Shown here: positions 1 through 56,922 of the stretch, piece by piece
Numbering within the stretch: the first letter of the stretch is position 1
Layout: each line of letters opens with the position of its first letter
Assembly (NCBI GenBank): GCA_021730945.1
Contig: JAKFYH010000010.1
Location: 1 to 56,922 of the forward strand
Reading direction: 5' to 3'
DNA: 56,922 bases
Origin: Acidobacteriota bacterium
GTDB lineage: Bacteria > Acidobacteriota > Vicinamibacteria > Vicinamibacterales > UBA2999
Notes under the pieces: model-generated
The model's database searches: none
What the model saw: the letters and a program-made list of their open reading frames with translations, nothing else
Told to the model about the DNA's origin: nothing
Translations under genes and position numbers: made by a program

Positions 1-96
1 ATCGAAGTGTTCTATAACCAGAAGCGTCGGCACTCCACACTCGGCCAGATCAGTCCGGCAGAGTTCGAGCGGCGGGCACTAGCTCAGGCAGCGTAG
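1..96 (+). CDS. IS3-family transposase OrfB, C-terminal fragment
   Basis: This is the partial C-terminus of an IS3-family OrfB (DDE integrase-type) transposase, cut by the window edge. The 31 visible residues contain the family's terminal signature: an aromatic-Tyr-Asn stretch, Arg-Arg-His-Ser-Thr-Leu-Gly, then Ser-Pro-Ala-Glu-Phe-Glu. The stop is TAG at 94-96. In an intact element this protein catalyses excision and integration with OrfA or as a frameshifted OrfAB. The identical fragment is on the minus strand at the other end of the window. Confidence 0.85.
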   Translation: MEVFYNQKRRHSTLGQISPAEFERRALAQAA

Positions 97-127
97 TTAA
101 ACCGTCCACCAAATCGGATCAGGCTCA
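1..127 (+). mobile_element. Right end of an IS3-family insertion sequence (left copy)
   Basis: The window opens inside an IS3-family element. It holds the last 32 codons of the OrfB transposase and then about 30 bases of terminal DNA. The element ends in GGCTCA at 127, matching the CA-3' end typical of the family. The same 127 bases occur in reverse complement at 56796-56922; identity runs two bases further (to 129), probably by chance. The rest of the element lies outside the window. Exactly 127 bases of IS at each end also fits an assembly broken at a repeat. Confidence 0.85.
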
Positions 128-155
128 CTACTGGTGAAAGTGCTATAAAGGAGGT

Positions 156-440
156 GTGCGGCGCTTTGCTCTGGTTCTTTTCGTGACCGCTCTCTCAATC
201 AGCGCCAGCGGCGTGATTGAGCTGGTGATCCCAGAGGCGTGCTCCATTGAGGAGGCGGCCTCCAGCCAGGATCAGGACTGCTCAGCGACCTGCTACCGAT
301 GCCATTGTGGTCGTTCCATTGAGGTCGCCGCGTATAGCCTGGTCGCCGGGCACGTTCCGTTAGTCGCCGAAGCAATTCCTCCAACGCCATTCGTTCTACG
401 CGGAAGTCCTTCCGAAATCCTGCACGTTCCCAAGCTCTAA
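156..440 (+). CDS. Small exported cysteine-rich protein leading the czc-like operon
   Basis: A 94-residue protein with an N-terminal hydrophobic signal sequence (about residues 3-22). A Cys-rich stretch follows, with Cys-Tyr-Arg-Cys-His-Cys near residues 46-51. The C-terminal motif is Ile-Leu-His-Val-Pro-Lys. Small exported proteins of this style commonly precede the outer-membrane factor gene of heavy-metal RND operons; their function is not established. The start is GTG at 156, but AAGGAGG ends only one or two bases before it, so the true start may differ. It lies 29 bases after the IS end and 87 bases before the TolC-like gene. The cysteines suggest periplasmic metal binding, which is inference. 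Confidence 0.65.
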   Translation: MRRFALVLFVTALSISASGVIELVIPEACSIEEAASSQDQDCSATCYRCHCGRSIEVAAYSLVAGHVPLVAEAIPPTPFVLRGSPSEILHVPKL

Positions 441-526
441 CTCCATCTAGCCAAGTCACCTAAAGTTGCGCCCTTCGCCTGCGCGGGGGGAGGTGCGTCG
501 TTGTCGGCTGTCTTCGAAGGAGAGTT

Positions 527-1741
527 ATGCGCGTAGCGTGGAACACGCTTGCGTTGGTCGCGGCGTTCGCGTCCGGCGTCAGTCCGGCTTGGGCCCAAGT
601 TCCCTTGACCTTGAGCGAAGCCCTGTCGCGGGCGCGCGAACGAGCGCCAGAGATTGTGAGCGCACGTCTCGCGATCGACGAAGCTCGGGCCCGACTGGCC
701 GGAGCAACCCACCGGCAGTTGAATCCAGACGTGGACTTTGCTGCCGGCAATCGGCAAGGCAACGGCGAACGGTCAACCGATCTCGACGTCGGTTTCTCGC
801 AATCGTTCGAGCCGGGCCAACGCCGCTCATCCAGAGAGGCTATGGCGAATGCGAGCATCGCGCAGAGCACGGCAAGCCTCGAGGACGTCACGCGCGCGAC
901 CCTCCTGGAGACAGCCACACTTTTCCTTCGCTCACTACAGCTGTCTGAACGCGTGCGGCTCTTGGAGAGATCCGTGGAGTTGGCGGACAACGTCCTGCAA
1001 ATCGCCGATCGGCGCTTCCGCGCCGGTGATGTCGCCATTCTCGACGTCAACATCGCCCGAGCTGCAGCTGCCCGGATTAGAGCGGAGCGGCAGGGTGTCC
1101 TGGCCGAACAGGCGATCACGATTGGTGAGTTGAAGGAGTTGCTACAGCTGGAGGACGACATCACGCCGCAAGGCGATATGCCCACGGTTGCCAGCGTTGA
1201 TCCTTCGCTCCTCGCGGATGCCACCAGCCGGCGTCCTGAAATTCGTGTCCTCGAAGCCGCGATTCAAGAGGCTCAGGCCCAGGAACAGTTCGGACGCAGC
1301 TTCGGCAGCGTCGAATTCGGCGTCGGCGCACGCTATCAGCGCGAAGAGCGCAACAACATCGTTTTGGGTGGCCTCACGTTGACGTTGCCAATGTTCTCGA
1401 AGGGCCAGGAGCCAATCGCGTCGGGTCTGGCCCGAGCCGCCCGGCTCAGAGCTGAGCTTGACGCCACACGCATTCGAATCGGCATCGAAGTACGGGCAGC
1501 CCTGGCGGCTTATCAACGCCGTGTCGAGGCAGTGCAAGTGCTGGAGCGCGACGCGCTGCCGGGACTCGACGAGAGCGTCACGTTGGCCACGCGCAGTTTC
1601 GAAGTCGGGCAGATCGGTCTTGCCGAGTTGCTACTGATTCGTCGCGAAATTATCGATACCAGATTTCAGTATCTCGACGCCTTGTTAGAAGCCGCAATTG
1701 CCCGTGTTGAACTTGATGCGCGGGCTGGAGTTCTCCGATGA
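527..1741 (+). CDS. CzcC-like outer membrane factor (TolC family)
   Basis: Outer-membrane channel of an RND heavy-metal efflux complex, 404 residues. A signal peptide ends at Ala-Trp-Ala (residue 23). Two outer-membrane efflux protein repeats follow, rich in heptad-like Ala/Arg/Glu helices, as in CzcC. Length is normal for the family. The ATG at 527 has AAGGAGAG just upstream. It overlaps the adaptor gene by 4 bases (ATGA), showing translational coupling in a CBA operon. The substrate cannot be read from this subunit; the co-transcribed RND pump and Zn/Cd-type ATPase suggest divalent cations. Confidence 0.9.
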   Translation: MRVAWNTLALVAAFASGVSPAWAQVPLTLSEALSRARERAPEIVSARLAIDEARARLAGATHRQLNPDVDFAAGNRQGNGERSTDLDVGFSQSFEPGQRRSSREAMANASIAQSTASLEDVTRATLLETATLFLRSLQLSERVRLLERSVELADNVLQIADRRFRAGDVAILDVNIARAAAARIRAERQGVLAEQAITIGELKELLQLEDDITPQGDMPTVASVDPSLLADATSRRPEIRVLEAAIQEAQAQEQFGRSFGSVEFGVGARYQREERNNIVLGGLTLTLPMFSKGQEPIASGLARAARLRAELDATRIRIGIEVRAALAAYQRRVEAVQVLERDALPGLDESVTLATRSFEVGQIGLAELLLIRREIIDTRFQYLDALLEAAIARVELDARAGVLR

Positions 1742-2928
1742 CCCGCAACCTTGTTGTAATCCTTTTCTGCGCGGCTAGTGTTAACGCGTGTGGCGGAGGC
1801 GGAGGACAGTCCGCGCCGGCCGAAACGGCGAAGCCCGCGACACCTCCCGAGTCCGCCGACGCCCACGTCGATCCGAACGAGGTCAAGGTCGAAGAGGCCA
1901 TGCTTCGCGACTTGCGAATCACTACTGCTGCTGTCGAATCCCGGACCGGCGCGGAGGACGTGACCTTGCTCGGGGAGCTTGCCGTCGATGAGCGCAACTA
2001 CGCCGAGGTCGGTGTACCGGTGCCAGCGAGGGCCATGCGACTGATGGCCGGTCCCGGGGATCAGGTTCGCGCCGGTCAGATGCTGGTCGAACTTCAAAGC
2101 CCAGAACTTGGGAAACTGCGCGCGGAGTATGTCTCCGCGCAGGCCCGGCTCACCCTCGCTGAAGGTGCGCTGAAGCGCAAACGCGAACTGGCCGCTGAGA
2201 AGATTGTCCCCCAGCGAGAAGTCCAGGAAGCCGAGACGGATGCTACGCAAGCGCAGGCCGCCGTCAGATCTGCGAGCGCCGCGTTGACAGCGCTTGGCGT
2301 TCCGCCCTCCACCTCCGGTGATGCGGAGAGCCGCAGTGCTGCGACGTTCGGACTGCGTTCACCGGTGGCCGGCACGGTCCTCGAACGCAACATCGTTCAA
2401 GGTCAGATGCTCGACCCGGCAACGCCTGCGTTTCGAATCGCCAACCTGGCGACGTTATGGCTCACTGTCCACGCCTTCGAGCGGGACGCCGTTCGCATTG
2501 CGAAGGGCGCGAACGCGCGTCTGACTTTCTCCGCGCTACCCGGCGAGCAATTCCCAGGAGTGGTCACCCTTTTGGGCGGACAGGTTGCCAAGGAGTCCCG
2601 CACCATTCCAATTCGGATCGATGTCCGCAATCAGCGCGGCCTCCTGCGACCAGGGATGTCAGCGAGTGCAGCGGTGCCCGTCGGAGCGTCTGCGAGCCGG
2701 GTGCTGACCGTGCCTGTGGCTGCAGTGCAGCGTGTCCGCAACGAGTGGTGTGTGTTCCTGCCGAAGGATGCCAGCACCTTTGAGATCCGGAAGATCGGGC
2801 GGGGCAGAGATCTTGGTGACGAGGTCGAGGTCCTTTCGGGCTTGAAGACCGGCGAGAGGATCGTCGTCGAGGGCGCGTTTCTCCTCAAGTCACAGGCCGA
2901 AAAGGGCGAGGCCGACCATCATGACTAG
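1738..2928 (+). CDS. CzcB-like periplasmic adaptor (HlyD/MFP family), lipoprotein
   Basis: Periplasmic adaptor linking the inner-membrane pump to the outer-membrane factor, 396 residues. The N-terminus is a lipoprotein signal with lipobox Val-Asn-Ala-Cys18 followed by a Gly run, so it is probably anchored by lipid. The order is barrel-sandwich half, alpha-hairpin (about 130-190, Ala/Glu-rich), second barrel-sandwich half with Arg-Ser-Pro-Val-Ala-Gly-Thr-Val, beta-barrel, and membrane-proximal domain. The tail ends His-His-Asp, a possible metal site. It sits between czcC-like and czcA-like genes with a 4-base overlap upstream and 15 bases downstream. Confidence 0.9.
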   Translation: MTRNLVVILFCAASVNACGGGGGQSAPAETAKPATPPESADAHVDPNEVKVEEAMLRDLRITTAAVESRTGAEDVTLLGELAVDERNYAEVGVPVPARAMRLMAGPGDQVRAGQMLVELQSPELGKLRAEYVSAQARLTLAEGALKRKRELAAEKIVPQREVQEAETDATQAQAAVRSASAALTALGVPPSTSGDAESRSAATFGLRSPVAGTVLERNIVQGQMLDPATPAFRIANLATLWLTVHAFERDAVRIAKGANARLTFSALPGEQFPGVVTLLGGQVAKESRTIPIRIDVRNQRGLLRPGMSASAAVPVGASASRVLTVPVAAVQRVRNEWCVFLPKDASTFEIRKIGRGRDLGDEVEVLSGLKTGERIVVEGAFLLKSQAEKGEADHHD

Positions 2929-2943
2929 CGTCGAGGTTCGCTC

Positions 2944-5900
2944 ATGATTGCGCGCATCATTCGGAGCTCTTCGACGGCGCCGTTACTGACGGTGCTGCTG
3001 GTGCTTGCCGGCTCGGCGATCGGCGCCATCTGGTTGCAGGACTTGCGGCGAGATGTGTTTCCGGATCTCTCGGCCCCCGTATTCAATGTGATCGCCCAGA
3101 ACGCTGCCATGGGCGCCGAGGAACTCGAAACAGCAATTGCGATTCCGCTCGAGGTCGAATTGGCCGGCCTGCCAAACGTCCGCAGGGTGCGCTCAAACTC
3201 GCAGCTTGGCGTGGCCCAAGTCACTATCGAATTCGAGCCGAATGCCGACTACTACCGCTCGCGACAATTCGTTGCCGAGCGAGTCGCACAGGCGGCGGGA
3301 CAGCTGCCACCAGGGACCGAGCCGCCGCTCATCTCCAGTCTGACGGGACGCCTCAACGAGATCTTTGAGTTCACTCTTGAAGCCGACGAGGGAGCCGCTG
3401 ACTTGATGGCGCTCAGGGATCTCGCCGAGTTTGAGATCAAGAATCGCCTGCTGGCGGTCCCCGGTGTATCGGCGGTCGAACGCCTCGGCGGATACCTCAG
3501 GCAGTTTCAGATTCAACTCGACCCCGATCGCCTTGCGGCCAGGAAGATCAGCCTGGACGAGGTGCTCCATGCCGTGGAGGAGTCGAACCTGAATGCGTCC
3601 GGAGGCATCGTCGCTCAAGGCGCGATTGAATGGACCGTCCGTGCTGTTGGCCGTGCGACGACTGTCGATGACCTGCGACGCACCGTCGTCGTCGTCCGAG
3701 GAGGCGTCCCGGTACTGCTCGGCGACGTGGCCGATGTCGTCGAAGCCGCCGCAGTGAGACGCGGAGTGGCCCACCGTCTCAAGGGCGAGGTGGTCAGCGC
3801 GCGGGTGACGAAGCAATTCGGCTCCGACACGGTGGAGGTGGCAGCAGGCATTCGTGCCGCCGTGGAAGACATCCGTCGCAGCCTTCCGGAAGGCGTTCAG
3901 CTTCGCATCGTCTACGACCAGTCGGTCCTGGTGAATGGCGCACTGGGTGGGGTCGGTCGAGCCGTAATGCTGGGCGGGGTGTTCGTCGTCCTCGTGATCC
4001 TGTTCCTGCTTGGGAACGTCCGGGCCGCATTGCTCGTGACTCTGACAATCCCGCTATCAATCGCGCTGGCGGGTCTGCTGCTTAAGCCGCTCGATGTGGG
4101 CCTGAACACGATGACGCTCGGCGGTCTGGCAATTGCCGTCGGCCTCCTTGTCGATGCTGCGATCATCATGGTCGAAAACATCCTGCACCGCCTTGCCGGT
4201 GCGGCGACCAAGACGGAGCGCCAATCGCGCGCTGTCGCTGCCGCGATCGAAGTGGCGCGTCCGATCGTCTTCGCCACGTTGATTGTCATCGTTGTCTTTT
4301 TACCGCTGTTTGGCATGAGCGGTATTGAAGGACGCATGTATCAACCGTTGGCGGCGGCGGTCATCGCCGCGATGGCCGCGGCTCTCCTGCTTGCGGTGAC
4401 ATTAGTGCCTGTTGCGGCTGGCACGATTCTTCGCGCCCCGGCTTCTGGTCATGACGAAGACGTCGCCCTGCTGCGACTCATCAAGCGGGCTTACGCTCCC
4501 ATTCTTGACAGCTGTCTCCGACGACCAGGTACCGTGGCCCTCGTGACGCTGCTACTGGGCGCGCCCGGTGTTGGCCTTGCGCTCGTTGTTGGCAGCGATT
4601 TCATGCCTGCCCTGGACGAAGGCGCTTTTCTTCTCCAGACGGTGCTGCCCGCAGAGGCCTCGCTGGAAGAAGTGGACCGGCTCAATCACCGGGTTGAGGA
4701 CCTTCTTCGAGAGGTGCCTGAGGTCGAAGACGTGATCCGGAGAACGGGACGTGCGGAACGGACCGAAGATCCGATGCCACACACCGTTTCGGACGTGCTG
4801 GTCGCACTGAAGACAGACAGAACGAGAGACCTTGCCGCCATCGAGGACGACATGCGCGAGCGTCTTGAGCATCTGCCCGGGATCGCCGTGCTGTTCACAA
4901 CTCCGCTGGGGATGCGCATCGACGAAGGACTTGGAGGCACACCTGCCGATCTGTCGGTCCGGATCTTCGGTCCTGACCTGGAGACGTTGGGAGAGCTTGC
5001 CGAGCAGGCCGAGGCGATCATGGGCAGTGTGTCGGGATTGACCGACCTCCGCGCCGAGGAATTGTCTGGTTTGCCGCAGCTTCAGGTTGCCGTGGATCGG
5101 GAGGCCACGGCAAGGGTTGGTTTGGCGCCAGGTGATGTCATCAAAGCCATCCGCATTGGCCTTGTCGGAGAGGAGATGTCTCAGATCTGGGTCGGGCAGC
5201 GCCGTTTCGACCTCGTTGTCCGACTCCGAGACGACCGGCGTGACAATCTCGCTGCGATCCGCACAATGCTGATCGATGGGCACGATGGGACCAAGATCCC
5301 GCTTGGACAGCTCGCCACAATCACCCAGACATTCGGTCCCGCCGCAATTCGCCGCGAGGCGGGGACGCGAAGGATCGCAGTCGAAGCATCTGTCACCGGG
5401 CGAGACCTCGGGAGTGCTGCGGCCGATGTCCGCACGCGCCTGACAGAGCAATTGAAATTGCCCGCCGGCTACTTCTTTGATTTGGCTGGCAGGGTCGAGA
5501 ACCAAGAGCGGGCGTCGCGCGCCCTTACCCTCGCCATTGGCGCGGCATTATTCGGCGTGTTCGTATTGCTCAATCTCGCCTTGGGATCGGCAATTGAAGC
5601 GTTGCTCATCTTGTGCACGGTGCCTATGGCGTTCGTCGGCGGCATTCTCGCGCTGCTCCTGTTTGGAGAGACCTGGAATGTTTCATCTCTGGTTGGCTTA
5701 ATCGGTTTGTTCGGGATCGCAGTCCAAAACAGTCTCGTTCTCGTTACACAGATCCGCTCATTGATGGCTGAGGGACGCGATCTGGCTGGCGCAGTTCGCG
5801 AAGCGAGCATAGGGCGTGTCCGTCCGAAGTTGCTGACAGCCGCAACGGCGACGTTGGGTTTATTGCCACTGCTCGTCTTGCGCCTGCATGGCACTGAGAT

Positions 5901-6027
5901 CGAGAGACCGCTGGCGGTTGTGATGATCGGCGGCTTGGTCACTTCGACGATCTTCACATTGCTTGTGCTGCCAACCTTCTACCTACAGGTGCAGCAATGG
6001 CTGGGGAGGCGCGTGAGCCATGGCTAA
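2944..6027 (+). CDS. Heavy-metal RND efflux pump, CzcA/CusA family
   Basis: Inner-membrane RND proton/cation antiporter, 1027 residues, with TM1 near residues 12-32 and the two large periplasmic loops of the HME-RND family. The TM4 motif reads Ala-Val-Gly-Leu-Leu-Val-Asp404 to Glu411-Asn. That differs from the CzcA signature (Asp-Phe-Gly) found at 20233-23397. The three porter-domain methionines of CusA are absent, so a Cu(I)/Ag(I) role is not supported. It is coupled to the adaptor gene upstream and overlaps the P-type ATPase gene by 8 bases. Likely substrates are Zn, Cd, Co or Pb, inferred from the ATPase partner. Confidence 0.9.
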   Translation: MIARIIRSSSTAPLLTVLLVLAGSAIGAIWLQDLRRDVFPDLSAPVFNVIAQNAAMGAEELETAIAIPLEVELAGLPNVRRVRSNSQLGVAQVTIEFEPNADYYRSRQFVAERVAQAAGQLPPGTEPPLISSLTGRLNEIFEFTLEADEGAADLMALRDLAEFEIKNRLLAVPGVSAVERLGGYLRQFQIQLDPDRLAARKISLDEVLHAVEESNLNASGGIVAQGAIEWTVRAVGRATTVDDLRRTVVVVRGGVPVLLGDVADVVEAAAVRRGVAHRLKGEVVSARVTKQFGSDTVEVAAGIRAAVEDIRRSLPEGVQLRIVYDQSVLVNGALGGVGRAVMLGGVFVVLVILFLLGNVRAALLVTLTIPLSIALAGLLLKPLDVGLNTMTLGGLAIAVGLLVDAAIIMVENILHRLAGAATKTERQSRAVAAAIEVARPIVFATLIVIVVFLPLFGMSGIEGRMYQPLAAAVIAAMAAALLLAVTLVPVAAGTILRAPASGHDEDVALLRLIKRAYAPILDSCLRRPGTVALVTLLLGAPGVGLALVVGSDFMPALDEGAFLLQTVLPAEASLEEVDRLNHRVEDLLREVPEVEDVIRRTGRAERTEDPMPHTVSDVLVALKTDRTRDLAAIEDDMRERLEHLPGIAVLFTTPLGMRIDEGLGGTPADLSVRIFGPDLETLGELAEQAEAIMGSVSGLTDLRAEELSGLPQLQVAVDREATARVGLAPGDVIKAIRIGLVGEEMSQIWVGQRRFDLVVRLRDDRRDNLAAIRTMLIDGHDGTKIPLGQLATITQTFGPAAIRREAGTRRIAVEASVTGRDLGSAAADVRTRLTEQLKLPAGYFFDLAGRVENQERASRALTLAIGAALFGVFVLLNLALGSAIEALLILCTVPMAFVGGILALLLFGETWNVSSLVGLIGLFGIAVQNSLVLVTQIRSLMAEGRDLAGAVREASIGRVRPKLLTAATATLGLLPLLVLRLHGTEIERPLAVVMIGGLVTSTIFTLLVLPTFYLQVQQWLGRRVSHG

Positions 6028-8185
6028 TCGTTTGGAATTCCGGATTCACGGCATGGACTGCGCCGATGAGGTGGCGATCCTGCGACGCGAGATCGAGCCC
6101 ATCGTCAAAGAGCCGGGCCGCCTATCGTTCGACATTCTTCGCGGAAAGATGAATGTTGAACAGGGCGACCCGGCTGTAACGGAAGCCGGTTTAGTTGCCG
6201 CTGTGGCGAAGACCGGCATGCGCGCCGAGGTGTGGCAGGACGAGAAACCGACTTCATCGGACATGAGTTTCTGGCAACGGCGAGGCCGGACTGTCTTGAT
6301 GGCGGCGTCCGGTCTCCTCACTATCGCGGCGTTCGGCCTGCACGCATCGGTTGCCGGGCTCTCAGGTGCGGTCGGTTCTGAGGGCACCGGACTCGCCGAA
6401 GGTGAAGCTCCACTGGTGGCAGTGATTCTGTACGTCGCCGGAATTGTTTGTGGAGGCTGGTACGTCGCTCCAAGAGCGCTAGCCGCGGTCCTCAGGCTCA
6501 GGCCGGACATGAATCTGCTAATGGCGATAGCCGTGGTCGGCGCGGCGGCCATTGGCGAGTGGTTCGAAGCGGCGACGGTGACGTTTCTATTCGCCTTCTC
6601 GCTGGCCCTCGAATCGTGGAGTGTCAACCGAGCTCGACGTGCGGTTGAAGCGCTGATGGCGATCGCGCCGCCAACCGCGAGGCTACTCGCTCCGGACGGG
6701 TCGACGAAGGAAGTGAATGCGGCAGACGTAACTGTCGGGGCAATGATTCTTGTCAAACCAGGCGATCGGATCCCGCTAGACGGGACCGTCAGGCGCGGCA
6801 CCAGCCAGGTCAATCAGGCGCCGATCACCGGCGAAAGCATGCCTGTCGATAAAGCCCCTCCCGCAGAGGTGTTTGCGGGAACGGTCAATGGTGACGGTGC
6901 CCTCGAAGTCGAAGTAACGCGCCTTGTGGGTGAAACGACGCTCGCTCAAATCATCAGGATGGTGGAAGAGGCCCAGAGCCGCCGGGCACCATCAGAGCAA
7001 TGGGTCGACCGCTTCGCTCGGGTGTATACGCCGGTAATCCTCGGCGTGGCCATCCTGATTGCTGTCGTGCCGCCGTTGCTATTTGGTGGCGACTCCGGCG
7101 AATGGTTTTATCGTGCGTTGGTCCTGTTGGTGATCGGTTGCCCCTGCGCATTGGTCATTTCCACTCCAGTCAGCATCGTCGCCAGCCTCGCCGCCGCCGC
7201 CAAAGCCGGCGTATTGGTGAAGGGCGGCACCTTCATCGAAGCGCCTGCGAAGTTACGAGCGGTGGCGCTCGACAAGACCGGGACGCTCACTGCCGGTACC
7301 CCACAGGTCGTGGAGGTCAAGCCACTCGCGAATCACACCGAGCAGGAAATGCTGAAAGCAATGGGTGCGATTGAGGCCCACAGTGATCACCCTCTGGCAC
7401 GTGCGATTGTCGCGCATGTGGAAGGAAAGGGAATTACCTGGTCTCCCGCCTCGGAGGTGCAGTCAGTGCAAGGTCGCGGTGTTACTGCAGCGATCGACGG
7501 CAAACGTTACTGGCTCGGGTCTCACCGTTATCTCGAGGAGTTGAAGCAGGAGACTCCGGAGCTCCACGAACAGATTGAGGCGATGTCGTCGGCGGGCCGC
7601 ACGGTTGTCGTAATGGGAACCGACGATCATGTCTGCGGCTTCATCACTCTCGCCGACGCCGTCCGGCCCGAATCTGCGGCGGCCATTCGTGAGCTACATG
7701 CTGTCGGGGTTGAGCATGTGGTGATGTTGACAGGTGATAACAAGCCGACAGCGGAGCGCGTCGCTCGCGAAGTCGGCATCGATGAAGTGCATGCGGAGCT
7801 GCTGCCAGCGGATAAGGTCGCTGCTGTGGAAGATCTGGTCCGTCGCTTTACGTTCGTGGCCATGATCGGTGACGGTGTCAACGACGCGCCCGCGATGGGC
7901 CGAGCGACCATCGGGATGGCCATGGGTGCAGCAGGCAGCGATGCCGCTATTGAAGCGGCGGACGTGGCGCTCATGTCGGATGATCTGTCGCGACTGCCGT
8001 GGCTGATCAGACATTCGCGGCGCACGATGGGCATAATTCGTCAGAATGTGGTGCTGTCGCTGGGGGTCAAGTTGGTCTTTGTCGTTCTGACATTTGGCGG
8101 GTTCGCAAGCCTGTGGTCCGCAATCGCCGCCGACATGGGGGTGTCGCTGCTGGTTATTGCCAATGCGCTCCGATTATTACGCTAG
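6020..8185 (+). CDS. P1B-2-type Zn2+/Cd2+/Pb2+-exporting ATPase (ZntA/CadA-like)
   Basis: ATP-driven heavy-metal exporter of the inner membrane, 721 residues. The N-terminal HMA-like domain has Gly-Met-Asp-Cys-Ala-Asp-Glu, with Glu where most HMA domains have the second Cys. Translocation motif C374-P-C376 is followed by Ala-Leu-Val-Ile-Ser-Thr-Pro. The phosphorylated residue is Asp418 in DKTGT. The C-terminal helices have Lys (Gly-Val-Lys-Leu) and Asp-Met-Gly, the P1B-2 signature for divalent soft metals. It overlaps the RND gene by 8 bases, so pump and ATPase are co-expressed: the ATPase moves metal to the periplasm and the RND complex removes it across the outer membrane. Confidence 0.92.
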   Translation: MANRLEFRIHGMDCADEVAILRREIEPIVKEPGRLSFDILRGKMNVEQGDPAVTEAGLVAAVAKTGMRAEVWQDEKPTSSDMSFWQRRGRTVLMAASGLLTIAAFGLHASVAGLSGAVGSEGTGLAEGEAPLVAVILYVAGIVCGGWYVAPRALAAVLRLRPDMNLLMAIAVVGAAAIGEWFEAATVTFLFAFSLALESWSVNRARRAVEALMAIAPPTARLLAPDGSTKEVNAADVTVGAMILVKPGDRIPLDGTVRRGTSQVNQAPITGESMPVDKAPPAEVFAGTVNGDGALEVEVTRLVGETTLAQIIRMVEEAQSRRAPSEQWVDRFARVYTPVILGVAILIAVVPPLLFGGDSGEWFYRALVLLVIGCPCALVISTPVSIVASLAAAAKAGVLVKGGTFIEAPAKLRAVALDKTGTLTAGTPQVVEVKPLANHTEQEMLKAMGAIEAHSDHPLARAIVAHVEGKGITWSPASEVQSVQGRGVTAAIDGKRYWLGSHRYLEELKQETPELHEQIEAMSSAGRTVVVMGTDDHVCGFITLADAVRPESAAAIRELHAVGVEHVVMLTGDNKPTAERVAREVGIDEVHAELLPADKVAAVEDLVRRFTFVAMIGDGVNDAPAMGRATIGMAMGAAGSDAAIEAADVALMSDDLSRLPWLIRHSRRTMGIIRQNVVLSLGVKLVFVVLTFGGFASLWSAIAADMGVSLLVIANALRLLR

Positions 8186-8261
8186 GCATGAGGTTGCAAT
8201 GGGTCGGCCCCATGCGTTACCCCTGGCAGGAGCGAACACGCGAATCACGTTTGGAGTATCG

Positions 8262-9080
8262 ATGACGTCGGCGCCCTTCTCAACTGAAACGACCAACGCG
8301 CGGGTCAGTACGGTGACTGCCGCGATGGTTCTCACAGGCATGGCTGCTGGATTTGTCGGGGTCGGTGGCGGGGAGTTTCGGATTCCGGTCCTGGTGGAAG
8401 TGCTGCGTTACCCGCTCAAACTCGCAGGCGGAATCAATCTCGTGGTCGGGCTGTTCACGGTGACGCTCAGCATCGCTCGTCGTTGGGGCAATCAGTCATT
8501 AGCGTTAGACGATCTGGCGCTCGTAGTCGTTATGGGCGTTCTCTCCATAGCCGGCGCGGCGATTGGCGTCGTTGGTCGGGAACGATTACCCCTTCGGCCC
8601 CTGACGTTTGCTGTCGCTGGATACCTTGGCGTCGTGGGTCTGTGGATGCTCTACGAAGCATTTATTCACGCGGAGCATGTGCTGTTTGACCCGGAAGGAA
8701 TGACCCGCCTGGCGTTCGCAGGCGCGGTCGCATTCGTAATTGCGGTGGTGAGCGGCGGACTCGGAATCGCCGGTGGAGAGATGCGCATTCCCGCGTTGCT
8801 CTACTTGTTTGCGGTTCCGATTCAAATGGCGGGTTTACTAAGCCTGATGGTCTCCGTCCCCACACTGGCGGCTGGCGCTGTAACCGACAGACGGATCGGC
8901 GGCCTACCAAACGCGGCGCTTCGCGTGGCGGTGCTAATGGGCGTGGCATCGGCTGTAGGCGTCCTGATTGGCACGGCTTTGTTGCCGTACGCCAATCGCG
9001 ATTTGATCAAGGCCATGCTTGGCGCAATCCTTTTGCTAGCGTCGATCCACCTTGTGGCCCGACCGCCTCATTCAAACTGA
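8262..9080 (+). CDS. TauE/SafE (TSUP) family permease
   Basis: Membrane protein of about 272 residues with eight or so hydrophobic segments in two repeated halves. Each half carries the Gly-Gly-Gly-Glu-containing helix of the TSUP family (first Val-Gly-Gly-Gly-Glu-Phe-Arg-Ile-Pro, second Gly-Ile-Ala-Gly-Gly-Glu-Met-Arg-Ile-Pro). Members export sulfite, organosulfonates or related anions; the substrate here is unknown. The reading frame is open further upstream, but ATG 8262 has TTGGAG at a good distance and begins where family members do; ATG 8199 is the alternative. It follows the ATPase by 76 bases and may share its operon. Confidence 0.85.
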   Translation: MTSAPFSTETTNARVSTVTAAMVLTGMAAGFVGVGGGEFRIPVLVEVLRYPLKLAGGINLVVGLFTVTLSIARRWGNQSLALDDLALVVVMGVLSIAGAAIGVVGRERLPLRPLTFAVAGYLGVVGLWMLYEAFIHAEHVLFDPEGMTRLAFAGAVAFVIAVVSGGLGIAGGEMRIPALLYLFAVPIQMAGLLSLMVSVPTLAAGAVTDRRIGGLPNAALRVAVLMGVASAVGVLIGTALLPYANRDLIKAMLGAILLLASIHLVARPPHSN

Positions 9081-9088
9081 CGGGCGAA

Positions 9089-9943
9089 TCAGGGTACCCG
9101 CTTCAGCCGAGCCTTCGAATAGACCTGGAACTCCTTGCCGGGTTCGGCGATCTCGAACAATTCTTCGAATTCGTTCTCGTCGATGAAGGTGTAGGTCTCT
9201 CTGGCGCGGTAGCCCTTGGGAATGTTCTCGATGGCTTCGCTGACGAAAACCAGCATGCCTGGTTTCGATGGTGTCTCCAACACGTATTGATTGACGAAGC
9301 CTTCGATATGAAACTGGCGGAAGATCACCGCCTTTCTGGCTCGATCAAAACTCAGAAAGCTACGATGTTCGTGAACTTCACCATTCGGGTTCTTCTCCTG
9401 CGCCGGGTACACGCTGCGGTTCGTTTCTTCGATGAATCGGTCCCCGAGCACCAATCGGTACTCGCGCGTCAGCGTGCCGGTTCCCGGTTGGCCCTCAGAT
9501 GTCCCTTGCCATTTTCCGACGAACAGTTGGACAGCGCTCAGGTTGGATGCGGTACCCGATTGAGATGCGCTTGCCAGGCCTGAGACACAGAGAAGGCAAC
9601 ACGCGGCGACGGCTGCCACGCGCCATCGCTGACAGATCACTCCCGCGACCACGCCGACGAGCATACCGGGCAGGACAATTTCCCAATACTGAGCCGGCTG
9701 GCCCACTGCGACCAAGCTGCTTAGGACGAGCCCGACCAACGCGCCAGCGAGGATGCCCAGCGGCAAAGATTGTTTCCACTTCGCGACAAGACCGACCGCC
9801 AGGCCCGTCAGGACCCCCTTCACGGTGGAGCCCAGAATGATTGCAAGCATCATCGAGCGCGCCTCCGGGTAGAACCAGGCCGACATACCGTCAATCAGAC
9901 CGAGTACGCCACCGGCCACCACTCCAAGGACAGGCTTGGTCAT
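9089..9943 (-). CDS. Four-TM membrane domain fused to a lipocalin/heme-binding-type beta-barrel domain
   Basis: A 284-residue two-part protein. Residues 1-125 are Gly/Ala/Val-rich with four or five membrane segments, ending in a signal-like segment (Gly-Leu-Ala-Ser-Ala-Ser-Gln). Residues 140-284 resemble the small beta-barrel group around DUF1794/DUF1579: Phe-Val-Gly-Lys-Trp-Gln-Gly at the start, Leu-Gly-Asp-Arg-Phe-Ile-Glu-Glu-Thr, and His residues in the middle (Glu-Val-His-Glu-His-Arg). The domain would lie outside the inner membrane. Whether it binds heme or lipid cannot be told. It converges on the TSUP gene with 8 bases between the stops. Confidence 0.75.
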   Translation of the reverse strand: MTKPVLGVVAGGVLGLIDGMSAWFYPEARSMMLAIILGSTVKGVLTGLAVGLVAKWKQSLPLGILAGALVGLVLSSLVAVGQPAQYWEIVLPGMLVGVVAGVICQRWRVAAVAACCLLCVSGLASASQSGTASNLSAVQLFVGKWQGTSEGQPGTGTLTREYRLVLGDRFIEETNRSVYPAQEKNPNGEVHEHRSFLSFDRARKAVIFRQFHIEGFVNQYVLETPSKPGMLVFVSEAIENIPKGYRARETYTFIDENEFEELFEIAEPGKEFQVYSKARLKRVP

Positions 9944-10077
9944 CGAATCGCTCCGTAAGTGGTATTCAACACCGGCTGGAGCATTCTGTACCGCCCTTTT
10001 ATGACCCTGTTTCCGGCCGTTTCCTGGCCATCGAAGGCCCTTGACTGGTTTAGCCGGAACGTATTGTATGGCGGTCT

Positions 10078-10767
10078 ATGCGGCCTAGAACTTCTCTCAA
10101 TTCCCGTGCTCGAAGATTGGCAGTCGTCGCCGCGGCCCTGGCCCTATTGGCGGAAGGTGCCCTGGCGCAGCAAGACGAGCGCGAGCGGGAAAAGACTGCG
10201 CGCGTCGCAGATATCCTCACGGCGCTTGGCGCTCGCGACGGTGCACACATCGCTGATCTTGGGTCGTCGGACGGTTTCTATACCCTGCGAATCGCGACAG
10301 CGGTGGCTCCGAGTGGCAAGGCCTACGCCATCGACATCGACAAGAAATCACTCGACACGTTACGTGAGCGTGCGCAAAAGGACGCGATCACCAACGTCGA
10401 CATCATTCTTAGCGAACCGGCGGACCCGAAACTCCCTACTGGCGCCCTTGATGCCGTTCTGATTCGCAACGCGTATCACGAGATGGTGGCCTATCGCGAA
10501 ATCCTCAAGAGCGTGATGAGCGGTCTGAAACCTGGAGGGTTGCTCGTGGTGAGTGAGTCCATCAGCGACAGCTTTCTCGACAAACCGCGCGTACAGCAGG
10601 TCAAAGAACATTACATTGCGCCGGGCATTGTCGAAGCTGAGCTGCGCGAGGCGGGGTTCGAAATGCTCGATCGTGATGATGCCTTCACAAAGTTCACGGG
10701 TCGGACGATTGTCGGCGCATTCTGGATGATCCGAGCGCGTCGACCGATGGTCCCTATCGCGCGCTAG
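10078..10767 (+). CDS. Class I SAM-dependent methyltransferase-like protein with signal peptide
   Basis: 229 residues. Residues 1-30 form a clear Sec signal peptide (Arg-rich start, Ala/Leu core, Ala-Leu-Ala cut before Gln-Gln). The rest is a class I methyltransferase fold: motif I Ala-Asp-Leu-Gly-Ser-Ser-Asp-Gly, an acidic motif II (Ala-Ile-Asp-Ile-Asp), and Leu-Lys-Pro-Gly-Gly-Leu-Leu later. Similar exported methyltransferase-like proteins occur in several Gram-negative phyla, but a SAM source in the periplasm is not known, so catalysis is uncertain. It lies opposite two cytosolic methyltransferase genes and its stop overlaps the next gene's stop by 4 bases. Confidence 0.8.
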   Translation: MRPRTSLNSRARRLAVVAAALALLAEGALAQQDEREREKTARVADILTALGARDGAHIADLGSSDGFYTLRIATAVAPSGKAYAIDIDKKSLDTLRERAQKDAITNVDIILSEPADPKLPTGALDAVLIRNAYHEMVAYREILKSVMSGLKPGGLLVVSESISDSFLDKPRVQQVKEHYIAPGIVEAELREAGFEMLDRDDAFTKFTGRTIVGAFWMIRARRPMVPIAR

Positions 10768-11426
10768 CTGTTTTTCGGAGCCTCGATGATGTGTCCCCAT
10801 GTGGCCAGATGACTCGCCCCTGCTGGGAATGCGCGAAACTCGGCTTGAGGGAACCCAGCCTGTTTGAAGGCGGCCATTAGTTCGGTCTTGTCGTAAAGAT
10901 TGGAACGCCACCACCATCCGACCAGCGGTCGTGTGAACCAATTTCGTTTGGTGATGAAGACCAGGAGACATCCGCTGTCCGCGAGCCGGCCGCGTAGGGC
11001 GGCTAGCGCCTCGGCCAATCGTTCGCGCGGGATGTATTCCAGCATCGACGCGCTGACGATCAGGTCGTAATCGTTCCAGCCATGTGGCAACTTCTCGAGC
11101 TGAAGAACATCAGCCTGCGTCGTTGTAATCATCTGAATCCCACGGCTTTCGAATTTGTCGTGAAAGCGGTGCAGCATCGCCGGAGTGAGATCGAAGGCGT
11201 CGAGAGCCGCTGGCGCAATGCCCCTTCGCCCGAGCGCGTCATGTAGGGCGATCGTCACTGCGCCCGTACCGCAACCAGCATCCAGCACGCGAAGCCCCGA
11301 TCGCAAGAGGCACGACTGCTCGAAAAATTTCCGGAGTCCCCGTTCATACCCAACGAACTGGATAAAACGGTCGTAGACGCCGTGCTGCGCCGTGAAGAAT
11401 TGGATGACGTCGCTCGTGCTCGCCAT
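10764..11426 (-). CDS. Class I SAM-dependent methyltransferase
   Basis: Cytosolic class I methyltransferase of 220 residues. Motif I is Val-Leu-Asp-Ala-Gly-Cys-Gly-Thr-Gly near residues 45-53; post-I Asp-Ala-Phe-Asp-Leu-Thr follows, and Ala-Ser-Met-Leu-Glu-Tyr-Ile-Pro marks motif IV. The last third is the usual beta-hairpin end (Gly-Cys-Leu-Leu-Val-Phe-Ile). The substrate is unknown. It is followed by another methyltransferase gene on the same strand 17 bases upstream, and both may share the TetR-controlled transcript. No clear Shine-Dalgarno precedes ATG 11426. Confidence 0.82.
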   Translation of the reverse strand: MASTSDVIQFFTAQHGVYDRFIQFVGYERGLRKFFEQSCLLRSGLRVLDAGCGTGAVTIALHDALGRRGIAPAALDAFDLTPAMLHRFHDKFESRGIQMITTTQADVLQLEKLPHGWNDYDLIVSASMLEYIPRERLAEALAALRGRLADSGCLLVFITKRNWFTRPLVGWWWRSNLYDKTELMAAFKQAGFPQAEFRAFPAGASHLATWGHIIEAPKNS

Positions 11427-11443
11427 TGCTGTCGCAGGCGAGT

Positions 11444-12058
11444 CTATCGCACGATGCTGGCCTCACCCTCGTACATGAAGGTCATCGGCTTGGGACCCTT
11501 CATGTAGCCAGTCCTCAACCCATCGACCCGAAAGCCTGCCGCCGCAATCAGTTGGTCAATCGGCCGGTTGAGATGACAGCCACCGCCGATTCGTTTCCAG
11601 ACTGGTGTCAGCGCGTTCTGCCAACGCACGACTTTGGGCTCGGGCGCCCTGCCGTGTTCCGCGAACACGAGCTTCCCGTCGTCCTTCAGAACGCGTCGGA
11701 CTTCGGCGAGCGCCTTTGCCAAGTCTGGAATCGAACACATGGTCCACGTCGTGACCACGGTGTCGAATTCATGATCCGGTAGAGGTATAGACTCCGCCGA
11801 CCCTTCAATCAACTGAATCGTCTGAGTCCGATCGGTCATCGCCTCGCGTGCCATCGACAGCAATTTGGCAGACGGATCAAGACCCACCACGTCCGTGCCG
11901 GACTGGTATAGCGGCAGGTTTAGCCCCGACCCGACTCCGATCTCCAGAATGCGCCCACGAGCGGCGCCGACTGCCCGACGGCGATACGGCTCGAAGTGCT
12001 CCTGCTTCATCGACCCCTGGATCAGATGCGGCAGTATCCGTTCCTGATAGAACCCCAT
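11444..12058 (-). CDS. Class I SAM-dependent methyltransferase (UbiE-like)
   Basis: About 204 residues, starting Met-Gly-Phe-Tyr-Gln-Glu-Arg-Ile-Leu-Pro-His-Leu-Ile. That opening is typical of a family of small phospholipid/small-molecule methyltransferases. Motif I is Ile-Leu-Glu-Ile-Gly-Val-Gly-Ser-Gly-Leu-Asn (about 41-51), and Thr-Trp-Thr-Met-Cys-Ser-Ile-Pro is motif IV. ATG 12058 is preferred to the upstream in-frame ATG at 12091 because GGAGAAG lies 5 bases before it and the opening residues match relatives. The C-terminal Gly-Tyr-Met-Lys-Gly-Pro-Lys-Pro is also family-typical. Probable operon with the TetR gene. Confidence 0.85.
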   Translation of the reverse strand: MGFYQERILPHLIQGSMKQEHFEPYRRRAVGAARGRILEIGVGSGLNLPLYQSGTDVVGLDPSAKLLSMAREAMTDRTQTIQLIEGSAESIPLPDHEFDTVVTTWTMCSIPDLAKALAEVRRVLKDDGKLVFAEHGRAPEPKVVRWQNALTPVWKRIGGGCHLNRPIDQLIAAAGFRVDGLRTGYMKGPKPMTFMYEGEASIVR

Positions 12059-12098
12059 GTCACTTCTCCCTGGCGCGGACCGCGCCAGCACGCGTGGC

Positions 12099-12296
12099 TC
12101 AAGCCGACGGCGGGTCCTTCATAACCAGGTGAATGCCGGCGAAGTATGTGAGGCACGCACCGAGCACAGTGGTTCCAAAGCCAACAGTCAGTTCATTGAG
12201 GCCGGCGATTGGGCTGTTGGGAATGATGAAGCCGTAGCCGATCACGAGAGTTGGAACGACGAACGCGAGCAAGGGAACCGTGTATTTGAACTTCAT
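12099..12296 (-). CDS. Small two-helix membrane protein
   Basis: A 65-residue protein with two hydrophobic helices (about 7-25 and 38-58) joined by a short polar loop containing Asn-Ser-Pro. There is no recognisable motif. Its ATG lies inside the 3' end of the TetR gene (4-base ATGA overlap), so it is translationally coupled to the regulator and probably a member of its regulon. Function unknown; the position between a TetR repressor and a methyltransferase suggests an accessory membrane role. Confidence 0.7.
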   Translation of the reverse strand: MKFKYTVPLLAFVVPTLVIGYGFIIPNSPIAGLNELTVGFGTTVLGACLTYFAGIHLVMKDPPSA

Positions 12297-13027
12297 GTGC
12301 GCCTCTTTCGGGAACCAGTCGTCCCACCCTTAGCGACAGGTGAAACCAATGATCGTGACACGAGGTCAACGATCGTCTGACGCACGGCGTCGTCATCCAG
12401 CTCCTGGGGATGAGGATCCTGAAAGCGATGCCGGGCGAAGAAGGTGACGCTCTCGACGATGAATCGCGCGGCCGTCGGTGGATCAGCCGGATGAAAATCA
12501 CCGGTCGTCATGCGTATCGCCACGTAGCGGGTCAGGCGCGCAAAGAGATCGCGACGCACCTGCTCGAAGAACAGCCCAAAGAGCTCGGGCACCTCACGGG
12601 CCGAACGCTCGAGAATGGTGGCGCCGTCGCGCGAACGCTCGGTCTGGAGGAACAGTTCCAGCACGATGGCCCGGAGTTCCTCGTGGGCGTCTGCGACCTT
12701 CTTGCGCTTCATGGCCGCATCAAGCGACGGAAGGGGGAATGTGTCGTGAACGCGCTGACGGAGCTGCTCCACGATGCTCGCCATCGACGGCGTCCGCAAC
12801 GGCAGTTCGCGACCCTCAAGTGTGACATCCGGGCGTCCCCATTGCTCCACGAGCAACAGGAACAGCGCTTCTTTAGACTCCACGTAGTTGTAGAGGGAGC
12901 CGTGGGCGACGCCCATCTCTCGGGCGATGTCGGTCATGCGGGCCTGTTTCAGTCCCGTGCGGCCAAACACGCGTGCGGCTGCCGCCAACATGCGAGGTAT
13001 GAACTCCGGCGATCGCGGCCTGACCAT
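12293..13027 (-). CDS. TetR/AcrR family transcriptional regulator
   Basis: 244-residue DNA-binding repressor. The N-terminal helix-turn-helix (about 12-58) reads Ala-Ala-Ala-Arg-Val-Phe, then Met-Thr-Asp-Ile-Ala-Arg-Glu-Met-Gly-Val-Ala-His-Gly-Ser-Leu-Tyr-Asn-Tyr-Val, a classic TetR module. The C-terminal ligand-binding half is helical and its effector is unknown. A perfect 19-base palindrome 18 bases upstream is the likely operator, giving autoregulation. It faces the ArsR-rhodanese gene across an 85-base divergent promoter region and is followed by the small membrane protein and methyltransferase genes. Confidence 0.9.
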   Translation of the reverse strand: MVRPRSPEFIPRMLAAAARVFGRTGLKQARMTDIAREMGVAHGSLYNYVESKEALFLLLVEQWGRPDVTLEGRELPLRTPSMASIVEQLRQRVHDTFPLPSLDAAMKRKKVADAHEELRAIVLELFLQTERSRDGATILERSAREVPELFGLFFEQVRRDLFARLTRYVAIRMTTGDFHPADPPTAARFIVESVTFFARHRFQDPHPQELDDDAVRQTIVDLVSRSLVSPVAKGGTTGSRKRRT

Positions 13028-13044
13028 CTGGACGCACTATTTCA

Positions 13045-13063
13045 TGACTGACTTAGTCAGTCA
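13045..13063. promoter_or_regulatory. Perfect 19-base palindrome, probable TetR operator
   Basis: TGACTGACTTAGTCAGTCA: two 9-base arms around a central T. Palindromes of this form, with repeated TGAC/GTCA units, are usual operators for TetR/AcrR repressors. It lies 18 bases upstream of the TetR start and between two divergent genes. Binding is inferred. Confidence 0.75.
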
Positions 13064-13073
13064 ATAACAACGG

Positions 13074-13106
13074 TTGACAGGCTGTATTCAAGTACTCTAT
13101 TGAATA
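13074..13106 (+). promoter_or_regulatory. Promoter with ArsR-type inverted repeat upstream of the sulfur operon
   Basis: A consensus -35 TTGACA (13074-13079) is followed after 18 bases by a plausible -10 TATTGA (13098-13103). A perfect inverted repeat TATTCAA (13085-13091) / TTGAATA (13100-13106) with an 8-base spacer overlaps the -10, the usual place for an ArsR-family repressor. The start of transcription would fall near 13110, almost at ATG 13113, so the message may be leaderless or nearly so. Inferred from sequence only. Confidence 0.65.
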
Positions 13107-13112
13107 GTGGCA

Positions 13113-13802
13113 ATGAGCACCGCCGATCACAGGCAGTTCAAGGACCGACTCTACGGCCAGTTCGCAAGGCTCGGTAAGGCACTGGCCAGTCCGCATCGTC
13201 TCGAACTGCTCGACTTGCTGGCCCAAACTGAGCGCACAGTGGAGTCGCTGGCCGCCGAGATCGGAGCCTCCACCGCCAACGCGTCGCAACATCTCCAGGC
13301 ACTGCGCCGCGCCAGTCTGGTCGACACTCGTAAGGATGGGCTTTTCGTGTACTACCGGCTTGCCGATCCGAGCGTCGTCCAGCTCTGTGCGGCACTGCGG
13401 ACGGTCGCGGAACAGCGATACGCGGACTTGGATCTTATCGTTCGAGAGCACTTTGGCGATCGTTCTGATCCTGAACCCGTCCAGATGGATGAACTGCTCA
13501 GACGCGCTCGGAAAGGCGACGTCGTCATTCTCGATACGCGGCCGGCCCGTGAGTACGCAGCTGGGCACATCGCCGGCGCCATCTCGGTGCCCATCGATGA
13601 CCTTCAGCGCCGCCTTCGCAATCTGCCGAAGTCGAAACCGTATGTCGCGTATTGTCGCGGCCCTTATTGCGTTTATGCCGATCAGGCGGTGTCGCAGTTA
13701 CGAAAGACGGGACGCCAAGCCCAGCGGCTTGCTGGAGGCTTCCCGGATTGGAAATCAGCCGGCCTTCCGATCGAGACAGGTGTGTCACCCCTTGCCGGCT
13801 GA
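13113..13802 (+). CDS. ArsR-family repressor fused to a rhodanese domain (BigR/SqrR-like regulatory role)
   Basis: Transcription factor of about 229 residues. An ArsR winged helix-turn-helix (about 8-90; Leu-Ala-Ser-Pro-His-Arg-Leu-Glu-Leu-Leu, then Ala-Asn-Ala-Ser-Gln-His-Leu-Gln-Ala-Leu) is joined to a C-terminal rhodanese (about 120-225). The rhodanese loop is C181-Arg-Gly-Pro-Tyr-C186. ArsR-rhodanese proteins are thought to sense reactive sulfur or metalloid through the rhodanese cysteine. ATG 13113 is chosen over GTG 13107 because the predicted transcript starts near 13110. It heads the operon with the persulfide dioxygenase, supporting a sulfane-sulfur sensing role. Confidence 0.87.
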   Translation: MSTADHRQFKDRLYGQFARLGKALASPHRLELLDLLAQTERTVESLAAEIGASTANASQHLQALRRASLVDTRKDGLFVYYRLADPSVVQLCAALRTVAEQRYADLDLIVREHFGDRSDPEPVQMDELLRRARKGDVVILDTRPAREYAAGHIAGAISVPIDDLQRRLRNLPKSKPYVAYCRGPYCVYADQAVSQLRKTGRQAQRLAGGFPDWKSAGLPIETGVSPLAG

Positions 13803-13821
13803 CAACGCTGCATCGCCAACT

Positions 13822-15081
13822 ATGTCTGCGGCACTACCTTCGCCCAGACTTGGGCTGCGCGAGAACGCCGCCCAATTCACTCTTCTGGTCGTCGTCAACG
13901 CGTTCGTCGGTGCGATGGTCGGCATCGAACGCAGCATTCTGCCGGCGATTGCTGAACAGGAGTTCGCGCTCGCTGCCCGCTCGGCGATTCTGTCGTTCAT
14001 CGTGGTGTTCGGCGTATCGAAGGCGCTCACCAACTACGGCGCCGGCCGATGGTCCGATCAGTTTGGCCGTAAACCGGTTCTCGTGCTCGGTTGGCTCGTG
14101 GCGGCCCCGGTTCCGTTCTTGCTGATGTGGGCTCCCAGCTGGAACTGGATTCTGTTCGCAAACGTGCTGCTTGGAGTGAGTCAGGGACTCACCTGGTCAA
14201 CGACCGTCATCATGAAGATCGACCTCGTCGGCGCCAAGAAGCGCGGATTGGCGATGGGATTGAACGAATTCGCCGGATACGTGGCCCTTTCCGGTAGCGC
14301 ACTCGCGACGGGTTGGATTGCCGCAAATTACGGGCTCCGGCCGCAGCCCTTCTACCTCGGAGTGGTGTTCGTCGCAGTGGGCCTCGCGCTCTCTGCCGTG
14401 ATGGTGCGCGAAACACGGCACCACGTCGCTCACGAATCAAAGCTGCTCGCGACGCAGGGGGACGACAGCGTTCCCAGTTCTCGCGAGGTTTTTTGGCGGA
14501 CTACGCTCCTCGACCCGAACCTGTCGAGTGTCAGCCAGGCAGGGCTGGTCAACAACCTCAACGACGGAATGGCTTGGGGACTCTTCCCCTTGGTGTTTGC
14601 GGCGGCCGGAATGAACCTGGCGCAGGTGGGACTGCTCGCGGCCATCTATCCTGCCACCTGGGGTTTTGCACAGTTGGTGACTGGCGCCCTCTCTGATCGC
14701 ATCGGGCGCAAGCCGCTCATCGTCTGGGGCATGTGGATTCAGGCTGTCGGTATTGCGGTGATGGCGGTGGTGCATGGATTCATGGGATTTGCGATCGGTG
14801 CGGTGTTGCTCGGCATCGGCACGGCGATGGTCTATCCCGCACTTCTCGCGGCCATCGGCGACGTAGCGCACCCGTCCTGGCGCGCTTCGGCAGTCGGGGT
14901 CTATCGCTTGTGGCGCGACCTCGGATACGCCATCGGAGCTCTGTTGGCGGGACTGACCGCCGATGCCTTCGGGTTGTCGGCCGCCATGTGGCTCATTGCA
15001 GGCCTCACGTTCGTGTCGGGAGTTGTGTCGGCGACGCGCATGCGGGAAACGCTTGCGCCGATCACCGACGTCACACCTTGA
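13822..15081 (+). CDS. Major facilitator superfamily transporter
   Basis: 419-residue MFS permease with about 12 hydrophobic segments in two halves. The family loop motifs are visible: Gly-Arg-Trp-Ser-Asp-Gln-Phe-Gly-Arg-Lys between TM2 and TM3, and Gly-Ala-Leu-Ser-Asp-Arg-Ile-Gly-Arg-Lys between TM8 and TM9. The frame is open much further upstream, but that part is the out-of-frame shadow of the ArsR-rhodanese gene; ATG 13822, 19 bases after that gene's stop, is the real start. The substrate is unknown. Being in a sulfur operon, it could move a sulfur oxyanion or thiol. Confidence 0.88.
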   Translation: MSAALPSPRLGLRENAAQFTLLVVVNAFVGAMVGIERSILPAIAEQEFALAARSAILSFIVVFGVSKALTNYGAGRWSDQFGRKPVLVLGWLVAAPVPFLLMWAPSWNWILFANVLLGVSQGLTWSTTVIMKIDLVGAKKRGLAMGLNEFAGYVALSGSALATGWIAANYGLRPQPFYLGVVFVAVGLALSAVMVRETRHHVAHESKLLATQGDDSVPSSREVFWRTTLLDPNLSSVSQAGLVNNLNDGMAWGLFPLVFAAAGMNLAQVGLLAAIYPATWGFAQLVTGALSDRIGRKPLIVWGMWIQAVGIAVMAVVHGFMGFAIGAVLLGIGTAMVYPALLAAIGDVAHPSWRASAVGVYRLWRDLGYAIGALLAGLTADAFGLSAAMWLIAGLTFVSGVVSATRMRETLAPITDVTP

Positions 15082-15092
15082 AGGAGTCTCAG

Positions 15093-15668
15093 ATGCATGC
15101 GCGAATCGCTGCCCGCCTGTCGATGATGTTGTTGACGGTCATCGTTCCCCTCGCAGCGTGCGGAGGATCGTCGTCGGCCCCGCCGTCTCAAGGTGCATCT
15201 GTCCCTGCGCCGACTGTATCGCCATCCGAGCAGGCTGCACTCACAGGAGCAGCGGCGGCTCCAGGCAGTGAACGATTCGATCCCGATCCACACCCGGAGA
15301 ACGCACACTTGACTCAAGTAACGACAGATTCGCTCGCACAAAGCATCACGGATTATGTGCAGGCCGAATCCACTCGGCGTGGCGGTGAGTTTCCCCTGAA
15401 TGATCCCGAACAACAGGCGACCCTCGGGTTGACACTGACGACCGTGCATCGGGAGCGCTTGAGCCAACTCGCAGACGGCCGCTACTTCGCGTGTGCGGAT
15501 TTCAAAGGACGTGACGGCCACACCTACGATGTCGACCTCTTCATGCGAAGGGACAGCACCGGCCTCACCCCCACCGAGGTCATCGTGCACAAGCAGGACG
15601 GGAAACCGCGCTTCGATTGGGTTGAGCGCAACGGCAAGTGGGCGCAGGCACCCGTGACGCCCAGGTGA
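15093..15668 (+). CDS. Putative lipoprotein of unknown function
   Basis: 191 residues with a lipoprotein signal: Leu-Ala-Ala-Cys near residue 24, followed by Gly-Gly-Ser-Ser-Ser. A low-complexity Pro/Ser/Ala linker comes next, then a soluble domain (about 70-185) with Tyr-Phe-Ala-Cys-Ala-Asp-Phe, Asp-Val-Asp-Leu-Phe-Met-Arg and a final Trp. I do not recognise the domain. AAGGAG lies 7 bases before ATG 15093. It sits 11 bases after the MFS gene and 5 before the DsrE gene, so it belongs to the operon. Confidence 0.8.
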   Translation: MHARIAARLSMMLLTVIVPLAACGGSSSAPPSQGASVPAPTVSPSEQAALTGAAAAPGSERFDPDPHPENAHLTQVTTDSLAQSITDYVQAESTRRGGEFPLNDPEQQATLGLTLTTVHRERLSQLADGRYFACADFKGRDGHTYDVDLFMRRDSTGLTPTEVIVHKQDGKPRFDWVERNGKWAQAPVTPR

Positions 15669-15673
15669 ACACT

Positions 15674-16027
15674 ATGGCCAAGACTCTTTTCATACTGAAC
15701 GACGCCCCCTATGGCACCGAACGCAGCTATAACGCCCTTCGTCTTGCCGGGTCGGTGGCGACACGAGACGGTGAGGAGGTCAAGGTGTTTTTGATTGGGG
15801 ATGCGTCGAGTTGCGCCAAGCGGAATCAAAAAGTGCCGCAGGGGTACTACAACGTAGAAGTAATGCTGCGAAATGTCGGGCGGCACGGCGGCGAGATTGG
15901 CGTCTGCGGCTCGTGCATGGACGCGAGAGGCATTGGCGACTCCGAGTTGACGGACACGACTGGCCGCAGCTCGCTTGATGAGTTGACGAACTGGATGCAG
16001 TGGGCAGAGCGCACGGTGGTGTTCTAG
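15674..16027 (+). CDS. DsrE/TusD-like sulfur-relay family protein
   Basis: 117-residue protein of the DsrE/DsrF fold. It opens Ala-Lys-Thr-Leu-Phe-Ile-Leu-Asn-Asp-Ala-Pro-Tyr-Gly and contains Val-Phe-Leu-Ile-Gly-Asp-Ala and the Cys-bearing segment Gly-Val-Cys-Gly-Ser-Cys-Met-Asp-Ala-Arg-Gly near residues 78-88. Members carry persulfide on such a cysteine and pass sulfur to partners. ATG 15674 is chosen over an upstream in-frame start because the family begins here. The neighbours (rhodanese fusions, persulfide dioxygenase) support a sulfane-sulfur carrier role. Confidence 0.88.
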   Translation: MAKTLFILNDAPYGTERSYNALRLAGSVATRDGEEVKVFLIGDASSCAKRNQKVPQGYYNVEVMLRNVGRHGGEIGVCGSCMDARGIGDSELTDTTGRSSLDELTNWMQWAERTVVF

Positions 16028-16123
16028 CCCGAACTGCCACCCAGCCCCGGGCCAGGCGCCGCGATGATTGGCTTGGGAAGGTGGCCCGCGTCCGTCGCGT
16101 CCTTTTAAGGAAGGTCAGGAGTA

Positions 16124-17230
16124 ATGGCAAAGCAGATTGATGTCGACACCGTACGGACGTGGCTTGAGAATCAACAGCCGGTCACGGTGGTCGATGTTCG
16201 AACCGACGAAGACCGAGCGCAATGGGCTATTCCAGGAAGCGTGCACGTGAACGCGTACCAAGCGTTGCGAGCTGGAAAGCCAGGAGCGCTTGCTGACATT
16301 GCGTTGCCTACCGATCGACCGATTGTGACGGTGTGTGGCGCCGGCCGAATGAGTCTAACGGCGGCCGACTTCCTGACCGAACGAGGCTTCGATGTTCGTT
16401 CGCTGACCGGAGGGATGAAAGCCTGGAGCCTGGCGTGGAACACAGCACGCGTCCCAATCAAGGATGATCAAATCACTATCATTCAGGTCCGACGGACCGG
16501 CAAAGGTTGTCTGTCGTACGTGTTGATTTGCGATGGTGACGCCGCCGTCATCGATGCGTCGTTGCCTCTGGGGGTGTACGAGGACATCGCGCGGTCACAT
16601 GGCGCCCGCATTCGTCGGGTGATCGAAACCCACATTCACGCCGACCACTTGTCTCGCGCGCGTCAGTTGGCGGACCGCGTCGGCGCGCAACTGCTGCTGC
16701 CACAGCAAGAACGGGTGGCATTTCCGTTCACGGCCGTTCAGGACGGCGACGAAATCGCCGTCGGAAGCGCAAGGCTCCTCGCGCGCCACACTCCCGGTCA
16801 CACGGTCGAAAGCATGTCCTATGTGCTCACCGACAATGCGGTGTTCACCGGCGACACGCTCTTCACAAACGGGGTCGGCCGCCCGGACCTTCACGCGGAC
16901 GCAGCGGGCGCAAGGGATCGTGCTCGTGCACTCTTCCAGTCCCTACAGGCAATCAGGACACTTGGGTCCGAAGTGGTTGTGCTGCCGGCCCACACGAGCG
17001 AGCCGATCGCATTCGATGGGCGGCCCGTAATGTCGCGCCTTTCTGCCATTGACAAATGGCTTGGCGACTGGATGGGATCCGAAGCCTCCTTCGTCGACCG
17101 AGTCGTCACGCGACTACCGGAGACGCCTCCCAATTTCGGACGCATCGTCGAATTGAACGAGCGCGGAGAGATGCCGGATGTTGACGTCACGGAACTTGAG
17201 GCCGGCGCCAATCGCTGTGCGGTGTCGTAG
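16124..17230 (+). CDS. Rhodanese-persulfide dioxygenase fusion (ETHE1-like MBL fold)
   Basis: 368-residue bifunctional protein. Residues 1-110 are a rhodanese domain with active-site Cys71 in Thr-Val-Cys-Gly-Ala-Gly-Arg-Met-Ser. Residues 118-350 are a metallo-beta-lactamase fold of the persulfide dioxygenase type: metal ligands His170-Ile-His172-Ala-Asp174-His175, His in His-Thr-Pro-Gly-His-Thr, and Gly-Asp-Thr-Leu-Phe. It would oxidise glutathione- or protein persulfide to sulfite, with the rhodanese delivering sulfur. In most described fusions the rhodanese is C-terminal; here it is N-terminal. Start ATG 16124 follows CAGGAG. It sits in an operon with DsrE and ArsR-rhodanese. Confidence 0.9.
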   Translation: MAKQIDVDTVRTWLENQQPVTVVDVRTDEDRAQWAIPGSVHVNAYQALRAGKPGALADIALPTDRPIVTVCGAGRMSLTAADFLTERGFDVRSLTGGMKAWSLAWNTARVPIKDDQITIIQVRRTGKGCLSYVLICDGDAAVIDASLPLGVYEDIARSHGARIRRVIETHIHADHLSRARQLADRVGAQLLLPQQERVAFPFTAVQDGDEIAVGSARLLARHTPGHTVESMSYVLTDNAVFTGDTLFTNGVGRPDLHADAAGARDRARALFQSLQAIRTLGSEVVVLPAHTSEPIAFDGRPVMSRLSAIDKWLGDWMGSEASFVDRVVTRLPETPPNFGRIVELNERGEMPDVDVTELEAGANRCAVS

Positions 17231-17232
17231 CC

Positions 17233-18036
17233 TTGGCAGACAAGCAACCGATAAGCCCGCTGTTAGACCATCCGCATGAAGCGCCGTCGGCCTTTCGGCC
17301 GGAAGATCTCATGGAAGCTGTGCGCAGCGAGCGCTCGTTGGCGATGGTTCGCGTACCGCCAATCTGTGTCCTCGATTTCGACGGCGACCTCGCAGATGGC
17401 TTGTTGCGAGAAGGAGCCGCAACCGTTTCGGAATCGTGGGCTTGTTTCCACACCCAGATGTTAGTCACCAAGGCCGGGAACGTCGAATGCGGCGTCATTC
17501 CGCGGACTATTGGCGGCCCTTACGCCGTGCTCATCGCTGAACAGCTTCATGCCGCCGGTGCGCAGCTGACCATCGGCTTGACGTCGGCCGGTCGGATTGC
17601 ACCATCCCTGCCGTTGCCCAGTATCGTGGTCGTCGATGAAGCGATTAGAGACGAGGGCACCTCGCTGCACTATCTTCCGCCTTCGAGGACCATCGCGACC
17701 TCCACGCCATCGGTCGTAGATGATCTGATCCAGCATCTCACCGGCCTGTCATCGGTTCGCCGCGGGCTGGCATGGACGACCGATGCGCCGTACCGGGAGA
17801 CGGACCAGCAACTTCGCGCGTGGCGAGACGCCGGCGCACTGGTGGTCGAGATGCAGGCGGCCTCGCTCTTCGCCTACGGACAAGCCAGAGGAGCTGCCGT
17901 CGCCGTCGTCGCGCTGGTCAGCAACAGTGTCGATGGCGGGGACAAGCCGTTCGATACCGGAGGCCATACCTACCGTGCGCAGTTGCTCACCGCGGTGGTG
18001 AATGCCGGACAGCAGTTTCTCGGTCGAATACGATGA
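17233..18036 (+). CDS. Nucleoside phosphorylase family protein
   Basis: 267-residue protein of the PNP/UDP phosphorylase superfamily. It shows Gly-Gly-Pro-Tyr-Ala-Val, the central Asp-Glu-Ala-Ile-Arg-Asp-Glu-Gly-Thr-Ser, and the C-terminal Val-Val-Glu-Met-Gln-Ala-Ala-Ser-Leu-Phe, where the Glu and Met contact the nucleoside ribose in relatives. It would split a nucleoside with phosphate; the base is unknown. The TTG start at 17233 lies 2 bases after the previous stop with no Shine-Dalgarno, so it is either coupled or begins at ATG 17311. Its place in a sulfur operon could point to salvage of a thio-nucleoside, an inference. Confidence 0.8.
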   Translation: MADKQPISPLLDHPHEAPSAFRPEDLMEAVRSERSLAMVRVPPICVLDFDGDLADGLLREGAATVSESWACFHTQMLVTKAGNVECGVIPRTIGGPYAVLIAEQLHAAGAQLTIGLTSAGRIAPSLPLPSIVVVDEAIRDEGTSLHYLPPSRTIATSTPSVVDDLIQHLTGLSSVRRGLAWTTDAPYRETDQQLRAWRDAGALVVEMQAASLFAYGQARGAAVAVVALVSNSVDGGDKPFDTGGHTYRAQLLTAVVNAGQQFLGRIR

Positions 18037-18075
18037 GACCAGCCAAACGCGAGACCTTGGCGCGAGCGGGCCACG

Positions 18076-18402
18076 CTACTTCGCCGAAGTGATCGCCGGC
18101 ACCAGCCGCACCTCGAGCACGGTCAAATCCAGAATGCTGTCACCGAGGGCATCCACGACGACGCTGCCGCCGACCTTCACTTCGCTGGCCTTCACCGGCT
18201 TCTTGTCACGGGTGAACTTCGTCTGCTTGTTAATGTCCATCTCGACGACCTTGCCGTCCTTCTGCTTCACGGCTATCTCGGTCGAGGAAATCTTGGTGAC
18301 GGTGCCGATAATCCGGAACTCGTCGTGCGCGGCCGACAGCGGCGCCGCGGCCACCGTCATCAGGACCACGAGCAGGGTGAAGCCAATCATTCGTCGCAAC
18401 AT
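18076..18402 (-). CDS. Exported DUF5666-like small beta-barrel protein
   Basis: 108 residues with a signal peptide (cut about Leu-Ser-Ala, residue 24). The small domain contains Gly-Thr-Val-Thr-Lys-Ile, Lys-Asp-Gly-Lys-Val, and Thr-Lys-Phe-Thr-Arg-Asp-Lys-Lys-Pro. A paralogue lies at 52071-52406 with the same order (Gly-Thr-Val, Lys-Asp, Lys-Asp-Thr-Lys-Phe-Met-Arg-Ala-Lys-Lys). Function is unknown; both copies sit at the end of copper/heavy-metal gene runs, so a periplasmic metal-related role is plausible. It is the last gene of the long minus-strand run. Confidence 0.78.
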   Translation of the reverse strand: MLRRMIGFTLLVVLMTVAAAPLSAAHDEFRIIGTVTKISSTEIAVKQKDGKVVEMDINKQTKFTRDKKPVKASEVKVGGSVVVDALGDSILDLTVLEVRLVPAITSAK

Positions 18403-18411
18403 GGGAACTCC

Positions 18412-19032
18412 TCAGGGAATGGAAACGTCGTGTGGCACCTTGGTCTTGTCGAAACGGAACTCCATCGCTGATGAATAGAATCCGCTGGTCGTTAGCTTCA
18501 CGGTGACGGTCTCGCCACCGGGGTTCTCCCAGTACCATCCGTGCAGACCGGAGAACGGTGCCGCGAACGCGCCGGAGTCGTTCTCACGGGTGCTCTTGTT
18601 GAAACTGGTCACCTGGTTGGGATCGCCATTCAGTTCGCCGTGCATGTCGTGGACCACGGCTGTCGTAGCCGACCACGAATAGAGCATCATGGCGCCGGAC
18701 TGCAAATGGTACTTGTATTCCACGTACTCATAGGGCCCGAGTGTGAACTCGACGGCGTCGCGCTTGTAGGTCGCGGCGTAGCGGCCCACCGGGCCTTCGA
18801 CCACCGGTGTTACCGCGGTCGCTCCTTCAGGTGCGGTGACCGCAGGCCCCGCCGACGGGTTGGCAATGGCGGTGAGGCCCAGCGCCTTGCCGGTGCCCAG
18901 AGGATCGACGCCGTACTCGGCAGGCAGGACCAGGGTCACGAGGACCACGCCAGCTACCGCCACCGCCGCCATGGTAGTGATCGCGAGGGTTCTCGTTGAA
19001 GGCAGTTCCGTCACGCTGTTGGTCGAAGTCAT
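18412..19032 (-). CDS. Transmembrane anchor protein of heavy-metal clusters
   Basis: 206 residues: a short cytoplasmic N-terminus, one membrane helix (about 19-40), then a large periplasmic domain. That domain has Gly-Pro-Tyr-Glu-Tyr-Val-Glu-Tyr-Lys-Tyr, Asp-Met-His-Gly-Glu, and Gly-Leu-His-Gly-Trp-Tyr-Trp-Glu-Asn-Pro. Proteins of this kind accompany HupE-like and czc/nre genes and are named only as transmembrane anchors; the molecular role is unknown. The frame is open far upstream, but ATG 19032 overlaps the HupE-like gene by 4 bases (ATGA) and gives the normal length. Confidence 0.82.
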   Translation of the reverse strand: MTSTNSVTELPSTRTLAITTMAAVAVAGVVLVTLVLPAEYGVDPLGTGKALGLTAIANPSAGPAVTAPEGATAVTPVVEGPVGRYAATYKRDAVEFTLGPYEYVEYKYHLQSGAMMLYSWSATTAVVHDMHGELNGDPNQVTSFNKSTRENDSGAFAAPFSGLHGWYWENPGGETVTVKLTTSGFYSSAMEFRFDKTKVPHDVSIP

Positions 19033-19757
19033 TGGGGTGCGATCACAAAGCCGGCCAATTGATAGCCAGCGAAAATGAATCCGGCGGTCATCAGCGCGGC
19101 GTTGGTGAAGTAGGCGTGTTGTAAGTACCCAGGCCTGGCGCGCCAGTACGTGAGCGCGAGCAGCACGGCGGTCAACGCCAGCATCTGTCCGATCTCGACG
19201 CCAACGTTGAAGCTGACGATATTCTCCACCAGGCCGTTCGGCGACAGCTGGAACTGCTGGAGCTTGGTAGCCAAGCCGAAGCCGTGAAAGAGACCGAAGA
19301 TCAAGACCGCAACACGGGAATCTGGCTGAAAGCCAAGCACGCGCCGGAAACCACCGAGATTCTCGAATCCCTTGTAAACAATCGACAGACCGATGATCGC
19401 GTCGATCAGATAGGGATCGACGCGGATCCCGCCCAGCGCCCCGCCGAGTAGTGTCAGGCTGTGACCAACGGTGAACAGGCTGACGTAGAGCAGGATGTCC
19501 CTGAGTCGGTACAGGTAAAAGATCACGCCTACCAGGAACAGCAAGTGGTCGTAGCCGGTCACCATGTGCTTGGCGCCCAGGTACATCAGCGGGATGATCG
19601 CGGGGCCGTTCAGCGACAGCAGGTAGAGCGCGTCTTTCGACGACACGCCGTGCGCATCCGCCGGTGCGAAGGTGATGGCGCAGAACGCCACCACCAGGCC
19701 GGCCCCAACGCCCCACCGGGCCCTGCGGCCGGCGGGATTCATCAGCAAGTCCTTCAT
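19029..19757 (-). CDS. HupE/UreJ-family membrane protein
   Basis: 242 residues. A signal-like first segment ends at Ala-Asp-Ala-His-Gly. The HupE/UreJ core follows, with Gly-Tyr-Asp-His-Leu-Leu-Phe-Leu, Phe-Thr-Val-Gly-His-Ser-Leu-Thr, and Phe-Gly-Leu-Phe-His-Gly-Phe-Gly-Leu, in about six or seven helices. The conserved His residues in helices are thought to bind Ni or Co in relatives. ATG 19757 is preferred to the longer open frame. The gene lies between YcnI-like and anchor-protein genes downstream of the CzcA-type pump, so an accessory divalent-metal or exported-metal role fits. Confidence 0.83.
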   Translation of the reverse strand: MKDLLMNPAGRRARWGVGAGLVVAFCAITFAPADAHGVSSKDALYLLSLNGPAIIPLMYLGAKHMVTGYDHLLFLVGVIFYLYRLRDILLYVSLFTVGHSLTLLGGALGGIRVDPYLIDAIIGLSIVYKGFENLGGFRRVLGFQPDSRVAVLIFGLFHGFGLATKLQQFQLSPNGLVENIVSFNVGVEIGQMLALTAVLLALTYWRARPGYLQHAYFTNAALMTAGFIFAGYQLAGFVIAPQ

Positions 19758-19771
19758 GCGTGCCGCTCGTC

Positions 19772-23430
<3,659 letters not shown>

Positions 23431-24927
23431 TTAGTGGTCATGTGTCGCACCCAGCTTGCCGATCTCCGCCTTCACGGCGAAGCTGTTGGTGGCGGCAAAA
23501 CGTTCGCCGGCCTTGAGGCCGCTCAGGACTTCGACCCAGCCGCCATCGGAGCGTCCCAGTTCGAGCGGTCGGGCCTCAAACCAGTCGCCGTAGCGGACGA
23601 ACACCACCTGCCAGTCGCGGAAGGTCTGGATCGCTTCCACCGGAACAGCGAGGGGCACGGTGGCGGTAGATTGTTCGAGCCTGACCGTCACGAATGACCC
23701 CGGCCGCCAGGAGCCGTTGGTGTTCGGCACGACGATCCGCGCGATGGCGCGGCGGCTTTGTTCGCCAATCAGGGTGCCGATGAAGCTTACCCGGCCGCGA
23801 ACTTCGAGGGCCGCGTCGGGAGCCACCACCAGGGCCGACTGCCCCTGCCGCACGTTCACCAAGTCCTTCGCCGGAATGCTGGCCTCGATCCACACCGAGC
23901 TGAGGTTGGCGATGACGAAGATGTTGCGATCAGCCGGCACCGCTTCACCAACCGTGAGGTCGCGCTCGATCACCGTGCCGGCGATCGGGGCACGAATCTC
24001 GTAGCGCGGCAGGCTGTCGGGCGGGACCGTACCGAGGGCATTGACCGACGCCTGGCTCAGTCCCAACGCCACCAGCTTCTGGCTGGCCAATTCGTGCGCG
24101 AGCCGCACTTCATCAAACTCGCGGCGCGCTTCGAGATACTCCTGCTCAGCCGAGATCTTTTTCTTCCACAGGCTCTCTTCGCGCTCAAGCGCGGCCCTCG
24201 CGAACTGGACGCGTTGCGCGGCAGCCAGTAAGGCGCTCTTGGCATCGGCCAGCTCCCGGCTGTTGATTATCGCCATGAGGTCGCCGGCCCGGACCTGGTC
24301 GCCCTCCTTCCGCAGCACTTCGATGACTACGCCCTGTAGACGAGGCACCACATGCGCCACCTGCGTTTCGTCCGCTTTGATCTCGCCGGGGACTTCGAAT
24401 GCCGTGGTCATCTGCCGGGGGCCGGCCGCCTGGATTTCGATGCCGGCACTCTTCAAGGTGTCGTCGGCTAACTGCACCTTGCCCTCGACCTGTGAGTACG
24501 CCCACTCTTGTGTTCGGCCATTGCGAACCGCATGCACCTTGACGTCAAAGGAATGCGGCTCTTCGACCACCGCCTCGCCGCGCAGATAGTCGGCTTCGGG
24601 AACGAAGGTGATGCGATCGATGCGTCCACCAAGGCGATGGAGTTCGACCCGCAGCGTGACCTCGGCTGGCGCAATCGGCCGGCCGTCACGATCGAGCGGA
24701 TAGATCCGGAAGTGCGGCTCGACACCGGTTTCGTAGATCGTCATCTCCACCTGGAAATCGTCGCCCGACAACAGGCGCGCTCCGTGCGGCCCGCGCGGGT
24801 ACTCCAGGGCGCCAGGCTCGTCGTCATGCACTTCAGCTGGCGCAGGTTCACCGCGCAGCAGCAAGAGCGTGGCGCCGAGACCGGCGATGACGATGGCGAC
24901 GATGAGCAAGAAGCTTCGGCTTTTCAT
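23431..24927 (-). CDS. CzcB-type periplasmic adaptor with N-terminal extension
   Basis: 498-residue HlyD/MFP adaptor. A single N-terminal membrane segment (about 5-24) is followed by an extra periplasmic domain (about 60-155, Tyr-Glu-Thr-Gly-Val-Glu-Pro-His-Phe-Arg-Ile-Tyr) before the barrel-sandwich (Val-Val-Pro-Arg-Leu-Gln-Gly-Val), alpha-hairpin and beta-barrel. The tail ends His-Asp-His. The extra N-terminal domain is known in CzcB-like adaptors and may bind metal. It is 8 bases from the outer-membrane factor gene and 33 from the pump gene. Confidence 0.9.
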   Translation of the reverse strand: MKSRSFLLIVAIVIAGLGATLLLLRGEPAPAEVHDDEPGALEYPRGPHGARLLSGDDFQVEMTIYETGVEPHFRIYPLDRDGRPIAPAEVTLRVELHRLGGRIDRITFVPEADYLRGEAVVEEPHSFDVKVHAVRNGRTQEWAYSQVEGKVQLADDTLKSAGIEIQAAGPRQMTTAFEVPGEIKADETQVAHVVPRLQGVVIEVLRKEGDQVRAGDLMAIINSRELADAKSALLAAAQRVQFARAALEREESLWKKKISAEQEYLEARREFDEVRLAHELASQKLVALGLSQASVNALGTVPPDSLPRYEIRAPIAGTVIERDLTVGEAVPADRNIFVIANLSSVWIEASIPAKDLVNVRQGQSALVVAPDAALEVRGRVSFIGTLIGEQSRRAIARIVVPNTNGSWRPGSFVTVRLEQSTATVPLAVPVEAIQTFRDWQVVFVRYGDWFEARPLELGRSDGGWVEVLSGLKAGERFAATNSFAVKAEIGKLGATHDH

Positions 24928-24935
24928 GATTGTTC

Positions 24936-26342
24936 CTACTGGTCCTTCACCGGCGTCGAGGCCGCGTCAGCGAGGGGAACGCCGATCAGGCGTTCGACCT
25001 GCGCCACGGCTTTCTGCACGTCTGCCAGCGCGCGTAAGTGCTGCGTTTCAGCACTCACCAGCGTGCGCTGGGCATCGAGCACTTCGAGGTAGCCGAACCG
25101 GCCGAGCCGATACCCTTCTTCAATGGCGGCGAACGCGGAGCGCGCGCCCGGCAGCACGCCGGCGGCCAGCGCGGCCGCTTCGTCGTGGGCCACGGCGAGG
25201 TCGCGATAGGCGGCCGCCAGCAGGGTCGTGATTCGAGCGTGGGCCGCCCGTTCGCCTTCGCGCGCCTGCGCCAGCCGCTGCGCGGCGGCCTGGATCCCCT
25301 CCTGGTTCCGATCCCGGAACGGCAAGGGAATCGACGCGCCAACCACGAAGGCATTGCTGTCGATGTCAGTCAATCGGCGATATCCGGCGGTCACGGTCAG
25401 GTCGGGTACCCCACGAGCCGACTCGAGCGCACGAGCGGCATCACGCTGCGCGATCTCGGTCGCCCACCGCGCCACGTCCGGGTTTCGCGCCACATGCTGC
25501 GCCAGCGTGTCGAACGGCGGCAGGGCTGGCGACGTCAGCAAGTCGCCTTCGGCCGTCGTGAACACCGCGACCGGGTGTCCCCACAGCACGGCGAGCGCCG
25601 TCCGATCCGCCGCCAGTGCTCGCTGCGCTCGCTGCTCGTCGATGCGCGCCATTGCCGCAGTGACCCCCGCCTTGGTTTGCTCAATCGGCGAGACCACACC
25701 GGCATCCACACGTGTCCGCACCGTTTGCTCCACTTGCTCGACCAACGCGCTTGTGCGTGCGGCCAGCGCCACGGTCTGCTGACTGACCAACACGTTCAGG
25801 AACGCCGCCGTAACGCGGGTCAAGACGTCGATGCGAGCGGTCTCGAAGTCCCATTCCGCGAGATCGCGATTAAGGCCGGCGAGGGCTTGCCGAGCCGCCC
25901 GTTTGCCGCCAAGCTCAATCAGCTGGCTCAGTTGCACCGTCGCCTGCATCCCAACTGTGGGGCTGTCATCCAGCACCCGTCCAGACGCACCGATGTCTTC
26001 GAACAGGATGTCAGCCACCGGGTTCGGCGCCCGCCCTGCCTGAAGGGCCGATGACTCGCGAGCCCGAATCTCCCAGGCGAAGCTCGCGAGCTCAGGGCTC
26101 TGTCGAAGTGCCAGGGCCAGGGCATCCCGCAACGTGATTTGACCTGTGGGATTCTCGGGCGCTGGAGAGACCGCGCCGTCAACGGGTGGTTGATTCACAA
26201 CCAGCCCGGAGCCGAGCGGGCGTGGCACGACGGCTTGAGCAGCCGCCGGTATCCCCGTGAGAGCGACCATCGCGGAAGCCACGCTCCACGTACGCATTGC
26301 GCAGAGGCGACGAGACAGCAGAACAGAGCCAGGCAATGACAT
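24936..26342 (-). CDS. CzcC-type outer membrane factor (TolC family)
   Basis: About 468 residues with a signal peptide ending Ala-Ala-Ala-Gln-Ala (about residue 36). Two TolC-type repeats follow, with long Ala/Arg/Glu helices and Gly-Tyr-Arg-Arg-Leu and Gly-Tyr-Arg-Leu-Gly-Arg-Phe-Gly near the ends of the halves. ATG 26342 has GGAGGG upstream, though close; an internal ATG at 26297 also gives a good signal peptide. First structural gene of the second CBA set, preceded by a His-rich small exported protein gene. Confidence 0.88.
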   Translation of the reverse strand: MSLPGSVLLSRRLCAMRTWSVASAMVALTGIPAAAQAVVPRPLGSGLVVNQPPVDGAVSPAPENPTGQITLRDALALALRQSPELASFAWEIRARESSALQAGRAPNPVADILFEDIGASGRVLDDSPTVGMQATVQLSQLIELGGKRAARQALAGLNRDLAEWDFETARIDVLTRVTAAFLNVLVSQQTVALAARTSALVEQVEQTVRTRVDAGVVSPIEQTKAGVTAAMARIDEQRAQRALAADRTALAVLWGHPVAVFTTAEGDLLTSPALPPFDTLAQHVARNPDVARWATEIAQRDAARALESARGVPDLTVTAGYRRLTDIDSNAFVVGASIPLPFRDRNQEGIQAAAQRLAQAREGERAAHARITTLLAAAYRDLAVAHDEAAALAAGVLPGARSAFAAIEEGYRLGRFGYLEVLDAQRTLVSAETQHLRALADVQKAVAQVERLIGVPLADAASTPVKDQ

Positions 26343-26413
26343 AACCCTCCGGCCGCAAGGCAGCCGACGAAACACGAGCGATCAATTGGGAATTGCGAGT
26401 ACGTGCGGGGTCG

Positions 26414-26875
26414 CTAGACGACGGCTGGCGGAGCGGGCGAGGAGGTGAATCGTAAGGGCGGATCGTGCGTCGGAAGCAGGGTCTTGCCGTTGGTTGGCCT
26501 GGCGTGGCCGGTCTCCGGGTTCACCAGGAAGCTTGACGTGGCCGCCAAACTCACGATGGAAACACTGCGGCTACCAGCATCAAACGCCTGGCTCAGCAGG
26601 CGCGCGTCGGAGTGGTCGTGGTGACCGCCGTGGCCAATCGAGCCGTCATGGTGATGGTCTGGTTCTGGGGCGATCAGGTGCCGATGGACTTGCGTCCGAT
26701 CGCCACGGGTGTGGACGTGCCCATCCGGCAACAACCCCAGCAATGCCACCGCTAACGCGGCAACGGTCGCCGAGACCCGGATCGCTGGAGAGGACGGCAC
26801 AGTCTTGCGAGTATGTTCGGCGCGCCTGCGCGAAGTCAAACGCTGGCGGAACCATCCCGATGCGAGAAAGGTCAT
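26414..26875 (-). CDS. His-rich small exported protein before the czc-like operon
   Basis: About 153 residues. A hydrophobic segment (about 34-52) is followed by His-Val-His-Thr, His-Arg-His-Leu-Ile, and a dense His stretch (Asp-His-His-His-Asp, then His-Gly-Gly-His-His-Asp-His). The C-terminal end is His-Asp-Pro-Pro-Leu-Arg. Small His-rich proteins of this form commonly precede czcC in RND operons, probably as periplasmic metal binders; function is not proven. The start is uncertain (ATG 26875 has no good Shine-Dalgarno). It lies 14 bases after the copper ATPase and 71 before the outer-membrane factor gene. Confidence 0.72.
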   Translation of the reverse strand: MTFLASGWFRQRLTSRRRAEHTRKTVPSSPAIRVSATVAALAVALLGLLPDGHVHTRGDRTQVHRHLIAPEPDHHHDGSIGHGGHHDHSDARLLSQAFDAGSRSVSIVSLAATSSFLVNPETGHARPTNGKTLLPTHDPPLRFTSSPAPPAVV

Positions 26876-26889
26876 CAGAGGGGGATGCC

Positions 26890-29214
26890 TTAAAATGTCG
26901 CCCGGCGCAGCCTCAGGGCGTTGCCGATGACCGAAACCGAGCTGAAAGTCATCGCTGCGCTCGCAATCATCGGGCTGAGTAGAATTCCAAACCAAGGATA
27001 AAGAAGCCCTGCCGCCACAGGCACACCCAGAGCGTTGTAAAGAAACGCGAAGAACAGATTTTGGCGAATGTTCTTCATCGTCGCTGAACTCAAGGCCCGC
27101 CCTCTAACGATGCCTCGCAGATCGCCTTTGACCAGAGTGACTCCGGCGCTCTCCATCGCGACATCGGTTCCCGTACCCATGGCGATGCCGACGTTCGCCT
27201 GGGCCAACGCCGGCGCATCGTTGATGCCATCGCCGGCCATTGCAACGACCTTTCCTTCCTTCTGGAGACGCTGGACTACTGCGGCCTTCTGATCAGGCAG
27301 GACGTCAGCCTCAACGTGCTCAATGCCCAGCAACTGTGCGACCGCCATCGCCGTTGTCTTGTTGTCGCCCGTGAGCATAACGACATCGATGCCCTGTGCT
27401 TTCAGGTCCCTGATTGCCTCTCGGGCCGATTCCTTGATTGGATCCGCGACCGCAATCAGCCCCGCAGCCTTCGCGTCGATCGCAACAAGCATTACCGTCT
27501 GGCCCTTTGCGCGAAGCTCGTCGGCGCGTGATCGCAGATTCGAAAGATCGACGCCGAGATCCTCCATCTGACGGAGGTTGCCGATCGTTACCTTGCGCCC
27601 TTCCACGACGCCGCTGACGCCCTTTCCTGTGGCCGATGCGAAGTCAGACACAGGACCGAGCGTCGCCCCTCGTTCGCGTGCGCCATCGACAATGGCTCGT
27701 GCGAGCGGATGTTCGCTGACGTTTTCGAGGCTCGCCGTGAGCCTGAGAACGTCGTCTTCAGTGTAGCCGGCAGTTGGTTCGACGAGGGTCAGGCGCGGCT
27801 TGCCCTCTGTCAGCGTGCCGGTCTTGTCCACAACGATGGTATTCACCTTCTCGAGTAACTCGAGCGCCTCGGCATTCTTGAGCAGGATCCCAAGTTCCGC
27901 ACCGCGCCCGGTGCCCACCATAATGGACATCGGCGTTGCGAGGCCAAGCGCGCATGGGCAGGCGATGATGAGCACCGCGACCGCGTTCACGATCGCGTGA
28001 GCAAAGCGAGGTTCAGGCCCGTAGATCGCCCAAACGCCGAACGTGATGATGGCCACCAAGATGACGATCGGGACAAACCAGCCCGACACCGTATCGGCGA
28101 GACGCTGAATCGGCGCTCGGGACCGTTGCGCTTCGCTGACCATCCGCACGATTTGCGCCAGCAACGTGTCAGCACCAACGCGCTCGGCGGTCATGACGAA
28201 GGATCCGGTGCCATTCACCGTCCCTCCGGTGACCTTCGACTCGACGGTCTTCTCAACCGGGATTGGTTCGCCGGTCACCATTGACTCGTCGATCGTCGTC
28301 ACACCTTCGACGATGACACCGTCAACGGGAATCCGCTCGCCGGGACGGACTCTGAGCCGATCGCCCACTTGCACGTGTTCTACAGGAATGTCTTCCTCGT
28401 CGCCCGTCGCTGCCATCTTGTGCGCGACCTTCGGTGCGAGCCCCAGCAGGTTTCGAATGGCGGCACCGGTGCCAGCGCGTGCTCGCAGTTCCAGAACCTG
28501 GCCGAGCAAGACCAGGACAACGATGGCGGCCGCTGGCTCGAAATACACCGCAACTTGATCGCCCATTCGGAATGATTCGGGAAAGAGTCCGGGAGCCAGC
28601 GTAGCGACGACGCTATACGCATAAGCTGCGCCGACTCCTAGCGCGATGAGGGTAAACATGTTGAGGTGCATCGAGATCACCGATGCCCAGCCGCGCTGGA
28701 AGAACGGCCAGCCGCCCCACAACACCACCGGTGTCGCGAGGGCGAGTTCGATCCAATTCAGCCAGCCGGCAGGCAATCGGTGAAGCAGGTGCCCGGGTAG
28801 GAACTCGGCCACCATGAAGGCCAGAATCGGCGCGGTGATCGCGAGCGACCACCAGAACCGGCGTGTCATGTCCGCCAACTCTTCGTTGGGCTGTTCCTCA
28901 AGGGTCACATTGACCGGTTCCAGGGCCATTCCGCATATCGGACAGGAGCCTGGCCCCTTCTGCCGAATCTCCGGATGCATGGGGCAGGTGTATTCGGCGT
29001 CCGCATGGGCAGGCGCGGCACTCACGGAGCGTTTCTCGCCCACAAATTCGGCGGGGTTCTGGCGAAACTTCTGGAGGCAGGTGTCGCTACAGAAATGGTA
29101 GGTCTGCCCCGCATGTTCCAATGTGCCGACCGCGTCAGCCGGAGAGATAGTCATCCCACAAACCGGGTCTAGGACTTCGTTCGAGTCGGGGGTGTCATGT
29201 TGATGCGTCGCCAT
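26890..29214 (-). CDS. copA: P1B-1-type Cu+-exporting ATPase with YHS and heavy-metal-binding N-terminal domains
   Basis: 774-residue copper ATPase. Residues about 13-59 are a YHS domain (Asp-Pro-Val-Cys-Gly-Met, Tyr-His-Phe-Cys-Ser-Asp-Thr-Cys). Residues 74-100 are a heavy-metal-binding domain (Cys-Pro-Met-His-Pro, Cys-Pro-Ile-Cys-Gly-Met). Eight membrane helices follow. The metal motif is C419-P-C421-Ala-Leu-Gly-Leu-Ala-Thr-Pro, the phosphorylation site Asp463 in DKTGT, and later helices have Tyr-Asn and Met-x-x-Ser-Ser, the Cu+ signature. It lacks a Cys-x-x-Cys HMA domain. A 47-residue free YHS protein is encoded 86 bases upstream. Confidence 0.92.
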
Positions 29215-29300
29215 TGCGGCCTCCAGCTGGTTAACGCGACGGCAGCCGGTTCATTACACCGCTGCAAGGACGCCGGGCTGCCGCCCGGCGCCCCTCGGCC

Positions 29301-29444
29301 TCACTTTGCGAATTGAGCGGGATTTGCGTCGAACTTGGTTTTGCAGCTGTTCGAGCAGAAGTAATAGGTCTTCCCCTGATACTCGCTGGTCCCGGCCGCC
29401 TTGGCCGGATCGATTTGCATACCGCAGACAACATCTTTTTCCAT
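29301..29444 (-). CDS. 47-residue free-standing YHS-domain protein
   Basis: A complete mini-protein of 47 residues starting at ATG 29444, with AGGAGGA 7 bases upstream and TGA at 29301-29303. It consists of one YHS (TRASH-like) domain: Val-Val-Cys-Gly-Met-Gln-Ile-Asp-Pro, then Tyr-Tyr-Phe-Cys-Ser-Asn-Ser-Cys-Lys-Thr-Lys-Phe. The Cys-x-x-x-Cys pair is a metal site in the family. It resembles the N-terminal YHS domain of the neighbouring Cu+ ATPase and may be its metallochaperone. It is 86 bases before the ATPase gene on the same strand. Confidence 0.85.
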   Translation of the reverse strand: MEKDVVCGMQIDPAKAAGTSEYQGKTYYFCSNSCKTKFDANPAQFAK

Positions 29445-29500
29445 GAGAGTTCCTCCTGCCTTAATAACGGCGAGCCCGCCTCGCCATTACACTCGCGCTG

Positions 29501-30061
29501 TTAGTGCGTTTTGCTGCATGTGCAGTTGACGCAACCGTGCTCAGCGCAGACGCCGCACGATTCAGTTACGCGCTTCCTGAGGGCGTCGCGGGCGCGGAAC
29601 ACGCGCACGCCCGCGTTGTTCGGCGACAGATTGTTTCGTTCCGCGAAGGCTTTTACAGGTACGCCTTCCACATCGATCTGCTGAATCGCGTCGGCGTACT
29701 CGGGCTTGAGCGTCGCCGCCAACCTCGCCACACACGCACAGATTTCCGCCTCGACATCGGGCGGTGCGGATTCCTGATGCTCCAGCTCCCGGGCGAACAG
29801 CTCAAGGGCCTTCGCAGCCGTTCCGCCGCGTCGATAACGATCGATAACGGCATTGCGGAGAAGGCGGTAGAACCAAGGCACCACCGCTTCAGCGTCTGGC
29901 GCAACCTCGGGCCGTGCCAGTACCTTGGTGAACGCGTCCTGCAGAATATCCTCCGCGGTGTCCCGGTCACCGACGCGACGTTCAAGGAACCGCAGAAACG
30001 CGCGGTGATTCTCCAGCAGAACAGAGATCTCGTTGGCTGTCGTAGGCTCAGTCGGCATCAT
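29501..30061 (-). CDS. CorE-like (ECF44-type) metal-dependent sigma factor
   Basis: 186-residue ECF sigma factor. Sigma-2 is at about 14-80 (Asp-Ile-Leu-Gln-Asp-Ala-Phe, Trp-Phe-Tyr-Arg-Leu-Leu-Arg-Asn) and sigma-4 at about 112-165. The linker has Cys108-Ala-Cys110, and the C-terminus is a cysteine-rich domain: Cys169, Cys172, His175, Cys177, Cys180, Cys182. Linker Cys-x-Cys plus C-terminal Cys domain is the hallmark of CorE-type sigma factors of Myxococcus, which sense copper or cadmium directly without an anti-sigma. No anti-sigma gene is adjacent, as expected. It probably controls the surrounding copper genes (inference). Confidence 0.87.
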   Translation of the reverse strand: MMPTEPTTANEISVLLENHRAFLRFLERRVGDRDTAEDILQDAFTKVLARPEVAPDAEAVVPWFYRLLRNAVIDRYRRGGTAAKALELFARELEHQESAPPDVEAEICACVARLAATLKPEYADAIQQIDVEGVPVKAFAERNNLSPNNAGVRVFRARDALRKRVTESCGVCAEHGCVNCTCSKTH

Positions 30062-30085
30062 CTTCAGAATACAGGTGTCGTGCGG

Positions 30086-30727
30086 CTACTTAACTGGGCG
30101 CTGTTGCAGAGCCGGCACGACATGATGGCGGCAACACTCCGGCAATTCCTGGCGCAGAGTTTCTAGCGCGCGCGCCGCTTTGTCGAGAAAGTCTGCCGAC
30201 GATTCAACCATGAACCGCCGCGGATGTGTCGCCCATGCCGACGCGATGCGCGCATCCACTTCAGCGGCGACCGCCGCCGACTCGGTTCGCAGCGGGTTTT
30301 GATGGTTATAGCCCTGCTCGAGTGCCGGTGTCCGGAGGTGAATCACCCCATCGTACCTGCCGAGTTCCGCGTCGATGGTAGTTCCGAGTGATGTCCAGAA
30401 CTCGTCGGCCGCTCCCGGCCAGTACGCGAGACCGTCGACTGTGCCGCGATCACATAGCACGATGGCGGGATTGTGACTGTCGCCGGTCGATTCCAGCTCA
30501 CGCTGAACGTGGAAGATGGCGCGTTGCGCGGCGCGCCGGCACGAATCATCGTCTTCCCGGGGGAATCCGCCGCCGAAAATGACGCTCGCCGCCTCGGGCA
30601 GGACTTTGACATGGGCACAGAATGACTGTCGAATCAGTTCCAGTAGCGCCGTCTTTCCCGCGCCCGGGCCACCGGTCAACACGACCCGTCGTCGCTCATG
30701 AACTTCGCTGCACTCGCATTTCGTCAT
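30086..30727 (-). CDS. P-loop NTPase/kinase-like protein (AAA_28/NadR-like)
   Basis: 213-residue ATPase-like protein. Walker A is Gly19-Gly-Pro-Gly-Ala-Gly-Lys-Thr26; Leu-Cys-Asp-Arg-Gly-Thr-Val-Asp-Gly resembles the Walker B region of NadR-type and AAA_28 NTPases. The start Met-Thr-Lys-Cys-Glu-Cys gives a Cys-x-Cys pair and the C-terminal half has Glu-Cys-Cys-Arg-His-His, both possible metal sites. The substrate is unknown. It lies between the sigma factor and multicopper oxidase genes, 24-25 bases from each, so it is probably co-transcribed. Confidence 0.78.
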   Translation of the reverse strand: MTKCECSEVHERRRVVLTGGPGAGKTALLELIRQSFCAHVKVLPEAASVIFGGGFPREDDDSCRRAAQRAIFHVQRELESTGDSHNPAIVLCDRGTVDGLAYWPGAADEFWTSLGTTIDAELGRYDGVIHLRTPALEQGYNHQNPLRTESAAVAAEVDARIASAWATHPRRFMVESSADFLDKAARALETLRQELPECCRHHVVPALQQRPVK

Positions 30728-30752
30728 TCGCCCTCCTCGACATTGTGCGTGT

Positions 30753-32288
30753 CTACGTCACCCTGAAGTTCCGCATCATCCCCATGTCTTCGTGTTCGAG
30801 GATGTGGCAGTGGTAGAGATACAACCCCGCGTGGCTGGTAAAGGTCACCTGGACGCGCACCGTCTCGCCCGGTAACACCAGCACCGTGTCCCTCCAGCCG
30901 GCATCGACGATGCCGGCGCGAAGGGCGTTGGTGGCGCGGCCGCCGGTGCGGTCGAGCACGCGGAACTGGCGCCCATGGACGTGAATCGGGTGCGCCATCT
31001 CCATGCCCATCCCGTTGGACTGGTTCACGAACTCCCACACGTGGGTGGAGCCGGCCGCCACCGTTTCGTCCGCCGCCACCTCGTTCATCGAGAACGTGCG
31101 GCCGGCGAGCAGCCATTGCATCTGCTGGAACGCCAGCGGCACGCGCCGGACCCGTGCCTCTGGGCGCGGTGACCACGACGCGTCAAACGTGGGCAGCCGG
31201 TCGGGGACCTGGAACACCACGCCTGCGCGTGCCCGCGTGCGCAGGGTCATCATCCGCAGCGGCGCGCCGTTCGGGACTGGCGCGGACCCTCCCATCATCC
31301 CCATCATGCCGACCCCCGCGTCCGCCTCGGGAAACGCCACGCTGTCGAGGTGCACGTCGGTGCCAGCGCCAAGGCCGGTGAGATCAAGCAACACGTCGGC
31401 GCGCTGACCCGGAGCCAGCGTCAGCGTGCGCTGGACCACCGGGCGCTCCAGCAGTCCGCCGTCACCGCCGATCACGGTCATCGGCAGGTTGCGGCTCCAC
31501 GCCAGTTTGTAGATGCGGGCGTTCGATCCGTTCAGCAGCCGCACGCGGTGCCAGCCGGCGTCCACCTCTCGCGTCGGTTGCAGCTGGCCGCTCACCAGCG
31601 AGCGGTCGCCGAGGAAGCCGTTCATCATCTCCATCTGGCCGCCGCCCTGGTAGACGAACTGGTTGCGCGCGTCGAAGCGGCGATCCTGCAGCACGCACAG
31701 CAGTTCGGCCTCGCCCGACGGCAGCGCCAGCGCATCCTCGTCATCGTCGCTCACCAACAGCAGGCCCGCCAGGCCCTGGTTCACCTGCGCGCCCGTGCGC
31801 ATGTGCGGGTGCGGGTGGTACCAATACGTGCCCGCGCGGTTGGTGACCGTGAAGTCGTAGACGTACTCCTGACCGTGGCCGATGGCCAGGCGAGGATGAC
31901 CGTCGGCGCTGTCGGGCACGTCCAGGCCGTGCCAGTGGACGATCGAGTCTTCGCCGAGTTGATTGGCGAACCGGACGCGGACCTGCTGGCCGCGGCGCAG
32001 GCGGATGACCGGGCCCAGGTACGAGCCGGGAAGTGTCTCGAGCGTGTTGGCCGGTCCTGTGACCAGTGATCCGGTGAAGCGCCACACCCGCGTGGGCGCG
32101 CCGGGCAGTGACGACACGTCGCTTGGCGCCGCGGTCAGGGTGAACTCCACGTCTGGGACGAAGGCGGCACCTGCGGCAGTCCGTCGGGTGGCCCCGGCCG
32201 GCCCGGCAGACGCCGGCTGTTCGACGCAGCCAACGGCGCCGGCGAGCGTGGACAAGCCTAGAAGCCGGAGCAGTTCTCGTCGGTGCAT
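30753..32288 (-). CDS. Multicopper oxidase (CueO-like), Tat lipoprotein
   Basis: 511-residue multicopper oxidase. The N-terminus has the Tat motif Arg-Arg-Glu-Leu-Leu-Arg-Leu-Leu and a lipobox-like Ala-Val-Gly-Cys. All four copper segments are present: His-Trp-His-Gly, Trp-Tyr-His-Pro-His-Pro-His, His-Pro-Ile-His-Val-His-Gly, and His-Cys-His-Ile-Leu-Glu-His-Glu-Asp-Met-Gly-Met, with Met as the type 1 axial ligand. A Met/Gly-rich segment (Met-Met-Gly-Met-Met-Gly-Gly) lies mid-protein. Probable role: oxidation of Cu(I) to Cu(II) in the periplasm. It is downstream of the CusA-type system on the same strand. Confidence 0.92.
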   Translation of the reverse strand: MHRRELLRLLGLSTLAGAVGCVEQPASAGPAGATRRTAAGAAFVPDVEFTLTAAPSDVSSLPGAPTRVWRFTGSLVTGPANTLETLPGSYLGPVIRLRRGQQVRVRFANQLGEDSIVHWHGLDVPDSADGHPRLAIGHGQEYVYDFTVTNRAGTYWYHPHPHMRTGAQVNQGLAGLLLVSDDDEDALALPSGEAELLCVLQDRRFDARNQFVYQGGGQMEMMNGFLGDRSLVSGQLQPTREVDAGWHRVRLLNGSNARIYKLAWSRNLPMTVIGGDGGLLERPVVQRTLTLAPGQRADVLLDLTGLGAGTDVHLDSVAFPEADAGVGMMGMMGGSAPVPNGAPLRMMTLRTRARAGVVFQVPDRLPTFDASWSPRPEARVRRVPLAFQQMQWLLAGRTFSMNEVAADETVAAGSTHVWEFVNQSNGMGMEMAHPIHVHGRQFRVLDRTGGRATNALRAGIVDAGWRDTVLVLPGETVRVQVTFTSHAGLYLYHCHILEHEDMGMMRNFRVT

Positions 32289-32292
32289 GGGT

Positions 32293-32817
32293 TCAATCTC
32301 CTAAAGCAGTATCGAGGCGCTTGTTCAATAGGCGGCTGTCACGAAGCAGCGCGTTTGCCGTCTTCTTGAGCACTCCCAGGTGCGACGCCCGACAGCCGGT
32401 TTCGAACTCATTGGCCTCGACCACTAGGCTGTCGAACGTGCGCATGACGGCGACGATCTCGTGCGCCACATCCTGTCCTGCCGCCCGCCCGAGCGCCCGA
32501 TCAGGGGTCTGGAGCAGGATGGTGACGACCGGAAAAAATCTGATCGTATCGACCGTCAGCGTGACGAATTTGGGCCTGAGTTCGGCCAGTAGAGCTCCAC
32601 AGTCGGCGCAGTTTGGTACGTGGCCCCCGTGAGGAGCGTTGCAGCAGATGCACGAGCCGCTCAGATGTGCGGTACCGTCGCCGCACGCGCAGCGATCGGG
32701 CAGCGCGTTCAGTGCCTTGCAGAGAGCACGGATGTCGTCCTGGATGTCGAGCCACCCACCCAGAAGACGCCGCTGGTCTGGCGACCAGTGGAAACCGTTC
32801 GCAATTGAATCGGTCAT
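32293..32817 (-). CDS. Cysteine-cluster protein of unknown function
   Basis: 174 residues, apparently cytosolic (no signal peptide). Cysteines cluster at 43, 45, 56, 58, 59, 70 and 73, with His51, His63 and His66 among them, resembling two knuckles of a zinc ribbon or a soft-metal site. The rest is helical (Phe-Val-Thr-Leu-Thr-Val-Asp, then Glu-Ile-Val-Ala-Val-Met-Arg). I recognise no family. It lies 4 bases before the multicopper oxidase start and 30 after the preceding gene, so it belongs to the operon. Confidence 0.72.
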   Translation of the reverse strand: MTDSIANGFHWSPDQRRLLGGWLDIQDDIRALCKALNALPDRCACGDGTAHLSGSCICCNAPHGGHVPNCADCGALLAELRPKFVTLTVDTIRFFPVVTILLQTPDRALGRAAGQDVAHEIVAVMRTFDSLVVEANEFETGCRASHLGVLKKTANALLRDSRLLNKRLDTALGD

Positions 32818-32847
32818 AGCCGGGTCTGAATGCTCATGGTGGTTCCT

Positions 32848-33555
32848 TTACTTGCGCATCCTGGGAGTGGTTTCGGAACGTCCATTGACGGTTCGCCAGA
32901 GCTCGTCGTAGAACCCCGGCGACAGCTCGTGCTTGAGCGTAAACAGGAACGGACGAACGTGCTCGCGCGAACCTTCGTAGGCCGCCACCAACAGGCGATA
33001 TCGATCCTGCAGCAGCACCGCGTCCAGATCCGCAAATCGCCAGAAGCGCGCAAAGCCGTCGCGGGTCGTCTCGAAGGCCAGCCCCTCCGAATACAGGGCG
33101 AGCCGGCCTCCGGTGTCGGTCCCTTCGTGGTTCACGTCGATGGTGAACCGCGCAGGGGCCGCGGCGGGCGGAATCACGGAGGTGACCACGGAGCGCGTGA
33201 TGCGCGACAGGACATCGGCCACCCACTCCGGCGGCACCGGCGCGGCGGTGCGGTACTGATGGGTTTGGCTGTGACCGAGGCCCCGCCACCCGCGCGACTG
33301 GTACGTCTCGACAATGATGCGGCGAGACGATGCGATGCGCAGTTGCCGAACCTCAGCGAACGTCCAGTGCCGGCTGTGTTTGACGTCCCGCGCATCAAAG
33401 GCCACGCCGTCGTCGCCGACCCGCAGCGTGCCACGATCGCGGCTGAAAACGGTGTCCTCACGCACTTCGATGGGCGCCGGCTGCGCCGTCGCCGGACAGA
33501 CCACACCCGGCCACGCGGCCAGGCCCGAGAGAAGGAGGGCGATTCGCATCGACAT
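32848..33555 (-). CDS. Exported protein of unknown function
   Basis: 235 residues with a signal peptide (cut about Ala-Thr-Ala-Gln, residue 25). Two internally similar halves each contain a short Trp-bearing segment: His-Trp-Thr-Phe-Ala-Glu-Val-Arg-Gln-Leu, and Phe-Trp-Arg-Phe-Ala-Asp-Leu-Asp-Ala-Val-Leu, followed by a Gln/Asp-Arg-x-Arg beta strand. This pattern recalls PH-like beta folds, but I do not assign a family. It lies 13 bases after the pump start side in the same run as the CusA-type genes. Tail basic (Arg-Met-Arg-Lys). Confidence 0.72.
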   Translation of the reverse strand: MSMRIALLLSGLAAWPGVVCPATAQPAPIEVREDTVFSRDRGTLRVGDDGVAFDARDVKHSRHWTFAEVRQLRIASSRRIIVETYQSRGWRGLGHSQTHQYRTAAPVPPEWVADVLSRITRSVVTSVIPPAAAPARFTIDVNHEGTDTGGRLALYSEGLAFETTRDGFARFWRFADLDAVLLQDRYRLLVAAYEGSREHVRPFLFTLKHELSPGFYDELWRTVNGRSETTPRMRK

Positions 33556-33568
33556 AGGGACTCCTGAA

Positions 33569-36500
33569 CTAAGCTGTGTGGGCGCGACGGGAGGGCTTCA
33601 CTTCCGCGTGCCATTTCCAGAGTGTGAAGATCACCGGGTAAATCAACAGTTCGAGGGCGAACGAGGTCACGACTCCGCCGACCATCGGTGCCGCGATGCG
33701 CTTCATCACGTCGCCGCCGGCACCGTGGCTCCACATGATCGGCAGCAGACCCATCAGGATCGCCATCACCGTCATCATCTTCGGGCGGATGCGTTTGACC
33801 GCCCCGTCCTCGACGGCCTCCTGGAGATCGGCCAGGTTGTTCATCCGTCCCGCGGCCTTGAATTTCGCGAACGACTGGTCGAGATAGAGCAGCATGACGA
33901 CGCCGGTCTCCGCGTCGACACCGGCGAGCGCGATGATGCCCACCCACACGGCCACGCTCATGTTGTAGCCCAGGAGGTAGATCAGCCAGAACGCGCCGAT
34001 CAGTGAGAACGGCACGGCGAGCAGCACGATGAGAATCTTCGCCGCACTGCGCGTGCTGAAGTAGAGCAGTACGATCACGATCAGCAGCGTGACCGGAATG
34101 ACGATGCGGAGCCGCGCGGCGGCGCGCATCATGTACTCGTACTGGCCGCTCCACTCCAGGGTGTAGCCCTCCGGCAGCTTCACCATCTCCGCCACGACGC
34201 GCTTGGCATCCTCGACGTAGCCGCCGATATCGCGCCCGGCCACGTCGACGTAGACGTAGCCGAGCAACTGCGCCTGCTCGGTGCGGATCACGGTGGGACC
34301 GCTGCTGACCGAAATGTCAGCCACCTGCTCGATCGGGATCTGGGCGCCTCCTGGTGTCGCAATCAGGGTGCGCTTGAGCGTGTTGAGGTCGCTGCGGTAG
34401 GCGCGCTGGTAGCGGACGCTGACCGGGAAGCGCTCGCGCCCTTCGATGGTGGTCGTGATGTTCGCGCCGCCAATCGCCGACTCGATCACCATCTCGACAT
34501 CCTGGATGGTGAGGCCGTAGCGGGCAATCTGGTCCCGTTTGATCGTGAAGTCGAGGTAGTACCCGCCGGTGACGCGTTCGGCGAAGACATTGCGCGTGCC
34601 AGCCACGCTGGCGATGGCCCCTTCGATCTGGGTGCCGATCTCGTTGATGGTTTCCAGCTTCGGACCGAAGATCTTGATCCCCACCGGCGTGCGGATGCCG
34701 GTTGAGAGCATGTCCACTCGCCCCTTAATCGGCATGGTCCAGGCATTGACCACGCCGGGCAGCCGTACCGTCTTGTCCAGTTCCGCTTCGAGCAGATCCA
34801 CCGTCATGCCCGGACGCCACTCCGATTCGGGCTTGAGGTTGATCACCGTCTCGATCATCTCGAGCGGCGCCGGGTCGGTGGCCGACAGCGCCCGGCCCGC
34901 CTTGCCGAAGACCGACGCCACCTCCGGCACGGACTTAATCAGCTTGTCCTGCAGCGTCAGGATCTGCTGCGCGGTCTGCACCGAGGCGCCGGGCAGCGTA
35001 ATCGGCATGTAGAGGAGCGTGCCCTCGTACAACGGCGGCATGAACTCGGACCCGAGCTTCAGGTAGACAGGAACCGTGCTGGCCATCAGCAGGAGGGCGG
35101 CGATCAGGGTGATGGCCCGGTGCCGGAGGACGAACCGGACAAACGGGTGGTACGCCCAGATCAGGAATCGGTTGACCGGGTTCCGTTCCTCTTTGGGGAT
35201 TCGGCCGCGAATGAAGAGAACCATCAGGAACGGCACCACCAGTACCGACGTGAGCGCCGCGAAGCCCATTGCAAACGTCTTGGTAAAGGCGAGCGGGTGG
35301 AAGAGCCGGCCCTCCTGGCCTTCAAGGGTGAAGATGGGCAGGAAGGACACGGTGATGATGAGCAGGGAGAAGAACAACGGCCGGCCTACTTCCTGCGCCG
35401 CCTTGATGATGATGTCGGTGCGGGATCCGGTACCGGTATCGTGCTCGAGGTGCTTGTGGGCGTTCTCGATCATGATGATCGCGGCGTCAATCATCGCGCC
35501 AATGGCGATCGCGATCCCGCCCAGGCTCATGATGTTGGAGCCGACGCCGAGCGCCTTCATGGCCACGAACGACAGCAGAATCGCGAGCGGCAAGGTGAGG
35601 ATGGCGACCAGGGCGCTGCGGACGTGCCAGAGGAACACGACACAGACCAGAGAGACGATAATGGCCTCTTCAATCAGCTTCTCCCGCAGGTTGCTGATCG
35701 AGCGCTCGATCAGCTCGGAGCGGTCGTAGGTCGTGACCAACTCCACCCCCTCAGGCAGAGCCGGTTGGATGCGTCCTTTCACGGCGGCCTTGATGTTCTC
35801 GATCACGCTGTAGGTGTCGACGCCTGAACGAATCACGACGATGCCGCCGGCGACGTCGCCTTCACCGTTCAGGTCGGCCACGCCCCGGCGCATGTCGGAG
35901 CCAATCTGCACCCGACCCACGTCCTTGACGAGGATGGGCGTGCCGTTGGGCCGCGCACCGAGGCTCACCATCTCGATGTCCGCGACTCCGGTCAGGTAGC
36001 CGCGACCCCGGACCATGTACTCCCGGCCGGTCCACTCGACGACCCGCCCGCCAACGTCGTTGTTGCTCTGGCGAATGGCGGTGATCACCATGTCAATCGA
36101 CATGCCGTAGGCGACCAGCGCGTTCGGGTCGATTTCGACCTGGTACTGCTTGACGTAGCCGCCGACCGGCGCGACCTCCGCGACCCCTGGCACGCTGCGC
36201 AGCCAGTACTGCACGTACCAATCGTTGAGCGTGCGCAGCCGCGCGAGGTCGGTCTTGCCCGTGCGATCGACGAGCGCATACTCGAATCCCCAGCCCACGC
36301 CCGAGGCATCGGGCCCGAGAATGGGCGTGACCCCGGCCGGCAGGCGGCCCTGCAGGCCGTTGAGATACTCGAGCACGCGGCTCCGGGCCCAGTACGGATC
36401 GGTGCCGTCTTCGAAGATCACGTAAACGAACGCGACGTCGAAGTACGAGAACCCGCGCACCACCTTGACGTGCGGCGCGGAGAGCAAAGCCGTCACAATC

Positions 36501-36703
36501 GGGTAGGTCACCTGGTCCTCGACCAGGGTCGGGCTGCGACCCTCCCAGTTGGCGCTGATGATCACCTGGACATCCGACAGGTCGGGAATGGCGTCGATCG
36601 GCGTCTGGCGAATCGCCCACACGCCGCCGCCGATGATCGCGACGATCAGCAGCACGACGATGAAGCCGTTGCGGGCGCTGAAGGCGATGAGTTTGTCAAT
36701 CAT
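33569..36703 (-). CDS. cusA: CusA-type Cu(I)/Ag(I) RND efflux pump
   Basis: 1044-residue RND pump. The three porter-domain methionines of CusA are present: Met566 (Leu-Leu-Tyr-Met-Pro), Met616 (Ala-Pro-Leu-Glu-Met) and Met665 (Asp-Met-Leu-Ser-Thr-Gly). Their 50 and 49 residue spacing equals that of E. coli Met573/623/672. The TM4 motif Ala-Ile-Gly-Ala-Met-Ile-Asp-Ala-Ala-Ile-Ile-Met-Ile-Glu-Asn is also CusA-like. These support monovalent copper/silver export. It is preceded by the Met-tailed adaptor and outer-membrane factor genes in a CBA order. Confidence 0.94.
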   Translation of the reverse strand: MIDKLIAFSARNGFIVVLLIVAIIGGGVWAIRQTPIDAIPDLSDVQVIISANWEGRSPTLVEDQVTYPIVTALLSAPHVKVVRGFSYFDVAFVYVIFEDGTDPYWARSRVLEYLNGLQGRLPAGVTPILGPDASGVGWGFEYALVDRTGKTDLARLRTLNDWYVQYWLRSVPGVAEVAPVGGYVKQYQVEIDPNALVAYGMSIDMVITAIRQSNNDVGGRVVEWTGREYMVRGRGYLTGVADIEMVSLGARPNGTPILVKDVGRVQIGSDMRRGVADLNGEGDVAGGIVVIRSGVDTYSVIENIKAAVKGRIQPALPEGVELVTTYDRSELIERSISNLREKLIEEAIIVSLVCVVFLWHVRSALVAILTLPLAILLSFVAMKALGVGSNIMSLGGIAIAIGAMIDAAIIMIENAHKHLEHDTGTGSRTDIIIKAAQEVGRPLFFSLLIITVSFLPIFTLEGQEGRLFHPLAFTKTFAMGFAALTSVLVVPFLMVLFIRGRIPKEERNPVNRFLIWAYHPFVRFVLRHRAITLIAALLLMASTVPVYLKLGSEFMPPLYEGTLLYMPITLPGASVQTAQQILTLQDKLIKSVPEVASVFGKAGRALSATDPAPLEMIETVINLKPESEWRPGMTVDLLEAELDKTVRLPGVVNAWTMPIKGRVDMLSTGIRTPVGIKIFGPKLETINEIGTQIEGAIASVAGTRNVFAERVTGGYYLDFTIKRDQIARYGLTIQDVEMVIESAIGGANITTTIEGRERFPVSVRYQRAYRSDLNTLKRTLIATPGGAQIPIEQVADISVSSGPTVIRTEQAQLLGYVYVDVAGRDIGGYVEDAKRVVAEMVKLPEGYTLEWSGQYEYMMRAAARLRIVIPVTLLIVIVLLYFSTRSAAKILIVLLAVPFSLIGAFWLIYLLGYNMSVAVWVGIIALAGVDAETGVVMLLYLDQSFAKFKAAGRMNNLADLQEAVEDGAVKRIRPKMMTVMAILMGLLPIMWSHGAGGDVMKRIAAPMVGGVVTSFALELLIYPVIFTLWKWHAEVKPSRRAHTA

Positions 36704-36718
36704 GACGGTCCCCTTCGC

Positions 36719-38071
36719 CTACTGATGCTGGTGCGGTGGCGGTGGCGGTGGCGTCGCGTTGCCGGGCACGGGCGCTGGTTTCGGGGTCATGTCCATCCCG
36801 GGCATGTCTTTCATGTCGCCCCCGGCGCCCATGTCCATGCCCGGCATGCTCAGAGACATGGCCTGCATCGCCGCCTGCAGGTTCGTCTCGGAGTCGATCA
36901 GGAACTGGGCGGAGGTGACAATGCGGTCACCGTCGGCAAGGCCCTTGATGACCGGATAGAACGCGTCGACGGGTGTGCCGACCTCGACTGGTCGCGGCTC
37001 GAAGTAGCCGTCGGCGAGCGCCACGATCACGTATTGCGCGACGCCGGTGTCGATCACGGCTTCTCGTGGCACCGCCAGCGCGTGGCCGCCGGCGACCTGG
37101 ATGGTCACCGTGACGTAGGTCTCGGGCTTCAGTTCGAGTCCGGGATTGGCGAACTCGATGCGCACGCGCGCGCGACGGGTCTGCGGGTCGATGTCCGGAT
37201 AAATGAACGTGATCTTCCCGGCGAGTTTGCGGGTGGACTGCCCGTACGGAAACTCGATCTGGGCCTCCTGGCCGAGCTTCACCGAACGCGTTTCGTACTC
37301 GAAGATTTGCGCCACCACCCAGATCCGCGACAGGTCGGCGATCTTCGCCGTGGCCGTGTCTGGAGTGATGTATTGCCCGGCGTAGGTGTTGCGTTCGAGC
37401 ACGACCCCGTTGAACGGCGAATACAGCGTCACGGTTCGTTGTACTTGGCCGGTGCGTTCGAGCGCCTCGACCTGCGCGTCGCTGACGTCCCACAGGCGCA
37501 GGCGGTCACGGGTGGCTTCGAGGAGCGATTCCGCACCGCTGCGGGTTTCCGCGAACGCACTCTTGCTCAATTGCCCCCGCGCGCGCAGCGCCAGCAGGTA
37601 CTCGTGCTGCGTGGAGACCAGTTCCGGGCTGTAGATCGTGAGCAGGGGCTGTCCGCGCCGGACGGTCTTGCCGACGAAGTCGACAAAGGTGCGCTCCACC
37701 CAGCCGGCGATCTTCGGGTGCACTTCGGTGATCCGGGTTTCGTCGTAGGCCATCGCGCCGACCGTTCGAATGGTCGAGTCCATTGACCGATGGCCGACGA
37801 TCGCGGTCCGCACGCCGATGGTCTGCTGGCGGGCCGGCGAGATCAGCACCCGTTGGGGCCCAGGCGCCGCGCTCTCGGCGACAGGTGTCGCGTGACCTGC
37901 CTGTGCGTGGTCGGTGGCCGCCGCGGGCGCCGCCGCTGGGGCGGCCACCGCCGGTGCCACGCCGCGGCGCGCAAACGTGTAGGTGATCCCGGCGCCCAGC
38001 GCCAGCGAGCCGACGGCGACGGCGGCCAGGAGCAGGCGCGACGTGTAGGGAGCGGCAGACGGGGTAGTCAT
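36719..38071 (-). CDS. cusB: CusB-type periplasmic adaptor with Met/His-rich C-terminal tail
   Basis: About 450-residue adaptor for Cu(I)/Ag(I) efflux. An N-terminal membrane anchor (about 10-30) is followed by an Ala/Pro-rich linker, then Arg-Val-Leu-Ile-Ser-Pro-Ala-Arg-Gln and the barrel-sandwich, hairpin and beta-barrel domains. The C-terminal 45 residues hold Met-Pro-Gly-Met-Asp-Met twice, a poly-Pro run and His-Gln-His-Gln. In E. coli CusB the metal-binding methionines are N-terminal, so a C-terminal Met tail is a variant. ATG 38071 follows GAGGA at 7 bases; a GTG at 38083 is the alternative. Confidence 0.9.
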   Translation of the reverse strand: MTTPSAAPYTSRLLLAAVAVGSLALGAGITYTFARRGVAPAVAAPAAAPAAATDHAQAGHATPVAESAAPGPQRVLISPARQQTIGVRTAIVGHRSMDSTIRTVGAMAYDETRITEVHPKIAGWVERTFVDFVGKTVRRGQPLLTIYSPELVSTQHEYLLALRARGQLSKSAFAETRSGAESLLEATRDRLRLWDVSDAQVEALERTGQVQRTVTLYSPFNGVVLERNTYAGQYITPDTATAKIADLSRIWVVAQIFEYETRSVKLGQEAQIEFPYGQSTRKLAGKITFIYPDIDPQTRRARVRIEFANPGLELKPETYVTVTIQVAGGHALAVPREAVIDTGVAQYVIVALADGYFEPRPVEVGTPVDAFYPVIKGLADGDRIVTSAQFLIDSETNLQAAMQAMSLSMPGMDMGAGGDMKDMPGMDMTPKPAPVPGNATPPPPPPHQHQ

Positions 38072-38082
38072 GGTGGTCCTCA

Positions 38083-39348
38083 CTAACGAATCAGGGACAG
38101 GCCCGTCAGGGGCTCGATGCGCGCCAGTGCCTTGAGGTGTAACGCGTGTTGTTGTTGGGAGGCGAGGTCGTAGGTCAGCACGCTGTTGACGTTTGCGAGC
38201 AGCGTGAGAAAGTCCACCGCGCCGGTTTGGTACGACGCCACTGCCGACTCCAGCGCGAGCCGCGCCTGCGGCAGGATGGAGTCGGCGTAGAGCGTCATCA
38301 GCTCGATGGCGGCGTCGGCGTCGGCGGCCGCCATGGCCAGTTCGGCATCGGCCTGGACGCGGGTGGCTTCGCGCATGTCGCGGGCGGCGCCCAGCATGGC
38401 GGTCGCCTCCGCGACCATCGGCCGCTGTTTGCGTTGCCAGAAGATCGGCACGGTGGCCATCAGGTCGACGCCGTACATCCAGGGCATGCCGCCGACCTTG
38501 CGCTGGGTCGTCACGCTAACGGCGAAGTCGGGCCGGATCTCCTTGCGGGCGAGTGTCAGCGCCGCCTGCCCTGAGGCGATCTGCTGATCGTCACGGCGCA
38601 CCTGCGGGTTGTGGTCGTTCGCGAGCCGCTGGAGCTCGGCGAGCAGGGGCGGTGGGTCGAAGGCGACGGGCACCGTACTGATCTCGGTGTCCGGCGAGCG
38701 GCCGAGCACGGCGTTGAGTGCGGCCAATGCGGTGCGCCGATCGCGGAGGAGCATGGTGCGTCGCTCAATCAGCATCGAGATCTCGAGCTGCGCGCGCAGG
38801 ACATCCTGCTGCGGTCCCCGCCCGACCCGGAAGCGTGTGTCCGCGTGCGAGTGCGCCTGCTCGAGCACGCCGCGCGTGCCGTCGAGGATCGAGAGGCTGC
38901 GCTCCGCCAGCTCAAGATCGGCGTAGGCGGCCTTCAAGGCGGCCAGTAGTTCGACCCGTCTGACCTCCACGCGCCAGCGTGCTTGCTCGGCGACGGTTGA
39001 TGCGATCGCCGTCTTGGCGGCGAGCTTGCCCGGATATGGGATGTCCTGCGTCACGCCAAACTGCCAGAATCCATCGGGCGTCGTCGCCGACGGGAAGAAC
39101 GGCGGGCGCAGAAATCCGCTCATGTAGCCGGTAGAAATGGTCGGGTCCGGTGGCGCGCCGGCAGGCCGAATTCGGGCGACCGACGCGTCGACCTCGCGAC
39201 GCCCCGCCGCCAGCTCCGGATTGGACGCGTCGACCTGCGCGATAAGCTCGGCCAGCGGCGTCGCCGGAGCTTGGCCGCGATCGGGCGGCTGCGCCCCTGC
39301 CAGGAGCGGCAGCAGGACAAACGCCACACTTGCTAGGTACTTACTCAT
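38083..39348 (-). CDS. cusC: CusC-type outer membrane factor (TolC family)
   Basis: 421 residues with signal peptide (Met-Ser-Lys-Tyr start, cut about Ala-Gly-Ala-Gln). Two outer-membrane efflux repeats are present; features include Glu-Leu-Ala-Ala-Gly-Arg-Arg-Glu-Val, Thr-Gln-Asp-Ile-Pro-Tyr-Pro-Gly-Lys-Leu and Phe-Arg-Val-Gly-Arg-Gly, as in Cus-type channels. ATG 39348 is chosen over longer in-frame starts because GAGGAATTC precedes it and the signal peptide begins there. Adjacent to cusB, completing a CBA set. Confidence 0.9.
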   Translation of the reverse strand: MSKYLASVAFVLLPLLAGAQPPDRGQAPATPLAELIAQVDASNPELAAGRREVDASVARIRPAGAPPDPTISTGYMSGFLRPPFFPSATTPDGFWQFGVTQDIPYPGKLAAKTAIASTVAEQARWRVEVRRVELLAALKAAYADLELAERSLSILDGTRGVLEQAHSHADTRFRVGRGPQQDVLRAQLEISMLIERRTMLLRDRRTALAALNAVLGRSPDTEISTVPVAFDPPPLLAELQRLANDHNPQVRRDDQQIASGQAALTLARKEIRPDFAVSVTTQRKVGGMPWMYGVDLMATVPIFWQRKQRPMVAEATAMLGAARDMREATRVQADAELAMAAADADAAIELMTLYADSILPQARLALESAVASYQTGAVDFLTLLANVNSVLTYDLASQQQHALHLKALARIEPLTGLSLIR

Positions 39349-39460
39349 GAATTCCTCAACCACCATCGCAACGAACGTCACGAAGACTTCTGTTCCGAAT
39401 CGGACGCGTGCGGGCCACGCGCAGGTCAGGCCCGATGTCGTGGGGTACGGCTGGACAGCC

Positions 39461-39817
39461 TCAAAGTCTGAGGATGGTTGAGAGTGGTGCGGGGTCGAAC
39501 GGCCGAGGACGGCGGGGCTCACGGCCAAGACGGCCGTCGGCAGACGGACGGCTAAATTGGAGCCCGAGCCCAGGAATGACGAGAGCTGAATTTGGCGGCG
39601 ACACCCTGATCAGCACGTCCTTGACGAGGGTCGCTGGGACGCCGGGCTCGATGCGCCCGCAACAATCGCCGCCAGAACGGACCAGTAATTGTGCTGATCC
39701 TCCGTGGCTGCACTCGTTTGCATCGGCCCCAGGGCCGCACCACGCTCGGCACAAGGCGCTGGCATCGGGGCCAGCGGCTAGTGTCAGCACGGTGAGGAGA
39801 ACGAAGGCTCGAGACAT
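39461..39817 (-). CDS. Small exported Cys-containing protein before the cus operon
   Basis: 118 residues with signal peptide (cut about Ala-Ser-Ala, residue 21). Then come Cys-Arg-Ala-Trp-Cys, a Cys-Ser-His, and Asp-Cys-Cys-Gly; the end is Pro-Leu-Ser-Thr-Ile-Leu-Arg-Leu. The layout (exported, few Cys/His, basic end) matches the other small proteins leading the two CzcC-type operons here. No Shine-Dalgarno is evident. It sits 112 bases before the cusC start. Probable periplasmic copper binder, unproven. Confidence 0.68.
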   Translation of the reverse strand: MSRAFVLLTVLTLAAGPDASALCRAWCGPGADANECSHGGSAQLLVRSGGDCCGRIEPGVPATLVKDVLIRVSPPNSALVIPGLGLQFSRPSADGRLGREPRRPRPFDPAPLSTILRL

Positions 39818-40056
39818 AGAAGTGTGCCGTCAACTTAGGACTGCAAGATCGACGCCAGATGCTCTGTTCAGCGGGCCAGCTTGCAGTGGCTGGTCTGAGC
39901 CCGATCACGGCCTGCCGATTACCGCGCGCGAACTTTTTCTGCAGAAGCTGCTGAAAATCCCCCAAGCGGATCGTTCTTGGTAAGTCGTTCCGCGCCAGTT
40001 AATGAAGATGTCTTAATCCGTGGAGTACTCTCCGTCGGTCCCAAGCGGCGCCAGCA

Positions 40057-40434
40057 TTATTCCAAGTTGTGGGCGCTGACCATTCCGCAGCAGGCGCCGG
40101 CTCCGTCTACCACGGGCAAGCTCGTCGCGCGATGCTCGTGCAGTTTCTGGCGTGCTTCTTCAACGGGCTTATCCGCCCCACAACAGGCTGACGCGGGAAG
40201 CATGATTTCACTGACGCGCACCTCCGACGCGCGCCGGTCGTCTGCTGCTACGTCGCAACAAAGGTGGCGCTCGGTGACGACGCCGATCAGCTTGAGGTCT
40301 TTTTTATCTTCAACCACCGGCGCACAGCCGCAGCCGGAGTTGCGCATCGCTCGCGCGGCATGTGCTGCCGTGTCTTGCGGCGTACAGCACGAAGATGCAT
40401 CGATCGGTTTCATTACATCGCTACAACAGCTCAT
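40057..40434 (-). CDS. CBS-domain protein with six cysteine pairs
   Basis: 125-residue tandem CBS (Bateman) protein. The two CBS units are about 12-62 (Met-Arg-Asn-Ser-Gly-Cys-Gly-Cys-Ala-Pro-Val-Val, Ile-Gly-Val-Val-Thr-Glu-Arg) and 75-125. Cysteines occur as pairs: 3-4, 16-17, 35/37, 59-60, 84-85, 115-116, that is 12 of 125 residues. CBS modules usually bind nucleotides; here the pairs at matching places in both units suggest binding of Cu(I) or another soft metal, making it a candidate metal sensor or buffer. AAAGGA precedes ATG 40434. It follows the CopB-type ATPase on the same strand. Confidence 0.85.
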   Translation of the reverse strand: MSCCSDVMKPIDASSCCTPQDTAAHAARAMRNSGCGCAPVVEDKKDLKLIGVVTERHLCCDVAADDRRASEVRVSEIMLPASACCGADKPVEEARQKLHEHRATSLPVVDGAGACCGMVSAHNLE

Positions 40435-40467
40435 GTGCTTGTCCTTTTCTGGGGTCGGCGCTGATCG

Positions 40468-42657
40468 TCACGCGACCGCCGACTTACCGGGCTGACGAAT
40501 GCCCGCGAGTTTGGTTCGCTTCAACATCAACGCATTGATCGCCACGATGAGGGTGCTGCCGGACATCGACAGCGCGGCGATCTCCGGACTTAGTACGAAT
40601 GGGTACAAGACGCCCGCCGCGAGCGGAAATGCGATGACGTTGTAGCCCACTGCCCACCAGAGATTCTGGTGCATCTTCCGTAACGTCGCCCGTGAGAGCT
40701 CGATTGCGGCGACGATGTCATACGGATCGCTCTTCATCAGCACAACATCGGCGCTCTCCATGGCCACGTCGGTACCGGCGCCAATCGCAAAACCCACGTC
40801 AGCCTGGGTCAGGGCCGGCGCGTCGTTGACCCCGTCACCGACCATCCCGACCTTCTTCCCCGTGGCCTGCAACTCCTTTACCTTGTCGGCCTTCTGTGCC
40901 GGCAGCACGTCGGCCAGCACGCTGTCGATGCCGAGATCGGCGGCGATGCGTTTGGCGGTGGCCGCGTTGTCTCCGGTCAGCATCACGACTTCGATCTTGC
41001 GTTCGCGCAGTTTCGCCACGGCTGCCTTGGAGGTCGGCCTGAGCGCATCGGCGATGGCGATCAAACCAATGACGCGGGCGGCCTGCGCCACATGCACGAC
41101 AGTGCGGCCGTCCGCCTGGAGGCGGGCGGCTTCGGCCTCCAGCGGGCCGAGCGCGAGCTTCTGGGTATCCATCAGCAGCCGGTTACCGAGGAACACCGTT
41201 CCACCAGCGGTGTCGGCGCGCGCGCCCATACCGTCGAGGCTTTCAAATGCGGTCGGTGCCGCGACGGTGAGGTTCGCCGACCGGCGCAGGACAGCCTGGG
41301 CGAGCGGATGGTCGGACCCCTGCTCGACGGCGGCGGCGGCGGTCAGTAGCTGGTCTTCGGTGATCCCTTCCGCCGTCACGATCTCGACGACCTCCGGTTG
41401 GCCGACGGTGAGCGTACCGGTCTTGTCGAAGACGATGACGTTGAGTTTGGTGGCATCTTCGAGGGCCGAGGCGTTCTTGAACAGGATGCCGTTCATCGCG
41501 CCGAGGCCCGTGCCCACCATCACCGCCATGGGCGTCGCCAGTCCCAACGCATCCGGGCAGGCGATCACGAAGACCGTGATGGTCAGCGTCACCGCGAACA
41601 GCAACGGCTGCCCGATCCACCAGAACCACACGGCAAAGGTCGCCAGACCCATGACGATCGCGGCAATCACCAGCCACTGCGCGGCCTTGTCGGCCAGGAG
41701 TTGCGCCGGCGCTTTGGAATTCTGCGCTTCCTGTACCAGCTTGACGATCTGCGCCAACGCCGAGTCGGCCCCGACCTTGGTCGCCTTGTAGCGGAAGCTG
41801 CCGCTCTTGTTGATTGTCGCCCCGATCACCGTGGCGCCGGGCCCCTTCTGGACCGGCATCGACTCGCCGGTGAGCATGGACTCGTCGACCAGGGAGTCGC
41901 CGGTCTCGACGATGCCGTCGACTGGAATCTTATTGCCCGGCCGGATCACGACAATCTCGCCCGCCAACACCTCCGCCGTGGGCACTTCGGTCTCGACGCC
42001 GTCGCGGATCACGGAGGCTTTAGTCGGCGTGAGATCCATCAACGCCGTGATGGCCGACGAGGCGCCGGCACGGGCGCGCATTTCCAGCCAGTGGCCGAGC
42101 AGGATGAACACCAGCAGGACGGCGACCGCTTCATAGAACTGTCCGCCTCCCTTGAAGACGAACGTGGCCCCGACACTGAAGAGATACCCGGTGCCCACGC
42201 TCAACACGACCAGCGCCGCCATGCCCAGGACGCCCTTCCTGAGCGCGCGCCAGGCGGCGACGAAGAACGGCCAGCTCGGATAGATGATGGCGAGGGAAGC
42301 GAAACCAAACAACCACACATTGAGGTCGAGGCCAAATGGTGGCGCGGGCGGCGTAAACATCCCCATCGGTGAGTAGACAAAGAGCGGCACGGTAAAGAAG
42401 AGGCAGATCCAGAAACGGTTGCGCATGTCGCGGACCATTGCCGCCAGGTCCGTGCCGCCATGGCCCATCTCATGCGCCATGTCCGCCGACATGGCAGGCG
42501 GCGCGCCCGCCGGCGCGTGGCCTTCGTGGCCCTCGCCCGCGGGAGTCGTGGGGGCTGGCACGCCGACGGCAGCGGCCGGCGCCGCTTCCGGCGTCGCGGG
42601 TGCGGTGGGAGCCGGCGGCATTCTGGCCATGGACGAGCGTCGCGGGGAGGGGGTCAC
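40468..42657 (-). CDS. CopB-like P1B ATPase with a CPD metal motif
   Basis: About 729-residue P1B ATPase. The N-terminus is Pro/Ala-rich with His/Met (His-Glu-Gly-His, [11 protein letters not shown]), as in CopB-type pumps, with no HMA domain. The membrane motif is C367-P-D369-Ala-Leu-Gly-Leu-Ala-Thr-Pro; CopB has Cys-Pro-His and CopA Cys-Pro-Cys here. Later helices have Tyr-Asn and Met-Ser-Gly-Ser. DKTGT is intact. The GTG start at 42657 overlaps the mini-protein stop by GTGA; ATG 42630 is the alternative. Cation specificity is unknown; copper is suggested by neighbours. Confidence 0.9.
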
Positions 42658-42776
42658 GGCTTCTTCACGAACTGGCCCCACATCACCAGCACACCGAGAC
42701 CGATAAGGACCAGAGTGGGAATCCACATCCAGCCGAATCCGCCCATCCACGCGTTCCCCATCATGTTGCCACCCAT
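42654..42776 (-). CDS. 40-residue Gly/Met/Trp-rich single-helix membrane protein
   Basis: Starts at ATG 42776 with GGGGAAG 5 bases upstream. The N-terminal half is Gly/Met/Asn/Trp-rich (Met-Gly-Gly-Asn-Met-Met-Gly-Asn, Phe-Gly-Trp-Met-Trp), then one hydrophobic helix (about 18-34) and a Lys-Lys-Pro end. Its TGA overlaps the GTG of the CopB-like ATPase. Tiny Met/Trp membrane proteins are common beside copper ATPases; the role is unknown but coupled translation suggests a subunit-like or metal-delivery role. Confidence 0.78.
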
Positions 42777-42814
42777 CACTTCCCCCTGTCTTCGTTCCGC
42801 GGCGCCGGTGTGTC

Positions 42815-43288
42815 TCACCGGCGCGTCATGGTCATCTGGCCGTTGGTGAACGCCCCTGTGCACGAATTTGAGCCGATGTAGGTGCCGGTCATCGTCCTCC
42901 TGGTGCTGTCGACGCGCGCCGTGCCCGTGGCTCGCGCCGTGCATCCGGTCGACATCATGCTGTTGTTCGGCAAATCCATCGTGAAGGTCATGTCGTCACC
43001 GAACATCGTGCCCGAGAACGCACCAGGGCTCCGGCCCGCCATGCCGGCGAAGCTCATGGAGCCGGTGATCGTTGATCCGCTCTGCGTGAGCGGCCACGTC
43101 ATCGTCCCCATGCCGGTCTGGCCCATCAAGCTGCCCGCACCCATCGAGCTGCTTGAGTCCGATGCGCTGCCGGCCCAGGTCCCGGTCATGACCGTCTGAG
43201 CCGTGGGGCCCGTTGGCCCCATCGACGACGTGTTGCCACAGGCAGCCGCGAAACCTGCCAGTAGAACCACTGCGATTACTTGTTTCAT
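42815..43288 (-). CDS. Methionine-rich lipoprotein of unknown function
   Basis: 157 residues. Lipobox Ala-Ala-Ala-Cys near residue 17, then a Ser/Thr/Gly/Met-rich chain with repeated Gly-Ser-Met, Gly-Thr-Met and Ser-Gly-Thr units, consistent with a beta-fold. It carries about 20 Met and two further Cys. GAGG lies 8 bases before ATG 43288. It sits between the mini membrane protein and the Met/His-rich protein. Probable periplasmic copper-exposed protein; the fold is not assigned. Confidence 0.76.
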
Positions 43289-43326
43289 TGTGGTGCCTCG
43301 TATTGACCGAAACCTGGCCCGGGCCA

Positions 43327-43764
43327 TCAGTGCTTCATGTCGCCCATCTGCTTCATCATCGGGCACATCGCCATCGAGTCTTTCCCCTCCTGCATGTGTT
43401 CCATCATGTGGGGCATCATGCCCTGCTGCATCTTCATCATGCCGGCGTGCATGGCCCGGTTCTGCGCCACCATCTCGGTGACGACCGCGGCGGTCGCCGT
43501 CGTCTTCTCAGCGCCTGACGCGCTGTTCATCCTGGTGACGAGGTCAGTGAGCCGCAGGTCGGCGGCCTTCATGTCGGCCATCATCTTCTCGCGCTCGGCC
43601 ATCATGGCGTGGTCCTTGGCCGCCATGGCTGAGGCAGGCTTCGCCTGGTCGGTGGCGGCGTGCTGGTGCTCCTGAGGCGTTTGCGCGGCCAAGCTGGGGA
43701 CCGCCGATATCACGACCGCTGCGCAACCCGCCACGATCGCCGTCACGATGCTCTTCATTCTCAT
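43327..43764 (-). CDS. Met/His-rich periplasmic protein
   Basis: 145 residues. Signal peptide (cut about Ser-Leu-Ala-Ala, residue 25), then a helical chain rich in Met and His: His-Gln-His-Ala, Asp-His-Ala-Met-Met-Ala-Glu-Arg-Glu-Lys-Met-Met, and Met-Met-Pro-His-Met-Met-Glu-His-Met near the end, with Met-Cys-Pro-Met-Met. This composition is typical of periplasmic copper-buffering proteins. AGAGGA precedes ATG 43764. First gene of the minus run ending at the CopB-like ATPase; its upstream region also faces the GAPDH gene. Confidence 0.82.
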   Translation of the reverse strand: MRMKSIVTAIVAGCAAVVISAVPSLAAQTPQEHQHAATDQAKPASAMAAKDHAMMAEREKMMADMKAADLRLTDLVTRMNSASGAEKTTATAAVVTEMVAQNRAMHAGMMKMQQGMMPHMMEHMQEGKDSMAMCPMMKQMGDMKH

Positions 43765-44085
43765 GTCTTGATTCCTCTCGAAATTGACGATTGACCCACC
43801 GAGGTCACCACCGAGGCATGTAAACGTGGGCACCAGCCCAGATTGGACAAGCCGGTTCCGTAAACAGGGAAGTGTCGGCATGCGAAGGCTGCGCCGACCG
43901 CTCTCAGCGGGAAATGATGCAAGCCCTTGTCCACGGCGCTACTGCGGACCGAGGGATTCGCATGTATGAACAAGTTTTAATGCGCGGCGTCCTATGAGCC
44001 ACAGTGTCTCTTTCCGCACAGGTCCGTTGTCTCGCCCACTGATACCGTTCAGTGTTGACCGCGTTGGAAGGGACCACGGCTGAGC
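43765..44085. other. Divergent intergenic region, 321 bases
   Basis: Lies between the Met/His-rich gene (-) and the GAPDH gene (+), so it should hold two promoters. I see an AT-rich stretch near 43960-43985 that includes a 16-base motif shared with the copper operon promoter region at 48659. I see no convincing open reading frame, tRNA or strong hairpin. Confidence 0.6.
43967..43982 (+). promoter_or_regulatory. Candidate response-regulator half-site pair (copy 1)
   Basis: TGAACAAGTTTTAATG: a tGAA/TTAA pair spaced 10 bases, one helical turn, as OmpR-family regulators favour. It matches the motif at 48659 in 13 of 16 positions. It lies 104 bases upstream of the GAPDH start. The OmpR-type regulator at 46491 lies between the two copies. 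Inference only. Confidence 0.35.
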
Positions 44086-45126
44086 ATGTCTAATTCGAAG
44101 CAAGTCAGAGTTGCCGTGAACGGCTATGGAGTGATCGGCAAGCGGGTGGCGGACGCCGTCGAAAGCCAGGAGGACATGACGCTGGCCGGCGTATCAGACG
44201 TCGTGACGGACTGGCGGGCTCGCATGGCAGCCCGACATCACTTTCGACTGTTCGGTGCCACCGGCGAACACGCAAACGCCATGCGTGCGGTCGGATTGGA
44301 AGTCGCTGGAACGTTGGACGACCTCTTGGGTCAGGCCGACATAGTCGTGGACTGCACCCCCAAGCACGTTGCCGCAAAGAACATCGATGGTTATCGCTTG
44401 CGTCGATTGAAGTTCATCGTCCAGGGCGGCGAGAAACACGAAGTGACCGGCCATTCCTTTGTTGCCGAGTCCAACTATGCTAGCGCCATCGATCGCGATG
44501 CGACTCGCGTGGTGTCGTGTAACACCACCTCAATCGTGCGAACACTGACCGCCCTCAAGCGAGCGGGGTTGCTTCGGCGGGCCAGAGGTACTCTGCTCAG
44601 GCGCGCGACTGATCCCTGGGAGAGTCACGACAGCGGGATCATGAACACGCTGGTACCTGAACCGGAAATCCCGAGCCACCAGGGCCCCGACGCGCAGAGC
44701 GTCGACCCGGATCTCGATGTAGTCACAATGGCGGTGAAGGCCCCGGAGACCTTGGGCCATCTGCACTACTGGTCGGTGCAGATGGCGCGTAACGCCAGCA
44801 AAGACGAGGTGCTCGACGCCTTTCGCACCTCATCTCGAATCGCGCTGATCCGCATCAGCGACGGCTTGGTGGCGCTCAACTCGGTAAAGGAACTCATGGC
44901 TGATCGAGGCCGGCCTCATGCCAACCTCTACGAAGTAGCACTGTGGGCCGACATGTTGCGGGTTCAGGGCGATGAACTGTTCTACGCGTATATGGTCGAT
45001 AACCAGGCCATCGTCATCCCTGAGACGATCGACGCCATTCGAGCGTTGACGGGAGTCGAAAGAGATCCGCACGAGTCGATTGCCCGGACCAATGCGGCGC
45101 TCGGCATCGATGCATCGCTCACGTAG
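44086..45126 (+). CDS. Type II (archaeal-type) glyceraldehyde-3-phosphate dehydrogenase
   Basis: 346 residues of the type II GAPDH family, the form usual in archaea and rare in bacteria. The N-terminal nucleotide-binding motif is Gly-Tyr-Gly-Val-Ile-Gly-Lys-Arg-Val. The catalytic cysteine is Cys145 in Val-Ser-Cys-Asn-Thr-Thr-Ser. The C-terminal half has Ser-His-Gln-Gly-Pro-Asp and Arg-Ile-Ala-Leu-Ile. Length is normal. It is a metabolic gene inside a copper island, between the Met/His-rich genes and a two-component system; its stop overlaps the histidine kinase stop by 8 bases. A metal-tolerant replacement for the housekeeping GAPDH is an attractive inference. Confidence 0.88.
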   Translation: MSNSKQVRVAVNGYGVIGKRVADAVESQEDMTLAGVSDVVTDWRARMAARHHFRLFGATGEHANAMRAVGLEVAGTLDDLLGQADIVVDCTPKHVAAKNIDGYRLRRLKFIVQGGEKHEVTGHSFVAESNYASAIDRDATRVVSCNTTSIVRTLTALKRAGLLRRARGTLLRRATDPWESHDSGIMNTLVPEPEIPSHQGPDAQSVDPDLDVVTMAVKAPETLGHLHYWSVQMARNASKDEVLDAFRTSSRIALIRISDGLVALNSVKELMADRGRPHANLYEVALWADMLRVQGDELFYAYMVDNQAIVIPETIDAIRALTGVERDPHESIARTNAALGIDASLT

Positions 45127-46507
45127 CGAGGTCTCTGGCAAGCGGCAGCGTTACGAGCGCAGTCGTGCCCGAGCCTGGAGTGCTGCTGATAGTCACGTTG
45201 CCCCCGTGGGCGTCGACAATGCGCTTGACGATTGCGAGGCCAAGGCCCGATCTTGCTTTTGACCCCTGCGCCTGTCCGTGCACGTGCCGATCGAACACGC
45301 GCGGCAATAACTCCTCTGATATACCAGCGCCGGTATCCGACACTGTGGCGACGACCATTCCATCGCGACCGGCGGCCTCAATGCGGATGCGCCCGCCGGC
45401 AGGAGTAAACTCGACGGCGTTCTCACCAAGATTCAGGAGCAATTGCCGAAGCCGTACCGGGTTTCCCCACACGCGCAGGCCTGGTTCGATCGCGGTGTCG
45501 CAGGCGACGCCGTGAGCCTCCGCCAGGGCGCTGACGAGCTCACCAGCTTCCTCGAATACCTCGCTCACGACGACCGGGCCGACGCGCGACCCTGCTGAAT
45601 CAGCATCTGCCAGTGCAAGGTCTCGCAGATCCTGGAGAGTAGCAGTGAGCGCATTGACCTCTTCAGACACCGCGTTCAGTGCCCTGGCGCGATCTTCGGG
45701 AGTGCCCTCTCGGGCAGACTCGATCGTGCCTTTCATCACCGTCAATGGCGTCTGCAGCTGATGAGAGACATCGGCCGTGAACTCGCGCATGGTCTTGAAC
45801 GACGTTCCGAGACGATCGAGCAGCTGGTTAATCGCTGACGTGAGGCGTTCGACCTCGGTATCAGGCGCGTGCGGATCGATACGGCGAGAGAGGTCGGTCG
45901 CCTGAATAGATTCCAGGGAGGTTGCAATTACATCAACCGGGCGCAGCGCGCGCCTGGCGATAAAGAATCCACCGAAACTGGTGACGGCGATGACGATTGG
46001 AATCAGCACAAGGGACGCAATCGTCACGACCTCCAGCATCATCCCGACGTCGCCGAGGGGTCTGCCAAGCTGGAGATATGTCTCTGCTGGAGTTACCAAC
46101 GGCACGCAGGTAAACCGCACCGGCCCTCGAGCCAGGTGCACCGTAAAGAACTGTTCCACGGTAAGGCCGCTGGTCGCCGCGTGCATCAACACCTCGTGGG
46201 CGCCAATCTCAGGTTCGGCCTTCGCGAGCCGCTCGGATCGAAACACCACATTTCCGTGCGTGTCGCGCACCATCAGGTACGGCGCGACCGCGCCTTCCTG
46301 ATCGAGCGCCTGCAGCGCGGCAATTGGATCGGCGGTCGACGACACGCTGGCGAGAACGCGCTTCGCTTCTTCACGAAGATCGCCGTCATGATGACCATAA
46401 AGCGTGCGTGCCAGCCAGGCGTACAGAAGTACCGCGAACAGGCTGAGCGCCGAGGCGATGACCAGCACGTTCCACAGAGTCGTGCGTGCCTTAAGCGTCC
46501 TGATCAT
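45119..46507 (-). CDS. Sensor histidine kinase (CusS/CopS-like)
   Basis: 462 residues. TM1 at about 14-35, a periplasmic sensor (about 37-160), TM2 near 165-190, HAMP, then the dimerisation domain with His249 in Val-Ser-His-Gln-Leu-Gln-Thr-Pro and an ATPase domain (Asn-Leu-Gly-Glu-Asn-Ala-Val-Glu-Phe, Asp-Thr-Gly-Ala-Gly-Ile, Gly-Leu-Gly-Leu-Ala-Ile-Val). The architecture matches heavy-metal sensor kinases. It overlaps the response-regulator gene by 17 bases. The signal is probably periplasmic copper, judging by neighbours only. Confidence 0.9.
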   Translation of the reverse strand: MIRTLKARTTLWNVLVIASALSLFAVLLYAWLARTLYGHHDGDLREEAKRVLASVSSTADPIAALQALDQEGAVAPYLMVRDTHGNVVFRSERLAKAEPEIGAHEVLMHAATSGLTVEQFFTVHLARGPVRFTCVPLVTPAETYLQLGRPLGDVGMMLEVVTIASLVLIPIVIAVTSFGGFFIARRALRPVDVIATSLESIQATDLSRRIDPHAPDTEVERLTSAINQLLDRLGTSFKTMREFTADVSHQLQTPLTVMKGTIESAREGTPEDRARALNAVSEEVNALTATLQDLRDLALADADSAGSRVGPVVVSEVFEEAGELVSALAEAHGVACDTAIEPGLRVWGNPVRLRQLLLNLGENAVEFTPAGGRIRIEAAGRDGMVVATVSDTGAGISEELLPRVFDRHVHGQAQGSKARSGLGLAIVKRIVDAHGGNVTISSTPGSGTTALVTLPLARDLAT

Positions 46508-47222
46508 GAGCGTGCTCTGAAGAGCGCAACACGTAGCCGACTCCCCGCACCGCGTGGATCACACGCGACTCCCCGGCGTCCTCCAGCTTGCGACGGAGGT
46601 GGTTCACGTAGACGTCGATCACGTTGGTCATGCGATCCCACGTGAAGTCCCACACGTGTTCGCCAATCATCGCCCGGGTGAGCACCTGATCGACGTTGCG
46701 CATGAAGTATTCAAGAAGTGCAAACTCCTTTTGGGTCAGATCGACCTTGCGCTCCCCTCGATGCACGGAGCGGGACACAGGGTCGAGTGAAAGATCGCCG
46801 ACCGTGACGCTAAGTGCAGCAGCTGGACGTTGCCGCCGCAGCAACGCACGCACGCGGGCACTCAGCTCGGCGAACTCGAATGGCTTGGTGAGATAGTCGT
46901 CAGCGCCGCTGTCGAGACCTCGCACGCGGTCTTCGAGCACCCCTCGCGCAGACAGCATCATGATTGGGACGGTAAGTCCGCGCCGACGGAGTTCTCGACA
47001 GATTGCGAAGCCATCTTGCCCCGGCAACATGACGTCGAGAATTATCAGGTCAAAACTTCCATTGAGCGCTGCTTCGAGGCCGGATTCGCCGTCGTGCACC
47101 GCTTCGACGTTCAGTTTGAGATCAGTGAGCTGCTGCGTGAGGAGCGAGGCGAGACGGCGTTCGTCTTCAACGATCAGGACGCGAGGGGCTTGGTTCGCGT
47201 CACTCTCGCGGCTGTCCGGCAC
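46491..47222 (-). CDS. OmpR-family response regulator (CusR/CopR-like)
   Basis: Receiver domain followed by a winged-helix DNA-binding domain, about 243 residues from GTG 47222. The phosphorylated Asp is in Ile-Ile-Leu-Asp-Val-Met-Leu-Pro-Gly (residue 63 from this start); Lys in Tyr-Leu-Thr-Lys-Pro-Phe. The C-terminal domain has Lys-Val-Asp-Leu-Thr-Gln-Lys-Glu-Phe and Val-Asp-Val-Tyr-Val-Asn-His-Leu-Arg-Arg-Lys. The frame stays open to ATG 47315, which would put the Asp at 94, far from the usual 51-55, so the GTG is preferred; neither has a good Shine-Dalgarno. Partner of the kinase. Confidence 0.88.
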   Translation of the reverse strand: MPDSRESDANQAPRVLIVEDERRLASLLTQQLTDLKLNVEAVHDGESGLEAALNGSFDLIILDVMLPGQDGFAICRELRRRGLTVPIMMLSARGVLEDRVRGLDSGADDYLTKPFEFAELSARVRALLRRQRPAAALSVTVGDLSLDPVSRSVHRGERKVDLTQKEFALLEYFMRNVDQVLTRAMIGEHVWDFTWDRMTNVIDVYVNHLRRKLEDAGESRVIHAVRGVGYVLRSSEHAHDQDA

Positions 47223-47362
47223 AAGGGCATCTTTTCGGAACCTCGACCGGGCGGAAATTAATTCTTCTTCATAATTCCCGGACAGCCCGACAGCTGCACA
47301 ATCAGTGGGATCCATCTATACCCAGTGGACCCCATCGGCGGGTGGCGGTCAACCGTTGAACT

Positions 47363-48607
47363 TTACCGGCTCGTAGTCGCAGCCGAGCCCACAGGCAACC
47401 TCGCGGTCTTCACCGTAGACGGGGTGCCAGGCTCCGTCCACGCGAAGATCAGTTCGTCTCCGAATCGCGCCATGCGCGGATAGCCGCTGGCGCGATTGGC
47501 GGAGAGTCCCGAGACCGTTGTCGCCGGGCCGCGCTCGCCGCTCGGCGTCACACGGCGCATTCGGAACTGCGCCTTGCCGTCAGCGAACTCAATCCACGTG
47601 GCCATTGCGGAGCCGTCGGAGAGAAGCGCCGCGTCAACTCGACCCAACGCGCTGCTGTCATCCAAACGAATCGGCTTGCCGAAAGTGCGCCCGCTGTCCG
47701 ATGAGAACGCGATGAAGGTATGTCCCTCATCGCCTTTGGCCGTAAACCAAGCGAGCGCGACCGCTTTGCCATCTGCGCTCAGTGAGGGCCCATTGACCGG
47801 GCACGCAGCAATCTGCCAATCGTCCCGATGCACTGGTGCAGGCTCGCTCCATTTGCCTCCAACAAACCTCGACACGTATATGTCCCGAATCTCAGTTTCG
47901 CTACGGTCGCGATAGGCCACGATGGGACCTTCCGCCGTTACCGCCGCAGTCGTGGGGCAGCATTCACAGACGCGCAGGTCAACCGGACTCTCGGTCAGTT
48001 GCTTCCCAGCTTTGTCGAAGGTCGCGCTACGAACGCTCATGTCGCCGCCGCCACCGTGGTCACCACCGTGTCCGCCCTTCATCGCACGGCCATCCAGCCA
48101 AATCAGTCCGAGCCCACCGCTACCGGGCATCTGATAGAGCGATGCGAAGCCATGCTCAGTCTTCGTGCCATCAGCATGCGGCGTAAACGACGTGCCCCAA
48201 GTTCGGCCATCGTCCGTAGAACGCGACAAGCGCACGTCGTAGGCGTAGGTATCCGGCCCGCTCTTCTGGAGCCAATGGCCGTAAAGGGATCCGTCGCCCA
48301 TGCGCAGGACAGACGGGACGTCGGCCCAGTTGACGAACCAGTCCTTGCCGCTTGCCACCGTCCGGGTTGCGCTCCACCCGTCCTTCGTCCGCTCGGCAAA
48401 CTTCAAGCTCGCAACGTCACCGCTACGCTCAATCCAACTGAGGAGGACGCCCCGTGACGACACGGTCAACTGCGGCTGTGCACTACCGACGCCTGCTGGT
48501 GAGGCAATCGGAGCGATGCCACCAGGGGTCGACTGCGAGCCGAGCAGTGTCGACGCGGACAGCAATAACGGCAGGGCGACAAAGGCAAGAGCTGCGCGGT
48601 TGGCCAT
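47363..48607 (-). CDS. Exported BNR/Asp-box (sialidase-fold) repeat protein
   Basis: 414 residues with signal peptide. Asp-box motifs Ser-Thr-Asp-Asp-Gly-Arg-Thr-Trp and Ser-Ser-Asp-Ser-Gly-Arg-Thr-Phe show a six-bladed sialidase-like propeller. Odd features are a Gly/His/Asp insertion (Lys-Gly-Gly-His-Gly-Gly-Asp-His-Gly-Gly-Gly-Gly-Asp-Met) and Val-Cys-Glu-Cys-Cys-Pro-Thr-Thr, both likely metal sites. Sialidase catalytic residues (Arg triad) are not obvious, so an enzyme role is doubtful. It lies upstream of the two-component pair and divergent from the copper operon. Confidence 0.78.
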   Translation of the reverse strand: MANRAALAFVALPLLLSASTLLGSQSTPGGIAPIASPAGVGSAQPQLTVSSRGVLLSWIERSGDVASLKFAERTKDGWSATRTVASGKDWFVNWADVPSVLRMGDGSLYGHWLQKSGPDTYAYDVRLSRSTDDGRTWGTSFTPHADGTKTEHGFASLYQMPGSGGLGLIWLDGRAMKGGHGGDHGGGGDMSVRSATFDKAGKQLTESPVDLRVCECCPTTAAVTAEGPIVAYRDRSETEIRDIYVSRFVGGKWSEPAPVHRDDWQIAACPVNGPSLSADGKAVALAWFTAKGDEGHTFIAFSSDSGRTFGKPIRLDDSSALGRVDAALLSDGSAMATWIEFADGKAQFRMRRVTPSGERGPATTVSGLSANRASGYPRMARFGDELIFAWTEPGTPSTVKTARLPVGSAATTSR

Positions 48608-48658
48608 GCCGCCGATGATACATCCCTGGCCTGGATTGAGCGCCTAAGTGGTGGTCCG

Positions 48659-48674
48659 TTAACGACTTTTAATG
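48659..48674 (+). promoter_or_regulatory. Candidate response-regulator half-site pair (copy 2)
   Basis: TTAACGACTTTTAATG: two TTAA elements whose starts are 10 bases apart, 62 bases upstream of the cytochrome c start and 52 upstream of the BNR-protein start. It agrees with the motif at 43967 in 13 of 16 positions. Could be the target of the OmpR-type regulator encoded at 46491. Inference only. Confidence 0.35.
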
Positions 48675-48735
48675 AGGCCACCCCTCCGAACATCGTACGG
48701 TGTAAGAAAGCGCCCGTGCGCGCGTTGAAGGAGTG

Positions 48736-49359
48736 ATGAAGGCGTTTCTCAAAGCGTTCGTGGTCTTGATCTTGGTGCTCGCAGTAACAGGTGGAATCGT
48801 CGCCTACTCCATAGCGAGCAAAGGCATCAGCACGCGTACCAACCCGAGCATGGCCGAAGAGACGATTGCAATGACCGTTCGGAGTCTGGCGACGCCTCGG
48901 TCGGTTCGCAATCAGCCAAATCCGGTTGAGCCAACGGCCGCGGCTCTGGAAGGCGCCCTCGACCATTGGGCGGATCACTGCGCGGCGTGCCACGCCAACG
49001 ATGGAAGCGGTAACACACAGATGGGCCGCAGCTTCTATCCGCCTTCGCCCGACATGCGCGGGACACGAACGCAGGCTCTGAAGGATGGAGCGTTGTTCTC
49101 GATCATCGAGAACGGTATTCGGCTCACCGGCATGCCTGCCTGGGGAACGGGAACGCCGGAGGGCGAACGCGAGTCGTGGGCTCTGGTTCACTTCATTCGG
49201 CGGTTGCCGAATCTAACCGCTACAGACATCGAGCGGATGGAAGGTCTGAACCCTCAGAGTCCCGCGAAGTTCCGCGAAGCCGAAGAAGCACGAATCTTTC
49301 TTGAAGGTATGACCGAAGCGCCGATGAACAGGTCGCCGACGAAACCGCATCATGACTAA
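48736..49359 (+). CDS. Membrane-anchored c-type cytochrome
   Basis: 207 residues. An N-terminal membrane helix (about 6-26) is followed by a monoheme cytochrome c domain with Cys82-Ala-Ala-Cys85-His86, and Met in Gly-Met-Pro-Ala-Trp as the probable axial ligand. The Shine-Dalgarno GAAGGAG ends 2 bases before ATG 48736; a GTG 3 bases earlier is possible. It overlaps the PcoA-like oxidase gene by 8 bases and heads the operon to 55683. It could take electrons from the oxidase or from Cu(I). Confidence 0.88.
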   Translation: MKAFLKAFVVLILVLAVTGGIVAYSIASKGISTRTNPSMAEETIAMTVRSLATPRSVRNQPNPVEPTAAALEGALDHWADHCAACHANDGSGNTQMGRSFYPPSPDMRGTRTQALKDGALFSIIENGIRLTGMPAWGTGTPEGERESWALVHFIRRLPNLTATDIERMEGLNPQSPAKFREAEEARIFLEGMTEAPMNRSPTKPHHD

Positions 49360-51205
49360 GTTTTCGCAGCGACACTCGCGTCGCACATTCGTTAAGGAAC
49401 TAGCCTTCGGCGCCGTTGCCGTCGGCTTGGGAACCGCGCGTGTCTCAACTGGCTACGCGCAATCCAGCGGCCGCCAGCCTCAAGGCGTTCTGACCGGCAC
49501 TGAGTTCGATCTTCGCATCGGACCCATGCCCATCAACATCACCGGTTCCGATCGCACGGCTTTCGCCGTTAATGGATCAGTTCCCGCACCTCTGCTGCGA
49601 TGGCGCGAAGGGGATACGGTCACTCTACGAGTCGCGAACTCTCTCGCCGAGGATGCCTCCATTCACTGGCACGGCATTCTGCTCCCGGCGAACATGGACG
49701 GCGTTCCCGGCCTGAGCTTCCGTGGGATCCGGCCCGGTGAGACCTATACCTACCGGTTTAATGTGCGCCAGGCCGGCACGTACTGGTACCACAGCCACTC
49801 TGGCTTTCAGGAACAGCAAGGCGTCTACGGGCCGCTCGTGATTGAACCGCGAGAGGCGGAGCCCTTCAAATACGACAGAGAGCACGTCGTGCTCTTGAGC
49901 GATTGGACTGACGAGAATCCTAGCCGCGTATTCGCCAAGCTCAAGAAACAGTCGGACTACTACAACTTCCACAAACGCACGGTCGTCAATTTCTTCCGAG
50001 ACGTCCGTGAGCGTGGGCTGGGTTCGACCCTGGATGATCGGTTGATGTGGGGAGACATGCGAATGAACCCCACCGACCTGGCGGATGTATCCGGTGCCAC
50101 CTACACGTATCTGATGAACGGCGTCGCGCCGGCCGGAAGCTGGACTGGGTTGTTCAAGCCCGGCGAGAAAGTCCGGCTCCGCTTCATCAACGGTTCCGCA
50201 ATGTCCTACTTCGACGTGCGGATTCCGGGTCTCAAGATGACGGTGGTTGCGGCCGACGGACAGCACGTGCATCCGGTCACGGTCGATGAGTTTCGTATCG
50301 CGACGGCCGAGACGTTCGACGTGATCGTCGAGCCCACGGGCCAAGACGCGTTCACGATATTTGCGCAGGCGATGGATCGCACCGGCTTCGCAGCTGGAGC
50401 GCTGGCAGTTCGTGAAGGTTTGCGCGCGCCGGTGCCTGAACCCGATCCGCGGCCATTGCTGTCGATGGATGACATGGGACACGGCGGTATGGGCCACGAC
50501 ATGGGGGCGATGAGCGAGTCGAAGCCGGCCCCGCCCCCCGCGACCGACCCACATGCGGGACACGTCGTGCCGTCCCCGGCACCCGCGGCTCCCGACCCGC
50601 ACGCCGGACACACGATGCCGGCGAAGCCGGAGGCACCCGCCGATCCGCACGCGGGCCACAACATGGCTGCCACAGGATCGATGCAGTTGCATCCGCCATC
50701 GGAGGACGGCAATCCACTGGTTGACATGCAGACGATGTCGCCGATGGCGAAGCTTGATGACCCGGGCATCGGCCTTCGCAACAACGGCCGCAGGGTGTTG
50801 ACGTATGCCGATCTGAAGAGCACGTTCGATGATCCAGACGGTCGCGAGCCCAGTCGGACCATCGAGCTGCACCTGACCGGGCACATGGAACGGTTTGCCT
50901 GGTCGTTCGATGGCATCAAGTTCTCGTCGGCCGAGCCTCTGCGCCTGACCTACGGCGAGCGCCTTCGGATCGTGCTCGTCAACGACACGATGATGAGTCA
51001 CCCGATCCATCTGCACGGCATGTGGAGCGATCTGGAAGACGAGCAAGGGCGATTCCAGGTTCGCAAACATACGATTGATATGCCGCCGGGCACCCGGCGC
51101 GCGTATCGCGTCCGTGCCGATGCACTGGGACGCTGGGCGTATCACTGCCATCTGCTGTTCCATATGGAATCAGGCATGTTCCGGGAAGTGCGGGTCGAAG
51201 AATGA
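49352..51205 (+). CDS. copA/pcoA: PcoA/CopA-type copper-resistance multicopper oxidase with Asp-Pro-His-Ala-Gly-His repeats
   Basis: 617 residues. Tat signal Ser-Arg-Arg-Thr-Phe-Val-Lys. Copper segments: His105-Trp-His107-Gly, Trp-Tyr-His-Ser-His, His-Pro-Ile-His-Leu-His-Gly, and His598-Cys599-His600-Leu-Leu-Phe-His-Met-Glu-Ser-Gly-Met. Between domains 2 and 3 lies a Met/His insert (Asp-Met-Gly-His-Gly-Gly-Met-Gly-His-Asp-Met) and three Asp-Pro-His-Ala-Gly-His units at residues 399, 415 and 431, exactly 16 residues apart. Oxidises and binds periplasmic copper. It overlaps the cytochrome gene upstream and pcoB-like gene downstream (4 bases). Confidence 0.94.
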   Translation: MTKFSQRHSRRTFVKELAFGAVAVGLGTARVSTGYAQSSGRQPQGVLTGTEFDLRIGPMPINITGSDRTAFAVNGSVPAPLLRWREGDTVTLRVANSLAEDASIHWHGILLPANMDGVPGLSFRGIRPGETYTYRFNVRQAGTYWYHSHSGFQEQQGVYGPLVIEPREAEPFKYDREHVVLLSDWTDENPSRVFAKLKKQSDYYNFHKRTVVNFFRDVRERGLGSTLDDRLMWGDMRMNPTDLADVSGATYTYLMNGVAPAGSWTGLFKPGEKVRLRFINGSAMSYFDVRIPGLKMTVVAADGQHVHPVTVDEFRIATAETFDVIVEPTGQDAFTIFAQAMDRTGFAAGALAVREGLRAPVPEPDPRPLLSMDDMGHGGMGHDMGAMSESKPAPPPATDPHAGHVVPSPAPAAPDPHAGHTMPAKPEAPADPHAGHNMAATGSMQLHPPSEDGNPLVDMQTMSPMAKLDDPGIGLRNNGRRVLTYADLKSTFDDPDGREPSRTIELHLTGHMERFAWSFDGIKFSSAEPLRLTYGERLRIVLVNDTMMSHPIHLHGMWSDLEDEQGRFQVRKHTIDMPPGTRRAYRVRADALGRWAYHCHLLFHMESGMFREVRVEE

Positions 51206-52050
51206 TCCGCACCGGTCTCCTGTTGCTTCTGATCGTCTGTTCGGCTCGAACTGCCTTTGCCCAAGAGACGCCGCCTGACCCTCACGCCGGCCATGTCATG
51301 CCGCCCGCAGCGCCTGCTCAAAACGTATCGGGCGAGCCTGCGACTCCTATTCCACCGGTTACAGATGAAGATCGCGCCGCCGCCTTTCCGCAAGACCTCC
51401 ACGGCCACACCGTTCATGACCGCGCCATCAACTACTCGGTCCTGTTCGACCAACTGGAATGGCAAGTGTCAGGCGACACCAAGGGCGGCATCTGGGACAT
51501 CAAGTCGTGGGTCGGTGGCGATGTGAATCGAGTCTGGATTCATTCCGAAGGCGCCTCCGAGGGATCCAGCCTTGAAGAGGCCGAAGTTCACCTCACTTAC
51601 GGCCACTCGTTCTCCAGGTGGTGGGATGTGGTGGCCGGGGTGCGACAGGATTTTCGCCCAGGCCCTGGTCAGACCTGGGCGACGGTCGGCATTCAGGGGC
51701 TCGCGCCGCAGTGGTTCGAAATACAGGCGACGCTCTACGTCGGCGAATCAGCAGCGACGATGGCCCGGTTCGAAGCCGAGTACGAGATGCTGATCACCAA
51801 CCGCCTGGTGTTGCAGCCGCTGGTCGAGCTGACGTTCTACGGTAAATCCATTCCGGAACGAGGTCTCGGGGCGGGACTCAGTGCGGTGGAAACCGGGCTC
51901 CGGTTGCGCTACGAGGTGCGACGCGAGTTCGCTCCGTACCTCGGCGCAGTCTGGCACCGTGAGTTCGGCGGCACCGCCGATTTCTCCACCGAAGCCGGCC
52001 ACGATATCGGTGGGTGGCGTTTGGCTGCCGGCTTGCGAACGTGGTTCTAG
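51202..52050 (+). CDS. copB/pcoB: PcoB/CopB-type outer-membrane copper-resistance protein
   Basis: 282 residues. Signal peptide to about Ala-Phe-Ala (residue 20), then Asp26-Pro-His-Ala-Gly-His-Val-Met-Pro, the same motif as in the upstream oxidase. The body is a beta-barrel with Trp-Trp-Asp-Val-Val-Ala-Gly-Val-Arg-Gln-Asp and alternating strands, ending in Phe (Thr-Trp-Phe), as outer-membrane proteins do. Length is within the CopB family range. It is coupled to the oxidase gene by an ATGA overlap. Likely role: copper binding or efflux at the outer membrane. Confidence 0.92.
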   Translation: MIRTGLLLLLIVCSARTAFAQETPPDPHAGHVMPPAAPAQNVSGEPATPIPPVTDEDRAAAFPQDLHGHTVHDRAINYSVLFDQLEWQVSGDTKGGIWDIKSWVGGDVNRVWIHSEGASEGSSLEEAEVHLTYGHSFSRWWDVVAGVRQDFRPGPGQTWATVGIQGLAPQWFEIQATLYVGESAATMARFEAEYEMLITNRLVLQPLVELTFYGKSIPERGLGAGLSAVETGLRLRYEVRREFAPYLGAVWHREFGGTADFSTEAGHDIGGWRLAAGLRTWF

Positions 52051-52070
52051 TGTTGTTGTTTACAGGAGCA

Positions 52071-52406
52071 ATGATGACAAGACGATTCATTCTGACGATT
52101 ACGGCTGCAGCTGTGATGACGATGACGCTGGGCGGCATCGCGGTTGCGCATCCCGGTCACGAGCACAAGATCATGGGCACGGTGACAATGGCGGCTGCCG
52201 ATCACGTGATGTTGAAGGACCCGGATGGCAAGGACGCGACGATCACGATCAACAAGGACACGAAATTCATGCGCGCCAAGAAAGCCATGAAGGCGGCCGA
52301 CATCAAAGTGGGCATGCGGATCGTGGTGACGGCGGTCACCGATGCCGACGACGACAAGTCGATCGCCAAGGTCATCGAGCTAGGCGCGGATCCGGTAACG
52401 AAGTAG
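52071..52406 (+). CDS. Exported DUF5666-like small protein, paralogue of the one at 18076
   Basis: About 111 residues. Signal peptide ending near Ala-Val-Ala-His (residue 26), so the mature N-terminus is His-rich (His-Pro-Gly-His-Glu-His-Lys). The domain has Gly-Thr-Val-Thr, Lys-Asp-Pro-Asp-Gly-Lys-Asp, Thr-Lys-Phe-Met-Arg-Ala-Lys-Lys. AGGAG lies before tandem ATGs at 52071 and 52074; the second is better spaced. Paralogue at 18076-18402. Sits between PcoB-like and YcnI-fusion genes. Function unknown. Confidence 0.82.
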   Translation: MMTRRFILTITAAAVMTMTLGGIAVAHPGHEHKIMGTVTMAAADHVMLKDPDGKDATITINKDTKFMRAKKAMKAADIKVGMRIVVTAVTDADDDKSIAKVIELGADPVTK

Positions 52407-52424
52407 CGACTGAGGAGATATTCG

Positions 52425-53276
52425 ATGGTGCGAACGCTTTCTGCTCTGACCCTGCTCCTGACCTTACCCTCGCTGGCGATGGCTCACGTAGGAGTCCGGC
52501 CCCGAGAGTCCAAGCCGGGCGCTGAAGAGCGCTACTCGGTTCGCGTTCCCACGGAAGGCGCGGTTGCGACAACGGCCGTTCGTCTGGAGATTCCCGACGG
52601 GGTCACCGTCCTCGAAGTGGAGAAAATGGGGGGCGAGACCTTCGAAGTTGAGAAGAAGGGCGACCGCATTGTCGCCATCACCTGGAAGCGCAGCATTCCA
52701 CCAAAAGAATCAGCCGACTTCTTCTTTCGTGCTCGGAACCCCGTTTCTGGAACCGAGATCGCGTGGAAGGCTCATCAACACTTCGCTGATGGGACGATGA
52801 CCGGATGGGTGGAGCCGGTGGGCGACAAGCGCCCGGGCCCGGTGACGAAGTTGACCGACGCGGGCGCGCAGGCCGTCCCGAACGACGTGGCTGGCATCGC
52901 GGCCTGGTTGAAGGGCTACGACGCGGCGTTCCTGACCAAGGACGTGACCAAGCTGGCGCCTTTCTATCATCCCGACGTCACAATTTACGAAGGGACCGGC
53001 ATCAACAACGGGTGGGCGGACTATCGCGATCGTCACCTGGGTCCGGAGCTCAAGGCTTTTGAGAACCTGGAGTTCGGCCACACCGATACCAAGGTCACGC
53101 TCATGCCCGGGGGGGAATCGGCGTATGCGACGTCGCGTTACACCATCAAAGCCAAGATGGGCGAGCGGATGCTCGACTCGGAGGGGCTCGAGACGCTGAT
53201 GCTGGTGAAGACGGCGGAGGGCTGGAAGATCCGGCATTCACACACGTCGAGCCGCGCGAGACGCCCGGCGCAATAG
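52425..53276 (+). CDS. YcnI-like (DUF1775) domain fused to an NTF2/SnoaL-like domain
   Basis: 283 residues. The signal peptide ends Ala-Met-Ala, leaving mature His (His-Val-Gly-Val-Arg-Pro), the copper-ligand position of DUF1775. Family marks follow: Tyr-Ser-Val-Arg-Val-Pro-Thr-Glu and Ile-Pro-Pro-Lys-Glu-Ser-Ala-Asp-Phe. After about residue 150 a second domain begins, an NTF2-like/DUF4440 fold with Trp-Leu-Lys-Gly-Tyr-Asp-Ala-Ala-Phe, Phe-Tyr-His-Pro-Asp-Val and a final Trp-Lys-Ile-Arg-His-Ser-His. The fusion is unusual; the stand-alone YcnI at 19772 lacks the second domain. It lies 9 bases before the Lgt-like gene. Confidence 0.87.
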   Translation: MVRTLSALTLLLTLPSLAMAHVGVRPRESKPGAEERYSVRVPTEGAVATTAVRLEIPDGVTVLEVEKMGGETFEVEKKGDRIVAITWKRSIPPKESADFFFRARNPVSGTEIAWKAHQHFADGTMTGWVEPVGDKRPGPVTKLTDAGAQAVPNDVAGIAAWLKGYDAAFLTKDVTKLAPFYHPDVTIYEGTGINNGWADYRDRHLGPELKAFENLEFGHTDTKVTLMPGGESAYATSRYTIKAKMGERMLDSEGLETLMLVKTAEGWKIRHSHTSSRARRPAQ

Positions 53277-53285
53277 GAGGCGGTT

Positions 53286-54023
53286 ATCTATCCCGTCCTC
53301 TTTCGCATCGGGGGCTTCGAGATCACCAGCTTTGGCGTGCTCGTCGCGATTGGTGCGCTCGTGGGATTGTGGGTATTTCGGCGCGAGTTGAACCGAGCCG
53401 GTCTGCCGCAGGACACGACCGACGCGGCGTTCGCAGGCATTTTCGGCGGCCTGTTCGGCGCGAAGCTGTGGTGGGCCGTCGAGTTCTCCGGCAGCGCGCC
53501 ATTCCTCTCGCTACTGCTCTCTCGCGGCGGATTGAGCTGGTTCGGGGGATTCACGGGAGGGATCGCGGCGGGCCTGCTCGTGATTCACCGGAAGCGGCTG
53601 CCGCTTCTCGCCACCCTTGCGGCGGCTTCCCCAGCCTTGGCGATAGGCCATGCGATCGGGCGAATCGGCTGCTTTCTGGTTGGGGACGATTACGGCCAGG
53701 CCAGTGATCTGCCCTGGGCAGTAGCTTTTCCTGAAGGCCTACCGCCGACGCTTGAACGCGTTCATCCGACGCAAATCTACGAGGCAATCGCGCTTTTCGC
53801 CATTGCTTGGCTGCTGCTAGGTTGGCGTCGTCAAAGACGTAGCGACCGATTGGTCCTGGGAACGTACTTTGCCCTGGCCGGAATGACGCGCTTCCTGATT
53901 GAGTTCGTTCGCGTCAACGAGCGCGTCCTGGGTCCCTTGACTATTGCACACCTCGCCTCGGTGGCTGCCGTACTGGTCGGCGCCTTGCTCTTGGCGGGTT
54001 CACGGCGTGCTGTTACTACCTAA
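53286..54023 (+). CDS. Lgt-like prolipoprotein diacylglyceryl transferase with an apparent ATC start
   Basis: 245 residues, about seven membrane helices. Family marks are Ile-Gly-Arg-Ile-Gly-Cys-Phe-Leu-Val-Gly-Asp-Asp-Tyr-Gly, Leu-Pro-Trp-Ala-Val-Ala-Phe-Pro and Val-His-Pro-Thr-Gln-Ile-Tyr-Glu; it would transfer diacylglycerol to lipoprotein cysteines. AGGAGG at 53275-53280 is followed 5 bases later by ATC, then Tyr-Pro-Val-Leu-Phe-Arg-Ile, where Lgt proteins begin (Met-His-Pro-Val-Leu-Phe-Arg-Ile). No ATG, GTG or TTG is there; the first usual start is GTG 53337, which would remove 17 residues including conserved ones. An unusual start or ATG-to-ATC change is possible. Linked to the MerT-like gene by 13 bases. 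Confidence 0.8.
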   Translation: MYPVLFRIGGFEITSFGVLVAIGALVGLWVFRRELNRAGLPQDTTDAAFAGIFGGLFGAKLWWAVEFSGSAPFLSLLLSRGGLSWFGGFTGGIAAGLLVIHRKRLPLLATLAAASPALAIGHAIGRIGCFLVGDDYGQASDLPWAVAFPEGLPPTLERVHPTQIYEAIALFAIAWLLLGWRRQRRSDRLVLGTYFALAGMTRFLIEFVRVNERVLGPLTIAHLASVAAVLVGALLLAGSRRAVTT

Positions 54024-54036
54024 GATTGGATCATCC

Positions 54037-54411
54037 ATGAATGAAAGAGCCGCAACGGTGGTTGGACTGTTCTCGTCAGTCACCACTCTAATTTGTTGAA
54101 CGCTGCCAATTGTGTTCGTGAGCCTAGGTCTAGGCTCCGTCGTTGCGTCAACGCTTGAAGTCGCGCCCTGGTTGATGGCCGTGGGCGCGCAGAAGAGCAT
54201 CATCTTCCCGGTGGTCGGCGTGTTCCTGGCCTTCAACTACTGGCTGGCTGTCGCACGCCCGAAGAAAATGGAGTGCGAGCCTGGTGACATCTGTCACATT
54301 GACAGCCCGGTTTCTCGATTTAACCGAGCGATGTTTTGGACATCGCTTGCGATCTACGTGATTGCTGTAGTGGCGACATATGGAGCTCAATGGTGGATAC
54401 TGCGTTCGTAA
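54037..54411 (+). CDS. MerT-like selenoprotein: Cys-Sec metal-transport membrane protein (TGA at 54097)
   Basis: 124 residues if TGA 54097-54099 is read as Sec21. TM1 carries Ile-Cys20-Sec21-Thr-Leu-Pro, the place of the paired cysteines (Cys-Cys) of MerT. Two further helices follow. The cytoplasmic loop Lys-Lys-Met-Glu-Cys-Glu-Pro-Gly-Asp-Ile-Cys-His matches MerT's Cys-Lys-Pro-Gly-Glu-Val-Cys. The frame is open for 104 codons after the TGA to the expected family end. A SECIS-like hairpin follows at 54120. It lies 13 bases after the Lgt-like gene and overlaps the outer-membrane gene by 22 bases. Proposed role: inward Hg(II) (or soft-metal) transfer with the MerP-like protein. selB and tRNA-Sec are not in the window. 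Confidence 0.85.
54120..54137 (+). promoter_or_regulatory. SECIS-like hairpin downstream of the merT-like TGA
   Basis: Seven-base-pair stem GAGCCTA / TAGGCTC with a GGTC loop (54127-54130). The loop begins 27 bases after TGA 54097-54099, within the 16-37 range of bacterial SECIS elements, and has the conserved G at its first position. Would bind SelB. Not folded computationally. Confidence 0.72.
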
Positions 54412-55253
54412 ATTGGCGCTGGCTATCCGCCGTTGCACTGGTGATCGTCGGCTCCCACACCGAGCTTCGAGCGAGCGGCCATGGCCCTGTGTTCGGAGCC
54501 GCGACGCCGACGCTGGGCCGCGGCGGCTGGAGCATCGATCAGGCTTACACGTTCCGGGGCGGCGAGGGTGATGATCCTCAATCGCAGCAGATGTTCAAGA
54601 CGATGGTGTCGTTCGGCATCACGGAGACCGTACAGATATCCGGCTCGGTCCCCGTCGCGATGTCCGACGGGCTGGCGCCTTCCCGGATGATGAGTGCGAT
54701 GTCGAGCGAGCGTGAATTCGAGGCGCTGCTCGCGTATCGGTTTCAGAAACGAACGGTGGGGATCGGCGGCCGTCAAGAAAGCACCCTCTATGTCGGTGGA
54801 ACTATGCCGATGGAGGACGAGCGCGCTGGCGCGCCCGTTGGGTCTTCATTGGTCGTGCAGGCAGCGACCGGCTATGCCTCCCGTGCCCACTATGCGTGGT
54901 TCGGCGGCGGTGCGCAGCACTTCATCGAGCGCGATGGGGCTCGGCAGGGTGATTCGCGCTTCCTGACGTTCGTTTACGGCTATCGTCCACCGCCGCTTCG
55001 AGTCGAGCCGGGAAAGCCGGATCTCCGGTTCTTCGTGGAGGTTACGGCCGAGGACCGAACCGCGACGACGAGTGCCGGTATCGACGTCGCGCCAGGTGGC
55101 CGCACGGTGTTTGTCGGCCCTACTTCATTGCTCGTCTATAAGGCGATTGCTCTCGAGGGTGGCGTGCTGTTTCCCGTTTATCAGAAGGACGCTCAATTCC
55201 GGGAGAGGATGCGCGTCGCAGTCAACTTCGCGTATTTCTTCTGGCTCAAGTAA
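54390..55253 (+). CDS. Predicted outer-membrane beta-barrel protein
   Basis: 287 residues from ATG 54390 (GGAG 4 bases upstream). Signal peptide to about residue 29, then Gly/aromatic alternating strands (Gly-Gly-Trp-Ser-Ile-Asp-Gln-Ala-Tyr-Thr-Phe, Val-Gln-Ile-Ser-Gly-Ser-Val-Pro), ending in Phe-Ala-Tyr-Phe-Phe-Trp-Leu-Lys. Met-rich bits (Pro-Ser-Arg-Met-Met-Ser-Ala-Met) near 90 are suggestive. I do not recognise the family; it resembles a porin-like transporter. It overlaps the MerT-like gene by 22 bases and ends 10 bases before the MerP-like gene, so it may be the outer-membrane partner of that pair. Confidence 0.8.
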   Translation: MVDTAFVNWRWLSAVALVIVGSHTELRASGHGPVFGAATPTLGRGGWSIDQAYTFRGGEGDDPQSQQMFKTMVSFGITETVQISGSVPVAMSDGLAPSRMMSAMSSEREFEALLAYRFQKRTVGIGGRQESTLYVGGTMPMEDERAGAPVGSSLVVQAATGYASRAHYAWFGGGAQHFIERDGARQGDSRFLTFVYGYRPPPLRVEPGKPDLRFFVEVTAEDRTATTSAGIDVAPGGRTVFVGPTSLLVYKAIALEGGVLFPVYQKDAQFRERMRVAVNFAYFFWLK

Positions 55254-55263
55254 GGTGGTAATC

Positions 55264-55683
55264 ATGCGTAAAGTGATCACGGCTGTTGTCGCCTGTTTGT
55301 TGACCGCATCGTCCGCAGGCGCAGAGTTGCGCCATGTGGAGATCAAAACGCTCGGGATGGATTGAGAGACCTGTGCCCACGCCGTGCGCGTGGCAATGCG
55401 GAAGGTCGATGGTGTCCAGGACGTGACGGTCAGCCTGAAGGATGGCATGACGTTGCTTGGTCTCAAACCCGGCAACACAGTTACTTTGACCAAGCTTCGC
55501 GAAATCATCAAAAACAGTGGCTTTGTGTCCAAGGAAGCGACGATTGTCGCCGCAGGTCAGGTTCCCGGCGCCGGATCGCCGTCCGTGTTTGTGGTCGGTG
55601 GAACCGGTGAGCGATTGCCATTGGTGGGCCAGGCGACGGGCGCCGGTCAAGGGCTTTGGCGATTTACTTCCCAGGCCAAGTAG
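55264..55683 (+). CDS. MerP-like periplasmic selenoprotein: HMA domain with Sec-x-x-Cys (TGA at 55363)
   Basis: 139 residues if TGA 55363-55365 is Sec34. Signal peptide 1-20 (cut Ala-Gly-Ala). The HMA domain (about 22-90) has Gly-Met-Asp-Sec34-Glu-Thr-Cys37-Ala, where MerP has Gly-Met-x-Cys-x-x-Cys; then Val-Asp-Gly-Val-Gln-Asp-Val and Leu-Arg-Glu-Ile-Ile-Lys-Asn-Ser-Gly-Phe. A C-terminal extension (about 95-139) is unlike MerP. AAGGTGG precedes ATG 55264. The frame is open for 105 codons after TGA, and a SECIS-like hairpin follows. Proposed role: periplasmic Hg(II) (or Cu/Ag) carrier handing metal to the Cys-Sec pair of the MerT-like protein. Confidence 0.87.
55374..55395 (+). promoter_or_regulatory. 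SECIS-like hairpin downstream of the merP-like TGA
   Basis: Stem of 4 pairs (55374-77 with 55392-95), a bulged C at 55378, then 4 pairs (55379-82 with 55388-91), loop CGTGC (55383-55387). The loop starts 17 bases after TGA 55363-55365, within the bacterial SECIS range, and has G at its second position. Not folded computationally. Confidence 0.68.
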
Positions 55684-55784
55684 CGTCGACGATCTGACGG
55701 GTCCTAGGTTGTCGGTTTCTTGAGGATTAGTACTAGCTTCTCTTGAATCGCGGCTGGGGACGGAACTCCGCCCGGATAAAGCCG

Positions 55785-56102
55785 TCAAGTAGCGGGAGGG
55801 TGAGGAATCGGCGGCTCTTCCATCCCGAACAAATCCTGACCCCGGTGCAACACCGTCGGAGTGCCATAGCCTCCGCGCGGGTCAGAACTTGCCAACGTGT
55901 CGGCGTCGATGAACTGGTAGTCGTTCGGTAAGCCTAGCGTCTTCAGAGCCACGTCCAGATTGGCTCGCATCGTTACCGTGTTCACGCACCCTTCGCGGGT
56001 CAGGAAAACCAAGTCCTTCATCGTCGCTTTCTCTTGTGGGGACTGCGGCGGGCTCCCGCACCCGACGAGCGAACACGCGAAAAGTACGCCGCACGCGACC
56101 AT
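55785..56102 (-). CDS. Thioredoxin-fold lipoprotein under MerR control
   Basis: 105 residues. Lipobox Leu-Val-Gly-Cys15, then a small thioredoxin-like domain: Leu-Val-Phe-Leu-Thr-Arg-Glu-Gly-Cys39-Val-Asn-Thr-Val, and the cis-Pro-like Tyr-Gly-Thr-Pro-Thr-Val-Leu; end Pro-Pro-Ile-Pro-His-Pro-Pro. Only one active-site Cys is visible (Cys-x-x-Thr). The frame is open to 56138, but that start lies upstream of the MerR-type promoter (transcript start about 56114), so ATG 56102 is chosen. Likely Hg(II)-induced; role unknown, perhaps thiol handling of periplasmic metal. Confidence 0.82.
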   Translation of the reverse strand: MVACGVLFACSLVGCGSPPQSPQEKATMKDLVFLTREGCVNTVTMRANLDVALKTLGLPNDYQFIDADTLASSDPRGGYGTPTVLHRGQDLFGMEEPPIPHPPAT

Positions 56103-56120
56103 CCGAATTCCCACGATTGA

Positions 56121-56151
56121 GCTTAAACTCCGTACCAAGGTACGGAGTCAA
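56121..56151 (-). promoter_or_regulatory. MerR-type promoter and operator for the thioredoxin-like lipoprotein gene
   Basis: On the minus strand: -35 TTGACT (56151-56146), a 19-base spacer, -10 TTAAGC (56126-56121). The spacer holds a perfect palindrome of two 10-base arms around AA (56127-56148, arms ACTCCGTACC/GGTACGGAGT). This is the Tn501 PmerT layout: the same TTGACTCCGTAC start and the stretched 19-base spacer that MerR distorts to activate. The merR gene starts 8 bases from the operator on the other strand, so it is probably autorepressed. Confidence 0.9.
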
Positions 56152-56155
56152 CAAC

Positions 56156-56578
56156 ATGGTGACCGCGCTAGAAAGCATATCTATAGGGGCAATGGCGGAG
56201 GCGGCCGGGGTGGGCGTCGAAACAGTGCGGTTCTACCAGCGAAAGGGGCTCCTTCGTGAGCCGAGACGCGGTCGCGGTGAGATCCGGCGATATAGCTCGC
56301 AGGATGTTGCCCGCCTGAAGTTCATCAAGGCGGCTCAGCATCTTGGTTTTACCCTCGGCGATGTCGCCGGGTTGTTGACACTGGAGGATGGCCGTCATTG
56401 TAAAAAGGCTCGTGCGATGGCCGAATTGCGGTTGCAGGACGTTCGCCGGAAGCTGCACGATCTGCGACAGATGGAGTCTGCGCTCCAGGAAATGGTTGAG
56501 CGGTGCTGTGCAACGGAGGAGCGCATGGCATGTCCACTCATCGTCGCTTTACAAGATGATGCCAGGGGCGCCAATTGA
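56156..56578 (+). CDS. merR: MerR, mercury-responsive transcriptional regulator
   Basis: 140 residues. N-terminal MerR winged helix (Val-Gly-Val-Glu-Thr-Val-Arg-Phe-Tyr-Gln-Arg-Lys-Gly-Leu-Leu), coiled coil, and the Hg(II) ligands Cys82 (Arg-His-Cys), Cys117 and Cys126 (Ala-Cys-Pro-Leu). From ATG 56156 these three fall at exactly the Tn501 MerR numbers, with Cys118 extra. Activates the divergent promoter at 56121-56151. No merA, merB or merC follows; the gene runs into the disrupted anti-sigma gene and the IS. Confidence 0.94.
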   Translation: MVTALESISIGAMAEAAGVGVETVRFYQRKGLLREPRRGRGEIRRYSSQDVARLKFIKAAQHLGFTLGDVAGLLTLEDGRHCKKARAMAELRLQDVRRKLHDLRQMESALQEMVERCCATEERMACPLIVALQDDARGAN

Positions 56579-56611
56579 AGTCAGTTGGACATCAACGCCG
56601 TTAAGCGGCCT

Positions 56612-56795
56612 TCACAGATCCCGCTCGGCTAGCTGGAGTCCGTCGGCGTCGGCAACGGCCATCAGAGCCGACAAGACGCGAACGACGCCAGCGACCAGAG
56701 CGATGCAGATTGGGCAAACCGCCAAATGGTCTTCCAACCGGAGCCGTTCGCGCTTCATAAGGCCTCGATCAATGTAGGCCGCCAATGCCTCGGAG
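56612..56795 (-). pseudogene. Zinc-finger anti-sigma factor, truncated by the IS insertion
   Basis: Reading from the IS junction on the minus strand: Ser-Glu-Ala-Leu-Ala-Ala-Tyr-Ile-Asp-Arg-Gly, Leu-Glu-Asp-His-Leu-Ala-Val-Cys-Pro-Ile-Cys, then a hydrophobic helix, stop TGA 56614-56612. The His-x3-Cys-x2-Cys motif is the zinc-binding anti-sigma (zf-HC2) signature. The N-terminus is missing at the IS end, so the insertion broke or truncated the gene. It may still be open across the junction; only the C-terminal part is seen here. The 33 bases 56579-56611 show nothing. Confidence 0.72.
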
Positions 56796-56922
56796 TGAGC
56801 CTGATCCGATTTGGTGGACGGTTTAACTACGCTGCCTGAGCTAGTGCCCGCCGCTCGAACTCTGCCGGACTGATCTGGCCGAGTGTGGAGTGCCGACGCT
56901 TCTGGTTATAGAACACTTCGAT
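56796..56922 (-). mobile_element. Right end of an IS3-family insertion sequence (right copy, inverted)
   Basis: Reverse complement of 1-127, identical. The right end of the element (TGAGCC... on the plus strand) points inward, as at the left end, so both IS copies would lie outside with their right ends facing the island. It interrupts the anti-sigma-like reading frame. The two adjoining bases also match by chance. No clear 3-base target duplication is shared between the ends, as expected if the ends are two separate insertions. Confidence 0.85.
56827..56922 (-). CDS. IS3-family transposase OrfB, C-terminal fragment (right copy)
   Basis: Same 31 C-terminal residues as at 1-96, on the minus strand, stop at 56827-56829. 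It is cut by the window end. See the left copy for motifs. The complete transposase gene would lie beyond the window. Confidence 0.85.
   Translation of the reverse strand: MEVFYNQKRRHSTLGQISPAEFERRALAQAA

Follow-up and report, generated by a model that had tools for sequence, protein, structure and literature searches.

A MerP-like selenoprotein and a predicted Cys-Sec MerT-like partner in a probable soft-metal module of an Acidobacteriota bacterium

The window analysed here, the whole 56,922-nucleotide stretch of contig JAKFYH010000010.1 from an Acidobacteriota bacterium, carries a gene for a MerP-like protein in which a UGA codon occupies the place of the first metal-binding cysteine. We believe that this protein is a selenoprotein carrier, that it belongs to one module with a Cys-Sec MerT-like protein, and that the module handles a soft metal, most probably Hg(II). 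We put the probability of this reading as a whole at about two in three. Comparison of the gene with its relatives strongly supports the decoding of the UGA at 55363 as selenocysteine (Sec) by the SelA, SelB, SelD and tRNA-Sec of the genome together with a downstream SECIS hairpin. The features of the region are listed in Table 1.

Table 1. Features of the window that are discussed in the text.
Feature	Position	Strand	Details
Copper-resistance type cluster	48733..53276	+	cytochrome-like, CopA multicopper oxidase, CopB-like and two further ORFs
Prolipoprotein diacylglyceryl transferase gene	53337..54023	+	PF01790, 6e-46; directly upstream of the MerT-like gene
MerT-like inner-membrane protein gene	54037..54411	+	predicted Cys-Sec at the vicinal Cys-Cys site of membrane helix 1
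TGA codon, probably read as Sec	54097..54099	+	at the second position of the MerT Cys pair
Candidate SECIS of the MerT-like gene	54120..54137	+	stem GAGCCTA/TAGGCTC; loop GGTC at 54127-54130
Probable outer-membrane protein gene, conserved	54390..55253	+	between the two predicted selenoprotein genes; start inferred
MerP-like selenoprotein gene (HMA gene)	55264..55683	+	signal peptide, HMA domain with Sec-x-x-Cys, C-terminal extension, as predicted
TGA codon, predicted to be read as Sec	55363..55365	+	first Cys column of the HMA metal motif
Bacterial SECIS hairpin, predicted	55377..55393	+	6 bp; loop CGUGC (loop 55383-55387)
Small thioredoxin-like lipoprotein gene	55785..56105	-	by our reading of the sequence; Cys-x-x-Thr (GCVNT); divergent from merR
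Mer-type operator/promoter	56120..56151	-	TTGACTCCGTACCTTGGTACGGAGTTTAAGCT; directed at the thioredoxin-like gene
MerR-type regulator gene	56156..56578	+	Cys at 82, 117, 118 and 126

The HMA gene and its in-frame TGA codon

The HMA gene starts with the ATG at 55264 and contains one in-frame TGA, after which 105 sense codons run to a TAG. This confirmed the earlier note on this DNA, which had claimed a single TGA at the first metal Cys of an HMA domain with 105 open codons behind it. With the TGA read as Sec, the metal motif becomes GMD-Sec-ETC (GMD-U-ETC). When Cys was placed at the TGA, the Pfam HMA model (PF00403) was matched at 8.7e-7 and 29.7 bits, above its gathering cut-off of 24.8, and we infer an HMA fold for the product from this match. 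The N-terminus reads to us as a signal peptide, and the product would be exported. About 50 residues follow the HMA domain, a C-terminal extension shorter than that of most relatives in the clade. No match to the protein was found among plasmid records, and none in PHROGs.

The earlier note had also called the protein MerP-like and proposed a selenium-substituted periplasmic carrier with very high affinity for Hg(II) or Cu(I)/Ag(I); the MerT-like partner with its TGA and the outer-membrane protein are absent from that note. The resemblance to MerP stands, but membership of the MerP family does not, as the score with the MerP model TIGR02052 was 36.2 bits and the cut-off is 92.55. The selenocysteine part of that proposal is strongly supported by the alternation of codons at the column, the sel genes and the covarying hairpin, whereas the metal and the very high affinity are conjecture.

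Alternation of TGA and Cys codons

The first survey covered 396 genomes of the phylum and gave 52 match rows for the HMA protein in 43 genomes. TGAs were present in 11 of the 52 rows. In ten of these rows all 13 TGAs fell on metal-Cys columns; seven rows were UxxC, and the other three (L033, L040 and L102) were Sec-x-x-Sec (UxxU). The TGA of the eleventh row (G092:C43) is the gene's own stop after the HMA domain, and a TAA in L032 also lies after the domain. The second survey covered 399 genomes of the class of G210 and gave 43 rows, of which 40 were looked at; the three left out (G511, G540 and G808) are all without stops. A TGA was present in twelve rows, each time at the first Cys column. 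One identical contig accounts for two of these rows, and G210 was also in the first survey. Over both surveys, there were 20 distinct TGA-type HMA copies, and every TGA inside the matched domain fell on a metal-Cys column.

For a tree, 47 rows were chosen (19 Sec and 28 Cys) and the motif was masked. The tree needed five Sec/Cys changes, the number that its well-supported branches also force. An earlier tree of 23 rows needed three changes. In G377, a Sec copy and a Cys copy lie about 1 kb apart with a MerT-like gene between them. The earlier note had proposed looking for homologues with Cys at the TGA column and for alternation of TGA and Cys codons there; such homologues exist, and the alternation was found in both surveys and in the 47-row tree. 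A genome-contig scan with the HMA protein gave three loci, all of them distant Cys-type HMA proteins. Two further Sec-x-x-Cys HMA proteins (L125 and L126) were seen in G159, a genome of the same genus; as far as seen, they are outside the family of the module, and similar HMA proteins are L119, L121, L122, L124 and L127.

Selenocysteine machinery

The components for Sec insertion were found in the genome of the window, with tRNA-Sec present and scores of 522.2 bits for SelA (cut-off 267.9), 308 bits for SelB (cut-off 242.25) and 352.5 bits for SelD (cut-off 125). The earlier note had named the absence of selB and tRNA-Sec as evidence that would count against its claim, and all four components are present. 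The selD gene has an in-frame TGA as well, which makes its product a Sec-type SelD (SCAG-U-ASK; G000:C34:15882-16808, L098).

Of the 43 genomes matched in the first survey, 31 were tested for selA. It was over the cut-off in all nine genomes with a TGA at the motif. Among the 22 other genomes, selA was found in 16, one had sub-threshold matches only, and five had none. The Sec machinery hence does not imply the Sec form, since 16 of the 22 genomes without a TGA at the motif also have selA. The five genomes without selA are all five tested members of the Cys-type genus g63; selA and the Sec form occur together in G210, which belongs to the family of g63. A Sec/Cys switch that follows the machinery would agree with this, the order of events aside. 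The tRNA-Sec model was matched in all 31 genomes, because other long tRNAs also fit the model; even G147, which has no selA, gave a match over the cut-off at 58.6 bits.

If translation of the HMA gene truly stopped at the TGA, or the codon were a nonsense mutation, the gene would be broken, yield a short peptide or be restarted at the GTG at 55384. An internal GTG ORF (55384-55683) does exist, and TGA is one base away from the Cys codons. However, homology to the relatives continues past the TGA, the codon recurs at one column in distant genomes, of which the nine tested have selA, and the SECIS hairpin covaries. A restart would also lose the signal peptide and the metal motif. We regard a true stop as extremely improbable.

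The SECIS hairpin of the HMA gene

A hairpin with loop CGTGC 17 bases downstream of the TGA had been claimed in the earlier note, and it was present on folding, with the stem CCACGC/GCGTGG. Its energy is ordinary for the local GC-rich coding DNA: 20% of 613 coding windows were equally stable, and 131 of 300 synonymous recodings held a hairpin as stable as that of the gene. Hairpin energy alone was rejected as evidence for a SECIS element, being not unusual for local coding DNA.

The hairpin was compared in 14 Sec sequences from the clade of the window. The pairing was kept in 83 of 84 pair cells, and five of the six stem pairs were changed on both sides, with stems such as CCACGC/GCGTGG, ACACGC/GCGTGT, CTTCGC/GCGGAG and CCACAT/ATGTGG. 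The loop starts with CGUG in all 14 sequences. None of 500 shuffles reached the pairing or covariation score of this alignment, and 99 of 500 reached the number of pair types, which is one of five covariation measures. In 12 Cys relatives of family f19, to which the Cys side of the comparison was confined (11 further Cys rows of the clade were left out), the same columns paired in 45.8% of cells with no double change, and the consensus fold differed from the Sec-type hairpin. The hairpin is therefore more than chance, as its pairing covaries in the 14 Sec sequences and is lost in the 12 Cys relatives. Judged by these comparisons, it is the SECIS element of the HMA gene. According to the accessible part of a review, bacterial SECIS (bSECIS) elements have a G in the first or second loop position, often followed by G or U, and a loop 16-37 nt from the UGA (PMC13188914). 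The loop C-G-U-G-C, 17 nt after the UGA, agrees with this rule as it is given there. Farther off among the Sec relatives, a 7-bp hairpin with a different loop occupies this position in L031, and the rest fold differently. A search of the window with Rfam gave no hit at the gathering threshold, and for 55300-55500 there was none up to E = 10. Given how greatly bacterial SECIS elements vary, this means little.

The MerT-like gene

The MerT-like gene contains a sole in-frame TGA, which gives LIC-U-TLP, and the frame stays open for 103 codons after it. The vicinal Cys pair in the first membrane helix, a feature of MerT, would thus be present as Cys-Sec. The scores with the MerT models were below the cut-offs, at 22.4 against 32.9 for PF02411 with the part after the TGA and 34.4 against 150 for NF010314 with the read-through protein. 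A hairpin lies downstream, with a 7-bp stem and a GGUC loop that is 27 nt from the TGA. Equally good folding was seen in only 2 of 300 synonymous recodings, yet 10% of coding windows hold a hairpin as stable, and similar energies occur in the hairpins of a few Cys relatives. The hairpin is known from this one Sec-type sequence only; its loop and distance fit the bSECIS rule in the form stated in the accessible text of PMC13188914.

Relatives of the MerT-like gene have Cys-Cys at the place of the TGA in 27 of 27 other match rows from the 396-genome survey, and also in 13 of 13 further MerT rows, two of them identical, from loci with relatives of the HMA gene. When 148 genomes of the class of G067 were searched with the MerT-like protein, only the gene of G067 itself was found at E 1e-8 or better. 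Six MerT-type matches elsewhere had a TGA; the five that were seen are ordinary end-of-gene stops, and the sixth is in G239.

The HMA gene could be a selenoprotein gene while the TGA at 54097 is a recent nonsense mutation. The absence of any TGA relative among these 27 and 13 rows speaks for such a mutation, as do the 10% of coding windows that are equally stable and the similar hairpins of some Cys relatives. On the other side, the TGA would have hit, of all positions, a metal-binding Cys, with 103 open codons behind it. The rarity of recodings that fold as well (2 of 300), together with a GGUC loop at the bSECIS distance, also argues against a mutation, as do the Sec machinery of the host and the Sec-type partner gene that shares the apparent operon. 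We consider a recent mutation unlikely. The TGA is very probably read as Sec, which would make the MerT-like protein the second selenoprotein of this apparent operon.

The outer-membrane protein and the three-gene module

Between the two predicted selenoprotein genes lies a gene for a protein of about 287 residues, whose inferred start at 54390 would overlap the end of the MerT-like gene. The product is probably an outer-membrane barrel, because it has a signal-like start and the family has an aromatic C-terminal pattern (FSYFF in the consensus). The protein had no Pfam match and no NCBIfam match. Comparison of the family profile with outer-membrane receptors of known structure gave only E = 0.079 and 0.17, which is no evidence, and AlphaFold run without an alignment gave an uninformative model (mean pLDDT 32.9).

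Twelve loci were compared first, and all three genes were present in seven of them. The order MerT, outer-membrane protein, HMA was found in L050, as in the window, and the other six had the order outer-membrane protein, HMA, MerT. Among 34 loci compared next, the outer-membrane gene was present in 16 and always adjoined an HMA gene (L143 and L144 are identical). MerT was not found beside the outer-membrane gene in L146, L147 and L152; in L145 the sequence stops before this could be seen. The 18 loci that lack the outer-membrane gene include most Cys-type rows and the Sec-type L150, which is cut by a contig end, and L151. The genes for the outer-membrane, HMA and MerT proteins form a conserved module.

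At E 1e-5, the HMA protein was absent from all 5 genomes of the same genus and all 9 of the same family that the first survey listed. The contig ends in an apparent insertion element (56560-56922, minus strand), which we take to be the end of an IS3-type transposase gene. The module was probably acquired, since close kin are without the HMA protein and the contig ends in this element. A short Cys-containing ORF beside the transposase-like end looks like an anti-sigma zinc-finger fragment.

Neighbouring genes and the choice of metal

The regulator downstream of the module scored 150.6 bits with the MerR model, just below the cut-off of 150.85. Its Cys residues 82, 117 and 126 are presumably the counterparts of the Hg ligands of Tn501 MerR. 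The mer-type operator beside merR faces the gene of the thioredoxin-like lipoprotein rather than merTPA. That lipoprotein had no Pfam match and no NCBIfam match; its gene is context, and its membership of the module is only possible. Matches to the mer-type promoter pattern were also found upstream of the outer-membrane and HMA genes in L143 and L147, counted without a chance expectation. L152 holds a Sec-type relative beside MerA (529.9 bits against 454.45) and MerP (117.7 against 92.55), and its MerR is 51% identical to that of the window.

In the genome of the window, six matches to MerA were found, none over the cut-off, and a complete mer operon was not found. The two best MerA matches lie beside acyltransferase genes and were read as lipoamide dehydrogenases. 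Flavoprotein disulfide reductases with GGTCALRGCDPK were observed near mer-type genes at L152:531-1877 (minus strand), L050:4100-5446 (minus strand) and L055:18961-19902. Those of L152 and L050 scored below the MerA cut-off, and the GGTCALRGCDPK flavoproteins are possible unrecognised Hg or thiol reductases.

Upstream of the module, the CopA-type multicopper oxidase was matched by TIGR01480 at 987.6 bits against 478.95; the cytochrome-like, CopB-like and other names of this cluster are our reading of the sequences. The prolipoprotein diacylglyceryl transferase gene sits inside the metal cluster of the window, just ahead of the MerT-like gene. None of the copper-cluster genes of the window was matched in the first 12 module loci. 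In the 34 loci, the matches were partial or weak only: the multicopper oxidase in L161, the gene at 52425 (YcnI-like) in L168 and L174, and a weak cytochrome in L142 and L172. Of these five loci, only L142 has the outer-membrane gene.

The same selenoprotein module might serve Cu(I) or Ag(I) and extend the CopA/CopB-type cluster in periplasmic copper trafficking or detoxification, the MerT-like homology serving as no more than a scaffold. The module lies directly 3' of the CopA multicopper oxidase cluster on the same strand, the CopZ models scored as high with the HMA protein as MerP did (38.2 and 37.6 against 36.2 bits), 22 of its 24 relatives of solved structure are named as copper proteins or copper ATPases, and no MerA over the cut-off exists in the genome. 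However, the best score of the inner-membrane partner is with a MerT model, the adjoining MerR has Cys 82, 117 and 126 and a mer-type operator, and a Sec-type relative stands beside merA and merP in L152. The copper genes, moreover, are absent from the 12 loci and only partial or weak in five of the 34. We hold the copper or silver module to be a serious but distinctly less probable explanation.

Mercury is favoured as the metal because of the MerT-like partner, the MerR with Cys 82, 117 and 126, the mer-type operator, and the MerA and MerP of L152. What counts against it is that imported Hg(II) would have no known reductase here, with no MerA over the cut-off, that the copper-type cluster lies upstream on the same strand, and that the mer-type operator faces another gene. 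On balance, the sequence context leads us to favour mercury over copper by about 3 to 1.

Proposed mechanism

At neutral pH, selenolates are deprotonated, and their binding of soft metals is stronger than that of thiolates. We propose that the selenolate and thiolate of the periplasmic Sec-x-x-Cys protein would together capture a soft metal ion, Hg(II) being the most probable one. Ligand exchange would then move the ion on to the Cys-Sec pair in the MerT-like protein, and the outer-membrane protein may form the outer end of the same metal path. Sec would act as a metal ligand and fast exchanger, not as a redox catalyst. As no MerA that could take over imported Hg(II) was found, the metal may be moved inwards or outwards, or may be sequestered in the periplasm.

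The Sec-x-x-Cys motif could also be a redox pair with a thiol-disulfide or reductase function and no role as a metal ligand. In the available part of the Global Ocean Sampling (GOS) study, 33 of 51 selenoprotein families are homologues of thiol oxidoreductases or have Trx-like folds, many with UxxC (PMC2398784). The domain in the present protein is nevertheless HMA by Pfam, three relatives (L033, L040 and L102) are Sec-x-x-Sec, and the partner is of the metal permease type. A redox pair is very unlikely in our opinion.

A bolder form of the proposal is a trans-envelope selenium relay, in which Hg(II) (or Cu/Ag) would pass from the Sec-x-x-Cys carrier to the Cys-Sec of the MerT-like protein, with a dedicated outer-membrane protein and with selenolate as the ligand at two successive stations. 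The module would then be an undescribed one, spread through the phylum with repeated Sec/Cys exchange. We offer this relay tentatively and think that it may well not hold in full.

Relation to known systems

Sec in MerP-like and MerT-like proteins is already known from catalogues. The 2008 GOS selenoproteome lists a Sec form of "Mercuric transport protein MerP" with 2 sequences and also a "Putative mercuric transport protein" (PMC2398784). Reviews list a MerT-type selenoprotein (PF02411, ABB16073), a cation-transporting ATPase with UxxC and a UxxU metal-binding protein (PMC9312934, PMC13188914). In the open-licence literature on Sec in MerP and MerT, as far as its accessible text extends, only such catalogue entries were found, and the vicinal Cys-Sec MerT, the module with an outer-membrane protein and the covarying SECIS with a CGUG loop were not. 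A search of PMC1794560 and PMC1914089 for mercury and metal terms gave no match.

Like MerP (TIGR02052) and its GOS Sec form, the protein described here has an exported HMA domain and lies near a MerT-type gene. It differs from MerP in its score below the TIGR02052 cut-off, its C-terminal extension and its linkage to an outer-membrane protein; the table in PMC2398784 gives no Sec motif for its two sequences. Like ABB16073, the MerT-like protein is a membrane protein of the MerT type that would contain Sec. Here, the Sec would stand in a vicinal Cys-Sec of the first membrane helix, whereas the accessible text of PMC13188914 writes C/SxxU and that of PMC9312934 gives no motif; the two were compared by description only.

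Three further families are comparable. Both domain types are joined in NF045683, whose name (MerT/CopZ fusion-like heavy metal transport selenoprotein) marks it as a selenoprotein; it is, however, a fusion, the two proteins of the window scored 28.4 and 19.1 bits against its cut-off of 375, and the cut-off was reached in none of 247 genomes. NF041115 (UxxU metal-binding (seleno)protein) is similar in its HMA-like domain with Sec at the metal motif, but the protein of the window is UxxC and scored 36.2 bits against 95; three relatives are UxxU. The HMA domain of CopZ-type copper chaperones matches the same stretch. CopZ-type chaperones are cytoplasmic, whereas the protein here would be exported and would contain Sec.

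Implications

The analysis suggests that selenium is used here as a grip for a toxic metal. With a carrier and a permease that would both have Sec at their metal ligands, the role of selenium as a soft-metal ligand becomes directly testable, and the sister genes with Sec and Cys are already at hand for comparison. Both proteins would be shortened, and a conserved three-gene metal module lost, by annotation that ends genes at TGA.
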